Notes under the pieces: model-generated
Told to the model about the DNA's origin: nothing
The model's database searches: none
Seen by the model: the letters and a program-made list of their open reading frames with translations, nothing else
Position numbers and translations under genes: made by a program
Part shown: one piece after another, positions 1 to 64,000 of the stretch
How the letters are laid out: each line of letters opens with the position of its first letter
Position numbering within the stretch: the first letter of the stretch is position 1
From: Debaryomyces hansenii CBS767
Lineage: Eukaryota > Ascomycota > Pichiomycetes > Serinales > Debaryomycetaceae
Assembly: GCF_000006445.2 (NCBI RefSeq)
Contig: NC_006044.2
Coordinates: 930,001 to 994,000, forward strand
Length of the DNA stretch: 64,000 bases
Direction: 5' to 3'

Positions 1-363
1 AATAAGCTTTCGACTCTTGACTCTAAGAACCACTTCCAGCATGACTTTGATAACTTCACGAACTCGTCCGCGGACTCCTCAAGCATTCAGATTGATACCA
101 CCAGTGAGTCCAATTTGAAATTCTTGAACTACATCGTCCGCAAGTTGAAGCAGCAGTTTATTTATTTAAACCAGAACCTATACTCCATCAATTCAATTTT
201 GAATTCTAATGACAGACCATTACTCATCAATCGTGATTTAGATCAATTCAAGAATTTGTTCTTGCATTCTTGTTTATTGAATTTAATCAAATTATTTAAG
301 ATACATATACCTTCCTTGAGATCTATAAACTTAGGAGGTATCCAATATTTAGTTCCAAATTAA
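1..363 (+). CDS. C-terminal fragment of an unrecognised protein
   Basis: The frame is open from the first base of the window to a TAA at 361-363, so this is the last 120 codons of a longer gene that begins outside. No ATG is needed inside the window. The tail has a Ser/Asp/Asn-rich stretch and then a helical segment rich in Leu, Asn and Lys, ending in LVPN. I do not recognise a domain. The next gene resembles yeast RCF3, which in Saccharomyces lies beside MTC4. MTC4 is therefore a synteny-based guess only; no motif supports it. Confidence 0.6.
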   Translation, partial: NKLSTLDSKNHFQHDFDNFTNSSADSSSIQIDTTSESNLKFLNYIVRKLKQQFIYLNQNLYSINSILNSNDRPLLINRDLDQFKNLFLHSCLLNLIKLFKIHIPSLRSINLGGIQYLVPN

Positions 364-510
364 TAGCTTTAATTTATATGCTTTTTCATTATGAATCATC
401 CTCGTAGAGTCTCTAAGCCGTCTTTTTGCAAAAAATTATCCTTATCGTATATATAGATTGGTCGCACACAAGTGAAAGTAGAGATAAATTCATTTTATCT
501 CTTTTACACT

Positions 511-825
511 ATGACTCCAGAGAAACAAAAGAGAATTGATGAATTAACATCTCAACTATGGAGTGCCGGTTTGACTGGTCTGCTCAAAGGCTCCTTGATT
601 GGTTTAGTCAGTGGTTTTTACTTAAATTATAAGTATAATTTTGGACATAATGCTAAATTTTTCAATACCCCTTATAAAATCGCATACCTTGTAAGTTGGA
701 ATTTTATTTGTATTTCGTTTGCTGTTGAAACAGAAAAGGTCAAAATGAGAAAGCAGCTTGCAATGGAGGAGGAAATCAAACGCAATATGTATTTGGAGGA
801 CGAATTGAATATCAAAAAGAAATAG
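511..825 (+). CDS. RCF3: RCF3-like small mitochondrial inner-membrane protein (HIG1-related)
   Basis: A 104-residue protein with two hydrophobic segments (about residues 17-35 and 50-68) and a charged C-terminal helix containing the string LEDE. Length, two-helix layout and this tail resemble yeast Rcf3, a small relative of the HIG1 respiratory supercomplex factors that modulates cytochrome c oxidase in the inner membrane. The frame opens earlier at a GTG (472), but the first ATG is at 511 and starts MTPEKQ. It runs convergently with the reductase gene, leaving only 73 bp between stop codons. The assignment rests on a short protein and is moderate. Confidence 0.55.
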   Translation: MTPEKQKRIDELTSQLWSAGLTGLLKGSLIGLVSGFYLNYKYNFGHNAKFFNTPYKIAYLVSWNFICISFAVETEKVKMRKQLAMEEEIKRNMYLEDELNIKKK

Positions 826-898
826 AGTCCGAACTACGCATTTAATCAACGACTTATGAACATAAAATAAATACATTTACTATGAATAATATACATAA

Positions 899-3139
899 CT
901 AAACATAAAACGATTCCTCGTGGAAATTCAATCCATTTTCATTAGCCCATAATTTAACGTTTTTAACCAAACTGGCAGGTCCTGCCGTAATGACCCATAC
1001 TTTATTTGAATCAACCTTGTTGCCTTTATCCTTGATCAAATCACGACAACATACAAAATTGTGCGATCCATCATCTACAGGGCCCGAACATTGTGTAAAT
1101 CCTTCATTTATGCACCAATTGTAGTATTTGTAGTTAATCCGAGGTCTGCCCTTATATATTCTATGCTCAATCTTCAATCTCTTCGCTGTGTCTTTGAATT
1201 GTTGTAAATAATTCTTTGCAGTATCTGTTGCATCTGAGTTTAACGAAGGGAAAAATATTTCATTCATTGTGGATACACTTGTCTTTCTCGAGCGAGATAT
1301 ACTTGGCTTGCGTGACCGCTGCATGCTATTCTTTCTGATGATGTTTGGTTTGCTTCCACTAGAAGGTAAGAGGAGACTTTGATCCTGGTTTTCATATTCT
1401 CCGTCCATAAAATATTCTATTTCTTCGTTATTGCTATCGTCATCATGACCATCAGGAATAGTATCTAGGAAATGTTCTCTCATTGTAACATCTACAGCAC
1501 ATTCATCGTCGTATTCGTCTTCTTCATTATCAATGGAAATTTCAACATCTTCGTTTTCGCCTCCCGTAACGTCATCATACTTGCTTTCCTCTCCTAGTAA
1601 TGGCAGATTCTCACTTTCGAGATCATACAAATGGGTCGTATTCGAAGTTCCATTACTTGACATATCATTCATAGAATCATATCTCCTCATGGCTGAGTCT
1701 TGACCTACCTCTGAGCTCCCAGTGACAAAAATCTCAAAATCATCTTCGTGAATGAATCCATCAAAATGCTTTAGAATAGTGATATCTCTAAAATCTTTGA
1801 TGACCCATACTATCTTAATTGGAACACCATGATAATTCATAACTCTCAAAATCGGTAATGCAAACGATATAGCTGATCCTCCTATTATAATCAATATTCT
1901 CTTAGCGCTAACTCTCAACTTAGATATACTGAAACTACCCTTAGCTGTATTTTTTGAATTCAAAAATAGCAAATTAGGATCATATGAACCACAAATCAAG
2001 TATTTATGTCTATTTTGAATTTTGAAGTTACCTCTACGGACTATCAACTTTTGGTAATTATCCAGAGGCAATGATACTAAAGTGTATGGATGGTAGTTTG
2101 GAATAATTTGTCTATAGGCTCTCACAAACCAGGAAGATCCATATTTAGCCAACCTAATATGTGCACCAGGACTTACCGATTTACACTTGATCAAATGGTT
2201 AGGAAATTCAACTAACGCCAAGTTTGAAGATATATTGGTTACCTTCATGTCCGTATCGTGTATAGTCACATCTGTAAGGCATAGTCTATAGATGATTTGG
2301 CCTATCAATATAAAAATGTTAGCAACAGTATAAGGAGTGGCCGTGACAGGTCTTGCGTGAAACTGTATACATATGACTATGATCCATGACCAGACATAAT
2401 GCTGGAAGAAAAAGAACCGATAATATTTCGTCCTAAATCTCAGAAACGACGTCACCATAATAATTAAAAATCCAAGGAGGGCACCCCATCCATACAAATT
2501 CTCGTACTTAAGGGCCTTTTTCCATGAGTTTTTAACTTGAAAGTATCCACAATAAATTACCGTATGCAAAACACCTTGTACAATGATTAATCTGGATAAC
2601 CACTTGTGAATTGGCAATAACGCCAAATACAAGGTATTTGGTAATGGAGAAGGGCGAAGTGTCAAAAAGAATATAGTCGGCAACGTAACAGTAATGATCT
2701 TTCCCAATCTTTTAGCAAGAACAATCAAATCGCCCTTATTGGATTCGTTTAATGAAAGAAGTGCTAATAATGATCCCCAGAACGCCATTAACAAAATTGA
2801 TGTGGCGTGGTAGTATATTTTATATATCAATCCCTTCAACTTACGTGCTATGAATCTCTTTAATTTATTCAATCTGTAGTTTTCATCTTCATCTCGTTCA
2901 ATCCACTTGTTCAACCCCACGTTAGTCTTCTTGAAGAGTTTGATCCTCGAAAAAGTATATCCTTTAACAGTCAAAAGCTTCTGGATGGGAATCGCAATCA
3001 AGAAGACCACAAGAATCACCGTTGTTATATTCCCATACTTATTAGTTAATTCTTGTCGGTATTTACTATACTCCTTTGATTTCTGTGTAGGATAATGAAA
3101 ATAATCAAGCAGATTAATTAGCGACTCAAATCGATCCAT
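899..3139 (-). CDS. AIM14: AIM14/YNO1-type ferric reductase-like NADPH oxidase
   Basis: A 746-residue membrane oxidoreductase of the ferric reductase/NOX family. A transmembrane core (about residues 35-285) contains two histidine pairs, each spaced 14 residues apart (HKWLSRL..VLH and HYVWSW..QFH), expected to bind two hemes. An HPYTLVS motif follows for FAD and a GGSAISFALPILR segment for NADPH. The C-terminus (GFTQCSGP, VWVITAGPASLVKNVKLWANENG) matches the Aim14 branch rather than the cell-surface FRE enzymes, and no signal peptide is seen. Family members make superoxide or reduce metals in the ER/perinuclear membrane. Residues about 475-635 are an acidic, Ser-rich insertion that splits the NADPH-binding lobe, making this longer than Saccharomyces Aim14 (about 570 residues). 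Start is ATG at 3139. Confidence 0.75.
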   Translation of the reverse strand: MDRFESLINLLDYFHYPTQKSKEYSKYRQELTNKYGNITTVILVVFLIAIPIQKLLTVKGYTFSRIKLFKKTNVGLNKWIERDEDENYRLNKLKRFIARKLKGLIYKIYYHATSILLMAFWGSLLALLSLNESNKGDLIVLAKRLGKIITVTLPTIFFLTLRPSPLPNTLYLALLPIHKWLSRLIIVQGVLHTVIYCGYFQVKNSWKKALKYENLYGWGALLGFLIIMVTSFLRFRTKYYRFFFFQHYVWSWIIVICIQFHARPVTATPYTVANIFILIGQIIYRLCLTDVTIHDTDMKVTNISSNLALVEFPNHLIKCKSVSPGAHIRLAKYGSSWFVRAYRQIIPNYHPYTLVSLPLDNYQKLIVRRGNFKIQNRHKYLICGSYDPNLLFLNSKNTAKGSFSISKLRVSAKRILIIIGGSAISFALPILRVMNYHGVPIKIVWVIKDFRDITILKHFDGFIHEDDFEIFVTGSSEVGQDSAMRRYDSMNDMSSNGTSNTTHLYDLESENLPLLGEESKYDDVTGGENEDVEISIDNEEDEYDDECAVDVTMREHFLDTIPDGHDDDSNNEEIEYFMDGEYENQDQSLLLPSSGSKPNIIRKNSMQRSRKPSISRSRKTSVSTMNEIFFPSLNSDATDTAKNYLQQFKDTAKRLKIEHRIYKGRPRINYKYYNWCINEGFTQCSGPVDDGSHNFVCCRDLIKDKGNKVDSNKVWVITAGPASLVKNVKLWANENGLNFHEESFYV

Positions 3140-3316
3140 TTCAACCTAGTAGGAAATTTTTGATAAACCGCAGAATACAATTAACGTAATTATGAATCAG
3201 TTGAACAATAAAACTAACAATATTATTTACTTGATCTATTCATGTACCAGTAAATAAAGAAAGCTATTGCCTGATCCGAGATCGGTTAGATATTTTTATA
3301 TTGCGAACTATATACA

Positions 3317-4597
3317 CTAATACAAATTCTTTATATTCTTTACACCTTGTTTCTTGGCCCTATTCCCACTACTTTCTATTAATCCTGATCTTGTGGGTTT
3401 ATGCAGCGAGTTCGGTTTACTGACCTTGTTTTTATTTTTGTCTATAAAACCTGATCTTGTAGGTTTTTTATTGTTTTTCTTTGAATTTGAACTGGGTATA
3501 ACCCCTGATCTGGACGGATTAGGCTTATCCGACTTGGCAGGATGTCTAGAATTTGGCTTGAAATGTATATGACTATTAATGTTGTTGTTGTTGTTGTTGT
3601 AATAGCCGTTGAAGTTGTTATCTATAGGCTGTCTGTTGAAATTTGAGTTTGAATTGTAGTTGTAATCGTTATAATTGGTGAAGTTATTCCTATACGAACC
3701 ATTATTATAGCTGCCCTTGTTTCCATAATTACTGTTGTTGCTGTTGTTGGCATAGTTGTTGGTGTAGGTGGGTTTAGCGTTTTGTAGTTTCTTCTGGGTG
3801 TTCGGTTTAGTGGAGTTGATGCGATCAAAATAAAGCGATCTTAAATGTCTGGGCAAATTAGTTCCACTGAAGGCACTGCCGTTTACACACGGTATCCTTG
3901 AAGTTCTAGGTTCTGGGCATTCATCCCCGTAATGTTCATCGTCGCCACAATTATAACAGTACACCACTGGCAACACTGTGCTTTCGTATTTGTCATTCTC
4001 ATCGTCACTTTTAGGTGTGGGTAATGTTAAATATGACCTCCAAATGCTAGGACACATATCGTCTCCATGGTTGAACGTATCGCAATGTTTACAATACTGT
4101 CTCTTTTTGAGCTTATTCTTACACTTGATGGCAACATGGCCCTTCAATCCGCATCTCGAGCATACCATTGTAGTTGGGCATTGAGTTTCATAATGATCGC
4201 CCACAACCCCACATTTATGGCACACAACTGTCTTACATTTAGCCCTTATATGGCCTCTTTTATGGCAATTTGCACATAATGGGCCCATGCTCTGCAACGA
4301 GTTGATGGTTGTACCAGAACTTGGATCGGTGACCCCAAAATATCTTCCCTCACCACGGAGTTCTATTAATTCGTCCGCATTATCATTAACCTGGTCAAAT
4401 GAAAGAGACGTCACCCCTTCCTTTCTATTATTTCCACCATTATTGTTATTTGGCGTATTTTCCTTCGTTTCGGCTGCTGATGGATTTTGCGATGAGATGT
4501 TTTCATGAAGTATCGACGTCATGCTTGGAGTAGCCGATTTCTCGTGTTCTCCTACCAGCGGTTGGGTATCCTCGACAAACGGTAGTATCTTTGACAT
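3317..4597 (-). CDS. AIR1: AIR1/AIR2 zinc-knuckle subunit of the TRAMP complex
   Basis: A 426-residue protein with five consecutive CCHC zinc knuckles (about residues 105-230; e.g. CANCHKRGHIRAKC, CHKCGVVGDHYETQC, CSRCGLKGHVAIKC, a QYCKHCDTFNHGDDMC unit and CYNCGDDEHYGDEC). This is the signature of Air1/Air2, which bridge Trf4/5 and the Mtr4 helicase in the TRAMP complex for nuclear RNA surveillance. The R-SYLTLP and P-RHLRSLYFDR segments around the last knuckle also fit. The C-terminal third is Asn-rich with a run of six Asn and ends in three spaced PxRSGxI motifs (residues 361-367, 379-385, 401-407). One Air gene is typical outside Saccharomyces, so AIR1 versus AIR2 cannot be distinguished. 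Start is ATG at 4597. Confidence 0.85.
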   Translation of the reverse strand: MSKILPFVEDTQPLVGEHEKSATPSMTSILHENISSQNPSAAETKENTPNNNNGGNNRKEGVTSLSFDQVNDNADELIELRGEGRYFGVTDPSSGTTINSLQSMGPLCANCHKRGHIRAKCKTVVCHKCGVVGDHYETQCPTTMVCSRCGLKGHVAIKCKNKLKKRQYCKHCDTFNHGDDMCPSIWRSYLTLPTPKSDDENDKYESTVLPVVYCYNCGDDEHYGDECPEPRTSRIPCVNGSAFSGTNLPRHLRSLYFDRINSTKPNTQKKLQNAKPTYTNNYANNSNNSNYGNKGSYNNGSYRNNFTNYNDYNYNSNSNFNRQPIDNNFNGYYNNNNNNINSHIHFKPNSRHPAKSDKPNPSRSGVIPSSNSKKNNKKPTRSGFIDKNKNKVSKPNSLHKPTRSGLIESSGNRAKKQGVKNIKNLY

Positions 4598-4910
4598 ATT
4601 TTCTCTCTATAGCGTGAATATCTGGGAGGTATATCTTCCATCTAAAGTTTTTGATATTCATCCACCAAGAAAATAATAGAGAAAAAAAAAAGATACACAA
4701 AATCTAGCATAGTGCTATACGATAAGATTTGCAAGATATACCGTCTACAACTATTACTTTAAACAATTACATCAATCCGTGAAGGACTGGGCATTCATTA
4801 GCTTATACTATTGGACATGTACCAAAAAAAAAATAGAGTTTGTATTTTAGAAAAGTGAAATAAGCCTGTTTGAATGGCCGTAACAAGCAATTGAACTAGG
4901 TCTAGCTGGC
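4598..4910. other. Intergenic spacer AIR1-TVP18
   Basis: Both neighbours are on the minus strand, so this is the promoter and leader of AIR1 plus the 3' end region of TVP18. It is AT-rich with several A runs (4681-4691, 4822-4833). I see no RNA gene or long repeat. Confidence 0.6.
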
Positions 4911-5429
4911 TTACAACACATTTCTGACAATATGGTCTCCAACCTGACCCTCAAGCGAGTCCGGTTCTCCAGCAACATTGAACGACGTCTTTAAGTACTC
5001 CTGGTGCATAAATGCAGCCAATGCATAACAGATACCGGCCAACGTAAAGAACACAGCAACCACAATTAAACTAGTGACCTGGACCGTCAACGAAAGCCAC
5101 TGTATGGCTCCCATCAATATGTAGAACCCACATCTAGGCCAATTCTCGTCGAAGTTTCTGATAAAGGTGGTAAATTTGTCCGTCAAGGGGCAAATCTTCA
5201 ACAAGAATGGAATTTCGACAAACACAACCACCAACCCTTGCACAATACATATGATTGAAAACACAATCACCACCGAAGCATGGAAAATGTTAGCAATTCC
5301 CAATGCTATACATAAAAATATCGTAAGTAACCCGATCCACTGCCCATATAGGGAGAAGTTCTTCTTCTTAAAATCGCTTGAAAACCCTGCAAACAAATTG
5401 CTAAATACTGATGATATATTCAAAGCCAT
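4911..5429 (-). CDS. TVP18: TVP18 Golgi membrane protein
   Basis: A 172-residue protein with four predicted transmembrane helices. The opening segment (SVFSNLFAGFSSDFKKKNFSLYGQWIG), the central EIPFLLKICP and the PRCGFYILMGAIQWLS segment are hallmarks of Tvp18/Cacfd1-type proteins. Tvp18 is an integral membrane protein of late Golgi vesicles linked to vesicle trafficking in yeast. Its length matches the family (about 167 residues). It is divergently transcribed from the GTPase gene with 192 bp between start codons. Start is ATG at 5429. Confidence 0.9.
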   Translation of the reverse strand: MALNISSVFSNLFAGFSSDFKKKNFSLYGQWIGLLTIFLCIALGIANIFHASVVIVFSIICIVQGLVVVFVEIPFLLKICPLTDKFTTFIRNFDENWPRCGFYILMGAIQWLSLTVQVTSLIVVAVFFTLAGICYALAAFMHQEYLKTSFNVAGEPDSLEGQVGDHIVRNVL

Positions 5430-5621
5430 TGTACCAGTCTAATATATATGATATCTTAACTGCTTTATAAATACTGGAATTGTTGTTTGTTAACTTATAT
5501 ACGAAAAGAAAACGTAAGACAGCCTAATAATAAAATGGCACAAAACCTCTAATGATGTAGTAGTAGTTAAAATCTTTTTATTACAAGATATTTATGGTAT
5601 ATTATTGATAGAAACAGATAG

Positions 5622-6869
5622 ATGGGACGAGAAACAGTTATTGCTCTTGTAGGAAAGCCATCGGCTGGAAAATCTACTACGTTAAATTCGTTGACAGACG
5701 CTAATGCAAAAGTTGGAGCTTTTCCATTTACTACTATAGACCCAAATAAGGCCACAGGTTACCTAGAGGTAGATTGTGCATGTGCAAGGTTCGGTAAACA
5801 GGCTTTATGCAAGCCTAACTATGGATATTGTCGAGATGGTAAACGAGGTGTTCCAATCATGTTGTTGGATGTGGCAGGGTTGGTTCCCAATGCTCATCTT
5901 GGAAAAGGATTAGGAAACAAATTTTTGGGAGATTTGACCGAAGCGGATTGTTTGATCCATATTGTGGACGTGAGTGGAACCACTAATGCAGAGGGAAAGG
6001 CCACGAGAGGATACGACCCATTACACGATATAGAGTGGTTACAGGACGAGATCTTCAAGTGGATTCTCGGGAACCTTATGGAGAGATGGGGCTCGGTGGT
6101 CAGAAGACACACAGCGACTAAAGCCACGACGTTGGAGACCTTGAGACAGCAGTTGGGTGGTTATTCGGCTAATAAGCAGTTGATTGGTAAAGCACTTGAC
6201 CTTTTGCCGGGTTTGGCTCCGTTGCAAGACTGGGATAATGAAACCATCGAGAAGGTGGTGAGGTCATTTATGCAAGTGAAGTTTCCAACGGTGTTGTCGC
6301 TCAACAAGATGGACCACCCGGATTCGGATAAGAATGTGTCCAAGATCATTTTAAAGTACCCAGAGTTGAAATCCGTATTGACATCTTCGATCACCGAGGT
6401 ATTTTTACGTAAATTGGCCAATCAACAATACATCAAGTACGACCTGGGAACTGAGTTTGTTGACACGATCGATGACTTGGGCCCCGAATCAAAGTTGAAG
6501 CCTTTGGACGACAAATTGCGTAACAGAATCGACAATATCAGGGACTTGGTGCTCTACAGATTCGGCTCCACTGGTGTTGTGCAATTATTACAAGCAGCTG
6601 CGGACGTATTAGGGTTAATTCCTGTCTTCCCAGTTAGAAGCATCCATAATTTCACTGGTAGTTCAGGTGAATATGTCTTTAGGGATTGTGTGCTTGTGAA
6701 AAAAGGCACGCCGGTGATATCGGTGGCTAGAAAAATCATGGGAGATGTTACTATCGCTGCAATTGAAGGTGTTGGTGGAGTAAGAATTGGTGAAGAGGAC
6801 ACGGTAGACAGTGGTAAGAACGATATCTTGAGTTTCAAGATCGTTCCGGGAAGTACCACCAATAATTGA
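5622..6869 (+). CDS. YGR210C-type OBG/YchF-like GTPase
   Basis: A 415-residue P-loop NTPase of the OBG-HflX superfamily. G1 is GKPSAGKST (residues 11-19), switch I and G2 lie in PFTTIDPN, G3 is LLDVAGLV, and G4 is NKMD at 228-231. The Cys-rich insertion [19 protein letters not shown] after G2 and the C-terminal TGS domain ([11 protein letters not shown] onward) are characteristic of the eukaryotic/archaeal subgroup that includes Saccharomyces YGR210C, not OLA1. Relatives are thought to associate with ribosomes; the exact role is not established. Start is ATG at 5622. Confidence 0.85.
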
Positions 6870-7024
6870 GTTAATTAAGTTGTATATACGTAAATCTATA
6901 GATACGAGTAATAGATAATTTCAGGCAATATTTTTTTAACCGAAGTCCGGCTGAAGAGTTTTTTTCTATATAAGATCAATAAGACCTCTTTCTTTCTGAA
7001 AACTTTAGAAACAGTAATAACATC

Positions 7025-8059
7025 ATGTCGGAAACAGCAGTGGTTGAACAACCGAACGATGAAGTTTCAACTGAAAAAATAAACGCTAGCTCAGTTGGTG
7101 ATACTATCAAATCTACCGAGCTCACAGCTGATCAAAAAGATAAGTTGGAGAAATTAATTGGGGCCGTTCCAGAAATTTTAAAGAAAACTGATAACCCTAA
7201 ATACGATGAAATCTTCGGGTACTGTATCAATGTTGATACAAACGAACATGTCGATGTTTCCATTAGAAACGAAATTTTGTTGAAGTTTTTGGTAGCTGAT
7301 GAATACGACGTTGAAACTGCCAAGACAAGATTAGTGAACACCTTGAATTGGAGAAATAAGTTCCAACCTCTTTCAGCCGCTTACGAAGAGGAATTTGACC
7401 AGGAATTGGATCAATTGGGGGTCATTACTGGCAACCCAGATGGTAACAGTAACATGAAGTATGTCACTTGGAACTTATACGGGAAACTTAAGAATCCTAA
7501 AAAGGTGTTCCAGCAGTACGGTGGTGAAGGTGAGTCCAAGGTGGGTGCTAAGGAAGGTACACAGTTCTTGAGATGGCGTATTGGTATCATGGAAAAATCA
7601 TTGCTGTTTGCAGACTTCACCGACCCATCGAACAACAAAATCGCCCAAGTCCATGACTACAATAACGTCTCCATGCTTCGTATGGACCCCAACGTCAAGG
7701 CTTCCACAAAGCAGATCATCAGTATTTTCGGTGCCAACTACCCAGAACTATTATCTGTTAAATTCTTCATCAACGTTCCAGTATTCATGGGCTGGGTATT
7801 CTCATTCCTCAAGAAAATGGGTATCATCAGCGCTGAAACTTTGAAGAAGTTCCAAGTCTTGAGTAACGGTAACTTGTCTGAATGGTTTGGTAAGGATAAC
7901 TTGCCAGCAGAATACAACGGAGGCAAGTCTACGAAGTTCAGCCTGTTAGAAGCCTTGGCTGAAGCCACCCCAGAACATGATATACCAGTCTACGCTAAAA
8001 TCATCCTCGCCCAAACCAAAGATCAAGTAATTGAAGACACTAACCTCTCCGTTGACTAA
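7025..8059 (+). CDS. SFH5: SFH5 phosphatidylinositol/heme-binding Sec14-like transfer protein
   Basis: A 344-residue soluble protein with a CRAL-TRIO N-terminal helical part (about 75-130) and a Sec14 lipid-binding domain (about 140-320). Typical segments are FLRWRIGIMEKSLLFADF, the HDYNNVSMLRMDPNVKAS stretch and NYPELLSVKFFINVP. The distinctive Sfh5 C-terminus (SEWFGKDNLPAEYNGGKS) is present. Sfh5 acts at the ER/plasma membrane in PI transfer, and the Saccharomyces protein also binds heme. The first 50 residues are low-complexity, as in other CTG-clade Sfh5 proteins. Start is ATG at 7025. Confidence 0.9.
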   Translation: MSETAVVEQPNDEVSTEKINASSVGDTIKSTELTADQKDKLEKLIGAVPEILKKTDNPKYDEIFGYCINVDTNEHVDVSIRNEILLKFLVADEYDVETAKTRLVNTLNWRNKFQPLSAAYEEEFDQELDQLGVITGNPDGNSNMKYVTWNLYGKLKNPKKVFQQYGGEGESKVGAKEGTQFLRWRIGIMEKSLLFADFTDPSNNKIAQVHDYNNVSMLRMDPNVKASTKQIISIFGANYPELLSVKFFINVPVFMGWVFSFLKKMGIISAETLKKFQVLSNGNLSEWFGKDNLPAEYNGGKSTKFSLLEALAEATPEHDIPVYAKIILAQTKDQVIEDTNLSVD

Positions 8060-8351
8060 GTAACATCACTACACCTTAACAATTTTGATTTTGAATTTCA
8101 TCTGTTTCTACAATGTAAGATCCATTCTACACTAATATTTAATCTTTAATAATTTAATTTTTATTATCAACTAGAACGTACCAATAATGTAGCCTTGTAA
8201 CTGTAGACTTATATCGTAATTGTTCGTACAATTGTTCTGTTCTGCTTTATTCTTCATAAGGCTTCCGAGAGAATCATATTGAGATCACTGCGACTATTAA
8301 AAAAATATAATTGATTTCACAATTACATTATAAAACCTATTCATTAATGAT

Positions 8352-10226
8352 ATGGCATCAAATATAACCGACTTCTATCGGGTGTTAGAGTTGGCGTCTA
8401 ATGCGTCTGATGATGATATCAAGCGAAGTTACAAAAAGTTAGCTGTCAAATATCATCCTGATAAGACGTCAGATACAAAACACCATGAGTTGTTTATCAA
8501 AATACAAGAAGCATATGAAACGTTAAAAGATCCTGAAAAACGGCGCAAATACGATAGAGAACACAGAAAGAGCAATTACAGTTCATATAAATCATATAGT
8601 ACGTCTGCGCATACATCTACAACCACTTCCGCATCTACGTCTACGTCTAGGACGAGCAGAACCCCAGGATATTATGGATTCTATCAGCATTTCTATAGAT
8701 CATACCAAAATCCAGATATGGCAGAAAAGCAGAAACAGGCGCAAGAAGAGAAGTTGAAAAAAGACCGGGAAGACCAATCGAGGAAGGCTGCCAAAATTGC
8801 TAAGGAAAAAGTTGAAGAACAACTCAGAAGAGACAAAGAAGAGAGGATCAAGAGAGAACGCGAGCTAGAGAAACGGAAGGAACGTGAACGGTATAAGGAA
8901 AAGGAAAATGAACGAGAGGCGGCAAACGCTCATTATAACGAAAGGAAACGAGATGCATATAGAAAGGAATGGGAGAACACATTCACCCATTTCGCCCAGG
9001 AAGATGATGTTCTAGATCAATATTTTTTGGAGAGGCGAAGAGCACAAGATAAGGCTAAAGATAAGCCTGTATTTGGATCGGTTCATAATGGAAATCCACT
9101 GAATAGCCAGACGGCCTATCGTGAGCAAGACACCCCCGATACAGACAGCCTTGGCCAACATGGACACGATTCCAGTGATCCTATAGTACTAGACGATGAT
9201 GGCGTGGAACGGCGGTCTAGTAAGCTGATGTCGAATACACAAGCTTCAGCCAATGGACTGAATGGATCGAATAAAAAGGGATCAAATCATAATTCGGATT
9301 CGGAAGATGAAGAATTTGTATCTGCATTGCACGAATCACTGGACGAAATGGAAAGCAATGCTGCAGGTTCTAATGGAAATGGGTCGGAGCAACTTTTCAA
9401 TGGAGTAGAACAACTTTTCAATGCTAGCATGAATCTCAGGCCTAGACAGGAGCCCAGCCGATTAAGCAAAAATCGACGTTCTGTTTCACCGTCAAGAAAT
9501 AAACCAGTCGCTCCAACCACGAGTTATGTTCGAAATAATAGCGTTTCTCACGATCATGCCACATCCAAAAGACCGAAGACTACAGGCACGTTTGGTTTTG
9601 ATGATTTGAAGGACCAGTTAGGTGGTGACATTGGAAACGTCGACTTCTCCGAAGTCTTGGAAAGCTTACCAAAAGATGTACGTAATGATAAGACTCGGAA
9701 GATCAGTGAAGATATCACCTCCAAACTCAAGGCCAAACGACCAAGAGTGGCCGAATACACGAATGGTACTTCGAAGGCAGAAACACTTCACATTCCTATT
9801 AACAGAAACTCTGTCAAGGGCCATTATATGCCCTCCGATGGTCGGAAGAAAATACTAACCATGTTGGACTTGCATGCATCTCCAACCATTCACAACTATA
9901 ACTCTCCAACTCCCCCAGAGGCCTTGCTCAGTAAAAAATTAACAAAAGAAATTTGGATGAGATACGTTTCCTCCATTCGTGATTACCAATCTGACTTCCT
10001 CAATTATAAGAAGCATATCGTACAGTATCAATTAGAGAGATCTAAGAAAGACGAAGAATACTTCGAACTAATAAATTCAAGTTCTGCTTGCTTCGAAGTT
10101 TATCAACAATGTCTAGAACGTGATTTTAAGGTTCTCCAGGAATACACAGAGCTGCTAAGAGTATTTACGAGTACAATGGATATCTATAAACAGAATTGCA
10201 ACTGGATTAAGATGTCGAATTCATAG
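8352..10226 (+). CDS. J-domain protein with long coiled coil, unknown role
   Basis: A 624-residue protein. Residues 6-70 form a complete type III J domain with HPD at 35-37, so it should stimulate an Hsp70. It has no Gly/Phe region and no zinc-finger domain. A Ser/Thr-rich linker (75-105) is followed by a highly charged Lys/Glu/Arg coiled coil (about 125-215), an acidic disordered middle with a small tandem duplication (EQLFNGVEQLFN near 347-358), and a helical C-terminal domain from about 500 (WMRYVSSIRDYQSDFLNYKKH). The C-terminal domain probably defines the client or partner. I cannot match it to a named Saccharomyces J protein. The ATG at 8352 is used; an overlapping out-of-frame ATG lies 5 bp upstream. 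Confidence 0.8.
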   Translation: MASNITDFYRVLELASNASDDDIKRSYKKLAVKYHPDKTSDTKHHELFIKIQEAYETLKDPEKRRKYDREHRKSNYSSYKSYSTSAHTSTTTSASTSTSRTSRTPGYYGFYQHFYRSYQNPDMAEKQKQAQEEKLKKDREDQSRKAAKIAKEKVEEQLRRDKEERIKRERELEKRKERERYKEKENEREAANAHYNERKRDAYRKEWENTFTHFAQEDDVLDQYFLERRRAQDKAKDKPVFGSVHNGNPLNSQTAYREQDTPDTDSLGQHGHDSSDPIVLDDDGVERRSSKLMSNTQASANGLNGSNKKGSNHNSDSEDEEFVSALHESLDEMESNAAGSNGNGSEQLFNGVEQLFNASMNLRPRQEPSRLSKNRRSVSPSRNKPVAPTTSYVRNNSVSHDHATSKRPKTTGTFGFDDLKDQLGGDIGNVDFSEVLESLPKDVRNDKTRKISEDITSKLKAKRPRVAEYTNGTSKAETLHIPINRNSVKGHYMPSDGRKKILTMLDLHASPTIHNYNSPTPPEALLSKKLTKEIWMRYVSSIRDYQSDFLNYKKHIVQYQLERSKKDEEYFELINSSSACFEVYQQCLERDFKVLQEYTELLRVFTSTMDIYKQNCNWIKMSNS

Positions 10227-10354
10227 AGATGTATACCGTATAGTAATTTCATAAACGCGAATTTGAATTTTATAAAACCCTGGTGGATCAGCGCGTACTA
10301 ATGAAGAAATATTTCATTCTATTCCTAAGAATTGACGAAAGAATATATCGCTAA

Positions 10355-13336
<2,982 letters not shown>

Positions 13337-13445
13337 ACATTTCTTCTAAAGGTAAAAGACTATTAAATGTATCAGTATATCATATAAGTTTATATACAAT
13401 TTATTCAACATGCAAAATCTACCGTACGTAAAAAAACTGTATTAG

Positions 13446-13452
13446 TGACTCA
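13446..13452 (+). promoter_or_regulatory. Gcn4-type site TGACTCA upstream of TRP3
   Basis: A perfect TGACTCA lies about 75 bp before the TRP3 ATG. This is the core bound by the general amino-acid control factor Gcn4, which activates tryptophan genes in yeasts. Occupancy is inferred. Confidence 0.65.
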
Positions 13453-13525
13453 AAAAAATTAATGAGACATATTTAGGACCGTATTAAAAGTGAAAATTTA
13501 TATCAACTGTACTTTAACCTCCATT

Positions 13526-15073
13526 ATGACTAGTGATTTGCTCAAAAGGCATGTTTTGATGATAGATAATTATGATTCCTTTACTTGGAACTTATATCAA
13601 TATCTCTATCAATCTCGTTTATGTGGAAAAGTCGACGTCTATCGTAATGATAAAATTGATATAGCTACCATTGAAAATGAAATCAAACCAGATATTATCT
13701 TCATATCTCCGGGCCCTGGACATCCAAGCACGGATTCTGGTGTTTCAAGAGATGTTATTGACTATTTCAAGGGCAAGTTGCCGATATTTGGTGTCTGTAT
13801 GGGATTACAATGTGTGTTTGATGTATTTGGTGGTGATGTTTCTTATGCCGGAGAAATTGTTCATGGTAAAACCACCACTATAAAGCATGACGGAAAGGGT
13901 ATGTTTGCCAATGTGCCGCAATCGGTTGCTGTTACCAGATATCATTCGTTGGCTGGTACTCAACAAACTTTGCCTGATAGTCTTGAGGTCACGGCTTCGA
14001 CCGAAACGTCTCCTGAAATTATTATGGGTGTCAGACACAAGGAATACACAATAGAAGGTGTGCAGTTTCATCCGGAGTCCATTTTAACCGAATCTGGTCA
14101 GATAATGATTGACAACTTATTATCTGTTCAAGGTGGTACTTGGAAAGAGAACGATGCTTCCAGAGGTGCCGTTACGCCGGCCAGGAAGGAAAACATATTG
14201 GTGAAGATCTTTGAACAGCGTAAGGAAGACTACAAAATCATTGAAAAGCTTCCAGGTAGATCCTTTGAACAATTACAGGTGTCATTATCGTTGTCGGTGG
14301 CGCCTAGCTTAATCAATTTCTACGATCGGATTATCTACACGCAAAAAGAATTGAAACAAACCATTATCTTGTCTGAGTTCAAGCGTGCTTCACCATCTAA
14401 AGGCGATATCAATATCCAAGCTCATCCTGGTAAGCAAGCCTTGACTTACGCCACTAATGGATGCTCAACCATCTCGGTATTAACCGAACCAAAATGGTTC
14501 AAAGGCTCATTAGATGACATGGCATTAATACGTCGTGTTATCGACACTCCTACCCAGGAAAATTACAAAAGACCTGCCGTCTTGAGGAAAGAGTTCATCT
14601 TCAACAAGTACCAAATCTTAGAAGCCCGTTTAGCTGGTGCCGATACCGTCTTGTTGATCGTCAAAATGTTGCTGAACTCCCAAATATTACAAGAATTGTA
14701 CGAGTATTCCTTGTCCTTAGGTATGGTCCCATTGGTGGAAGTCAATGATAAGTCTGAATTAGATTTAGCCGTCAAGCTTACTTACAAGGGTGACAACAAA
14801 GAACCTCTCATAATTGGGGTTAATAACCGTAACTTGTCAACTTTTGACGTTGATTTAGGAACCACCAGTTCCTTGGTTGATGCTGCTAAAAACAAGAGTG
14901 GCAGAAAGGGCGATGTGGTGGTCTTAGCATTATCTGGAATAACTAATGTTGATGATGTCAAAAAGTACAAATACGAGGACAATGTCGATGGTTTTTTGAT
15001 AGGAGAAAGTTTAATGAGGGCTGAAGAGCAAGGAAGAGCTGGTGACTTCTTGAATGAATTATGTACTTGTTAG
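13526..15073 (+). CDS. TRP3: TRP3 bifunctional anthranilate synthase component II / indole-3-glycerol-phosphate synthase
   Basis: A 515-residue cytosolic tryptophan-pathway enzyme. The N-terminal glutamine amidotransferase domain (about 8-200) has ISPGPGHP, the nucleophile Cys in GVCMGLQC, and the His-Glu pair in VQFHPES; it supplies ammonia to anthranilate synthase component I. The C-terminal indole-glycerol-phosphate synthase barrel (about 245-510) has [28 protein letters not shown] and GVNNRNL. No phosphoribosylanthranilate isomerase domain follows, so this is the two-domain yeast form and not the trifunctional filamentous-fungal form. The frame opens at a GTG (13490), but the first ATG is 13526. 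CTG codon 383 sits in KML-x-NSQ, where a Ser reading fits relatives. Confidence 0.95.
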
Positions 15074-15141
15074 TAATGATAGTTTTATAGATAAATAGAT
15101 GCAAAAGATCATATAATCATTTTACACGTGAATACCCTCTT

Positions 15142-15147
15142 ACGCGT
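15142..15147. promoter_or_regulatory. MCB box ACGCGT upstream of RFA3
   Basis: An exact ACGCGT lies about 90 bp before the RFA3 ATG. MCB boxes are bound by the MBF (Mbp1/Swi6) complex and drive G1/S transcription of replication genes, including RPA genes in Saccharomyces. Confidence 0.6.
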
Positions 15148-15235
15148 AGTTCTATATTTTGGACTAAAATTGTGGTTTAGATGTTTGAATGGCAAGATTA
15201 TCATCATATATAATTAATTAATAAGATAGCTAGCA

Positions 15236-15556
15236 ATGGATGCCGCAAGTATAAGAATAGATTCGACGTTTTTAGAGCAACATCAAGGTAGATTGGTCCG
15301 TATTATGGGTAAATGCCAATCGTATGATCCATCTTCAAATAATTCCATTCTCATAAGTAATGGCCCTGTTACATTAATTTCTAACCCAGGAGAAGAATTA
15401 GTGGTAAATAAGAATTATGAAATCATCGGAAAGGTTGGAACTAGTGATCTTTCGGTAAGAGTATTGTCCGCTATTGAATTATCGGATAATTTAAATTTTG
15501 ATACTGCCCAAAAATTGGTAAGCTATGTTCACAAAGTTCCAGAATTATTCTACTAA
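15236..15556 (+). CDS. RFA3: RFA3, 14-kDa subunit of replication protein A
   Basis: A 106-residue single OB-fold protein. The segments RLVRIMGKCQSYD, SNGPVTLISNPGEE and NKNYEIIGKVG match the Rpa14/Rfa3 family. It is the smallest subunit of the RPA heterotrimer that coats single-stranded DNA in replication, repair and recombination. It is slightly shorter than Saccharomyces Rfa3 (122 residues). An MCB box in its promoter fits S-phase expression. It is convergent with DOA1, with 162 bp between stops. Start is ATG at 15236. Confidence 0.85.
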   Translation: MDAASIRIDSTFLEQHQGRLVRIMGKCQSYDPSSNNSILISNGPVTLISNPGEELVVNKNYEIIGKVGTSDLSVRVLSAIELSDNLNFDTAQKLVSYVHKVPELFY

Positions 15557-15718
15557 TAGACATATGGGTTGTTTAAAAGCACGGAGAGGTTTGCAGATGA
15601 AATGATTTTGAAGTTTTAGGTGGTTACGGAACTTCGATACAAATGCTTCAGAAATGTAGTTAGTTGGCACAAGTGTAATAATATACGTGTATATTAATAT
15701 AAAATTCTAAATAATGAT

Positions 15719-18052
15719 TTATAACTTTTGTATATCGCTAGCTAAGTCAATGAACCTTTTTTCGTTGCTTTTAGTGACGTAGAGGTCCTTGGCAGTTGCA
15801 ATCCACTTTGGAGGAGCGATGGTTGCTTTGGAAAATTTGTAATTACCGTACCCAATGACTAGTCTGTAGGCAGCTTCAGAACTTGATTCCACTAATATTT
15901 CTCCAACTTCAGTGGCAAACTCTAACACTGGTTTTGCACTGGCTGGATTTGATTTCAACGATGTATTCTGAAGTTGGTAAACCGACAAGTTGTACACGAA
16001 CGTAGCCAACGTAGTAACAGTGGTGCTGAAATGCTTATTCTGTAAAGCTGCGGAATCCTTTGAAACAGATGTAATCAATTTAGTCAATCTAACCAACAAC
16101 TCATCAAAAAATTCGTTATATAATACCAGACCATTATCATTTGCTGTAATGTATAGCTGAATGAATAAGGTGTTGTTTACTAGATTATTGAGAACTTTCA
16201 AAAGCATCATGAAAAGCGGTAAATTGGACCCATTTACAACTTTCAATCCAGAGTTCACAGCATTTAAAATTATTTCTGCTGCATCAGTAGACCTTAATAA
16301 ATCAGCAGTCGTAACACGAGGAACACTGATTCTCAATATATCATATCCAATAAGACGTGATTTCTCAGACCATTTATTGAAAATCTTTGGAAGGTAAATT
16401 GTAATTAATTCTAATGCTTCTTTGGAATTCAATATACTTAAATTAGACTTAATTTGAGATATTTCTTCGTTTGCAAATTTGTTCTCTGCTTCCTGTTCTT
16501 CGTTGAATTTCGTCAACCCCTTAATCAACTGATCGCTTTTAAAATCCTTGAAGAAAATAAATTGTCTTTGAGGAATGACTGACAAGTTTGTATTTGCTTG
16601 AGCGGGTGGAGGTGTTGGATGTTTGTCCGCGTATGGATTATCGCTCGAGCTAGACTGTTGGCCTAATTCAACCCCCCCTGTATTCTTCATAATAAACCGG
16701 ACAACATCTTCCGTGTAGGTAGCGGGCAATTCATTTGCAGCTAAAAACCTTTCGGCTGCCGCATATGTATTTTCATTTGTATTATAAGGCAATTTTAATG
16801 GAGGAGCTCCGTCCTCAATATCTACGTCAAATACGTAATCCCATTGCTTACCATCAAATTCCTGTTTCCCTCCTGAATTTCCTGCAGAGCCAACAACGTC
16901 ACCAATTTTAACCCATTCACCACCAGACCACTGGTGAGCTTCGATGGTTCCGTTTGGATTTTTGACCATTATGGTAGAACCCTCTTGTTTTCCAGGCTGC
17001 AGTAATGCATCATATCCAGGAATGTCAGTTTTTTTCAAGTCGTCGACGGATTGTTCTGCAATACTAGATTGTTGAACAGATTCTGCAAACTCTTTCAATT
17101 CTTCAGCCGGTGCTATCCTGGAGGATTCTCTTGAAAAGATTCTTAATTTATTATCTGAACCACCCACAACAAAATCACCGTTTGGTAAAACTCCTAAACA
17201 CCACACTGAAATACATGGCAAGGTAATGGCCTGTATCACATTACCGTCTCTCCAAACACGGACAGTTCTGTCCTCTGCAGAAGAAACTATATCACCATTA
17301 GGCAATATTCCTAGATCGTAGACAAACGAATCATGCCCTGTCAACGTTTGCAAGGCCCTGCCAGTTTCCAAATCCCAAATTTTAATCGTACAATCATTAG
17401 AACAAGAAGCAAATTGCTTTCCTCCTGGCAATATAAGCAACTTTCTGATAACATCGCCATGGCCCGGAATGCTCCAAATTTCCCGGTCTCCAAGCCATTT
17501 ACGTATGGTTCTGTCAGCCGAACAAGTCAAGAATATATCCTTCGATGCATCCACAACTTTGGCGTCCCAAACAGACGACTCGTGGCCCGTCAAATTGAAT
17601 TTCACAGACATCGACTCGAGATCCCAGACTTTCGACGTCGCATCCCATGATCCCGATATCAAATACTGTCCCTGGTGGTGCAACGAACACACATTACTCT
17701 CGTGGCCTACCAATTGATACTTCACGTATTCTTCGGGCATAGATCCTGCCACATTGGCCTCCGGATTGAGATCACTCAAATATATAATGCAATCCTTACC
17801 TCCTGAAGCCACCAATGGCTCATTTCCATTATCAACGTACGTCACACTGTTAACAAACGAATTATCTGGTGAATTGAATGCCAACACACCTGTAATAGCT
17901 GGTGTAGACCATCCCTTCGCTTCATCTTCCTGCCAAACTCTCACAGTACCATCTCTCAGTCCCGAGATAATCGTTTCATTAAAAGGTGAAACAACACTTC
18001 TCACATCTTGTTCATGACCATTCAAGGTACAACTCAACTTGAATTTATCCAT
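15719..18052 (-). CDS. DOA1: DOA1/UFD3 ubiquitin-binding Cdc48 cofactor
   Basis: A 777-residue protein. Seven WD40 repeats (about 1-300) form the N-terminal propeller. The central PFU ubiquitin-binding domain spans about 350-460 (GGEWVKIGDVVG, KQWDYVFDVDIEDG, LPYNTNENTYAAAERFL). The C-terminal PUL armadillo-like domain (about 510-777) binds the Cdc48 C-terminus. Doa1 keeps ubiquitin levels up and acts in ubiquitin-dependent extraction and sorting. The open frame extends two codons upstream to a GTG, but the ATG at 18052 (MDKFKLS) is the natural start. It is divergent from SAC1 with 180 bp between start codons. Confidence 0.92.
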   Translation of the reverse strand: MDKFKLSCTLNGHEQDVRSVVSPFNETIISGLRDGTVRVWQEDEAKGWSTPAITGVLAFNSPDNSFVNSVTYVDNGNEPLVASGGKDCIIYLSDLNPEANVAGSMPEEYVKYQLVGHESNVCSLHHQGQYLISGSWDATSKVWDLESMSVKFNLTGHESSVWDAKVVDASKDIFLTCSADRTIRKWLGDREIWSIPGHGDVIRKLLILPGGKQFASCSNDCTIKIWDLETGRALQTLTGHDSFVYDLGILPNGDIVSSAEDRTVRVWRDGNVIQAITLPCISVWCLGVLPNGDFVVGGSDNKLRIFSRESSRIAPAEELKEFAESVQQSSIAEQSVDDLKKTDIPGYDALLQPGKQEGSTIMVKNPNGTIEAHQWSGGEWVKIGDVVGSAGNSGGKQEFDGKQWDYVFDVDIEDGAPPLKLPYNTNENTYAAAERFLAANELPATYTEDVVRFIMKNTGGVELGQQSSSSDNPYADKHPTPPPAQANTNLSVIPQRQFIFFKDFKSDQLIKGLTKFNEEQEAENKFANEEISQIKSNLSILNSKEALELITIYLPKIFNKWSEKSRLIGYDILRISVPRVTTADLLRSTDAAEIILNAVNSGLKVVNGSNLPLFMMLLKVLNNLVNNTLFIQLYITANDNGLVLYNEFFDELLVRLTKLITSVSKDSAALQNKHFSTTVTTLATFVYNLSVYQLQNTSLKSNPASAKPVLEFATEVGEILVESSSEAAYRLVIGYGNYKFSKATIAPPKWIATAKDLYVTKSNEKRFIDLASDIQKL

Positions 18053-18232
18053 TATCACACTTATTCTATCAATTAGCTTGAATTGAATTGATTAATTAAA
18101 GAAGTCGTTATCGTTAATTCTCTTAATAGTGGCAATAATAGTTGATATCCGCGCTCTGAACAGAAAACAGCAAATAGATAAAAAGACGACTAAAGGGCTT
18201 CTTCTAAGATAGAGAAATACAAAGCATAATCA

Positions 18233-20080
18233 ATGACGCTCTTTCATTCTTTAGCTCCTGATGGAACGCATATTTTTCAGAATAGTAGAACCAAAAATTA
18301 CCTTTATTTAAGTGGAAATAATGGTTTACAGGTGTCGGATAATTTACCAAGTGTTTATTCTAAACTAAACATTGGCAGTGCTCCTTCGGCTATTTCATGT
18401 ATTATCGGTATTATTAAGTTGAAGATCAACAAATATGTTATTATTGCAGACAAACATACGGTTACAGGGTCTGTTTTGGGTAAGGAGATTGCACATGTCG
18501 ATTCGTTTAAAATTCTTCCATTGAGTAATGATTCGGTTTCGAAAAAGGATTCAGAAGAATCAAGCTATCTTGACTTGTTACACCAGCACTTGTCGAATGC
18601 CACGTTGTTTTATTCTATTGATAATGCGTACGATTTGACAAATTCGTTGCAGAGACAATTCACGTCGAAGCCCGTAACTTATGATCATAGATTCTGGTGG
18701 AACTCGTACTTGTGTGAAGAACTTGTAGAAGCAACAGCCACCGACTTCGTGACGCCGATCATATACGGATATTTCAAGTCGCATGCAGCAGAGTTTAAGG
18801 GCCACCAGTCGTTAGAGTTTGCATTGGTAACCCGTCGTTCAATCAATAGGGCAGGTACTAGATATTTCCGTCGTGGTATAGATGACGATGGGAACGTGGG
18901 TAATTACAATGAAACAGAACAAATCTTAACTACGCACGATAGCCAGTTATACTCGTTCATTCAGACCAGAGGTTCTGTTCCGGTTTATTGGAGTGAGATC
19001 AATAACTTGAAATATAGACCAAACTTGGTGGTTTCTACAAAGTCTTCGGCCGAGGCATCGCAGAAACACTTTGCGGAGCAAATTGAAAAGTACGGTGAAA
19101 ACTTCTGTGTTAATCTCGTTAATCAGAAGGGCTATGAATTGGCGGTTAAGGAAGCGTATGAGAATGCAGTTGATACTTTACCACCAAATGTGGCTGAGCA
19201 TGTCAAATATATCTATTTTGATTTCCATCACGAATGCCGTAAGATGAGATGGGACAGAATCAGTCTTTTATTGGAGCGCTTGATTCAGTTGGGATATACC
19301 AGTGATAACTACTTCCATTTTGATTTAAAGTCGAACTCGATTTTATCAACCCAGGACAAGGTTGTCAGAACTAACTGTATGGACTGTTTGGATCGTACCA
19401 ATGTAGTCCAGTCTACGCTCGGACGTTGGGTTTTGCAAAATCAATTTATCAAGTCTAAGTACTTACAAACAACGGATGCAGCCCCATGGGAAATATTAGA
19501 CCCAAGCTTCAACTTGTTTTTCATGAGTTTCTGGGCAGATAATGCCGATGCCGTTTCGTTTGCTTACTCGGGTACTGGTGCTTTGAAGACTGACTTCACC
19601 CGTCTCGGTAAAAGAACGCGTGGAGGTGCTGTGGCCGATTTAATCAACTCAATAACCCGTTATTATAGAAATAACTTGAAGGACGGTACTCGTCAAGATT
19701 CATTCGATTTATTCTTGGGTAATTACAGACCTTTCCGCGATTCCCTCACCTCTCCTTTTATTGACAGAAGACCCCCATACATCCAATTGTTGCCGTACTT
19801 GATGTGCACTTCCTTGTTGGTTCTCTTCGCCATTTTATGGTATCCAAGGGGCTCTATCACTGATTGGAAGAATGTGTTGGTTGTGGGTGCTTGTATTTTC
19901 TACAACGTAAAAAGTTTGGCATATCTCAATAAAAATGGATACCAATTTGTCAACTGGCCTAAGTTAAATAAATTGGATTTCATTAAAAAGGTTGATGTAT
20001 TTGATGGTGAAGGTAAATTTACTGGTATTAGATATGAAGAACAAGATAACTTCAAGACTGTGGGAAAGAAGAGGACTTGA
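18233..20080 (+). CDS. SAC1: SAC1 phosphatidylinositol-4-phosphate phosphatase
   Basis: A 615-residue ER/Golgi membrane phosphoinositide phosphatase that turns over PI4P. The SAC domain fills about residues 50-470. The catalytic CX5R loop is C382-M-D-C-L-D-R388 within RTNCMDCLDRTNVVQ. Two C-terminal transmembrane helices (about 520-542 and 550-570) anchor the enzyme with its catalytic domain in the cytosol. Length is close to Saccharomyces Sac1 (623). Start is ATG at 18233. Confidence 0.95.
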   Translation: MTLFHSLAPDGTHIFQNSRTKNYLYLSGNNGLQVSDNLPSVYSKLNIGSAPSAISCIIGIIKLKINKYVIIADKHTVTGSVLGKEIAHVDSFKILPLSNDSVSKKDSEESSYLDLLHQHLSNATLFYSIDNAYDLTNSLQRQFTSKPVTYDHRFWWNSYLCEELVEATATDFVTPIIYGYFKSHAAEFKGHQSLEFALVTRRSINRAGTRYFRRGIDDDGNVGNYNETEQILTTHDSQLYSFIQTRGSVPVYWSEINNLKYRPNLVVSTKSSAEASQKHFAEQIEKYGENFCVNLVNQKGYELAVKEAYENAVDTLPPNVAEHVKYIYFDFHHECRKMRWDRISLLLERLIQLGYTSDNYFHFDLKSNSILSTQDKVVRTNCMDCLDRTNVVQSTLGRWVLQNQFIKSKYLQTTDAAPWEILDPSFNLFFMSFWADNADAVSFAYSGTGALKTDFTRLGKRTRGGAVADLINSITRYYRNNLKDGTRQDSFDLFLGNYRPFRDSLTSPFIDRRPPYIQLLPYLMCTSLLVLFAILWYPRGSITDWKNVLVVGACIFYNVKSLAYLNKNGYQFVNWPKLNKLDFIKKVDVFDGEGKFTGIRYEEQDNFKTVGKKRT

Positions 20081-20349
20081 TTTCAACCTGCCCCCATCTT
20101 CCATACTTTTCTTCACCACCTGTATTATTAAGATGGTTCCATTTATTTATTATATCGTTTTACTACACACCACAACGTCTTGTTTTATTTGCTTCATTGT
20201 TTAGAAGTATTTTATAGAGAATATATGATATACCTTTTGATTTTGTGTAACTAGTTTCTGATATCACCAAAAATCAAATAATTCAGCGATTGGGCAAATG
20301 ATCGACTATTCTTCATTAATTGATATTCTTAATAATAACAAAACGTACT

Positions 20350-21170
20350 ATGTCTAATCCTATATTGGAAAAATCGTTAGATGAAATCATTGGCGAAAAA
20401 AAGCCAGCAAAAAAATTTCCAAATGGGCCAAAAAGAGGTAACTCTAGAATCAATAAACCAGTATGTATCTAGTGAAATGGCAATGAGGAAATTAGGTTAC
20501 TAACTCATTCAATCAGCATCAAAGACCAAAAGGTCCACACGGAAGAAATGATAGGCCAAGACCTTCGAGTTCGGTTCCAAGAGAAGTTACAGCTATTTCT
20601 AAGTCAAAGCCTATTCTTAGAGTCAAGAATATTCACCCAGATTTGAATGGGGAAGATTTATCCAACTTATTCGATGGTGTCGCTCCGGTCGAATTTGTTA
20701 AATTTGATCCTAGAAAGGATGATGTTGCATATGTCTGTTTCCAATACGATCATAATAAAAATAACTCCATAGCCATCTCGAAATTCGATGGAAGAAAAGC
20801 TATGGGTGAGAATTTGGTCGTAGAAAGTGCCACGTCGTTAGCAGACCGTATAGTCGCTCCTAGGGGAAATCCAAGAGGCCCAAGAAATGCTGCTCCTGGA
20901 GGGCCTGGAGGGAAACCACAGAATCCATTGAAGAGAAAACAAAAGCCCCAAAAGAAGTCGGTTGATACATTGGATGAAGAGCTTTCAGCTTACATGTCTG
21001 GTAAGAGTGAAGGGGAATTGAAAAGAGAATCGAAAGTAAACAAGCTTGACGACGAAATGGATAGTTATTGGAGCAACAAGAATGAAAATGATTCTAATGC
21101 AGCAAAGGAGAATTCTAATGCAAACGTTAATCAACCTGATGATACAGCAGACGAAATGAAATTGGATTAA
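20350..21170 (+). CDS. YRA1: YRA1-type mRNA export adaptor (REF/ALYREF), one intron
   Basis: Two exons, 20350-20460 and 20517-21170, are joined in frame to give 254 residues. Exon 1 encodes an N-terminal UAP56-binding motif (SLDEIIGE, residues 9-16), followed by basic Arg/Gly-rich sequence. An RRM spans about 75-150 (ILRVKNIHPDLN, VAYVCFQYDH). Two FoP-like C-terminal motifs occur, LDEELSAYM and LDDEMDSYW. This layout is that of Yra1/Mlo3/ALYREF, which couples the Sub2 helicase and Mex67 to nascent mRNA. Without splicing the protein would lose its Sub2-binding N-terminus. YRA2 is a weaker alternative because the FoP motifs and N-terminal motif are both present. Confidence 0.8.
20461..20516 (+). 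other. Spliceosomal intron of the YRA1-type gene (56 nt)
   Basis: The 5' splice site is GTATGT at 20461-20466. The branch point is a perfect TACTAAC at 20498-20504, and the 3' AG is at 20515-20516, 12 nt after the branch box. Removing it keeps the frame from the ATG at 20350 into the RRM. Confidence 0.9.
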
Positions 21171-21310
21171 GTTATTTACATAAAAAGTCTTTCTAAAATA
21201 AACTGTATTATTATATCGAACATGATTTGTAGTAAATGAAAATTAATAAGATCAGAGTTACGGAATTGATTATAACTTTAACAAACAATAGAAAAAAAAT
21301 GCATAAAATT

Positions 21311-23038
21311 CTAACCCATACCTTGGGTTAATTCAACCAAAGAGATATAAATTCTCTTTGTTCTTCTTCTCCACGACTTGCCCCAATATAATGCTGGAAT
21401 GATGAAGGCAATAGAAACAAAATCGATGACGGCCAATACAATATATGTGTTTGCGGTACCTGAACCATCTAACCAATACGAGCAAACAAATGTGAAAACA
21501 CAGGCTAAAGTATTGTTGATAATTGAAACCCCAACCATACCTTGAATAACAATATCAGGATATGAATCCATCAAATATGACATAGCGGTATCACCAATCG
21601 AACCCCAACCGAAACCGATAAAACCTAAACCGACGTATATAGCTTCACGAGGCCACACTTTGTCGGCCCCGACCCCAAACATAATTAAGCCGGCAGGAGA
21701 AATCAACAAGGTAATGAATAATAACCATAATCTGAATTCCGGTTCTGATACACCATCATTACGCTTGGCCATCCATAAAACGTGTTTATCTGAAAGAACA
21801 CCAGACATATAACAACCGATAACAGCCCCAATCAAAGTTGCGACATTCATAACAGCTACACCAGTCTCAGTGTAATTCCATGGATCGTCATAAAAGAAAG
21901 TATCTTGAGTCGTCAAGAAAAATGTCATGTACGCATCTTGTAACCCCCACAATAATCCTGAAAGCCAAACAGCTGGAAGAGTAAATACCTTGAAATAAAT
22001 AACAAATCTTCGTAAATATTGTTTAAACCCAAAGCCTTCCAAATAAGGAGATGGTGTAATTAATGCGATTCTCTTACGATATGGTAATAACAGTTCTTTT
22101 GAAGCTTGTGATTCGTGTTCAATAGGTGCGAAAACTCCTTTGGTTTCATCTGGACTAACCTGCAATGGCTCGTCGTTATGATGTCCCTTTTCAGCTTCCT
22201 TTTCATCATTCTTTTCGTGTTTATCGTTCTCCTCAATATGATGGTCGACCGAACGAGACGATTGGTAAATGGGGAAATACTTCGATCTGTCAAACACCGT
22301 TTCCTCACAACCGAAATATAAGACGATTAATGTAGCACCACAAATTATGGCACCCCACCAGCCAACCCATCTGAATGTGAGCGATTGTGAAATCAAATGA
22401 GCGATCAAAGGAGCCAAGAATGAACCTACCGAAGTGGCCAAAATATACACCGTCAAAACAGACCCCAATTGATGCTGAAAGAAAATGTCAGATAATGACT
22501 GTTGGACTTGGGCCTCTGCGCATGCTTCGGACATACCCACAAATGCCTGCGACCAGATGGTGTCCGAAGTCCTCCTCGATAACGCAAACCACACAGACCC
22601 CAAGCAACCCGCAAGAAGACATATCAAGTACGTGATACGTCTCCCGTATAAGGACGAAGCAGGAGCAAAGAAAATGCACGACCATCCAATGAAAAGGAAT
22701 AATACACCGGCCCCCGTGTTCATCGAATCGTACGAAATCCCATACATCTCGTTCAATGAGTCTTGCGCTGCCCCAGCATCATTGGAAACCGCTGCCGTGA
22801 GCCCAGTGATGAACGAAAGGATAAAGAAATGCCACATTTTCCGCGGACTCGACCAGTTCAACGGGTCGTTGGGAGAGTCTGATGGCTGCGGCAACAAAAT
22901 CACCCCCTTCTTATTCTTCTTCACCGGTCTGCCGCTCGACGACGAGTCGAAAGACGAGTCGTCGGCTGAACTAAAAATGTTTGTAGTCCCCGGAACGAAT
23001 TCCTCATCGTAAAATTTTGCAGTAATTGTAGAATTCAT
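21311..23038 (-). CDS. HOL1-like major facilitator transporter (DHA1 type)
   Basis: A 575-residue plasma-membrane transporter with 12 predicted transmembrane helices. The DPLNWSSPRKMWHFF segment before helix 1, the GRRITYLICLLAG loop and the long cytosolic loop between helices 6 and 7 (charged, His/Glu/Lys rich, about 235-300) are typical of the Hol1/Nag4 branch of fungal DHA1 permeases. Saccharomyces Hol1 (586 residues) is a high-affinity polyamine transporter that can also take up other cations and histidinol. Substrate here is inferred. The open frame starts one codon earlier at TTG; the ATG at 23038 is used. A 3-residue upstream ORF lies at 23213-23224. Confidence 0.75.
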   Translation of the reverse strand: MNSTITAKFYDEEFVPGTTNIFSSADDSSFDSSSSGRPVKKNKKGVILLPQPSDSPNDPLNWSSPRKMWHFFILSFITGLTAAVSNDAGAAQDSLNEMYGISYDSMNTGAGVLFLFIGWSCIFFAPASSLYGRRITYLICLLAGCLGSVWFALSRRTSDTIWSQAFVGMSEACAEAQVQQSLSDIFFQHQLGSVLTVYILATSVGSFLAPLIAHLISQSLTFRWVGWWGAIICGATLIVLYFGCEETVFDRSKYFPIYQSSRSVDHHIEENDKHEKNDEKEAEKGHHNDEPLQVSPDETKGVFAPIEHESQASKELLLPYRKRIALITPSPYLEGFGFKQYLRRFVIYFKVFTLPAVWLSGLLWGLQDAYMTFFLTTQDTFFYDDPWNYTETGVAVMNVATLIGAVIGCYMSGVLSDKHVLWMAKRNDGVSEPEFRLWLLFITLLISPAGLIMFGVGADKVWPREAIYVGLGFIGFGWGSIGDTAMSYLMDSYPDIVIQGMVGVSIINNTLACVFTFVCSYWLDGSGTANTYIVLAVIDFVSIAFIIPALYWGKSWRRRTKRIYISLVELTQGMG

Positions 23039-23559
23039 CAATATCGTCTTTTGCTTTGCTTATATCAATCGTACCTTTCTCAAACTACAATATGTATCTC
23101 TTTGTCTCTTGTCTAGTAAAATAATCTCCAGTATTGGCTTTTTGGTTCGCTTTTTCTTTCTTTCTTAAGTAAAGAGAAAAATTGCAAAAAATAGAAACTT
23201 TCAGTGGTTAAGTCAGAAAAACATTGTCAACTGTCAAAATCAACAAGTAAAAATAATATTAAATATAGCACGATTGTCTAACTTAGCTCAAAATCCAAAA
23301 AAACTGACAAAGATCTGGTCTATTAATTGCACAATTTTTTCCTCCCTTATATTATCGTAATAGCTGAACCTGCCAAAAAAAAAAAAAAAAAATTCGAAAA
23401 AAAATTCTGAAGTGATTTTGGTAATTTCACACGACCCAACTTTTCCTAGTCGATTTGATTCTCTTCCCATTTGATAGTATATACAATAGACGTTATCAGG
23501 GAGATTGGTTAAGATTTCAGGATTATTTAATCGAATCCATCGAAACCCGTATTGTATTA
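23039..23559. other. Divergent promoter region HOL1-like / dsRNA-binding protein gene
   Basis: A 521-bp AT-rich spacer. It holds a minimal upstream ORF for the HOL1-like gene (23213-23224, minus strand) and an 18-A run at 23375-23392. On the plus strand no ATG occurs between 23095 and 23559. No RNA gene is visible. Confidence 0.6.
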
Positions 23560-25395
23560 ATGCAGCCATTGATTCAAAAAGATCTTTTAACTTGGTGTGA
23601 TGATTTACATCAAGTTAAAGGGAATATTTCTCAATTGCAAGCCACTCTTAATCAAATCTTAACGAAAGCACCAAGTTTGGACCAATATAGAGAATTATCA
23701 ACGTATTTAGATAATCCAAACAAGGGTGATGCGTCAAGTATTATCGACAAGACCAGGAATTTCTTAAGCTCTTCACAATTAAAAGTAGCGGTTAGAATGA
23801 AATTTTTGTATGATCAGGGATTATTGCCGTTTCTATTGGCGTTATCCCAGATAAATTTCAAATCTGTGAAATCGGATAAGTTTGTGGGCTACTTGTTGGA
23901 TTACACGCCGCCGCGAGATATTGGGAGCAATTTGGCGAAGGTATTGAAGCAGAGGGTGAATTCGGGCAAGCAGGTGAATATTGAGTCGTTTCCGCCGGTG
24001 TTGCCCCCAATATCGAATGAGAGCTTGTTGAATAAGATTCTCACGGATAAGTCGTTCAGACAGCCGGCAGATTTTTTGGAGCTGAACGACGCTAACGACT
24101 TCAACCGGTCGCACAATGCCAAGTTAGGGTTGAGAGGGAAGAGGTTGTTAGAATTTGCATTAATCGAGATATTGGACGAGAAGCTTCCCGATATTCACGA
24201 GGACGATTTGTACTACTTGCAGTTCAAATTGGTGTCGACGTCCATTCTCACTAAACTAGCATTCGGATATAATTTGGCGGATAACTACAAGTTCCACTTT
24301 TCGAAGGAAATGAATCTAGATGATAAATTGGCAAAATTAAGTAACATATTCTTGGCGTACATTGGAGGATTGGCCTTGGATGGGTATTCTTTTGCAGAAA
24401 TCAAGTTATGGATTGCGAAATTGTATGAGCCCATAATACAAGATTTCAATGAGAATAACGACACGTTGAAGCCATTAAACAAATTAGCATTGATCGAATT
24501 GAGCTTCCTATTCAAACAGGTAACAAACATGTACTACATACCACAGCAACAAACGACTCTCCAGTTCGATACGTTGGAAACAGACCCGTACGTAGTGAAA
24601 TTGTCTATAAACGGCCAGACGTTGGGTATTGGTACCAGCAGCATAGGTGTCGAGGAGGCCAAAGTCAGGGCTGCGTCGGATGCCTTTTCCAATAAGCAGA
24701 AAATCGACGATATAATAAGGATCATGATCACGTCGTACGAAGAGCTGCAGAAGTCCAAACAGAACACTCCGGGACCTATGTCTACAAACAGCAGCAACGA
24801 CGATGACGATGACGAAGACTACAGCAAACACAACAATGACAACGACTCGTTGACCGAAGAACCCTACTCGCCGAAAATCGACTCCGAAGAAGAATACGAG
24901 CCGTCGATAGAAGGAAATGCGGCAATCAACCAAGTGAGTGCCCCAAGCCAGAGCCAAGACAAACAGCCCGCGGCCTACACCAATGACAAAATCCATCCGC
25001 ACCCCTACAGCACCTTCCCGGTTCCTCACCAAACACCCCAACCATACGGAGCACCTCCTCCACCTCCACACCAAGCCCAGTTCCAGCATCACCAACATCC
25101 TCCTCATCTCCCAAACCTCCCGTCGCTTCCTCCATATCCCGCAGCCGCACTAGATGCAAAATACCCCCTCGACAACAACGCCAAAAACACATTGTATGCC
25201 GTGCTAGGGTCCAACCACCTCACCCCGGTCTACAGATTCAGCAAAGTTGGCAATGACTTCCAGGTCTCCATCTTGGTCAACGACATAGTCATTGGCACCA
25301 GCGTCGACTCCAACAAAAAGGCTGCAAGTCAACGGGCTGCAATGAACGCCCTTTCCAACAAATCCTTACTTAATCAATTAGGTGTGCATATTTAG
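23560..25395 (+). CDS. dsRNA-binding protein with a catalytically dead RNase III-like domain
   Basis: A 611-residue protein from the first available ATG. A helical N-terminal region (1-150) precedes an RNase III-like fold (about 180-300). Gapless comparison with the NERLEFLGD-type signature gives NAKLGLRGK, so both Glu and the Asp are replaced. The second catalytic motif (DxxEALIGG) reads NIFLAYIGG, replacing the last two acids. Scaffold positions (P-x-x-x-E-x-D-L, LVS, IGGLALD) are kept. A dsRNA-binding domain lies at about 331-395 and another at 541-611, separated by an acidic then Pro/His-rich linker. Mitochondrial ribosomal mL44 (MRPL3) also has a dead RNase III, but it has a targeting peptide and only one dsRBD. 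The frame is open upstream to 23425 without an ATG, so a non-AUG extension cannot be excluded. Confidence 0.7.
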   Translation: MQPLIQKDLLTWCDDLHQVKGNISQLQATLNQILTKAPSLDQYRELSTYLDNPNKGDASSIIDKTRNFLSSSQLKVAVRMKFLYDQGLLPFLLALSQINFKSVKSDKFVGYLLDYTPPRDIGSNLAKVLKQRVNSGKQVNIESFPPVLPPISNESLLNKILTDKSFRQPADFLELNDANDFNRSHNAKLGLRGKRLLEFALIEILDEKLPDIHEDDLYYLQFKLVSTSILTKLAFGYNLADNYKFHFSKEMNLDDKLAKLSNIFLAYIGGLALDGYSFAEIKLWIAKLYEPIIQDFNENNDTLKPLNKLALIELSFLFKQVTNMYYIPQQQTTLQFDTLETDPYVVKLSINGQTLGIGTSSIGVEEAKVRAASDAFSNKQKIDDIIRIMITSYEELQKSKQNTPGPMSTNSSNDDDDDEDYSKHNNDNDSLTEEPYSPKIDSEEEYEPSIEGNAAINQVSAPSQSQDKQPAAYTNDKIHPHPYSTFPVPHQTPQPYGAPPPPPHQAQFQHHQHPPHLPNLPSLPPYPAAALDAKYPLDNNAKNTLYAVLGSNHLTPVYRFSKVGNDFQVSILVNDIVIGTSVDSNKKAASQRAAMNALSNKSLLNQLGVHI

Positions 25396-25792
25396 TAGTA
25401 GACCCCCATACTTCTGGATTATTCCGTTGATCCACCCTTCCGTCCCTCCCTCCCATGCGCATATATACATATATCTACATCAAGCTGCTCTCATACCGTA
25501 CCTCTCCATATATACACTACAATTCATAAATCTCTTCGTGAATACGTGCATCCTGATCGCATTTTAACCGAATTAGTAATGGTTATTGTGTCCCTGTAAT
25601 TAGCCAAACATTGTATTAGAGCCACGCTCAGGAAAGAAAAGAAAAAAAAAATTATTCCCGAAATCGACCGAGAACTGAAAAATTCGACGATTTAAATTCA
25701 ACCATTTCCTCCTTAAAAATTTTTTTATTGTTTTCTATTGATATACTAAATTCCTAGTTTATTTAATATATAGATACACATAGATATTCAAG
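25396..25792. other. MIR1 promoter region
   Basis: A 397-bp spacer between tandem genes. It has a C/T-rich stretch (25430-25460) and A or T runs (25641-25650, 25720-25730) of the kind common in strong yeast promoters. I see no other element. Confidence 0.5.
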
Positions 25793-26716
25793 ATGGCTAC
25801 TCTTCAAAGTCAAACTTTACCAACATATACCGTCGGTGATTACGCTTCATTTGCCTTAGCTGGTGCTATTGGTTGTGGTGTTACTCACGGTGCCATGACC
25901 CCAATTGATGTTATCAAGACCAGAATTCAATTAGAACCAACAGTATACAACAAGGGTTTGCTCGGTTCATTGAAAAAGATTGTCGGTGCTGAAGGTGCTG
26001 GTGCTTTATTAACCGGTTTAGGTCCAACTGTGTTGGGTTACTCTTTACAAGGTTGTTTCAAATTCGGTGGTTACGAATTATTCAAGAAGAACTTCACTGA
26101 ACTTGTCGGTGTCGATACCGCCAAGAAATACAAGAACTCCGTCTACATGGGTTCCGCTGCTTTAGCTGAATTCTTCGCTGATATTGCTTTATGTCCATTA
26201 GAAGCTACTAGAATTAGATTAGTTTCTCAACCAAACTTTGCTAACGGTTTAATCGGTGGTTTCTCCAGAATCTTAAAGGAAGAAGGTGTCGGTTCTTTCT
26301 ACAATGGTTTCACCCCAATTTTATTCAAGCAAATTCCATACAACATCGCTAAGTTCTTGGTTTTCGAAAGAGCTTCTGATGCTATTTTCGGTGCTGTCGG
26401 TACTCCAAAGAACCAATTATCCGAAACTAAATTGACTTTAATTAACTTGTCTGCCGGTATTATCGCTGGTTGTGCTGCCGCTTTCGTTTCCCAACCTGCT
26501 GACACCTTATTATCCAAGGTTAACAAGACCAAGAAGGCTCCAGGTCAATCTACTATCGGTTTATTAGGTCAATTAGCTAAGCAATTAGGTGTTGTTGGTT
26601 CTTTCGCCGGTTTACCAACCAGATTGGTTATGGTCGGTACCTTAACCTCCTTACAATTCACCATCTACGGTCATATTAAGAAGATGTTGGACTGTCCAAA
26701 GGCTGTTGAATTATAG
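25793..26716 (+). CDS. MIR1: MIR1 mitochondrial phosphate carrier
   Basis: A 307-residue inner-membrane carrier that imports phosphate with protons for ATP synthesis. Three mitochondrial carrier repeats are visible; the signature PxD/ExxK/R motifs are [20 protein letters not shown] and [10 protein letters not shown]. The segment [24 protein letters not shown] is specific for phosphate carriers. Codon use is strongly biased toward preferred codons (GGT, TTA, AAG, TCT), unlike its neighbours, which indicates high expression. Start is ATG at 25793. Confidence 0.95.
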
Positions 26717-27815
26717 GTTCATTAGCTCATATCTGAATTTGAACTTGTAATTAGGTCTGTATTTATATGAAATTGTTTATAAATATGTAAATATATTTAC
26801 CTTTCGTTATATACGCTCGTACTTAACCGATTTCACCACTGTCTACCCTACTTGATGAGGCCCTACAAAAGTTTTTGATGTATACCGTTTCAAGTCACCC
26901 GTCATATGATAAGCTACAATCCATCACCTGAATTATCACAAATGCTTTAATGCCTTTGAATGATCTCTGATCGGGTTAGAAGCTGCTGTCAGTGACGGAT
27001 GAAAACGTTCGAGCACATTGAATTACTTAATGCCCCGCTCTTGGTGTCTCGACCATTCGACGATCTACCTAGAAGCAACCCAGAAGTTCTTAGAGCAATA
27101 GAATACCGGTCGAACCCTACAAAGTAGTATTAAAAAGAAATTAAATGTTGATTATGTAATGTTCTCTCCCATACCCTTCTCTGCTTATCAAAGCTTTCTC
27201 TCCTATCGCCGATATCCTACGTACTCGCTTCGAGTCTAGCCAGAGAATAAAAGTCATCAAAAGAATCGGATCGGCTTCAAATCGCACTGAACGCCGATGA
27301 CGTCATGGAATATTCTGTTGCTAATGTAACTAATTTCGCTTATATGGGTTTCTATTCATTAAATAGAAGAATCCCCATCGTTCTGTAAGCGATAATTGTG
27401 CAAGATGGTATACTACAATTTAACAATGCGTTGGAAATATATGCTGCGGATAACAGCAAGCAACACAAGAGAAAAATGATCACCGGGCTATAGGTATAGG
27501 GGCTTCACTATACCATGTAAGAAAATTTCGCAACTCTGTTGACTTTTTGATGTAAACATTCTAAAAGCGATCAATAGCAATCCCAAAACAGAAATGATAT
27601 TGGAAAGAAATTCTATTGTATGCCAGGGTTCACTTTAAGTCGCATCAAGATGACCAAAGTATACATATTTTATATATGACCTATATGGGCTATTGCCTTC
27701 GAAGTGCCGTTATTGCCGCAGCAGTATATATATAGGGAAATTGTAGCTTGTAGAAAGTTGAAGAAGAAAGTTGAAGGAATACCTAATAGAATAATTGTTA
27801 TAATAGAATTCCAAA
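26717..27815. other. Long intergenic region with a CRE palindrome
   Basis: A 1.1-kb spacer. It contains a perfect TGACGTCA at 27298-27305, and a TATATATA run (27726-27733) about 85 bp before the next ATG that is likely that gene's TATA element. I looked for tRNA A and B boxes and found none that pair. No long open frame is present. Confidence 0.5.
27298..27305. promoter_or_regulatory. Perfect CRE palindrome TGACGTCA
   Basis: An exact 8-bp ATF/CREB site about 510 bp upstream of the secreted-protein gene. In yeasts such sites are bound by Sko1/Aca-type bZIP factors. Function here is inferred. Confidence 0.45.
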
Positions 27816-28397
27816 ATGAGATTATCTACAGCCATTTTAGCCATATTTATGTTGGTTCTTGAAGTCAACTGTCTCTCAGTTAAGAGATTTTTCGCTCCAT
27901 CGTCTCCGATGTTCTCGTTGATTGCTCATCACAAAGGTGAAGAATTCCAGTACAATTTGGTCAAATTTAACGGAAGTGATATCGTCTTAGGAGGTGATGA
28001 ACAAGCATTCTTTGGAAGAATCAAGGCCAACAATGGGTACACCTTGAACTTGCCATTGGCCAACGGTACTAATACTACTTATCCATCCAACAGAACTGTT
28101 TATGTGGACAAGAACTACAAACTAACTACCACCTCATTCCAAAACCAGTCAAGTGAACACTTTGGCCTTAACAACTCTTTATTGACCTACCAAAATTCGT
28201 CCAAGTTCTTGGCTTGCCCAAATCCAATCGAAAAAGGTCAATATGAGATTTATGCAAACACTAAGGTTAAGAATATCACCTGTCCATCTAATTCGACTGG
28301 TTTCGAAGTAGACTTGTTAGTTCAACTTCAACTTGATGCTGGAATCAATTATAACCCATCGACTAACAAAGCTTCGCTTTTTGGTAAGAAGAAATAA
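27816..28397 (+). CDS. Small secreted N-glycoprotein, probable cell-wall or extracellular protein
   Basis: A 193-residue protein with a signal peptide (residues 1 to about 19) followed by a Kex2-type Lys-Arg at 23-24, so it should enter the secretory pathway and be trimmed. The mature part has nine N-x-S/T sequons and two cysteines. The fold-like pattern FSLIAHHKGEEFQYNLVKFNGSDIVLGG resembles the beta-rich module of yeast wall proteins of the Ywp1/Rhd3/Pir neighbourhood. It lacks a C-terminal hydrophobic tail for a GPI anchor and ends in KKK. A TATA run and long upstream region suggest regulated expression. Family assignment is tentative. Confidence 0.7.
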   Translation: MRLSTAILAIFMLVLEVNCLSVKRFFAPSSPMFSLIAHHKGEEFQYNLVKFNGSDIVLGGDEQAFFGRIKANNGYTLNLPLANGTNTTYPSNRTVYVDKNYKLTTTSFQNQSSEHFGLNNSLLTYQNSSKFLACPNPIEKGQYEIYANTKVKNITCPSNSTGFEVDLLVQLQLDAGINYNPSTNKASLFGKKK

Positions 28398-28764
28398 GTT
28401 ACTTTTTTTCGCAACTATTCAAAAATTTCGCAAATGTGAAACAAAATAATTATTCCTTTCTTATTACGTTGTATTATGGTATAACAATTCATTCTAAGTT
28501 ATACTGTTTTTGATTCCCAAAACTTATTTAGTGGTATAAATTTTAATTTGTATAAATATTGTTTATTTGATTTGTTGTAGGAAATTTAAAGTCGCAGACT
28601 AGAAACTCAAAACTACAGTGCTTACAAACTACAATGAATAGACCTGATGTATAATTCTCTGTAGCAAAAGCCGGATATATGGTACTTGAGATAATTTCAT
28701 TTAAATCGCTTTATTTATTATAAAATTAACATATAAAATCATTTACTCATAAGTTCCAGTCTAA
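28398..28764. other. Convergent 3' intergenic spacer
   Basis: A 367-bp AT-rich spacer between convergent stop codons (secreted protein and first tandem membrane protein). It contains only terminator-like T and TA-rich tracts. Confidence 0.5.
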
Positions 28765-29661
28765 TTATACTTTATTGAGGCTACTTTCGTCGGATTCAAA
28801 CTTGCTGTAGCTTTCGTTTTCAGTAGCTTCCTCGGTTTTATCGAGGTAATAGTTAGAAATGAATAAACTAGCAGCAATAAATTCCATTGTTGTTGCAAGA
28901 CAATATTCGTAAGCAATAAATGCCGATGTGAGGCCCGCCCTATCATAGTTCGAAAGCTGATAGTAGTTCATTTCGCCAATGAAGATAGACATAATCCCAA
29001 AAATACCTCTCACAAGCAAAAATGGAGAGGCCGCAAACAACAAATAAATGGTACATCCTCTGACTTTTTCTTTAACGTAGACATAGATCAGGAGCAAAAT
29101 CACAATAATAGTTTGAATAAGAAAAATGGCTTGTCCCGTTGTCCTCAATCCTTTCGACGTATTGATTTTATCCGTTTCTTGATCCCATTTGTCCGTGTCA
29201 ACCCCTGTCAATGTTGTGCCACCACCAATAACAAGAGCATTTGCGGGAATCAAGACTATGTGGAAGACTGTTGCCCATGACAAACAAGACGTATGTTTGA
29301 ATTTGCTGAGTTCTTGTTCCTTTTTGCGTTCCTCTTTGCTCTTACACAACCACGACTTCCCATTCTGTTTTATCTGACACTGGACAATAAAATAAAATGC
29401 TGCAATAATTAATGCAAAATACCCTTCCGCAGTAAGCACCAAATATGCAATTAACCATGGCCAATGTTCAATTCCCAACACTGCAAATGCAACACCACAT
29501 ACCTGACCACCCACCCTAAATACACCAAATGCAAACAATGCAGTGTATATAGATCTAAACCCTCTTTGTCTAACAATATTTATCGTTAACAAAAGGTACA
29601 ATGTATATAATCCCAAGAATATACTGGCTGCGACACCTGAACTAGTTGATTCGAATCCCAT
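28765..29661 (-). CDS. Seven-helix membrane protein, tandem copy 1 (DUF7702-like)
   Basis: A 298-residue protein with seven predicted transmembrane helices, a short cytosolic loop after helix 4 and a charged C-terminal tail. The string VRQRGFRSIYTALFAFGVFRVGGQVCGV resembles the fungal seven-helix family I know as DUF7702 (loop RHGF followed by R-hydrophobic-G). Function is unknown. Possible relatives are lipid-exporting RTA1-type and receptor-like proteins. It shares its first 25 residues and 50 bp of DNA around the start with copy 3. Start is ATG at 29661. Confidence 0.8.
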   Translation of the reverse strand: MGFESTSSGVAASIFLGLYTLYLLLTINIVRQRGFRSIYTALFAFGVFRVGGQVCGVAFAVLGIEHWPWLIAYLVLTAEGYFALIIAAFYFIVQCQIKQNGKSWLCKSKEERKKEQELSKFKHTSCLSWATVFHIVLIPANALVIGGGTTLTGVDTDKWDQETDKINTSKGLRTTGQAIFLIQTIIVILLLIYVYVKEKVRGCTIYLLFAASPFLLVRGIFGIMSIFIGEMNYYQLSNYDRAGLTSAFIAYEYCLATTMEFIAASLFISNYYLDKTEEATENESYSKFESDESSLNKV

Positions 29662-30504
29662 CTTAATACTATTGATTTATTATTATTATTATTGATTTTT
29701 ATATTATAAAAGTCAATTGTATATAACTATTCTATCAACATATCTCTCTATACATTATAATGATCTTCAACCACTATTTATATTCTATGGGCATCTTTCA
29801 GAGTTAAAGAAGTTAAAAGGGCGCTTACATAAGCGCCCTTTTTTAACGCTTCTATTGTTCAGCCGTAGATAGAAGTCATGAAGCTGTAGGCCTTTACGAC
29901 GAGATCATGAAGTAGATCCGAAGATGTAATCAGTTTGGCTATGTTGCGTTAGCTGAGGGATTATGTAGTTTATCGGTAAATGTGGTATATGTGACTTACA
30001 GATCCAACACTCGCTGACCGTTTGATTCCACTGCCTCATAAAACAACTGATCTCAATATGCGACTATACCTTAACAATCAATTTCAATTTAGTTAAGAAA
30101 TGTAATCATCAGGCATTAATATTATATTCCTCTGATTTATTTGAAGAGGAATTTAGAACCGGAGGTCAATGATAGCTGAGTGACAACAGCCATATATTCT
30201 TTCGCAACCAGATTATGAAAGTATACGCTGAGAGAGGTATTTGAAATGCAATAACAGGATGTTCGACTATATAGAGGAATCTTATGTTGAATTCCATTTT
30301 TGCTTCAAAGGGAATTTTTGGTTAGTAGTACAATCTGTGGAGATAGCATGTGGTTAGTATGATCTCTATTAGATAATTATATTAGAATTAATTACGGATA
30401 ATATAAAAGCTGTATATCTAAATAGTCAGTAGATAGGAAAGAATTAAAGGTAAATAGTTTTCGATTTTTATCCAATTTCAACGATTAAGCCCATAGATTA
30501 CTCA
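29662..30504. other. Spacer between tandem copies 1 and 2, with hairpin
   Basis: An 843-bp spacer without genes. It carries a strong inverted repeat at 29812-29847 and an ATT trinucleotide tract at 29676-29692 in the copy 1 promoter. No RNA gene was recognised. Confidence 0.5.
29812..29847. repeat. Near-perfect GC-rich hairpin
   Basis: Arms AAAAGGGCGCTTA and TAAGCGCCCTTTT are exact reverse complements around CA, extended by GTTA/TAAC with two extra T residues on the right arm. Such a GC-rich palindrome stands out in AT-rich spacer DNA and would form a stem of at least 12 bp in DNA or RNA. Confidence 0.85.
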
Positions 30505-31386
30505 CTATGCTTTTGATATACTATCCTCAGATTCAATTTTGTTGAAACTGTCAGTTTCAGATACCTGCAGATTTTTATCAAGAAAATAGTTTGAAATCAA
30601 GAAACAAGCAGTGACAAACTCCATCGTTGTGGCAAGACAATACTCGTACGCCACGAATTGCGACGTTAGACCAGCTCCATTGTAGTTCGCAAACTGGCAG
30701 TAATCCATCTTGTCAACATAAATAGATAAAATCCCAAATATACCTCTTACGAGCAAAAATGGAGAAGCAGTAAATAACAAATAGATGGCGTGGCCTCTGA
30801 CTTTCTCTTTAATGTATACGTAAACCAGAAGAACAATAACAATAGACGTTTCTATAAGGAAAATGACCTGGCCAGCTGTTCTCAATCCCTTAGACGTATC
30901 TATCTTTGATTTCTCTTGGCTCAACTTTTCAGGATCCAACCCCGTCAACATTGTACCACCACCAATGATAAAGGCATTCGCAGGAATCAAAATCAAATGA
31001 AAAAGTACTGACCACGACAAATTGAATGGACGATACCATTTACGTTTCTTCCGGGTGCCCCTTTTATTCTGCAACCACGAACTTCCTGTCTGCTTGATCT
31101 GACTCTGAATAACAAAGTGAAATGCTGCAATAATTAATGAAAAATAGCCTTCCGCAGTAAGCACCAAATATGCAATTAACCAATTCAAATGTTCAATTCC
31201 CAATACTGCAAACGCAACACCGCAAAGCTGTCCACCCACTCTGAGCAAACTAAACAATAATAATATCCTATAGATAAACTTAAAGCCGTTATGCGTAACA
31301 ATATGTATTGCTAACAAAAGGTACAACGTATATAATCCCAAGTATATGCTGGCTGCAACTCCTGCACTAGTCGATTCGAATGCCAT
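30505..31386 (-). CDS. Seven-helix membrane protein, tandem copy 2 (DUF7702-like)
   Basis: A 293-residue paralog of the flanking genes with the same seven-helix layout. It starts MAFESTSAGVAASIYLG and has the cytosolic loop reduced to a basic GTRKKRKWYR stretch. In the GFKFIYRILL segment it agrees with copy 3, while in the lumenal/C-terminal half it is the most divergent. All three genes are in the same orientation, each with its own spacer of about 0.8 kb, as expected from unequal crossover. Role unknown. Start is ATG at 31386. Confidence 0.8.
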   Translation of the reverse strand: MAFESTSAGVAASIYLGLYTLYLLLAIHIVTHNGFKFIYRILLLFSLLRVGGQLCGVAFAVLGIEHLNWLIAYLVLTAEGYFSLIIAAFHFVIQSQIKQTGSSWLQNKRGTRKKRKWYRPFNLSWSVLFHLILIPANAFIIGGGTMLTGLDPEKLSQEKSKIDTSKGLRTAGQVIFLIETSIVIVLLVYVYIKEKVRGHAIYLLFTASPFLLVRGIFGILSIYVDKMDYCQFANYNGAGLTSQFVAYEYCLATTMEFVTACFLISNYFLDKNLQVSETDSFNKIESEDSISKA

Positions 31387-32193
31387 GTATTTTTATAACA
31401 GATAATACTATTTTTACGAATGGTAACTCGTGATGTTTTTAGATCTACCATTGAACTACTTCTCGTATATATTCGAGACTTAGATGTCTATTTATATTAC
31501 ATAGAATGTTCATAAAGACCATACAGCACAATGCAGATTAGATAATCCTTGCTTTTTATTGACCTAAAAGCCCCGTTAAAGGCATAAAATTGTTTGACAG
31601 GTGTGACTGACTTAACGTTATCTTCTAATCTTGAATTCGAGACACAGAATCTGTCCTGTAGCGTAGTTTGTATGGTTTGTTATTCTAATAGATCCCTTAA
31701 ATGAACCTTTTGGAATAATAATATTATTAAGTACCTGAAATCTGTGATGATTATGAAAGGTTAATGATGGGTGCAAAAATTTCGAAATAATTGGGTTGAT
31801 ATGAAGTTTTCACAACTAAGTGTATGTAAGTCAAAGCCTCCAGAACCACATCCAAGGGAGGTTGTCTAATCTATTTGATGATGTGGACTGGGTCGTAAAA
31901 CAAGGCTGGGCAAAATTTTGTATGCGATTGATGACACGAACAATAGATCGGAAATATGTGAAGGAAAATCGGAATCGGCTACAAAAAAAAACAGAAAAAC
32001 GGACAATAAAAACAACCCATGCTCTTCCGCTGTGACTTGTGGAGTGAAGTAGATAATGAATCTAAGTCATTTATATGAAGAACTTAATGCTGAGGTTAAT
32101 GGGCGCAATATATATCATTCTATAAATCGAGCATTGCACTAATAGATGGTATTTCAAAAGAACTAAATAATTAAAATATGGCTGCTGTAGAAG
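31387..32193. other. Spacer between tandem copies 2 and 3
   Basis: An 807-bp AT-rich spacer. A short open frame from a GTG at 31820 has no ATG start or coding features. No RNA gene or long repeat is visible. Confidence 0.5.
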
Positions 32194-33234
32194 CTACAGG
32201 AGGACTAGTATAGTTAAAATCTTCTTGAAAATACTTTCCTTTTCATACTCCTCGATCTTTTCTCTGTCGACCACCTTCGCATCACGATCAAGATAATAGT
32301 TGGAAATCAAGAGACAAGCAGCTATAAACTCCATCGTCGTAGCAAGGCAGTATTCGTATGCGATGAAATCGGATGTTAGACCTTCTGCAGTGTAGTTTGA
32401 AAGCTTGTAGTAATTCATCTTGTCAACATAAATAGACATGATTCCAAATATACCTCTCACGAGCAAAAATGGTAAAGCTGCAAACAACAAATGCATGGTG
32501 CGGCCTCTTATTTTCTCCTTGACGTACACATAAACCAGAAGAAGGACCACAATAACAGTTTGAATGAGGAAAATAGTTTGTCCCGTTGTCCTTAAAGCCT
32601 TAGATGTACTGACTTTTCCGGTCTCCTTATTCAATTCATCAGCGTTGGCCCCCGTCAATAGCGAACCCCCGCCAACAATAAATGCATTGGCCGGGATTAA
32701 AAACATGTAGAAAACAGTAGACCATGACACGGACGATTTATGTTTCTTCCATTTTCCACCACTCGCTTCTTCATCTCCCTTTTTACGATAACCTCCCTTT
32801 TCCTTGTTCGCTTTCTCATAGCTCACTCTCTCTGCATTCGCATTTTCATCACTCGCATTTTCATCACTTCCTCTCTCGTCACTCCCACTTTTAGTGTCAA
32901 CTTCATCCTTGTGACTCAGTAACCACGAACTCCCGGTCTGTTTTACCTGACACTGAACAATAAAATAAAATGCTGCAACAATCAACGTGAAGTACCCCTC
33001 TGCAGTAAACACTAAATATGCAATGAGCCATTGCCAATGCTCAACCCCTAACACCGAAAATGCAACTCCACAAAGCTGCCCTGCAACTCTAAATAATCCA
33101 AACATCAATAATATCCTATAGATAAACTTGAATCCCTCGTGTCGGACAACGTTTATCGCTAACAAAAGATACAGTGTGTATAATCCCAAGAATATACTGG
33201 CTGCGACTCCTGAACTAGTTGATTCGAATCCCAT
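32194..33234 (-). CDS. Seven-helix membrane protein, tandem copy 3 with repetitive cytosolic loop
   Basis: A 346-residue paralog, longer because the loop after helix 4 (about residues 110-165) has expanded into charged near-repeats (SDERGSDENASDENANAERVS). The N-terminal 25 residues equal those of copy 1. The tail differs from both other copies, ending in hydrophobic FKKILTILVLL instead of an acidic Ser-rich end. The first helix pair and the AYEYCLATTMEFIAA segment near the end are the most conserved parts of the trio. Role unknown. Start is ATG at 33234. Confidence 0.8.
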   Translation of the reverse strand: MGFESTSSGVAASIFLGLYTLYLLLAINVVRHEGFKFIYRILLMFGLFRVAGQLCGVAFSVLGVEHWQWLIAYLVFTAEGYFTLIVAAFYFIVQCQVKQTGSSWLLSHKDEVDTKSGSDERGSDENASDENANAERVSYEKANKEKGGYRKKGDEEASGGKWKKHKSSVSWSTVFYMFLIPANAFIVGGGSLLTGANADELNKETGKVSTSKALRTTGQTIFLIQTVIVVLLLVYVYVKEKIRGRTMHLLFAALPFLLVRGIFGIMSIYVDKMNYYKLSNYTAEGLTSDFIAYEYCLATTMEFIAACLLISNYYLDRDAKVVDREKIEEYEKESIFKKILTILVLL

Positions 33235-33674
33235 CCTTATACTATTTATTTATTATTACTATAATTATTATTATTATATAACCTGACAGTGGCATATATA
33301 AAGTAATTAAATTGATCCTGAAATATTACTATCTTTTCTATGTGAGGGCATTGATCATTATTTATGTCTCTACGATGGACATACATCCAAAAATTATTAT
33401 ATAATACTTTGTTCTAAAATACCTAAATCTAATATTAGACAGTTCCACATCAGAGATTAAGTTTGGAGACAATAGGGAGGGTTGTATCGTAAGGATAATT
33501 CTACCTATGGCATAGATAATAGAAACAGCCATCCTATTGTTTAATGAAGTGGAACGTTCACGTGATGATGATCACCAAAAAAAAATTTCAATATCATCGC
33601 TAGCGGTTTGATAGGAAATGAATAGTAGTAGAGCAGACCCATCATATACGCCAGGTTAATTGTAGAGAAGGAAA
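33235..33674. other. Divergent promoter region copy 3 / RPA34
   Basis: A 440-bp spacer. The left part has an ATT-rich tract like that of copy 1. The right part has CACGTGA (33559-33565) and adjoining RRPE-like and PAC-like motifs (33581-33600) close to the RPA34 start. Confidence 0.55.
33581..33600. promoter_or_regulatory. RRPE-like plus PAC-like motif pair upstream of RPA34
   Basis: AAAAATTTCA is directly followed by ATATCATCGC, whose complement GCGATGATAT is one base from the PAC consensus GCGATGAGAT. The pair lies 75 bp before the RPA34 ATG. PAC/RRPE pairs mark ribosome-biogenesis and RNA polymerase I genes in yeasts. Confidence 0.55.
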
Positions 33675-34379
33675 ATGGCAGCAGCACACAAGTCCAATGA
33701 ATACGTGGATGATTCGGGATCAGAGTCAGATGGAGAAATTGAGTTCCAACCCCCAAAACATTTCCATAAATCAAAACCAGCATCAAGTGTAAAAATACAG
33801 AATGATAAAGAAATCTGGTTGATTAAGACACCAAAAGGGTTTCCATTGAAGAATTTGAAGACTTTGCCAGTCTCATTCACCGCTACGTCTATTTCTAACG
33901 GACCATCCCGTTTCAATTTGAATCAGAAAAATTTTCAGGTCAACGAAGAGTTGTTAGGTACCGACACGGAAAGCTCGAAGTATGCGGTGCTCACGAACGA
34001 AAACAAGAAGAACTTCAAGATAGTGGGTCAAGATATCAGCCGTTTTTACAACATACGTGAATCGGTGGATATTCCGTCTATTGCGATGGACGAGGTTGTC
34101 AAGCCAAGAAAGAACATTAAGGAGATCAAGAACTTGAGGATGAGACATTTCCCTACTGGCTACGGAGCTGAAGATTTTGACGAAGCCAAGCCTCAAGGAG
34201 GTGATGTGAACGCCAGTGATACCGATAGCGAAGATGATGGGAAAATAGTCAAGAAGGCCAAGATAGAAGAAAAGTCAAAGAGTGATAAGAAGGACAAGAA
34301 GGAGAAGAAAGAGAAGAAGGAAAAGAAAGAGAAGAAGGAGAAGAAGAGTAAGAAAGAAAAGAAAGATAAGCACCATTAA
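33675..34379 (+). CDS. RPA34: RPA34, RNA polymerase I subunit A34.5
   Basis: A 234-residue protein with the A34.5 layout. An acidic N-terminus (1-22) precedes a beta-rich dimerisation module (about 45-145: EIWLIKTPKGFPLKNLKTLPV, FNLNQKNFQVNEE, FKIVGQDISRFYNIRE) that pairs with A49 as a TFIIF-like heterodimer. The C-terminal tail ends in an almost pure Lys/Glu repeat (KKEKKEKKEKK from about 205). Length equals Saccharomyces Rpa34 (233). It works in the nucleolus in rRNA transcription. Promoter motifs agree. Start is ATG at 33675. Confidence 0.85.
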   Translation: MAAAHKSNEYVDDSGSESDGEIEFQPPKHFHKSKPASSVKIQNDKEIWLIKTPKGFPLKNLKTLPVSFTATSISNGPSRFNLNQKNFQVNEELLGTDTESSKYAVLTNENKKNFKIVGQDISRFYNIRESVDIPSIAMDEVVKPRKNIKEIKNLRMRHFPTGYGAEDFDEAKPQGGDVNASDTDSEDDGKIVKKAKIEEKSKSDKKDKKEKKEKKEKKEKKEKKSKKEKKDKHH

Positions 34380-34633
34380 GGCCCCCGGTTGCATTTTGCA
34401 CCCTCTAAAGTCATAGAAACACCTCCAAGGTCCAAGTTTTTGCATTTGTTTTGATTTCACCTTTATCTCTTCAATCCATATTCATTTTCATATATATATA
34501 TATCTGTATGTATTGTACAATAAACCGTTTTTGAATCATTAATCCATCAATATTAGTTTGCGCACTTTAGATCAATTATAAAAAAATATTTTATATTATA
34601 CTGTTATAATCTACAAAGTAAACGGTCATAAAG

Positions 34634-35548
34634 ATGGGAAATAAAGCCTCTAAGCCGTCGAGGAAACTCGCAAATACGATATCGAAGAATGCAAACCCAA
34701 ATATTAATCGGTCATCCAATGTTAACCAATTGCCATCAGAATTTTTAAAAGAAAAGTACGAGCAGAATGCTATTCAAAAGGAACTTAAAGCACAGCAAGA
34801 GAAATCCACTCCAGATGAAAGTCTTAACCAAGGGGATCAAATGCATATATTGAATTCGAATAACGAGTTTGATCCTAAGCTTTTGAATAAAAAACTTAAA
34901 AATTCACAGCAGGCCAAATCGCAGGTTCCGGCTCAGCAACAGAATCAAACACCTCAAATGCCAGAAGGAAAGGACGGATTTGACCCTCATGTTGGTTCGT
35001 ATGACCAAAACTTCATTAATTCCGTTACTAACTTGGGTAAAAACATTCACTCCTCTAGATCTGCTTCCCAGATAAACCCAAACTTTTCGGCATTAACCCA
35101 GTTAAGAAATCGTAAAGCATTATATGAAAAGGGTCAAAAAGAAGTAGAAACACAAATGGATCCTCACGGGCCTGCTTCTGCGTCTCATCGTGGTGAAAAT
35201 AAAGATGTCATCAGAACCATGATTCATCCCCGTACTATGGGTGCTATCTTAAACGACCTCAGAGATCCAAGAGTGTCCAAAGATGGGATTACCTTGGACT
35301 ATCAATTACGCCCTGGATTTTTGGAAGATCTAGGTTCCAGATTTAAGGTTGCTACTACGACCCAATCTCTTGAAGAGCATACAAAAGACGATGAGATCGC
35401 TCCAAAAGAGGCCCCAAATAAGTCCATGATGGATTTTAATGAAAATGACGAATTAGCCGAAACTGTTGATCAAAACAGATTAAATGAATTGAAGGGCAGA
35501 TTGGGTATGGACGATGAACCTGAAAATATCGATACTAATAAGCGTTGA
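34634..35548 (+). CDS. Putative N-myristoylated protein, unrecognised
   Basis: A 304-residue hydrophilic protein without transmembrane helices. Residues 1-8 are MGNKASKP, a classical N-myristoylation signal (Gly2, small residue at 5-6, Lys at 7) followed by basic residues that would aid membrane binding. The first 130 residues are Asn/Gln/Lys-rich and disordered. A more conserved-looking part follows at about 185-235 (IRTMIHPRTMGAILNDLRDPRVSKDGITLDYQLRPGFLEDLG). The end is acidic and helical. I do not recognise the family. Start is ATG at 34634. Confidence 0.75.
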   Translation: MGNKASKPSRKLANTISKNANPNINRSSNVNQLPSEFLKEKYEQNAIQKELKAQQEKSTPDESLNQGDQMHILNSNNEFDPKLLNKKLKNSQQAKSQVPAQQQNQTPQMPEGKDGFDPHVGSYDQNFINSVTNLGKNIHSSRSASQINPNFSALTQLRNRKALYEKGQKEVETQMDPHGPASASHRGENKDVIRTMIHPRTMGAILNDLRDPRVSKDGITLDYQLRPGFLEDLGSRFKVATTTQSLEEHTKDDEIAPKEAPNKSMMDFNENDELAETVDQNRLNELKGRLGMDDEPENIDTNKR

Positions 35549-35719
35549 TGCCCCTAAATACATATTCGTGTATAGTCTTGTAAATACTTTGCGTGCTCGG
35601 TTTGACGGATCCACAGACTCTGGGGTCAAAGAACAATCGATCTGGAATTTTCTTTTCACTCCATCCTTTCTTCTGTACGTATATCAATTAATCGATTCCA
35701 ACCAATTTCATAGCTAATA

Positions 35720-36487
35720 ATGGCTGCTGTATCTAAAAAGTTTTCATCCAAAGAGATAATATCGGTCTTATCCAAGTTTACTCCTTGCGATGTTTCTGAT
35801 TCCTTGGTCCAACATGGAATCAGTAACGGGGGTTACATTCCTAATTTACAAATTCGTTCACCAGCAACCGTTACTGAACAAACCAAGACATCTGTTGGAC
35901 CTGCCTATACTGTTTTATATGCCCCTAAGTCTGATCCCAGACCCGCAATCAAAGAATCGTACATCGATAATATTCCCGAAAATAGCATTTTGGTAATTGG
36001 TTTACCCCCATCTTGTCAAACAACAAATGCCCCATATGTGACTGTTAACAATGCTCTTTATGGTGGTCTTATGTCTACTAGGGCCCAATATAGGAGTGCC
36101 AATGGGTCGATTATTTTAGGCAGGATTAGAGATTTAGATGAGCACAACGACCTTGGTTATCCCGTCTGGTCTTACGGAGTGGGCAGTACTGCTCCTGGAC
36201 CTGTGGTGAAGGTCGTGGGAATTAATGTGCCCTTGGATATAACTGTTGCTGGAATCGATTCCAATGAAAACCTCAAAGTCAACCCTGGAGACATTATGAT
36301 TGCCGATAAAAATGGCGTGGTTAGGTTACCTGTTTCGGAACATGAAGGAAAAGAAGGACAATTAGACATTGAATCGGTCTTGGATTATATTCCCAAGAGA
36401 GTCGATGCCGATACTAAAGTAAGTGAAGACATCAAGAAAGGGAAGCCTGCAGCTGAAGCACAAAAGTTTTGGCGTAGCAAGATTTAA
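35720..36487 (+). CDS. YER010C/RraA-like putative aldolase
   Basis: A 255-residue protein of the RraA/HMG-CHA aldolase superfamily. Conserved parts are KFTPCDVSDSLV near the start, the central GGLMSTRAQYRSANGSIILGRIRDLDE with the Arg-Asp-x-Asp/Glu metal-binding pattern, and the PGDIMIADKNGVVRLP turn. Saccharomyces YER010C has bifunctional 4-hydroxy-4-methyl-2-oxoglutarate aldolase/oxaloacetate decarboxylase activity in vitro. Physiological substrate is unknown. Start is ATG at 35720. Confidence 0.85.
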   Translation: MAAVSKKFSSKEIISVLSKFTPCDVSDSLVQHGISNGGYIPNLQIRSPATVTEQTKTSVGPAYTVLYAPKSDPRPAIKESYIDNIPENSILVIGLPPSCQTTNAPYVTVNNALYGGLMSTRAQYRSANGSIILGRIRDLDEHNDLGYPVWSYGVGSTAPGPVVKVVGINVPLDITVAGIDSNENLKVNPGDIMIADKNGVVRLPVSEHEGKEGQLDIESVLDYIPKRVDADTKVSEDIKKGKPAAEAQKFWRSKI

Positions 36488-36732
36488 TATAGAGACAGTT
36501 TATAGCACAGTATATTCATTCTTACAGTTTCATTGGTAATCAGCTTACTATTTACTAGGTTAGCTCTTAATGTAGATGTTAGGCCATGAATTCTATTTCA
36601 TCATATAGAATTAGAACAATCGGCTTATCTTTGTGGAGCCCTCACGCACAAAACGTCATAATGAAATACAGTCTGATTAGACTAATACTAGAGAGCAATA
36701 CGACTAGCCAATTAGTAGTTTAACCTTACAAT

Positions 36733-39700
36733 ATGCCTCTCGAACTAAAGCCAAGGGCCAATTCCGAGGCTTGCGAAGCATCCTTTGATAATTATGCCGA
36801 TTTAAGGGTTACACTTATAGGAAATAATGATTTGAAATACAAATTGATCGGGGATACTAAATTCATGGAGAAATTAGTACATGAATTTAGTACTGTTATT
36901 AACACGGCGGTTTCGGATCCAAATTACTTCTTTTCCAATAATGTCGACGAATTCTTAAATGATTTAGAACATAAAATAGTTGTGGTGAAGATATTGTCCT
37001 CCTTTATCACAGAAGTCAGTTCGAATAACAACCGAGATATTTCCACCAGCTTGAATGAATTCGAAGGATTGATTCAGCCAATGATTTCGTTCGTGTCATA
37101 CTTTATTGAAAAGTTTTCCCCGTTGATATATGGACGTACATTGGACGATAATTTGGTCCATACGCTTGAAATAATGGTTGAATACTGCTTGGATATATTT
37201 GTTGCTCTTTTCAACAATAAGAACTATGGAACTTTGTTTCAAAACGATGGTACGAATAAACTTTGGAGATTCATTACTTCGTTACTTATAATTACTTACG
37301 ATTCATCAGACATTTCTGAATTAATATTAACGAAACTGTTGAAATTAGTCCCAGTATTACTTAATAATGCTAGCTCTAACGCAAGTATACACGAGCCATT
37401 AGTTACTCTATTATCCACCCTTTTGAAAAGGTTATCAAAAGAGTGTAAAACATTGAATCTGTCAAATTTCCCAGCAATTGAATTTACCCCAGAAATAGTC
37501 AGCAGGTTGGCGTTTGAAGACCCCAATTTACCCAATCTTGAGTTAAACCCATATATTTTTAGAACCAAGGTGAATTTATTGTTATTGACCGATTTGATAA
37601 CTTGTACTGCTCAGATTTTCAGTTTTCTGAATGATAATAAATATGGTATTTTCATAAACCCATCACTGGATGTTGGCAAAGAAAGTCCCGAGAATGCGTT
37701 ATTGCTGTCGGATATCTACCTTACCATGTTATTGTTAATCAAGTATGAAAATAAGGCATTGAATTTAGCTGCATTGAATTTGGTATATCTTCATTTGAAT
37801 AATTTAAAGCAATTTTCGAATCAAGATGATAGTGATACGAGAGATGAATTAATCTTCAGCAACTTTAAGAAGGTTACTCCAAAATTAATAGAATTATTAA
37901 GCTTAGATGATAATAAATTTGTCAAACCTACAACATTACCCATATTCTTATTATCACCAACTAAAATATTGACCAATCTAAGCTCGCAGTATCCTTCTAT
38001 CAGTGATGAATTAAGAAAAAACAACGTAGATTACAAGATAATGAAGAGTTTAGAATTACAATTCAAGTCGAGTCAGAAAATAAAGTACTTCAAATTATTG
38101 AAACACAACTCACAAAATTGTACTAAATTAGTCGATTTTACGGTAATGATGAATAGTCTTCAAGAAACAAACTTGAACAGCCTTACTGATTTACTTCTAT
38201 TATTGAGTGTATTCACAAGCAAGAAAGAAGAATATCGTGAAAGAGTTGTCAACTACAAGCTTTCAGATACTAAGTCAAAACATCAACATACATTTTCACA
38301 AATGGTGTTTGAATTAATCGATGATTATAGATTCGTGTTAATACAAGTTCAACTAGTACATAGAATATTATATCCTAAGGACAACACGAAGAAAGTTTCG
38401 GGGCAAGATATCGCATGGTTGAGTAAGAATTTGGGTATTATGATCACCTTAGTTAATGATCCGGCTTATACTAATGTTCTTTATTTGATTAGGTCACTCT
38501 CTAGGTCTGTGGCTTTATTAAGGACATTCTTCGTTGATTGCAACTCGATTGTTAGTGAGATTGATATCGAAAATTCAGTTGATATTGCTAGATCAAGATA
38601 TGCCAGAGATCGAAACTCATCAAGTGGTGGTTTTATAAGCAATATTTTGCAAATCCTTAAGGGAAATGAAATTTCTAGTAAGCTTATTCAGTTTTTCTGT
38701 AATTTCAATTCCGAAGATTATACTGGAAGGCAGCTTAACAAGTCACAGATGCTCAATAAATCTATTACTTTAGGGACAATTGCAAACTTTGTTCTTGATT
38801 TTAGTTCATTTCGGTATAATATAGTTAATGATGAAGGATTTTTAAAGAACTTATCGGTCATTTATAAAAACTCCTTAGTTGCGAACTATAAGACCTCTAC
38901 AGGAAAGACCAACGATGAAGAAATGTTCCAGAAAAATACAATCCAATTAAGTATTTTGCAAATATTGAAAAATTACATGTACAATGAGAATCAAGAAAAC
39001 AAAAAGGAGCTAATTGAATATTTCCCAATATCGATATTATTCGATAAAATAGTTTATGGGGTAGCAAAATCTGATAATATACACGGCCATGATGTTGGTG
39101 GTGAAAGCGAAGAAATCAAGGGCTTGAGGTTGCAACAAAAGATTGTTGCGTTTGATATTCTAAGAAATTTGACAGCAGGGTCACCATATTTCAGTCAATA
39201 TTTAATCGATGCTTATGACAATAAGTTGGATGATGATGTCAAGAAAGAGGATAAGCTCCCAATGAGTTGGGCGGATTTTGTTATTGCGAATATAACAAAT
39301 TTTGAAAATTTTGAACGGAACCACGAGAGAGTGAATTTAAACAAAGAATTGTTTCGTGATGATTCGTTCTTGTTGTCATTGATGGATAATAATGACTATG
39401 TGTCATTAGTTTTGGCCATTAACTATATCGAAGACCATAAGTTTACAAATATAGAACAGTTTAGAGAAAGATTGCTTCCAAAGGAATCGCTTTTGAAAGT
39501 GTGGAAACGGTTTCTAAACCTCACTGTGACGGAGGAGTTTGAAAGCCAGTTGGATTTGAATTCGAAGATTAATATCAATAATAATTTAAATTCAATCAAG
39601 CTAAGCATCGTGTGGATCATAATTAACCTAACATGGAAAAACGACGTGTTTGAGTACACGTTCCCCGGAGCTGACAATGACACCAGAAGAAGTAGTGGTG

Positions 39701-40461
39701 ATAACTACCGAATCTATGACACGGTGGAAAGTTCGCCCAACAGAAGAACCAGCTCGGCAAATGACCGAATTGATATCGACAATTCGGACGATTCAGACAA
39801 CGAGAAGAAGGAGATGAGTGACGACAACGAAATCAGCTCCAACCCCAATAACCATAGTGATGCCACGAGCAACCTCACAGTGGGGGAGTCGGACGAGAAA
39901 ATCACGACGCCTACCGAAAGAGCAAAAATCTTAAAGCAGTATGGGTTCCTCGAGGTCCTCGATAATCTTATCGGACAATTAGGCAACTACGAAAAGAGCA
40001 ATAGAAACAACTTAGAGAAGGGATACACGGGACAGCGTTTCGACTATTTCATGAGCAACGACTTGCTCGAGAAGATCAAGACTGCCCGATACCAGATATT
40101 TTCGTTAGAGTCTGGAGGCCATATTAGCTTTAGGCCCAGACAGTCGAGAACCAGCCAGCAACTCGATCGCAACACCACGCAACAACGAGCCATGCCAACA
40201 ACCACTAGCAATAGTGATGCTGTTACAGCGGCAGTGCTTGCAGCGGCAGGGGCCGGTTCCGGGGTCAGTGCAGTACCCAGGCTAGTATCGAGACCCGACG
40301 TGAACAGAGGCGGTGAAGGCTACGGATATGGCTCCGACAATGATTTCACTGAAGTTTCGCCGATTGCACCCATCGAGTCCCATGCCAATGATGATGAGGA
40401 CATGGAAAACGACGACGACGACGATGACGACGACTCGGTCGATGAAGATTGGATCCATTGA
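36733..40461 (+). CDS. VID28: VID28/GID5 armadillo-repeat scaffold of the GID ubiquitin ligase
   Basis: A 1242-residue alpha-helical protein that looks like an armadillo/HEAT array over most of its length. The segment LYLIRSLSRSVALLRTFFVDC near 585 and the GTIANFVLDFSSFRYNIVNDEGFL stretch near 680 are the pieces I match to Vid28/Gid5 and animal ARMC8. In yeast Gid5 links the Gid4 degron receptor to the catalytic core that destroys gluconeogenic enzymes after glucose addition. It is longer than Saccharomyces Vid28 (921) because of a disordered acidic stretch (about 975-1060) and a tail with a run of nine Asp. Start is ATG at 36733. Confidence 0.65.
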   Translation: MPLELKPRANSEACEASFDNYADLRVTLIGNNDLKYKLIGDTKFMEKLVHEFSTVINTAVSDPNYFFSNNVDEFLNDLEHKIVVVKILSSFITEVSSNNNRDISTSLNEFEGLIQPMISFVSYFIEKFSPLIYGRTLDDNLVHTLEIMVEYCLDIFVALFNNKNYGTLFQNDGTNKLWRFITSLLIITYDSSDISELILTKLLKLVPVLLNNASSNASIHEPLVTLLSTLLKRLSKECKTLNLSNFPAIEFTPEIVSRLAFEDPNLPNLELNPYIFRTKVNLLLLTDLITCTAQIFSFLNDNKYGIFINPSLDVGKESPENALLLSDIYLTMLLLIKYENKALNLAALNLVYLHLNNLKQFSNQDDSDTRDELIFSNFKKVTPKLIELLSLDDNKFVKPTTLPIFLLSPTKILTNLSSQYPSISDELRKNNVDYKIMKSLELQFKSSQKIKYFKLLKHNSQNCTKLVDFTVMMNSLQETNLNSLTDLLLLLSVFTSKKEEYRERVVNYKLSDTKSKHQHTFSQMVFELIDDYRFVLIQVQLVHRILYPKDNTKKVSGQDIAWLSKNLGIMITLVNDPAYTNVLYLIRSLSRSVALLRTFFVDCNSIVSEIDIENSVDIARSRYARDRNSSSGGFISNILQILKGNEISSKLIQFFCNFNSEDYTGRQLNKSQMLNKSITLGTIANFVLDFSSFRYNIVNDEGFLKNLSVIYKNSLVANYKTSTGKTNDEEMFQKNTIQLSILQILKNYMYNENQENKKELIEYFPISILFDKIVYGVAKSDNIHGHDVGGESEEIKGLRLQQKIVAFDILRNLTAGSPYFSQYLIDAYDNKLDDDVKKEDKLPMSWADFVIANITNFENFERNHERVNLNKELFRDDSFLLSLMDNNDYVSLVLAINYIEDHKFTNIEQFRERLLPKESLLKVWKRFLNLTVTEEFESQLDLNSKININNNLNSIKLSIVWIIINLTWKNDVFEYTFPGADNDTRRSSGDNYRIYDTVESSPNRRTSSANDRIDIDNSDDSDNEKKEMSDDNEISSNPNNHSDATSNLTVGESDEKITTPTERAKILKQYGFLEVLDNLIGQLGNYEKSNRNNLEKGYTGQRFDYFMSNDLLEKIKTARYQIFSLESGGHISFRPRQSRTSQQLDRNTTQQRAMPTTTSNSDAVTAAVLAAAGAGSGVSAVPRLVSRPDVNRGGEGYGYGSDNDFTEVSPIAPIESHANDDEDMENDDDDDDDDSVDEDWIH

Positions 40462-40946
40462 TCGCTTATATATTCGCCAGTGCGCTAGTCGATCGCCAAT
40501 GTCATGTGTCACCCAAATCTACGGATACGCTGTTATTTGGTCAGTATCATACATATACATATCTAGCTAATAGGTAGTATTCGCAGTTCGTTGTGCACAT
40601 GCGACTCATCCCGAGCCCAACATTATGCATACGTCCATATATGCCTCGGTATCGACGTTTTCAGCCAAAATTTCCGCAACGTTCCGCAAGCATATGTCGG
40701 TTGGCTCGCACCCACCGAGTGTTTAGGCCATCCCCAGCATCGCTTGCACTGCACTACACTATTAGTATCTTGAGTCGCATTGGCGCGCCCATATACTAAT
40801 ATAGCGCACTATATGTATATTATATATACTCTATACATATACTATTTTATATTCTCTACAGATCCTCTATATTACCCCATATACTGTATACTCTAGTCTA
40901 TATATATTATCATACATATACCTACGCTATCCTATCTTATACACTA

Positions 40947-41006
40947 CCCTACCCTATTCCCTACCCTATTCCCTACCCTATTCCCTACCCTATTCCCTAC
41001 CCTGTT
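40947..41006. repeat. 12-bp minisatellite, five units
   Basis: Five head-to-tail copies of CCCTACCCTATT, the last with one A-to-G change (CCTGTT), followed by a decaying partial copy. The unit is C-rich on the plus strand. Confidence 0.95.
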
Positions 41007-41196
41007 CCCTACACTATACCTACACCTTATTATCCGCGCGATTTCCTTATGCATCTATTGACATGTACCCTTCCATCTCACCACATCTACAGCCGTATAT
41101 TACTTCCACCCATTTTCGTCTATCAAACCATACCACAATCCCAATCATGTAGTACAAGCTCAACTAAATGTATAATTTATGTACCACAGCCAATGT

Positions 41197-41246
41197 GATA
41201 CATCATTAGTGATGTATCTATTGTGACGTATCACTATATGACGTAT
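41197..41246. promoter_or_regulatory. Palindrome and paired CRE-like sites upstream of TPK2
   Basis: GATACATCA-TTAG-TGATGTATC is a perfect 9-bp inverted repeat. It is followed by TGACGTAT at 41224-41231 and again at 41239-41246, 15 bp apart, which fit ATF/CREB (Sko1-type) half-consensus. They lie about 335-385 bp before the TPK2 ATG. Confidence 0.6.
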
Positions 41247-41580
41247 AAATCGCAAAAAAAAAAAGAAAATTTTGGTGTATATATGCAGTTCATATGATTT
41301 ATTAGTGCCCATATTTACTTAAGCATATTCTGGTATTTACACGGGTCCTTAAACGCTCGCAGCGGAAAAAACAGAGCAGTGATGTAATCAGAAGAAGGTC
41401 AATTTAGTTATTATCAGTTCTTTTGCCAGGAATATCGTATTGTCGGTGATTATAGCGATAATTATACACATTTTATAAGTAGAAAGTGATCTAGCTGAAT
41501 TTTGGGCGGATTTTTGATAATAAGAAACAGACAGGTTCATAAAAAGGTACTCAGTGTATTATTGGGACAGCTGTGAGAAG

Positions 41581-42870
41581 ATGACGTCGATGGAGCATAA
41601 TGAGACCAGCACCAAATCGCTAAACGATATATCTCTAGAGGAGTTGAGTAAGAGGCAGCAGCAGCAGAATATATACGTGCAACCGGTTTTGGGGTCGCAG
41701 ACGGACGATAACCGCATGAGCATCGACAAGCAGAGCGACGGAAACACAGGGGACGAAGAAATGGGCCTGGTAGCCAGAGGAGGTCCAGGAGACACGAGAG
41801 ATGATAATAATGGGGGAATGGGGACTACAGAAAGCTCGAATACGCTGTCGCAGACCGACTTGACGAAGAAACCGTCGAGACATGGCGACCGTGATACAAC
41901 GACCAAAGGCAAGTACACGTTGAATGACTTCCAGATCTTGCGGACGTTGGGTACAGGGTCGTTTGGCCGGGTGCACTTGACACGGTCGATCCATAACGGA
42001 CGTTTCTACGCCATGAAGACGTTGAAGAAGGAACGGGTGGTAAACATGAAGCAAGTGGAGCATACCAACGACGAGAGACGCATGTTAAAGCTCGCGCAGC
42101 ACCCGTTCATCATCAGAATGTGGGGCACTTTCCAAGATTGCCATAATTTGTTCATGATCATGGACTATATAGAAGGGGGCGAGTTGTTCTCGCTCTTGAG
42201 AAAGTCCCAGAGGTTCCCGACCCCAGTGGCCAAGTTCTACGCCGCCGAAGTGTTTTTGGCCATCGAATACTTGCACGAGTTGGATATTATCTACCGTGAC
42301 TTGAAGCCCGAAAACATCTTGTTGGACAAGAATGGGCATATCAAGTTGACTGACTTTGGGTTTGCAAAAGAAGTCAGCGACGTCACATACACGTTATGCG
42401 GAACCCCCGATTACATAGCCCCAGAAGTGGTTGCAACTAAACCTTACAATAAATCGGTGGACTGGTGGTCGTTTGGGATCTTGATCTTTGAAATGCTCAC
42501 TGGTTACACGCCATTTTACGACCCAACCCCAATGAAAACTTATGAAAATATATTAAATGGTACAATCACCTATCCTGATTATTTGCCGCCGGATATTTTG
42601 GATTTACTCCAAAAATTGATCGTTAAGGATTTGTCCCAAAGACTAGGTAACTTGCAGGATGGTTCTGATGGAATAAAGAACCACCCATGGTTTAAGGAAG
42701 TTATCTGGGAAAGATTACTTTCGAGAGACATAGAGACCCCTTATGAACCCCCAATTACATCGGGTATTGGTGATACTTCTCAATTCGATAGGTATCCTGA
42801 AGATAAAGATTTGGATTACGGTATCAGTGGTGTTTCTGATCCATATGGTTCCATGTTTGGGGACTTCTAA
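41581..42870 (+). CDS. TPK2: cAMP-dependent protein kinase catalytic subunit (TPK2-like)
   Basis: A 429-residue AGC kinase. After a disordered N-terminus (1-108) the kinase domain (about 112-370) has GTGSFGRV, the ATP-binding Lys in FYAMKTLKK, the AGC-type catalytic loop [18 protein letters not shown], and the activation-loop Thr in [15 protein letters not shown]. The C-terminal tail ends in FGDF, the hydrophobic pocket motif of PKA. The sequence looks closer to Candida Tpk2 than Tpk1, but that is by eye. PKA transmits Ras/cAMP signals for growth, stress and filamentation. The open frame reaches a GTG at 41554; the ATG at 41581 is used. Confidence 0.9.
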
Positions 42871-43098
42871 TCTCATCCCTTGAGCGGTTAGCGTGATAGA
42901 CTTTATGTTGCGTTTTTGTACAATAGATCTTTTTATCGTTTTTATTTCCAATCATGATCATTTTCCATCCCTTATGGATTAAATTATATTAACATTTTCA
43001 TTCATTTATCATATTTTTGTTTATTATGTCCTGGTAATTTACAACCTGTCTATATTTATTTTTCATACAGAATATTAATAAACAATATATACAGTTAT

Positions 43099-45132
43099 CT
43101 AATTAATGCAATCATAGCAATTGTATACCGATGTCATCCAGTCACCTCTTATAAATTCGTCCGCGGTTATCCTGGATTCAGGATTTGGATCTAATAATTT
43201 ATATATGAACATTTTACGTAACTCACATAGTTGTAATTCATCCTCATCTAATTGACACTCAAAATATCCAGTGCCTTCGTCATCTTCATCCTTGGGAATC
43301 ACAAACAAGTTTTCGAGAGGTCTAAAACTACCTTTCCTTTTGATTAGCCATTCTTTTGTCGTATTATCATAATCCGCTATCATTCTAGTTTTCGTATACT
43401 CTTCAAATACCTTATCTCTATATCTCTTTTCCTCGTTTTTCTTCAAGTGATGCATTTTCATATCCGTGCATTGCCATAAGTATCCTGAGCTATATTCGTT
43501 AAAAATCCCACTATATTCAGCAGGCTTATCAGCATTACCATCCAATTTATTGTGCGTAAAATACTGTTTACTAATATTAAACAATACTAGTATTACAATA
43601 CCTAATGCCCAGTTATCTTTACTTCTCGCCGAATAACCCCCAGCTTTATGCAACTTGCCGAGATGTTCCTCTGGTGCCATATATGATTCTGAACCAATAG
43701 GCCCATTTTCATAAGGAATTAATTGTTCCTGTTGGTCCCATTTAGTCTTGAAAACATTCACCTTTCCAAAATCGGATAATTTTAAGACTATTCTAGTTCT
43801 TAATGGATCTTGTGGATCTGGTGGTAAATAATTTACTAAAATATTTTCAAGCTTTAGGTCGCAATGAGCCACTCCATGTTGGTGCATATACCATAATCCT
43901 TTCGAAATTTGTTTAATAAAGCAATCTACTTCATCAAGTGATACGCTTCGTATTGGTTTGTTCCCTTTATCAGTAGTAGTTGTCATATATGTAAACAAAT
44001 CACCACCTGTTGTACATTCCATAACCTGACTGATCTTTATACATTGACTAAGTTCAGTAGCACCTTTCTTCGAATCGACCGGTGGTAAGGTGACCATCAA
44101 ATCTACGGTCTTCACTATGTGCTTATAGTTCAAGGTTGATGATACAATGAATTCAGATATCACTCTATCAATAAATTGTTTTTGAGTCTCCTTTTGTTTT
44201 ACCTCTGTCCCAGGACGTCTTTGCAATTCTTTCACAGCGTAAAATACATTTCCAGGAGCAATCTTTGTTGTTGACTTGAGAGTTGCGTCGGTTGCATTAG
44301 GATCAATGATTTTAATTAACCCATAGGCACCTCTACCTATTATATCTCTCACCACGCCATATCTGTCATAAACAGTCTTACCCTTGCGCAAATGTTGAAT
44401 CAGGTCGGACGCCAAATCTTTCAGACTTAGCAGGTCATCAAGTTTTATCTGTAATTTTTCAATTAATGCTGCTTGTTCATCCCCAATGACTGATTCAGTC
44501 AATTTTGGATCCTTTCTGTTCGATGTCCCCGATAAGCGATGTATTTTCATATTTTGGTCAAGCAACGAATACGTTCTTTTCAGCTCTTCGTTAGCAAGTG
44601 CTGCTAATGTCTCTGGATTAGTCGCCGTTGATGTTATCCCACAGTAGCCCATTATACTCGATAATTGCGATACGAAATTGCTCTGGATAGAAAGACTCTT
44701 TCCTCTAATCTTAATGGCATGCATATGTTCCTCTTCATAATCACTATCACTATCATCCGAATCAGAATCAGAATCAAAATCATTCAGCCCACTAGAATCA
44801 TACTCTGAATCAAAACCACTATCTGCATTGCGATTTGCTTCGTCCACATCAGCTTCTACGATGGTACTGGTTCTCTGATTAAGTCGTTGCTTCCGTATTT
44901 CCTCTCCCGTTGAATTTTCATCTAGTCTAACTTTTTCCTGTCCAATTTTGTCAGTCGATGAATTCTTGGGCTTTAGAAAGCTCTTGAGCTTATTCTTGGG
45001 CTTTCCTGCTGCAGATACTTGCCCAGACGACAACGATACATTCGAAAGATCTACACCGAGCAGCTCTGAAGCACTAGATAACGGTGGCGATGAGGATGCT
45101 TTCTTGCGTTTTGAATGTCCAAAAAGTGGCAT
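43099..45132 (-). CDS. Hal5/Sat4 (NPR1-family) serine/threonine kinase
   Basis: A 677-residue kinase with a long Ser/Asp-rich N-terminus (1-250) including an acidic run near 120-140. The kinase domain (about 258-665) has RGAYGLIKI, FYAVKEL, the catalytic loop HCDLKLENILV in which the usual Arg of HRD is Cys, SDFGKVNVF, and GSESYMAPEEH. HCDLK plus the long insertions is the signature of the fungal Npr1/Hal5/Sat4 family, which controls stability and trafficking of plasma-membrane transporters and K+ uptake. Which member it is cannot be told. The GTG at 45135 precedes the ATG at 45132, which is used. It is convergent with TPK2. Confidence 0.85.
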   Translation of the reverse strand: MPLFGHSKRKKASSSPPLSSASELLGVDLSNVSLSSGQVSAAGKPKNKLKSFLKPKNSSTDKIGQEKVRLDENSTGEEIRKQRLNQRTSTIVEADVDEANRNADSGFDSEYDSSGLNDFDSDSDSDDSDSDYEEEHMHAIKIRGKSLSIQSNFVSQLSSIMGYCGITSTATNPETLAALANEELKRTYSLLDQNMKIHRLSGTSNRKDPKLTESVIGDEQAALIEKLQIKLDDLLSLKDLASDLIQHLRKGKTVYDRYGVVRDIIGRGAYGLIKIIDPNATDATLKSTTKIAPGNVFYAVKELQRRPGTEVKQKETQKQFIDRVISEFIVSSTLNYKHIVKTVDLMVTLPPVDSKKGATELSQCIKISQVMECTTGGDLFTYMTTTTDKGNKPIRSVSLDEVDCFIKQISKGLWYMHQHGVAHCDLKLENILVNYLPPDPQDPLRTRIVLKLSDFGKVNVFKTKWDQQEQLIPYENGPIGSESYMAPEEHLGKLHKAGGYSARSKDNWALGIVILVLFNISKQYFTHNKLDGNADKPAEYSGIFNEYSSGYLWQCTDMKMHHLKKNEEKRYRDKVFEEYTKTRMIADYDNTTKEWLIKRKGSFRPLENLFVIPKDEDDEGTGYFECQLDEDELQLCELRKMFIYKLLDPNPESRITADEFIRGDWMTSVYNCYDCIN

Positions 45133-46367
45133 CACCGTTGTTTATCAGACCGTACCTCTCTCGAGCAGTGAAAGCTTAGAAATACAACTTCCTGGTCCAT
45201 TCTGTACAATCTGGAATAGGTCACGTGAAAGTGGCATATTCCTAATTCGGACAATCATAACAAGCACCATCACCACCGACTATACGGTTGTTGTGATACG
45301 ATTTTAGCGTCGATATTGTTATTGCTACCTTCGCATACAGAGGTATCAATGCTCCACGTCACTTCTCATCGTGCGATGGGTCTCCCAGGTCGACAATTAA
45401 GTCGTTCATCCGTACAACTGCGAACATCATTTCGGCGCACACAGACAGTGAGAGGCCATCCCCAGATCGTACATTAGGTGGGCCACAACTTCTAAACTCC
45501 CACCCAATCTTACTCCGGATACCCCTGAAGCCTATATAGACACGAAATTTGGGGGATATTTTGAATATTTTGACCTGTATATAATTCATTGATGTTGCAG
45601 CCGCCCATTTCACTACTTTCTTCTGCCGCTAGGACCAATATGGCGTTTTAGCGGCATATGTGGCTAGTATCCTTAGTTAGCATGCATTAGAGAATGTCTC
45701 GCCTCCGAAACCAACAGTCGTACGTATTCTCCTAGTTGCGTCGTCAAACAAATACGAGCTAGTCTACCCTTATTGTGATGTATCCGATTAAGGTACAATC
45801 CGCCTATTCTGGACTTCAGTGCCACCGTTATCTGCTGATCCCACCATTTGCTACCGTGGTTCCTTTTAGTCCATCAACTTTCATCCACAACGCAATCTAT
45901 TCCAAACCCATTCGCTTGATTCAATTAGCCGCCCGGCCAAAATGCACAACCCAGTTCCTCAAACCGCAAAAAAAAAGACCCGTACATTGCTTTGGTTAGC
46001 GTCTCGACGTCTCGTGGATCTACAGCTTTCATGTGAGACATATACTACTTTTTTCCGACGTCTAAACCCCCTAATTCTAGCCTCCACATTGTTCTTAACA
46101 TGAAATACACAAAAACGCGTAATCATAGGAGGATTTTTGAAGCAAATCGACTACGATATTTTCTATGGAGTGAAATTACACAAAATGACGAAATTCTTCC
46201 ACCTCAAAGGAAATTTGTTTCGTAGGTGTAAGAGAATCATTCACGAAGCAAGGTCATATACCATTAGATTCCTAGTAAGTGAGCATTTGACAAATATAGA
46301 GGTAATAGAGCTATAGGATATCATTCACGAACCTCTATCAAACGGTAAAGCCAAAAAACTGAGATCA
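45133..46367. other. Divergent regulatory region Hal5-type kinase / CLA4
   Basis: A 1.2-kb spacer. It contains CACGTG at 45222-45227 near the Hal5-type kinase start, an inverted repeat GCCGCTA/TAGCGGC (45625-45655), an ACGCGT MCB box (46115-46120), and two overlapping short ORFs in the presumed CLA4 leader (46100-46225 and 46185-46316). No RNA gene was seen. Confidence 0.55.
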
Positions 46368-48845
46368 ATGACGAGCATTTATACATCAGACATAAAGCAT
46401 CATAGAAAGGCGCCTCCACCACCGTCCACGTCTAATACGTTCAGGAGCAACAGCAGTAGCTCTGCTAGCAGTTCCAGTAATGATAAACAGTCGATCAAGT
46501 TGAATATAAACTCTAATAAGAGACAATCGGGATGGGTACATATTAAGGACGATGGGATTTTCACGTCTTTCCGGTGGAATAAGCGATTCATGATTATAAA
46601 CGATAAGACGTTAAATTTCTACAAGAATGAGCCAACCAATTTGCATTCGTTCAATGTACCGGACTCCAACCTGGTCAATTCGAACAGTCCTGATTTGTCG
46701 TTTCCGTTGAACTTGATCAGCAGTATAAACTTAAAGCCCAACTCGGGGTATACTAAGGCGTCGCAGACATTTGAGATTGTGCCTAAAAACAGTGGGAAAT
46801 CGATGTTGATTTCTATAAAATCTAACAATGACTATTTGGACTGGTTAGACGCGTTTACCACTAAGTGTCCGTTGATCAACATTGGAAATGAGAATTCTGC
46901 CAACTCGGCCATAATCAATGGTAATACGGGAGTCTCGAACCCAATAAACTTCACACATAAAGTTCATGTTGGTTTTGATCCAGCGAGTGGTAATTTCACT
47001 GGTTTACCAGACACCTGGAAAAATTTGTTGCAACATTCGAAGATCACGAACGAGGACTGGAAGAAAAATCCAGTAGCAGTTATTGAAGTACTTGAATTTT
47101 ATTCCGATATTAACGGGGGCTCGCCTGGTCTGACTCCAATTAATCTGCCTTCGATCAATAATAATAGCAATAAAAATGATAGCTCAAGTAGTTTACAAGA
47201 ATGGACTAAGCATCCTTCCAAACAATTACAATCAGCTCAACCGCAACAACCGGCGCAATTCAAACCCAGTAGAGCAGCTCCGAAGCCTCCAGTTCCGTAT
47301 CATTTAACTCAACAAAAGCCGCAAAGTAATGTATCCCCATTAAACAATTTATTGCAGAATTCTGAAAAGGCTGATACAAAGAGGGATTCGCAAAATGACT
47401 TAATACCTATCAGAAGAGCGCCACCTCCTCCAACTTCAAATAAGCTCAACCTCAATCCTGATAAAAACAATAGTGCTCCTAACTTACCTGCCGGTCTAGG
47501 TATATCAGGTTCTTCAAATTCAATTCCAAAGCAATTACCCCCTTATTTGCCAAAGCAGAAGGATTTAAAAATTCAAACTCCATCTACTGGTCTCAATAAA
47601 TATCCATCTCCTCCTTCGAGCGCGCCAGCAGCGGGTCCAAGTTATATCAAGCCATTTGGATTAACGTCAAAACAATCACAATACCTGCAGCAACAATCGC
47701 AACTGTCTCATCAAGAACAACAATCCCCTAAAAATGCTGGCCCAAAGGATATTACCTCTCCACAGAAGCCTGAAGAGACTCCAATCAAACCACTTCAACC
47801 TCGTCCTCAAAAACCTCAACAGCAACCGGACCAACCACAACTGCAGGTCAAAAAGGTCGCTTCTCCACAAATGGGGCAAGGTAAAATCAAGACTGCAAAA
47901 CAGATCAAGAAGGAACGTGAAAAGTTAAATGAGATGCAAATTATTGCTAAATTAAAATCTGTTGTTAATAATAATGACCCAACTCCATTATTCAAGATAA
48001 TTGAAAAAGCAGGACAAGGTGCATCAGGCGCAGTTTATTTAGCAGAAACTAAAAGCACAGGTAACAAGGTTGCTATTAAACAAATGGATATGAATGTTCA
48101 ACCAAGAAAAGAATTGATTATTAATGAAATATTGGTCATGAAAGACTCACAACATAAGAACATTGTGAACTTCTTAGATTCATATTTAAGAGGTTCATCC
48201 GATTTGTGGGTTATCATGGAATATATGGAAGGTGGCTCCTTGACAGAAATTATTGAAAACAATGAGTTCAAATTATCAGAAAAGCAAATTGCCACGATAT
48301 GTTTCGAAACATTAAAAGGTTTACAACATTTACATAAAAAGCATATCATTCATAGAGATATAAAATCCGATAACGTTTTGTTGGATGCGAAGGGTAATGT
48401 TAAAATAACTGATTTCGGATTCTGCGCCAAGTTAACTGATCAAAGGAATAAAAGAGCGACAATGGTTGGTACTCCATACTGGATGGCCCCTGAAGTGGTC
48501 AAACAGAAAGAATACGATGCCAAGGTTGATGTTTGGTCATTGGGTATTATGACCATTGAAATGATTGAAGGTGAACCTCCATACTTGAATGAAGAACCAT
48601 TAAAAGCTTTATATTTAATTGCAACAAACGGTACACCAAAATTAAAGAAGCCCGAATTATTATCCAATTCGATTAAGAAGTTTTTATCTATTTGCTTATG
48701 TGTAGATGTTAGATATAGGGCACTGACAGATGAGTTAATTGAGCATTCATTCATTCAACATAAATCAACTGATGTTGAAGTATTGGCACCTTTGTTAGAA
48801 TGGAAGAAAAACCCTCGTCCAGACTATAGCGATGAAGAAGATTAA
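46368..48845 (+). CDS. CLA4: CLA4 PAK-family kinase
   Basis: An 825-residue p21-activated kinase. A PH domain (about 53-168: SGWVHIKDDGIFTSFRWNKRFM) targets phosphoinositides. A CRIB motif begins at 199 (VHVGFDPASGNFTGLPDTW) and binds Cdc42-GTP. A Pro/Gln-rich linker follows, then a STE20-type kinase domain (about 540-800) with GQGASGAV, HRDIKSDN near 662, DFGFCAKL, and the activation-loop GTPYWMAPEV. The PH-CRIB-kinase order separates Cla4 from Ste20. Cla4 controls septin assembly, bud emergence and filamentous growth. Length equals Saccharomyces Cla4 (842). Start is ATG at 46368. Confidence 0.95.
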   Translation: MTSIYTSDIKHHRKAPPPPSTSNTFRSNSSSSASSSSNDKQSIKLNINSNKRQSGWVHIKDDGIFTSFRWNKRFMIINDKTLNFYKNEPTNLHSFNVPDSNLVNSNSPDLSFPLNLISSINLKPNSGYTKASQTFEIVPKNSGKSMLISIKSNNDYLDWLDAFTTKCPLINIGNENSANSAIINGNTGVSNPINFTHKVHVGFDPASGNFTGLPDTWKNLLQHSKITNEDWKKNPVAVIEVLEFYSDINGGSPGLTPINLPSINNNSNKNDSSSSLQEWTKHPSKQLQSAQPQQPAQFKPSRAAPKPPVPYHLTQQKPQSNVSPLNNLLQNSEKADTKRDSQNDLIPIRRAPPPPTSNKLNLNPDKNNSAPNLPAGLGISGSSNSIPKQLPPYLPKQKDLKIQTPSTGLNKYPSPPSSAPAAGPSYIKPFGLTSKQSQYLQQQSQLSHQEQQSPKNAGPKDITSPQKPEETPIKPLQPRPQKPQQQPDQPQLQVKKVASPQMGQGKIKTAKQIKKEREKLNEMQIIAKLKSVVNNNDPTPLFKIIEKAGQGASGAVYLAETKSTGNKVAIKQMDMNVQPRKELIINEILVMKDSQHKNIVNFLDSYLRGSSDLWVIMEYMEGGSLTEIIENNEFKLSEKQIATICFETLKGLQHLHKKHIIHRDIKSDNVLLDAKGNVKITDFGFCAKLTDQRNKRATMVGTPYWMAPEVVKQKEYDAKVDVWSLGIMTIEMIEGEPPYLNEEPLKALYLIATNGTPKLKKPELLSNSIKKFLSICLCVDVRYRALTDELIEHSFIQHKSTDVEVLAPLLEWKKNPRPDYSDEED

Positions 48846-49282
48846 CCTCTTTGGAGTGCTTATTATATACTTTGTTTATTGAATATAAATAAATTCAACA
48901 TTATTAACCAACAGTCAAGTAAAGTATTAGGTAAAAAGGCTTCGAAGTCACTACGTATATGTGCATAAAAAGGAAATTGCGAACTTAAATTTCAGGATTA
49001 AAGCATAAAATTAGATGTTACTTATTAATAGACAATATTTGCTTAATTAAGCTATCCTATTATGATTATAGTAATAGCAATAAATAGTACTATTCTATAA
49101 AAGTTGCAAAACTCACCGAATAAAGTTACAAAAAATATAGACCAGCTAATAAAGAGAATTCAACCGATGTAACTTAATAATAATAATTCATTATAGAACC
49201 TCTCATAGAGATTAACCTATTGATTGAAGTGAAAAAAGCGATTATCTTAATGGCCAAAATAGCATCAAGTTAGTTGTGGATT
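48846..49282. other. Convergent spacer CLA4 / WOR1-like
   Basis: A 437-bp AT-rich spacer between stop codons of convergent genes. I see no gene, repeat or RNA in it. Confidence 0.5.
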
Positions 49283-51028
49283 TTAGTTAGAAGTAAAGTT
49301 TGAGCCAGTTAAAAACAGCTGATTAGAATTATCAGTATTATGTGCTGGGGGATTAGTTTGGATATTCATTGGGTGATCAGCTAAATCTTGACTCAACAGA
49401 TTTTGCAGCGCTGGAACATAGTTTGAATTAGGATTTGATGCATTTGTGGTAAACCATCCATTACTATTACTGCTGACTGAATTTGTGCCACTTGATATAT
49501 TGAAAGATCCAGGGTTATATACACTATTACTTGTGGTTGTGCTATTACTCTTCTGTTGTCTTCTCAATGGATACATATTACCGGCTGGTGAGTATCCGTT
49601 AAAGTTGGAGCTTAACGGATATTCGCCTCCAATCGAATTACGATATTGGGGAGTTTGTTGCTGTAAATATTGCGGTTGCGGCTGTTGGTGTTGCAGGTAA
49701 TGAGGATACATCGAGTAATTTGAAGGATAATTTGATTGATAATTGTCAGCTACTTGATGTTGAAAATTGGAATATTGCAGTTGGGGCAACATGTAATTGT
49801 TATACCCTGAAGGCCCCGAATTGTTAGTTGGAGGTCCATTAGCTGAAGGCTGAGATTGTGAGGGTGGAATCGATGCCGAATTTGAATTGCTTTGAAAATT
49901 GGAAGTATTGGACGTATTTCCGGAGGTGAATGGATTCACGAACGAGAAGTCATTTGAAGGCGGCAAACTCGAAGAGTAATGATAATCATCCTTACTTGTC
50001 AGGAAGGGTGGATGAGATTGCTGGTGCTGGTGTGGTTGGTGATGCTGGTGTGGTTGGTGCTGATGTGGTTGGTGCTGATGGCGTTGAGGGTGCCCTGGTG
50101 GATGTGGTTGTAAAGGAACTGGTAACATATGCAACGGATTACTATTAGCACCGCTAGTAGAGGTGTTATACTTGGGTGGAATAAGCTGCTGGTGCAGTTG
50201 ACTTTGAGCTCTAGGCTGAAGTTGAGGTGGAGGTGGTAAAGGTGGCTGTTGCAATAATGACATGTTTTGCAATTGATAATTTTTATCTAAGAAATAGTAC
50301 GCCTCATCTTCAATAGGGATTTTCCCACCCAACAGTGATTCCTTAACTGCATTCCACAAATTATTAGTAATATTCAAATTTTTCAAATTAGTATCTGAAG
50401 GTCTTTGCAACTTTCCATTTAACACATCGTCAACGTTATAGTAACTTATCAAATGAATCGTTTGTTTCTCATCCTTATCGCAAATGTTTAGTTCCTTGGA
50501 CAGCGTAGTTAGAGACAATGTTTTTTTGATTAAGCCCTGGTCCTTAAATACATACGACGTAACCAATGACCCGACAAGGTGTTTGTTGTAATCGCCATCA
50601 ACCAATTCGGCACCCAACGAATTCATCGGTCCCGTTGGGTTAGAGTCTAAATGATTTGAACCGTCGGATGAGCTATCTTCTAATTGAGTTACGCTAACTT
50701 TACGTCTCTTTTTTTTCTTGTCATCCTTTTCCCCAAGGGAATGTTTATCCAACTCACGGTAAATAAGGAAGCGTCCCAAAATTCTTGATGGTGACCATGC
50801 AATGCCATCTGTCCATCTCTTGATGCCCGAGTGTTCTTCAATAAACACAAACACGTTCCCAGACTTGATCAATGACGTTCGCTCCCGTTCGTGTGGTCTT
50901 CGATGTACTAACTCCAATTGCTTATCCAATATGGCCTGAATTATCGTCAACGCATCTTTGGTTGACCCCACGTACCCATAGTACGATGGACTAATCTTAG
51001 TTGACCCAGGTGTAGAAGAGCTTGACAT
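49283..51028 (-). CDS. WOR1: WOR1-like WOPR-domain transcription factor
   Basis: A 581-residue regulator. WOPR box A occupies about residues 16-95 (YYGYVGSTKDAL, HRRPHERERTSLIKSGNVFVF, SGIKRWTDGIAWSPSRILGRFLIYREL). WOPR box B lies at about 150-205 (HLVGSLVTSYVFKDQGLIKKTLSL, IHLISYYNVDDV). The rest is Gln/Asn/Pro-rich, with a His-Gln-Pro tandem repeat near 315-340, like prion-like activation domains. In Candida albicans Wor1 is the master regulator of white-opaque switching, and in Saccharomyces Mit1 controls pseudohyphal genes. Which decision it controls here is unknown. Upstream lies 1.4 kb of spacer. Start is ATG at 51028. Confidence 0.85.
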   Translation of the reverse strand: MSSSSTPGSTKISPSYYGYVGSTKDALTIIQAILDKQLELVHRRPHERERTSLIKSGNVFVFIEEHSGIKRWTDGIAWSPSRILGRFLIYRELDKHSLGEKDDKKKKRRKVSVTQLEDSSSDGSNHLDSNPTGPMNSLGAELVDGDYNKHLVGSLVTSYVFKDQGLIKKTLSLTTLSKELNICDKDEKQTIHLISYYNVDDVLNGKLQRPSDTNLKNLNITNNLWNAVKESLLGGKIPIEDEAYYFLDKNYQLQNMSLLQQPPLPPPPQLQPRAQSQLHQQLIPPKYNTSTSGANSNPLHMLPVPLQPHPPGHPQRHQHQPHQHQPHQHHQPHQHQQSHPPFLTSKDDYHYSSSLPPSNDFSFVNPFTSGNTSNTSNFQSNSNSASIPPSQSQPSANGPPTNNSGPSGYNNYMLPQLQYSNFQHQVADNYQSNYPSNYSMYPHYLQHQQPQPQYLQQQTPQYRNSIGGEYPLSSNFNGYSPAGNMYPLRRQQKSNSTTTSNSVYNPGSFNISSGTNSVSSNSNGWFTTNASNPNSNYVPALQNLLSQDLADHPMNIQTNPPAHNTDNSNQLFLTGSNFTSN

Positions 51029-52448
51029 TTTGGACTATGGTGTACTAGACTAAATATTAAGAGAATATGGGCTCTTTTATTGTTTGGCAACGCTATTTTA
51101 TTGTTTGGCAACGCTATATTAGCCAGGTATGCTTGTCACTTGCGCCACTCACACAACAACTAGACCCACAGATGTGTCCCCTAAAGCTGGTCTGTAATTA
51201 TATATGGATAATAACCAAACGTTCACTTGGATCTCAATTCCAAAAGAACAATAGATGAAAGTTCGTATATACTCTTACCTTTTTTTAACTCTCCACAACT
51301 AAACTTAGTCCTGAAGAATCTTATTCCACTGTAATTACTTTGAACTTGTAGTGATTTTGTCAGTGTGTCAATTAACTGTACCACGTATTTTTGTCCAATG
51401 TTCGTGAAAGTGCCACCCGATTATTTTTACAGGGGAAACTCGAACTAATTTAAACTTAATTTAAGAATTAAAATTTCTGCAGGGTGATACAACTGTAAAG
51501 CTTAATATATATAGACTTTATATGCACAGTTCTATTTCAATATAACTATATACTTTAAACCAAATTATAAAGTTTGACCATTCGTTTCATTCTGGCGTAC
51601 GCTTACTGGGGGTTCAGCTTATTGTACCGCATCTTCGTAGCCTAGTTATTTAGTCACAAAGCGTCTTGTCTCATATACGGAAGGTTGAATAATAGCTTAT
51701 GTAACTTCATCTCGTATACAGAGCGTAGAATATCTTCGCAAATGTGGTTTGTGTAACGCTATTACGTGGACGGCTATAGTATATTCCACAGCATGTTGTC
51801 CCCTTTGGGGATACGTGCAGGACTAAAGGCGGACTTTTATCTCCCATACGTGGCAATGTGAATCTAGGTTTAGGGGTGCATGGAGCATCTCTCTCTTGGT
51901 ATGGGGTATCGCGCACGTGATTCCCCACTATTACCACTGCTTAATATTTACCAACCGTATATTTTGTACCCCCAGATGACGTCAACAATTGGGAGAGGGT
52001 AATCTGGGCACACGAGAAGCGTAAAGTAAAATTAGATATCTCGAGGACGTGACTAAGCATACTGATAGGCATCAACATGTCAAGAAAATATAGCCTAGAT
52101 ATAGATGCCGGATTTATTCTAAAATGGGGGTGTATGATTTGGATCATTTAGGGGATGTAGAATAATTCCTAGTGTTTTGGTCTGATGCGGGCGGTGGGCC
52201 AAAAGCTGGTGGGTGGGACGTTCAGGTTCCATCCGATATGGGTGGCCGAGGCGTCGTGTGGCCCATTGGGTTGTTTTGGTCCATTATATAAGCGATATAG
52301 CACATTAGTGATGATAGTAGGCCAATGCGGACTATCTATGACTTATGTGTAGGATTTCGAGCAATCTGGTGTATAGCGATAAAAAAAACCAGATAGCCCT
52401 TTTAAAGGAAAAGTTTGAAAGAGTATTCATCTAGGGTTCAATTGATTA
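51029..52448. other. Large divergent promoter WOR1-like / F-box gene
   Basis: A 1.42-kb region, the longest spacer in the window. It holds a perfect 21-bp tandem duplication (51075-51116), Wor1-like motifs (51552-51558 and 51567-51575), a CCCC-TTT-GGGG palindrome near 51801-51811, CACGTGA at 51913-51919, and a G/T-rich stretch (52185-52290) followed by a TATATAA box. No gene was seen. Confidence 0.6.
51075..51116. repeat. Perfect 21-bp tandem duplication upstream of WOR1-like gene
   Basis: Two exact adjacent 21-bp units (51075-51095 and 51096-51116), each containing TTGTTTGGCAACGC. They lie 47-88 bp before the WOR1-like ATG. The GGCAAC element resembles an RFX X-box half-site. Confidence 0.95.
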
Positions 52449-54296
52449 ATGATTAAGACTGAATCGATTGATTTTCATTCGTATTTACCACCCTACAGAT
52501 CGTTACTAACTCCCAATGCCAGGTATGACTATAAAACGCATACATTGGTCCCCATTAAGGAACATGATCTTCGGGCACTTACATCGATGAATTTGGGAGG
52601 CAAACACACTACCACATCAAAGATCAAGATGAAATATAAATCTTTGCTAAGTGATGTGAGCAAAAGGACTTCGATCTTGTCGTTACGTATAGGATCCACT
52701 GCCAATGCAAAACAGACCCCTATCGGTGTGAAAAGTTTGCCAAGCGAAGTATTGGAGTATATTTTTGAATTAGTTGATTCAGAAGAGGCTTACATAAATT
52801 GTATGTTGGTTTGTAAACAGTTCTACCAGGTTTCAAAGCCTTTTCTATATGAGGACTTATCTTTTACCTCGACATACCGTTTTGCACAGTTCATTACTTA
52901 TCTAAGAGTGAATCCCGAAGTGGGGCAATACATCAAATCGGTTGATTTGTCGCAAATCAAGCACGGAGAGCCCGATGACTATGAAGATGAGAACAGGGAG
53001 TTGGAACAAACCCACACCAGTACATCACATGGTGATAGTGATACCTTAAATTCAGTTTCCAGGATTCTAGCTGGCTGGAGAGACTGGAAGTATAAAAATA
53101 ACCCATTATATTCGATCCAGCCGTATTTGAACTTGACAAAGGTTAACTCTAATTCTCAGACGCTGTCAAAATCGTCCAAAACAACAAATTCAATGAAGAT
53201 GTTGCGACTCTCCAAGACACTTAGCTATTTCAAGCCCAAAAAGCGCCAAAAGCTCAATAGTTCTCGAAATAAGAATAGAGCACACCCCCCCTTACAAACC
53301 TTGAATCTAGGAAATCGAAGGAATAATTCACATCCTCAAATCAATAAGTTTTTAATGAACTATTCCGCCTCAAAAGACCTACCAATTGGCTATATTCTTC
53401 ATTTAATCTCGTTATGCCCTAACATTATATCCTTAAACCTTGGAAATTTATCCCTTTCTACTGATTATGAAATTAGTAGATCAATGATGTATAAGTTCAG
53501 AACCTTCGATCTTATGGACAATTATCCAAAGGAAACAGCGGCTACTATTAATGGAATTATGAATCATAATAATAAATCAAATGAAGAGTCTTTATTCGGC
53601 TTCAATCAAGAGAAAAACTCCTTCACGTCGTTATCTATCTTGAATATTAATGACGCCAAATCTCAACAATTGCAGCAATCAAGGCAAAATCCTACTTCTT
53701 CGGCTTCATCTGTATATTCAGTTGCATTTTCTAAACCGATTGTCAAATATAATAGTTTATTACCTCCATTGCCGCCAGCAATCCATGACCTTTCATATAT
53801 GAATAAAGGCGATGGAAAAGTGTACTTGAGTGATTTGAATTTGAAGTCCATGAATAATAATTACTTGACAAAATTAAGTGAAAATGAGATTCTTCACGCA
53901 ATAGCTAAAGCACATAGCAGTTCGGATGGCCCATATGGAAATAGATTAAAGTACATTAACCTATCATCAATGATTTGGCTTACCAAAACTTCAGCCCAGC
54001 GATTTTTAGACCAAATTGTGAATAAATGTCTATGGGAGGAATCGTACTTCTCGGATGCTGAGACTGTTAATTCAGACTCAGATTCAGAGATAATTGGACA
54101 AGACCTAGTCATTGACTTGCGTGATTCTGGTATGTATAAGAATCTTGAATGGGCCAAATTAATCGATTTAAATCAAAGTGAAGGTCGCAGATTAATCAAG
54201 AGGATTATAAACGATGATGTGCTCAATACTTTTGATGAATTTATGAGGAGAGAAAGACTAAGAAGAGGTAGGATTGGTGAGAATTACCTTAATTGA
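52449..54296 (+). CDS. F-box protein with leucine-rich-repeat-like region
   Basis: A 615-residue protein. An F-box lies at about residues 95-140 ([42 protein letters not shown]) and would bind Skp1 in an SCF ubiquitin ligase. Downstream segments with spaced leucines ([39 protein letters not shown]) suggest a substrate-binding repeat region. A basic stretch ([16 protein letters not shown] near 260-275) could be a nuclear signal. It resembles yeast F-box proteins such as YDR306C, but I cannot fix the ortholog. Start is ATG at 52449. Confidence 0.8.
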
Positions 54297-54767
54297 AATT
54301 TACTCCCATTCATTCATATATCAAACTACAGCTCTATATGTACATTATTTCAGTATTTATTTCAATACCATATTTATATGTCCCAGACTTCAGGTCATCA
54401 CTATTTCATGGGTCAGCCTGTCCTAATTGAAAATTAGCGGCAACCTCGAATAGCAATGGTTTTAGAGCTGGATGTTTTCATCTAGAAATTTTAAACATAC
54501 ACCTCATATCTGTTAGCTCATTCACTAAAGTGAATATAATGTTAACGCTAAACTTATTGACACAAGAGTTATTCAAAAGTTCACATAAAAAGAAAACATT
54601 ATATTTGTGGAAGATTTTTTGACAATTTTTTTTTTATTTCCATGAATCTCATAACCGGGTAACTGGCTTAACCTCATTCTACAAAGGCATACAAAAATAT
54701 ACACGGTACTAATAATCATAAATTTACTCCTCCAGAATCATTTTTCATTTGAGTAAAGAGCCGTGAT
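54297..54767. other. TFA2 upstream region
   Basis: A 471-bp spacer between tandem genes. It contains a Reb1-type site (54655-54662) and a T run (54632-54644). Nothing else was recognised. Confidence 0.5.
54655..54662. promoter_or_regulatory. Reb1-type site upstream of TFA2
   Basis: CCGGGTAA, complement TTACCCGG, is the exact core bound by the general regulatory factor Reb1. It sits about 106 bp before the TFA2 ATG, next to a poly-T tract, as in nucleosome-free yeast promoters. Confidence 0.55.
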
Positions 54768-55634
54768 ATGTCAGATCTTTCGGCTCAACTATCTGCTTTC
54801 AAAAATAAAATCAGAAGCGGGCCTTCTGTCACTGTTGCCAGAAGGGCAGTTACACCTGCCAAGTCAAATGATTCCAGCAATGCTAATCCCAGTAATGCCT
54901 ATAATAATAGAAACGGTGTTTCTAACGGAACCCCTAATAAAAGACCAGGAAGTGATACAATTACTGAAGCTATCAAGAGGCAAAAAGCGTCTACAGGAGG
55001 CATGTCGGGATCACATTTATCAACTCAATTACATTTAGCGGTTGAATATATTAAACAGCACGATTTTCCTATTACAGTATCGAAGTTACAGAACTATCTT
55101 TCGTTTGACATAAGTGCCACGTTGCTTCCGTTATTGAAGGAGATTGATCGTATAAAATTCAATCCCGAAGATAATACATTGGAATATGTCTCGTTGCACA
55201 ATATTAGGTCTTCGGATGACTTGTTGAATTTCTTAAGATCGCAGCCGACTTTCAGAGGTATATCCGTTAAGGAGTTAAAGGATGGATGGGCCGGATGTCT
55301 GCAGGCCATCAATGAGTTGGAAGAACAGAGTAAAGTTTTGGTTTTAAGAAATAAAAAGGAAAATACCCCCAGACTTGTATGGGCAAACCTTGGAGGAGAA
55401 ATGGGTTTAATTGACGATGAGTTTTGTGACATGTGGTCTAATGTCAAATTGCCTGAACCGGATAGCTTGTATCAAGCATTAATAGATCAAGGTTTAAAGC
55501 CTACCGGAGCCGATCCTCAGACAATTAAAAAGAAACCGCAACAACAAGAAAAGAAACAAAAGAAAGCAAGAAGAGGTAAGGTTACCAACACTCATATGAA
55601 AGGCATATTGAAGGACTACTCGGAATTAGTATAA
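54768..55634 (+). CDS. TFA2: TFA2, TFIIE small subunit
   Basis: A 288-residue general transcription factor subunit. The N-terminus (MSDLSAQLSAFKNKIRSGP) is typical, followed by a disordered linker. Tandem winged-helix domains follow (about 83-145: LSTQLHLAVEYIKQHDFPITVSKLQNYL; and 150-215: LRSQPTFRGISVKELKDGWAGC, WANLGGEMG). A basic C-terminal tail ends the protein. TFIIE recruits and stimulates TFIIH at RNA polymerase II promoters. It is a little shorter than Saccharomyces Tfa2 (328). Start is ATG at 54768. Confidence 0.92.
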   Translation: MSDLSAQLSAFKNKIRSGPSVTVARRAVTPAKSNDSSNANPSNAYNNRNGVSNGTPNKRPGSDTITEAIKRQKASTGGMSGSHLSTQLHLAVEYIKQHDFPITVSKLQNYLSFDISATLLPLLKEIDRIKFNPEDNTLEYVSLHNIRSSDDLLNFLRSQPTFRGISVKELKDGWAGCLQAINELEEQSKVLVLRNKKENTPRLVWANLGGEMGLIDDEFCDMWSNVKLPEPDSLYQALIDQGLKPTGADPQTIKKKPQQQEKKQKKARRGKVTNTHMKGILKDYSELV

Positions 55635-55684
55635 TAGATTAGTTAAAAATCATCTATATAATTTTATTATATCATTTTACTGAA

Positions 55685-55690
55685 ACGCGT
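55685..55690. promoter_or_regulatory. MCB-like ACGCGT upstream of NTF2
   Basis: An exact ACGCGT lies about 110 bp before the NTF2 ATG. It may be functional or chance; one site only. Confidence 0.35.
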
Positions 55691-55796
55691 GTAAATTTGA
55701 GTACATCATATAGTAGAAAATTCTTGAGGAATTAAACTAAATAACAAGATTACTACTACTAGTCTTAGAAAACTACAATCGCATATAAAGAAGAAG

Positions 55797-56354
55797 ATGT
55801 CTGGTATGTATTCGGATAAACCGTATAATTAAGTATTTGTTTGAATGTTACCATTTAAATTTTACAATATTATTTTGGACGATTAGGCAATAACGATCTT
55901 TGACAGTTCTAGTTTGGCCATCATATACTTGAATACAAGTATTATCGGCTATATACTTTAGATAGAATACTAACTGGGACTATTAGTTGATTTTAACACT
56001 GTTGCTTCCGAGTTCTGTAACTTTTACTACCAACAATTCGATTCGGATAGAACCCAATTGGGTAACTTATACAGAGAGCAATCCATGTTAACATTTGAAA
56101 CTTCCCAATTACAAGGTGCTAAAGACATTGTTGAAAAGTTAGTTTCTTTACCTTTCCAAAAAGTTGCACACAGAATTTCTACATTAGATGCTCAACCAGG
56201 TTCACCAAATGGTGACATTTTAGTTATGGTTACTGGAGAATTAATAATTGACGATGAACAAAACGCTCAACGTTATTCTCAGGTTTTCCACCTCATCCCT
56301 GATGGCAACTCGTATTATGTCTTTAATGATATCTTCAGATTAAACTACTCTTAA
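55797..56354 (+). CDS. NTF2: NTF2 nuclear transport factor 2, one intron
   Basis: Exon 1 is only 7 nt (55797-55803: ATG, TCT and one G); exon 2 is 55987-56354. Together they give 124 residues starting [23 protein letters not shown], the standard Ntf2 start. Further family marks are [37 protein letters not shown] and FNDIFRLNY. Ntf2 dimers import RanGDP through nuclear pores. Length matches yeast Ntf2 (125). An unspliced reading would start no earlier than an internal codon and lose the first quarter of the protein. Confidence 0.95.
55804..55986 (+). other. Spliceosomal intron of NTF2 (183 nt)
   Basis: It begins GTATGT (55804-55809), has a perfect TACTAAC branch box at 55968-55974 and ends at the AG of 55985-55986, 12 nt after the branch box. 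The phase (one base before, two after) rebuilds a Val codon and the conserved Ntf2 N-terminus. Confidence 0.95.
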
Positions 56355-56598
56355 TTTTGATCCACAGTACTTCTTGCAAACGTGCAATTATGAGTGGTCA
56401 GATTTGAATATAATAAAGAATAAATACTAAATAAATAATAATTCATTTGAAATAGCTATATACTTACGTATCTACTCCAAACACTTTGAATTGTGAATCA
56501 ATCAATTTATTGTTTTTATAGCGCACTCTAAACTTTTCTCCTGAAACTAATGCTAAATTTATATACTAAAACCTAAAAGTATTCAATTTTAAATAAGT

Positions 56599-58584
56599 AT
56601 GCTGGATTCAATTTCACGTCCATCTATTCCCAGGAGACCAAAAAAACAATTGCAAGTTGATTTACCTAATCACCTGGAAGGTTTTGATAGATCTGATACT
56701 GAATCTGATAATGAGCAAATGGTAAGTTTAGAATCGTTGGAATCTAACGAAGCAAGCGATAAGATTCCAGTGATTCCAAAAAGACCAGATAGATCAAAAT
56801 CTTCATCAAAAAGCCCTAGCTTACCGGCTATTCCTAAAAGACCTCAAAAGTCCGACACATCTGGTGTGGAGTCTCCAAGTCCACTGGATTTACCTGAAGT
56901 GGAAAACGAAGAAGAAAACCACAAGAGCATATATGATGAGTCAGTAAGTTCGAAGAAGCATTCTGACGATGCAATTGAACCACCTGAAAGTTCTGAATTC
57001 AATTATGAAGTAGGCGATAGATCGGACGTCGATGTTTCCGATGGAGATAAGACCCCCGGCAATACTAATACTAAGACCAGTATTAAAGAGGACCTCAATA
57101 TAACTGATGATAATTCTATGCATAGCTTTGATGATGATTTAGAAACCGTTCTACAAGATCGAGATGACAATGGTTCATCGTCTATTGGCCCCGAAATAAG
57201 TCAAGACAATAATGTACCTTCGTCGAGTGAAAGTGATATTAATGCCGAACTTGGTGAGGAATATACTGATCCTGATTCGAACAGTCAAAAATCTTGCGGG
57301 AACAGGGATAAGGAAAATGATGAACTCTCAACAGAAAGTGATAAGAGGAACCCTAATGAAAGAGATCAGTCGAATAAAAGTGAAGAAAAGACGATAAAAA
57401 AAGATCAAGAAGTATCTAATACGCCAAAAGTAACCGATGCAGAAGCATCTGAGGACAGAGATTCGGATAATATTCCTCACATTCCAAGAAGACCGAAGAA
57501 GTCAAAATCCGCTACGAGCGAACCTGATGCTAAGTCAATTGAAGTGGAAAATTTAGACAATACTAATATAATTGACCAAAAGCAGACGCAAACTAATAAA
57601 GACAATAATGAAGAGGCCTACTCGATAAATGAAACTTCTGAAAGTAAGTCTGAGACACCCCAACAAGAAAAAAATACGACCAAGCCGAAAGCTCCTCCAA
57701 AACCCAAAAAGTTGTCATCAAAAATAGCTGCGTTCCAACAAATGTTTAATCAGGAAACCGCACCCCCAAGAAACTCCGGAACTAGCAAATCTACCTCTAA
57801 GCCAGATTTAGAGACAAAGAACTCAGAGAATAAGGAAGTTCCATCAAGATTATCGACTGATAAAATGAAATTCGCTCAAAGTTTACAAGGCATGATGGGT
57901 AAAGGAATAGCTATGCCTGGTATGGTCAACCCCAATTTTCACCAGAAGATAGATACTGAAGAGATTGAGTCACCCGATAAAGAGGTGAAAATTCTGAATA
58001 TGAAAAGGGGTATTGCAAAAGGACCAAGAGGTAAAAAGTTACCAAAATCTTTAAAAAACCCTGTCAATGTTGAAGTTACTCCTAGATTTAATTCTTTTGT
58101 TCTGACTATATGGGAATTAAATTTTCAAGCAGACACTAAATCGAATGATATGGAGGGTAGTGAAAATGTATCCAATAATACAGAAGCACAAAAACTGGAG
58201 AACAATGAAGAAATTCTAAACTTAGAGAACAAGTCGGAGTATATTATGGATAGTGAGTCTGTATCGAACTCTACACCAGCATCAGACATTAAAGAAATTA
58301 GAGAGGAGTCATCCCCTTTGAAGATTGATGATGATGATGTCTATCTGGAAATTGACAAACTGAAAACTACTCAAAGTGAACTGAGGAACTTAGAAAGCAT
58401 AGATAGTACCGAAGGGTCTAGAAATATAGATGCCGAAAACCTACCTGAGGAAATCAAATCTGATAATGATTCTGCAGCATCATATCCAAAAAAGCTGGAA
58501 GATTCGGATTTAGATTTGGATGATAATGAACAACATATACTTGAAAACCAAGAACTGGATCTAAATCTAAGAAAAGAGGATTAA
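56599..58584 (+). CDS. AIM21: AIM21 actin-patch capping regulator
   Basis: A 661-residue disordered acidic protein with repeated proline motifs. IPRRPKK occurs at 10-16, IPVIPKRP near 55, LPAIPKRP near 75, IPHIPRRPKK near 295, and KAPPKPKK near 355. A conserved block follows at about 420-480 (FAQSLQGMMGKGIAMPGMVNP, KRGIAKGPRGKKLPKSLKNP). These are the features of Aim21, which works with Tda2 at cortical actin patches to hold back barbed-end assembly by capping protein, and binds SH3 proteins through the repeats. Length is close to Saccharomyces Aim21 (679). Start is ATG at 56599. Confidence 0.8.
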   Translation: MLDSISRPSIPRRPKKQLQVDLPNHLEGFDRSDTESDNEQMVSLESLESNEASDKIPVIPKRPDRSKSSSKSPSLPAIPKRPQKSDTSGVESPSPLDLPEVENEEENHKSIYDESVSSKKHSDDAIEPPESSEFNYEVGDRSDVDVSDGDKTPGNTNTKTSIKEDLNITDDNSMHSFDDDLETVLQDRDDNGSSSIGPEISQDNNVPSSSESDINAELGEEYTDPDSNSQKSCGNRDKENDELSTESDKRNPNERDQSNKSEEKTIKKDQEVSNTPKVTDAEASEDRDSDNIPHIPRRPKKSKSATSEPDAKSIEVENLDNTNIIDQKQTQTNKDNNEEAYSINETSESKSETPQQEKNTTKPKAPPKPKKLSSKIAAFQQMFNQETAPPRNSGTSKSTSKPDLETKNSENKEVPSRLSTDKMKFAQSLQGMMGKGIAMPGMVNPNFHQKIDTEEIESPDKEVKILNMKRGIAKGPRGKKLPKSLKNPVNVEVTPRFNSFVLTIWELNFQADTKSNDMEGSENVSNNTEAQKLENNEEILNLENKSEYIMDSESVSNSTPASDIKEIREESSPLKIDDDDVYLEIDKLKTTQSELRNLESIDSTEGSRNIDAENLPEEIKSDNDSAASYPKKLEDSDLDLDDNEQHILENQELDLNLRKED

Positions 58585-58673
58585 AGTTATTTTGAGAATA
58601 ATCCTCAAGGAACTGTTTATTTACATAAGACTTTTTCTACTTATTTTAGGTTGTTTATTTTTTAAATGAATAT

Positions 58674-59213
58674 TTATCTTCGAATTTTCAATCTTTCCCC
58701 TTTTTCATCACAATCTGTATATCTGCGCTTATAACTAAAACTATCCTCAATGTCATTTTTTGAAGCGTTATCATTATCCTTGTGATCATTTATTTTGTTC
58801 TCATAACTTGCATGCGAAGAGTCGCTTTTACGATCATCCAAGCTTGTCTGTTTTCTGGCTGTCATCGGAGAATTTAATAATTTGTCTCGAAGCTCATTCA
58901 CTTTCTTCTCTATTGTAAGCTCTTCTTCACTTTCATCTTCTAACGCATCTCTCAACTCCATACACTTAACTTCAACGTCTCTTTTTAAGTCGTGACTCCT
59001 TATTTCTTGCTTTGCTTCATCTCGATTATTTCTGGTAGATATGTGTTTATCGTATTTAAGCTTGCGGTCATTTGATAATTGTCGCCTTCTAAAGTGGCCA
59101 GATTTATCGTCCTTTATGCTAGCATGGTCTTTATTAGACGCAACATTCTTTTGTATGTGTCCAGTCGTGCCTGAACCTCTTGCAGTTTGTAAACCTATTC
59201 CATTGCTTGACAT
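58674..59213 (-). CDS. CWC21: CWC21 spliceosome component
   Basis: A 179-residue hydrophilic protein. The start MSSNGIGLQTARGSGTTGHIQKN is the near-invariant N-terminus of Cwc21 and of human SRRM2. The cwf21 domain follows at about 75-115 (RDVEVKCMELRDALED..IEKKVNELRDKL). Cwc21 contacts Prp8 and Snu114 near the spliceosome catalytic core and helps 5' splice-site positioning. The C-terminus is charged and disordered. It is convergent with AIM21, with 89 bp between stops. Start is ATG at 59213. Confidence 0.93.
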   Translation of the reverse strand: MSSNGIGLQTARGSGTTGHIQKNVASNKDHASIKDDKSGHFRRRQLSNDRKLKYDKHISTRNNRDEAKQEIRSHDLKRDVEVKCMELRDALEDESEEELTIEKKVNELRDKLLNSPMTARKQTSLDDRKSDSSHASYENKINDHKDNDNASKNDIEDSFSYKRRYTDCDEKGERLKIRR

Positions 59214-59388
59214 GTTTATTTACCAGTCAAATTTACGTCTCAAACATTCAAGATTCTATAAATAATCGCGTGAGGAAAAAAAAAAAAAGGCGTCCATAAA
59301 TTACGACGTATTTATTATTGTTCTAATAAGTCATCCTTATTTATGCTATTCTAACAAGTTATACCATATATTTTTAGCAAATTATACT

Positions 59389-61125
59389 ATGTTTCCTACA
59401 AGGATGCCAAGGGGAAAGCTTAGGCTATTCGGTGTATTACTTTTGATAGTAGTACTCTTTTTTACCGCTCAACAAGCGTCAAAAGATAAATATAAATCCT
59501 TAAGTGACGCATTTACGAAGGTAGAGAAATATTCGCCTTTTAATTCACAGAAAAATGACAAAGCCCATCAAGAATTAGACTTAAAACTAAAGGTCGAAGA
59601 CTATAAGGAGAGTCCTGAACATGAATTTTGGGAGAAGATATTCGTCATTTTAAATAAGGGAAAGGCTGATATTCCGCAGGATGAGATGGCCTCAGCCATC
59701 CAGTATATTGAGAAATCAAAACAAAAGAAAGGTCAAAACACCAAAGACGTATTGCTTTCTAAAGCATATGTTTCCGATGAAGTGATAAAGGAATTTCAAA
59801 AGAAGCACAAAATTGTTTTGGATGAATTACCATCAAACCTCGAAGCTACCTATAAACCAAATACGAACGGAATTGTTTTTGTTGGGGGTGGAAGATTCTC
59901 ATGGTTAACATATTTGTCACTCTTGAGTTTACGGGCCACGGGGTCTGAAGTTCCAGTAGAGGTCATGATGCCGACGTATAATGATTATGAAAATGAACTA
60001 GAATTCTGCTCCGTAATACTTCCTAAATTGAACGCTGCTTGTGTTGTGGTTCCAAATAGTTTAGGTTCGGCCGTTATGCTTTCTTGGACTAAAAAGTTTA
60101 AATCATACCAATTTAAGTCTTTAGCGTTAATGACTTCGTCCTTTCAGAATATTTTATTATTAGATTCAGACAATATTCTTATCCAAAATCCCGACTCAAT
60201 CTTCGAGAGTGATTTATTTAAAGAATATGGTATGATAATGTGGCCAGATTATTGGAGACGTACAACCTCTCCAGTTTTTTATGATGTGGCTGGTGTTAAA
60301 ATTAACGAAAGAAAGAGAGTTAGGTCCAGTAGATTTTCATTAAATGTGGATAAATCTGAAGCAAATTTGGATGATAATGAAATGCACGCGGTTCCTTATC
60401 ATGACTTAGAAGGAGCTGTGCCAGATTTATCTACTGAATCTGGACAATTATTTATCAATAAGGCCACTCATGGTAAAACATTGCTATTATCGCTATACTA
60501 TAATATTTATGGTCCAGATCAGTTTTATAAATTGCTTTCTTTAGGCGCACCAGGTGAAGGTGACAAGGATACTTTTGCTACTGCCGCAACTGTCTTGAAT
60601 CAAAAGTTTTATCAAATCAAGTCTCATATCAAAACTATCGGATACTTTGAGGATGGAAATTTTCAAGGGGTAGCAATGGGACAAAAGAATCCAGTGAAGG
60701 ATTATGAGCTTTTCAAGAACAAGTTTTATGGACCTATAATGAAAGAAGAAAATAAAAACAAGCCTGTCAACGACCAAATAAATATGATAGAAAAATTAAT
60801 GAAGGATAATCCACTCAACTCTGATAAAATCCCTGTGTTTGCAATGCATTGTAACTTTCCAAAATTGGATCCATTGGATTTAATAAGGAGGGATAGCATC
60901 TATGATAAGGACAAAAATCAATTAAAATATAAGCTCTATAATGGATTTTCCTTCAGAAGAACAGATAACAAAAACGAACCAAAAATTGATTTTGAATTGC
61001 AGCAATGGAAGAACATACAAAATGTTATATGCAAAGAAAAGCTTTATTTTGTGCATTTCAGTCAGATTGATAATAAGGAATTGTGCAAGTTTGTTGATAA
61101 TCAGGTGAAATGGTTAATGAAGTAG
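59389..61125 (+). CDS. MNN2/MNN5-family alpha-1,2-mannosyltransferase
   Basis: A 578-residue type II Golgi membrane protein. A short basic cytosolic tail precedes a signal-anchor helix (about 12-28). A stem follows, then a catalytic domain (about 155-560) with GIVFVGGGRFSWLTYLSLLSLRATGS, the nucleotide-sugar DxD motif in LLLDSDNILIQNP and MWPDYWRRTTSP. These mark the Mnn2/Mnn5 (Candida Mnn21-26) enzymes that add alpha-1,2-mannose branches to N-glycan outer chains. Which paralog it is cannot be told. It ends 151 bp before LTR sequences. Start is ATG at 59389. Confidence 0.9.
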   Translation: MFPTRMPRGKLRLFGVLLLIVVLFFTAQQASKDKYKSLSDAFTKVEKYSPFNSQKNDKAHQELDLKLKVEDYKESPEHEFWEKIFVILNKGKADIPQDEMASAIQYIEKSKQKKGQNTKDVLLSKAYVSDEVIKEFQKKHKIVLDELPSNLEATYKPNTNGIVFVGGGRFSWLTYLSLLSLRATGSEVPVEVMMPTYNDYENELEFCSVILPKLNAACVVVPNSLGSAVMLSWTKKFKSYQFKSLALMTSSFQNILLLDSDNILIQNPDSIFESDLFKEYGMIMWPDYWRRTTSPVFYDVAGVKINERKRVRSSRFSLNVDKSEANLDDNEMHAVPYHDLEGAVPDLSTESGQLFINKATHGKTLLLSLYYNIYGPDQFYKLLSLGAPGEGDKDTFATAATVLNQKFYQIKSHIKTIGYFEDGNFQGVAMGQKNPVKDYELFKNKFYGPIMKEENKNKPVNDQINMIEKLMKDNPLNSDKIPVFAMHCNFPKLDPLDLIRRDSIYDKDKNQLKYKLYNGFSFRRTDNKNEPKIDFELQQWKNIQNVICKEKLYFVHFSQIDNKELCKFVDNQVKWLMK

Positions 61126-61276
61126 ACGCTACACACTGAAGTTTACTAATCAGTATTTCGTTCAAAATAAAGCAATCGTATACTAGATATGTTATTACTA
61201 AATAATTGTCTTGGAAGTTTACTTTCCAGATTAATAAATTTTATAGCAAAATACGTTAAATTAAGATTCACATATC

Positions 61277-61671
61277 TGTTGAAGTAAATTCTCGAAAGTA
61301 GCATACATTATCAGGTCAGTATCAGGTTAGGTAATCAGTCAGTCAGTTAATCAGTTAGTCAGTATCAATTATAATATATAATTTACTTAATCTCTATATA
61401 AATTCTGTATTCAAGGAGGTCCAAAGACCTCTTTATATAGTCCAATATTTCCACAAGAATAGGAGTACGCTTCCCGTTGTTTCCATTTAAACAGCGAATG
61501 GGAAGGCAGATATATGGAAACCGAAAGGCATTTTATCAGTGCCTTTCTTCCAAGAAAAACTACTATCCAATGATAGCTTCAACAATCATAAGGCGGGCGT
61601 AATCTTTATGGTATAACAATAGAAAGCCAAACGGCATTTTGGTTCTATTGAGATATAAAAGAATTTGCAGC
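61277..61671 (-). mobile_element. Truncated copia-type LTR (copy A)
   Basis: It begins TGTTGAAGTAAATTCTCG and is about 96% identical by eye to the first 238 bp of the next LTR, including the CAGT-rich run and the GAGGTC/GACCTC hairpin. The following part is diverged but keeps CTATCCAATGAT. It ends at GCAGC directly against the intact LTR, lacking the outer U3 end. In element orientation (minus) it lacks about 60 bp of U3. Confidence 0.8.
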
Positions 61672-62148
61672 TGTTGAAGTAAATTCTCGAAAGTAGCATA
61701 CATTATCAGGTCAGTATCAGGTTAGGTAATCAGTCAGTCAGTTAATCAGTTAGTCAGTGTCAATTATAATATATAATTTACTTAATCTCTATATAGATTC
61801 TGTATTTCAGGAGGTCCAGAGACCTCTTTATATAGTCCAGTATTTCCACAAGAATAGGAGTACGCTTCCCGTTGTTTCCAGGTAAACGGCCAATGGGAAG
61901 GCAGATTCATTAGATCTACGAGGCTTGTTATCTGTATTTATCATTCAAGATAAGGAGCTATCCAATGATAACTCATTATACACTTGAACAATTACAGATA
62001 AGCTTATCGTTATCATTTGAACAATGAGCCTTGTAGATATGGTATTGTATTCAAATAAAATAATCAGAATAACAATGTTTCGCAGCCAGTTTATATAAAC
62101 TCTCAATTAATTCTGACTTCGCATAAAATATACTAAGATATTTCAACA
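61672..62148 (-). mobile_element. 3' LTR of the copia-type retrotransposon (copy B)
   Basis: A 477-bp LTR bounded by TGTTGAA on the plus-strand left end and TTCAACA on the right, so it has TG...CA ends in both readings. Immediately inside the element (minus strand) is the polypurine tract AAGGGGAAG that primes plus-strand synthesis. The pol stop codon lies in its first bases. Confidence 0.9.
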
Positions 62149-63702
62149 CTTCCCCTTAATCCTAATTCTTGTCATTCCAGCAAGACTTCTCAAGTCCTGG
62201 AACTTAATCTTATTTAATCCTTTTGTAAGCATGTCCGCAATTTGTGTATGGGTGCTAATCTGACAAAGTTTAATTTGTTTCTTTATTATATGCTCTCTTA
62301 TGAAATGATGGCGTATGTCAATATGCTTAGTGCGCAGGTGAAATACAGGGTGCTCTGCAAGGAGTATACATGAGTTATCATCTTCGTGGATCGAGATGGG
62401 TAATTGTAATGGCACACGCATCTCGTCAAACAACATTATGATCCATAGCGCTTCTTTGGTAGCCTCACCCAATGCGAGATATTCAGCTTCAGTGGTCGAC
62501 ATTGCCACTGTAGTCTGTTTCTTGCTTTTCCACGAGATTGGAGCTCCTCCATATCTAACAATGTATCCTGTAATTGATTTCCTGTCGCTCTTGTCACTAG
62601 CCCAGTCACTATCACAATATATATCCAATGAGCTGTCTCCAGTATAATGGTGGCCGATATCTTGGGTTCCTTTAAGATATCTGAGGACATGTTTGGCACA
62701 TTTCATATGCATCTCAGAGGGTTTGGCTAGGTGTCTACTAAGTATCCCAACAGCGTATGCAATATCTGTTCGAACAGTAGTAGATGCAAATAATAGCTTT
62801 CCTACTAGAGAGCGGTACCTGGTGGCATCACATTCTTCTGTGTTGTCCTTGTGTAAGTCCTCTCCGGCCAATGTCGGAGTTGTCACCGTGTTTGCATCAG
62901 TCATTTCAAAGTCCTGCAAGACCTTTCCAATGTAGTCATAGAGACATATCTTGATACCATTGGTATCCTGTGCAATATTAATTCCTAGAAACTTCTTCGC
63001 AACCCCTAAGTCTTTCATTTTAAACTTCAGTGCGAGCATTTTCTTTACATCTTCAATTTCCTTCATATCCTTTCCTGATATAAGGATATCATCAACATAG
63101 AGGCCAATAATTATGTTCCCTCGAACGTATATGCCTAACTCAGTGTCAATTCGGTTGAACCTATGTTCAGCAAGAAAATCTGAAATTGTAGTATTCCAAC
63201 ATATCGGTGCTTGTTTCAATCCATACAACGATTTGTTCAACTTACAGACTTTCTCTGGTTCATTCTCATTAATAAATCCAACAGGCTGTTTCATATAGAG
63301 TGTTTCCTCAACAGTACCGTTCAAAAATGCGGTATCTACATCCATCTGATGGACAACTCTATTATCAACAGCACTGAATGCTAGAAGTAGCTTCACAGAT
63401 TCATATCTGATCACAGGACTGAAGGTATCCAAGTAATCTTCCCCTGGAACCTGACTGAAGCCCTGTGCTACTAGTCTAGCCTTGTATCTACCATCATCTT
63501 TCTTGGTAAATACCCATCTGTTGCCTATTGCCTTTCTATCCTTAGGCAACAGTACTAAATCCCATGTATTATTTGAGTAGTGAGCACTCATCTCACTATC
63601 CATGGCGATTTTCCATTTTTCAGCTTCGTCACTCAGCATTGCCTGTTTGTATGTTACTGGTACACCATTTTTCTTGGTACTAACAACATAGGCGTGTGAC
63701 AT
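62143..63702 (-). CDS. Copia-type Pol: reverse transcriptase and RNase H (C-terminal part)
   Basis: A 519-codon open frame from the first ATG of the surviving frame; the true polyprotein continues upstream. Reverse transcriptase (about 30-270) shows NRWVFTKK, KARLVAQGFSQ, QMDVDTAFLNG, LYGLKQAP and the active-site YVDD. The connection and RNase H domain (about 370-505) shows GYCDSDWA-type DIYCDSDWASD, SWKSKKQTTVAMSTTEAEYLAL and LRTKHIDIRHHFIRE. The protein ends in KGKC, encoded by the polypurine tract and the first codon of the LTR. An in-frame TGA lies upstream at 63766-63768, while the adjoining frame stays open toward the gap, so the coding sequence carries a frame break near the C4 run at 63744-63747. 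Confidence 0.85.
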   Translation of the reverse strand: MSHAYVVSTKKNGVPVTYKQAMLSDEAEKWKIAMDSEMSAHYSNNTWDLVLLPKDRKAIGNRWVFTKKDDGRYKARLVAQGFSQVPGEDYLDTFSPVIRYESVKLLLAFSAVDNRVVHQMDVDTAFLNGTVEETLYMKQPVGFINENEPEKVCKLNKSLYGLKQAPICWNTTISDFLAEHRFNRIDTELGIYVRGNIIIGLYVDDILISGKDMKEIEDVKKMLALKFKMKDLGVAKKFLGINIAQDTNGIKICLYDYIGKVLQDFEMTDANTVTTPTLAGEDLHKDNTEECDATRYRSLVGKLLFASTTVRTDIAYAVGILSRHLAKPSEMHMKCAKHVLRYLKGTQDIGHHYTGDSSLDIYCDSDWASDKSDRKSITGYIVRYGGAPISWKSKKQTTVAMSTTEAEYLALGEATKEALWIIMLFDEMRVPLQLPISIHEDDNSCILLAEHPVFHLRTKHIDIRHHFIREHIIKKQIKLCQISTHTQIADMLTKGLNKIKFQDLRSLAGMTRIRIKGKC

Positions 63703-63818
63703 GAAATAACCAGATCCTCTGACAACAAGCGAGGAGTCTGATTCCCCTATGCAGTGTTTCGTATTTCAGTTTCTTAGAAGGTTCAGTTTCTCCATCCGAC
63801 GATACTTCTGATCTTCTA
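63683..63818 (-). pseudogene. Upstream pol segment in a shifted frame
   Basis: The minus strand from the gap edge to a stop at 63680-63682 encodes a polar Ser/Glu/Lys-rich linker (DGETEPSKKLKYETLH). This is the kind of sequence expected between integrase and reverse transcriptase. It is one frame off the downstream reverse transcriptase, overlapping it at 63683-63765. Either the copy is mutated or the assembly next to the gap has an indel. Confidence 0.5.
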
Positions 63819-63918
63819 NNNNNNNNNNNNNNNNNNNNNNNNNNNNNNNNNNNNNNNNNNNNNNNNNNNNNNNNNNNNNNNNNNNNNNNNNNNNNNNNNN
63901 NNNNNNNNNNNNNNNNNN
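63819..63918. other. Assembly gap (100 N)
   Basis: Exactly 100 N, a conventional placeholder for a gap of unknown size, inside the retrotransposon. The 82 bp after it encode, on the minus strand, a polar Ser/Thr/Ala stretch compatible with pol linker, but continuity cannot be shown. Confidence 0.95.
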
Positions 63919-64000
63919 CAAGAAGGAAAGACATCATTATGGCTATCAGTAGCAGCTGCACAACCATGAGATACCGAGGCAGAAGACGTTTGGTGACCGG

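Follow-up and report, generated by a model that had tools for sequence, protein, structure and literature searches.

A putative Cdl1-type pseudo-RNase III of Debaryomyces hansenii with a conserved N-terminal domain and no catalytic acids

Sequence comparison and structure modelling point to a Cdl1-type pseudo-RNase III in Debaryomyces hansenii CBS767: the protein retains the fold, has another residue in place of each catalytic acid, and is best conserved in its N-terminal domain. We favour, with a probability of about one half, the reading that this CTG-clade member of the Dcr1/Rnt1 family is a nuclear scaffold, active in RNA processing or termination, rather than an RNAi enzyme. Its gene lies in a window of 64,000 nucleotides, by which we mean the whole stretch of DNA analysed (contig NC_006044.2, positions 930,001 to 994,000); positions in Table 1 are counted from the first letter of the window.

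Table 1. Gene and protein features of the pseudo-RNase III locus, with the evidence for each.
Feature	Window position	Strand	Evidence
Cdl1-like pseudo-RNase III gene, 611 aa	23560..25395	+	ORF, table-12 translation, 55 homologues
RNase_3_N, N-terminal helical domain, residues 9-115	23584..23904	+	Pfam; AF2 helices between 9 and 114; conservation
RNase III domain, predicted catalytically dead, residues 145-300	23992..24459	+	Pfam; structure match to Rnt1/Dcr1
First signature, NAKLGLRGK for NERLEFLGD, three acids lost, residues 186-194	24115..24141	+	Alignment
Second signature, NIFLAYIGG for DIFEAYIGA, two acids lost, residues 262-270	24343..24369	+	Alignment
dsRBD1, residues 306-378, sequence diverged	24475..24693	+	AF2 model helix-strands-helix
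Linker, acidic and Pro-rich, disordered, residues 403-531	24766..25152	+	pLDDT under 50
Two acidic Y-x-P motifs, residues 430-451, SLTEEPYSPKIDSEEEYEPSIE	24847..24912	+	Likeness to Nrd1-interaction motifs
P-Q-P-Y-G-x-P-P motif in linker, residues 493-503	25036..25068	+	Pattern P[LQ][PQA]YGxxP
dsRBD2, canonical, residues 538-606	25171..25377	+	Pfam; pLDDT block means 90-96 over residues 541-610

The window protein has the RNase III fold and the N-terminal domain of active Dcr1 and Rnt1, as judged from Pfam, the AF2 model and structure matches. The Pfam matches above the cut-off are RNase_3_N (residues 17-101), Ribonuclease_3 (189-275) and dsrm (541-600), and profile searches found two dsrm stretches at E ≤ 1, one of them at E ≤ 0.01. 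Reading CTG as serine (translation table 12) alters two residues, S175 and S396, both outside the signatures. A search of the genome (12.18 Mb, 8 contigs) gave five PF00636 matches, namely L001, the window gene, L003, L004 and L005, and L001 is the single intact Dcr1/Rnt1-type enzyme, with two dsRBDs. The preliminary description, made from the window sequence, had pictured a derived pseudo-enzyme beside a catalytically intact RNase III and had proposed a genome search for the latter; L001 is such an enzyme.

Aligned without gaps to this active enzyme, the window protein reads NAKLGLRGK for NERLEFLGD and NIFLAYIGG for DIFEAYIGA, with A, G, K, N and L at the five catalytic acid positions and thus none of the five acids kept. 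A protein search found 55 homologues, which with the window protein make a family set of 56. Twelve of the homologues have a species name, and all of these we take to belong to CTG-clade genera (Millerozyma, Priceomyces, Suhomyces, Metschnikowia, Scheffersomyces, Australozyma and species called Candida). An acid is retained in 1, 0, 0, 0 and 0 of these 56 proteins in the five columns (1 of 280 cells), whereas it is present in 122 of 122 active relatives in each column (610 of 610 cells). All 56 have the Asn and Gly of the first signature, and Glu persists in 52 of them at a sixth acidic position (E247 of the active enzyme). Since these residues are retained while the five acids vanish, the loss is selective and not a general decay, and we infer that the RNase III fold has been preserved for some purpose other than metal-dependent cleavage. 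The Asp of the first signature has become Lys or Arg in 37 of the 56 proteins, and a basic side chain at this metal position would suit RNA binding without cleavage. The fold, the loss of all five acids and the long acidic and proline-rich linker claimed in the preliminary description are confirmed.

To see where conservation lies, we compared identities in the 11 species with both proteins paired (this genome and 10 named species; 55 pairs). In the N-terminal domain the pseudo-enzymes share a mean pairwise identity of 50.9% and the active paralogues one of 32.3%, while the RNase III domain (44.6% against 57.2%) and dsRBD1 (34.2% against 59.7%) show the reverse; for dsRBD2 the values are 42.3% (36 pairs) and 40.3%. 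By a length criterion, dsRBD2 is absent from 25 of the 56 pseudo-enzymes. Of the "two recognisable dsRBDs" first described for the window protein, dsRBD2 is indeed canonical and dsRBD1 is strongly diverged; two dsRBDs are not a family trait, because dsRBD1 has diverged and dsRBD2 is often missing, and the emphasis then placed on dsRNA binding is weakened, as this is not the best-conserved part. In Rnt1, a longer N-terminal fragment is described as promoting stabilisation of the homodimer (PMC8708148). Taken with the conservation of the N-terminal domain, this suggests that the pseudo-enzyme has retained protein contact rather than RNA cutting. Neither the strength of this N-terminal conservation nor the linker motifs treated below figured in the preliminary description.

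Such contact would also fit a protein that must pair with the one active Dcr1/Rnt1 as an obligate heterodimer, or that regulates it in a dominant-negative way, where a pair with one live and one dead site would lead to nicking or inhibition. We regard this as possible, if on the unlikely side. Both proteins are encoded in this genome, the best conserved part is the N-terminal domain, and 10 of the 12 named species with a pseudo-enzyme also occur, with acids intact, among the active matches listed. The remaining two, both Metschnikowia, could not be matched by name among the 120 of 262 active matches listed, a gap that at this coverage decides nothing. What this reading leaves unexplained is the motifs of the linker.

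In the window protein, the disordered linker (pLDDT under 50 in the model) contains an acidic run followed by Y-x-P. We counted a Y-x-P as acidic when at least three acids occur within the six residues preceding it, a count that only the second of the two motifs reaches (Tyr446). Acidic Y-x-P sites are found in the linkers of 39 of the 56 pseudo-enzymes, against a mean of 1.3 members and a maximum of 6 in 300 shuffles, although the members share ancestry and the family counts are for this reason not independent. At the three-acid threshold 17 of the 56 are without the motif, and five pseudo-enzymes carry a site outside the linker. The position x is Ser, Glu or Asp in 47 of 48 acidic sites, and Ile, Leu, Val, Phe or Met stands two residues past the Pro in 34 of them. 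Active relatives have no acidic Y-x-P in the 120 listed of 262 matches; they are a weak negative control, since their linkers are shorter (52 residues on average, compared with 121) and the expectation from shuffles is only 0.28. As background, a loose match was found in 2 of 86 other ORFs of 150 or more residues in 200 kb, neither of which has the strict form Y[SED]Px[ILFVM], and among the 28 window ORFs of 200 or more residues the motif occurs in the pseudo-RNase III gene alone. A second pattern, P[LQ][PQA]YGxxP, is present in 38 of the 56 pseudo-enzymes and in none of the 120 active relatives listed; of the 25 pseudo-enzymes that lack dsRBD2, 24 have such a motif starting 17-32 residues before the C-terminus.

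Nrd1-interaction motifs, known from Trf4, Sen1 and Mpp6 as mimics of the CTD, are described as having negatively charged residues ahead of Yx(P/L) (PMC10317158) and as sitting in disordered regions (PMC7110113), and the window linker resembles them in both respects. It differs in that the motif is set in a pseudo-RNase III, a candidate CID ligand as judged from sequence and model. We found four CID matches in the genome (L021, L022, L023 and L024). One of them is its Nrd1 (L023, 297 bits to NRD1), in which 9 of the 10 CID contact residues named in PMC4186968 are conserved, as counted by eye on the alignment, with Lys in place of Met126. The Sen1 (L019) and the Trf4/5-type protein (L020) of this genome gave no acidic Y-x-P in a pattern scan, nor did its Mpp6 ORF when inspected by eye, so these known users of the Nrd1 pocket cannot serve as a positive control in this genome. 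Alternatively, a kinase or another protein could dock at the acidic YSP sites.

Among the other CID proteins, the Rtt103-like one (L021:1249-2649, plus strand) has an acidic YDP motif of its own at residue 438, in an acidic tail (STDDDGYDPSSQ), which might serve self-binding or competition. L022:1079-2323 (minus strand) encodes a 415-aa CID-domain protein of uncertain identity.

The scaffold reading that we favour can be set out in three putative steps. The pseudo-enzyme would dimerise through its N-terminal and dead RNase III domains, its partner being either a second copy or the active enzyme; it would grip hairpin RNA but leave it uncut; and the disordered linker would dock on a CID protein (Nrd1, Rtt103 or Pcf11), mimicking the phosphorylated tail of RNA polymerase II. 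Together, these steps would give the protein a scaffolding role in nuclear RNA processing or termination rather than an enzymatic one in RNAi, and the linker motifs hint that it may link structured RNA to the machinery that ends or processes transcripts. The fullest version, in which the pseudo-enzyme of CTG-clade yeasts exchanged catalysis for a polymerase-tail mimic and, as a non-cutting scaffold on hairpin RNA, recruits or competes for CID proteins, so that structured transcripts are coupled to termination and to processing by the exosome, is doubtful, and we put it forward tentatively.

A role as cofactor of a noncanonical Dicer pathway is much less probable still. PMC11047096 counts Cdl1 among the potential RNAi components of C. 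albicans, and the window protein resembles the active enzyme in having two dsRBD-like domains. Nevertheless, dsRBD2 is absent from 25 of the 56 pseudo-enzymes, and no Piwi domain was found in the genome, in a search that, among 14 control genomes, gave a match in the archaeal one only; ArgoN and ArgoL1 were likewise not found, here or in the controls. The same method recovered four CID proteins, Sen1, one PAP_assoc protein and Mpp6, and so is able to find eukaryotic families. Argonaute is thus likely, if not proven, to be absent from this genome. The Dicer partnership suggested in the preliminary description becomes unlikely here as a part of RNAi, because the Piwi domain was not found.

A mitoribosomal protein of the mL44/mL57 kind, which also has the RNase III fold, can be set aside almost completely. 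The mL44 profile PF22935 does match weakly (22.1 bits, cut-off 27; 50 of the 56 members at E ≤ 0.01), and in one quick tree mL57 joined the base of the pseudo-enzyme clade with support 85, where long branches meet. However, mL57 (L003) and mL44 (L004, 210 bits to 5mrc_5) are separate genes in this genome, the family profile gives 133 bits for 7dey against 22 for mL44, with yeast RNase III enzymes scoring far higher, and RNase_3_N, found in the window protein, was not found by Pfam in mL44 or mL57; the N-terminus of the window protein is also, by eye, unlike a presequence. We therefore rejected this identity. Orthology to mL44, which the preliminary description had named as grounds for abandoning its reading, was not what we found.

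Two further ORFs had sub-threshold RNase matches. The fifth PF00636 match (L005:1351-2736, minus strand; G000 contig C7, near 150 kb) is a 461-aa ORF with an RNase III match of 21 bits (cut-off 27), for which a PDB search gave nothing at E ≤ 1 and a single-sequence structure model was uninformative (pLDDT 32.3); it is possibly another degenerate RNase III of this genome. In the window, a 193-aa ORF (27816-28397, plus strand) weakly matches the C-terminal domain of the RNase T2-like kind, at 19.5 bits against a cut-off of 27.

Two trees of 30 pseudo-enzymes and 34 active enzymes place the former on one side of a branch, with support 99 and 100, outside the clade of active Dcr1/Rnt1 enzymes. The stem of the pseudo-enzyme clade is long (1.48 changes per column, quick tree), and in the free quick tree the pseudo-enzymes adjoin the long-branched P0177. 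When they were constrained to group with the active enzymes of the CTG clade, the log-likelihood rose by 16.96, and this tree was not rejected (p-AU 0.81). A search with an alignment of diverse members gave no further pseudo-enzyme and only one extra active-type RNase III, the same P0177. According to a review, C. albicans DCR1 took over the work of RNT1 and so allowed secondary inactivation of RNT1 (PMC5499181). Such an inactivation is a possible origin of the pseudo-enzyme. That the gene is a pseudogene in decay, or a duplicate left over under relaxed constraint, is most improbable. The lost active site, the long stem and the RNT1 inactivation reported in PMC5499181 could speak for it, but the ORF is intact, the family forms one clade that spans several genera and has invariant residues, and its N-terminal domain is more conserved than that of the active enzyme.

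The kind of protein is already known. PMC11047096 describes C. albicans Cdl1 as an RNase III that is inactive and has no known function, although the same paper states a few lines earlier that Dcr1 and Cdl1 belong to an active-enzyme family; a review considers Cdl1 to be apparently devoid of catalytic activity (PMC7175516). The window gene is likewise an inactive RNase III paralogue beside an active Dcr1-type enzyme in a CTG-clade yeast, and we take the two to be of the same family, likened by description and not by sequence. From budding-yeast Dcr1 and Rnt1 (5t16, 4oog, 7dey and 3rv0) the family differs in the absence of all five acids, its separate clade, its motif-bearing linker and its different best-conserved domain. 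The RNase III domains of maize chloroplast RNC1 are also described as catalytically inactive (PMC8708148), although RNC1 has two such domains and acts in a plant organelle; it too is likened by description, not sequence. The openly accessible portions of the literature, the founding 2012 papers excepted, yielded no mention of the breadth of acid loss, the conserved N-terminal domain or the linker motifs.

What the broad alignment brings is that inactivity is common to 56 relatives, together with their best-conserved domain and their short motifs; the scaffold mechanism goes beyond this, as our inference. If the polymerase-tail mimic were true, it would provide an unexpected kind of partner for the Nrd1 pocket, and it would explain why a dead relative of Dicer persists in the apparent absence of Argonaute.
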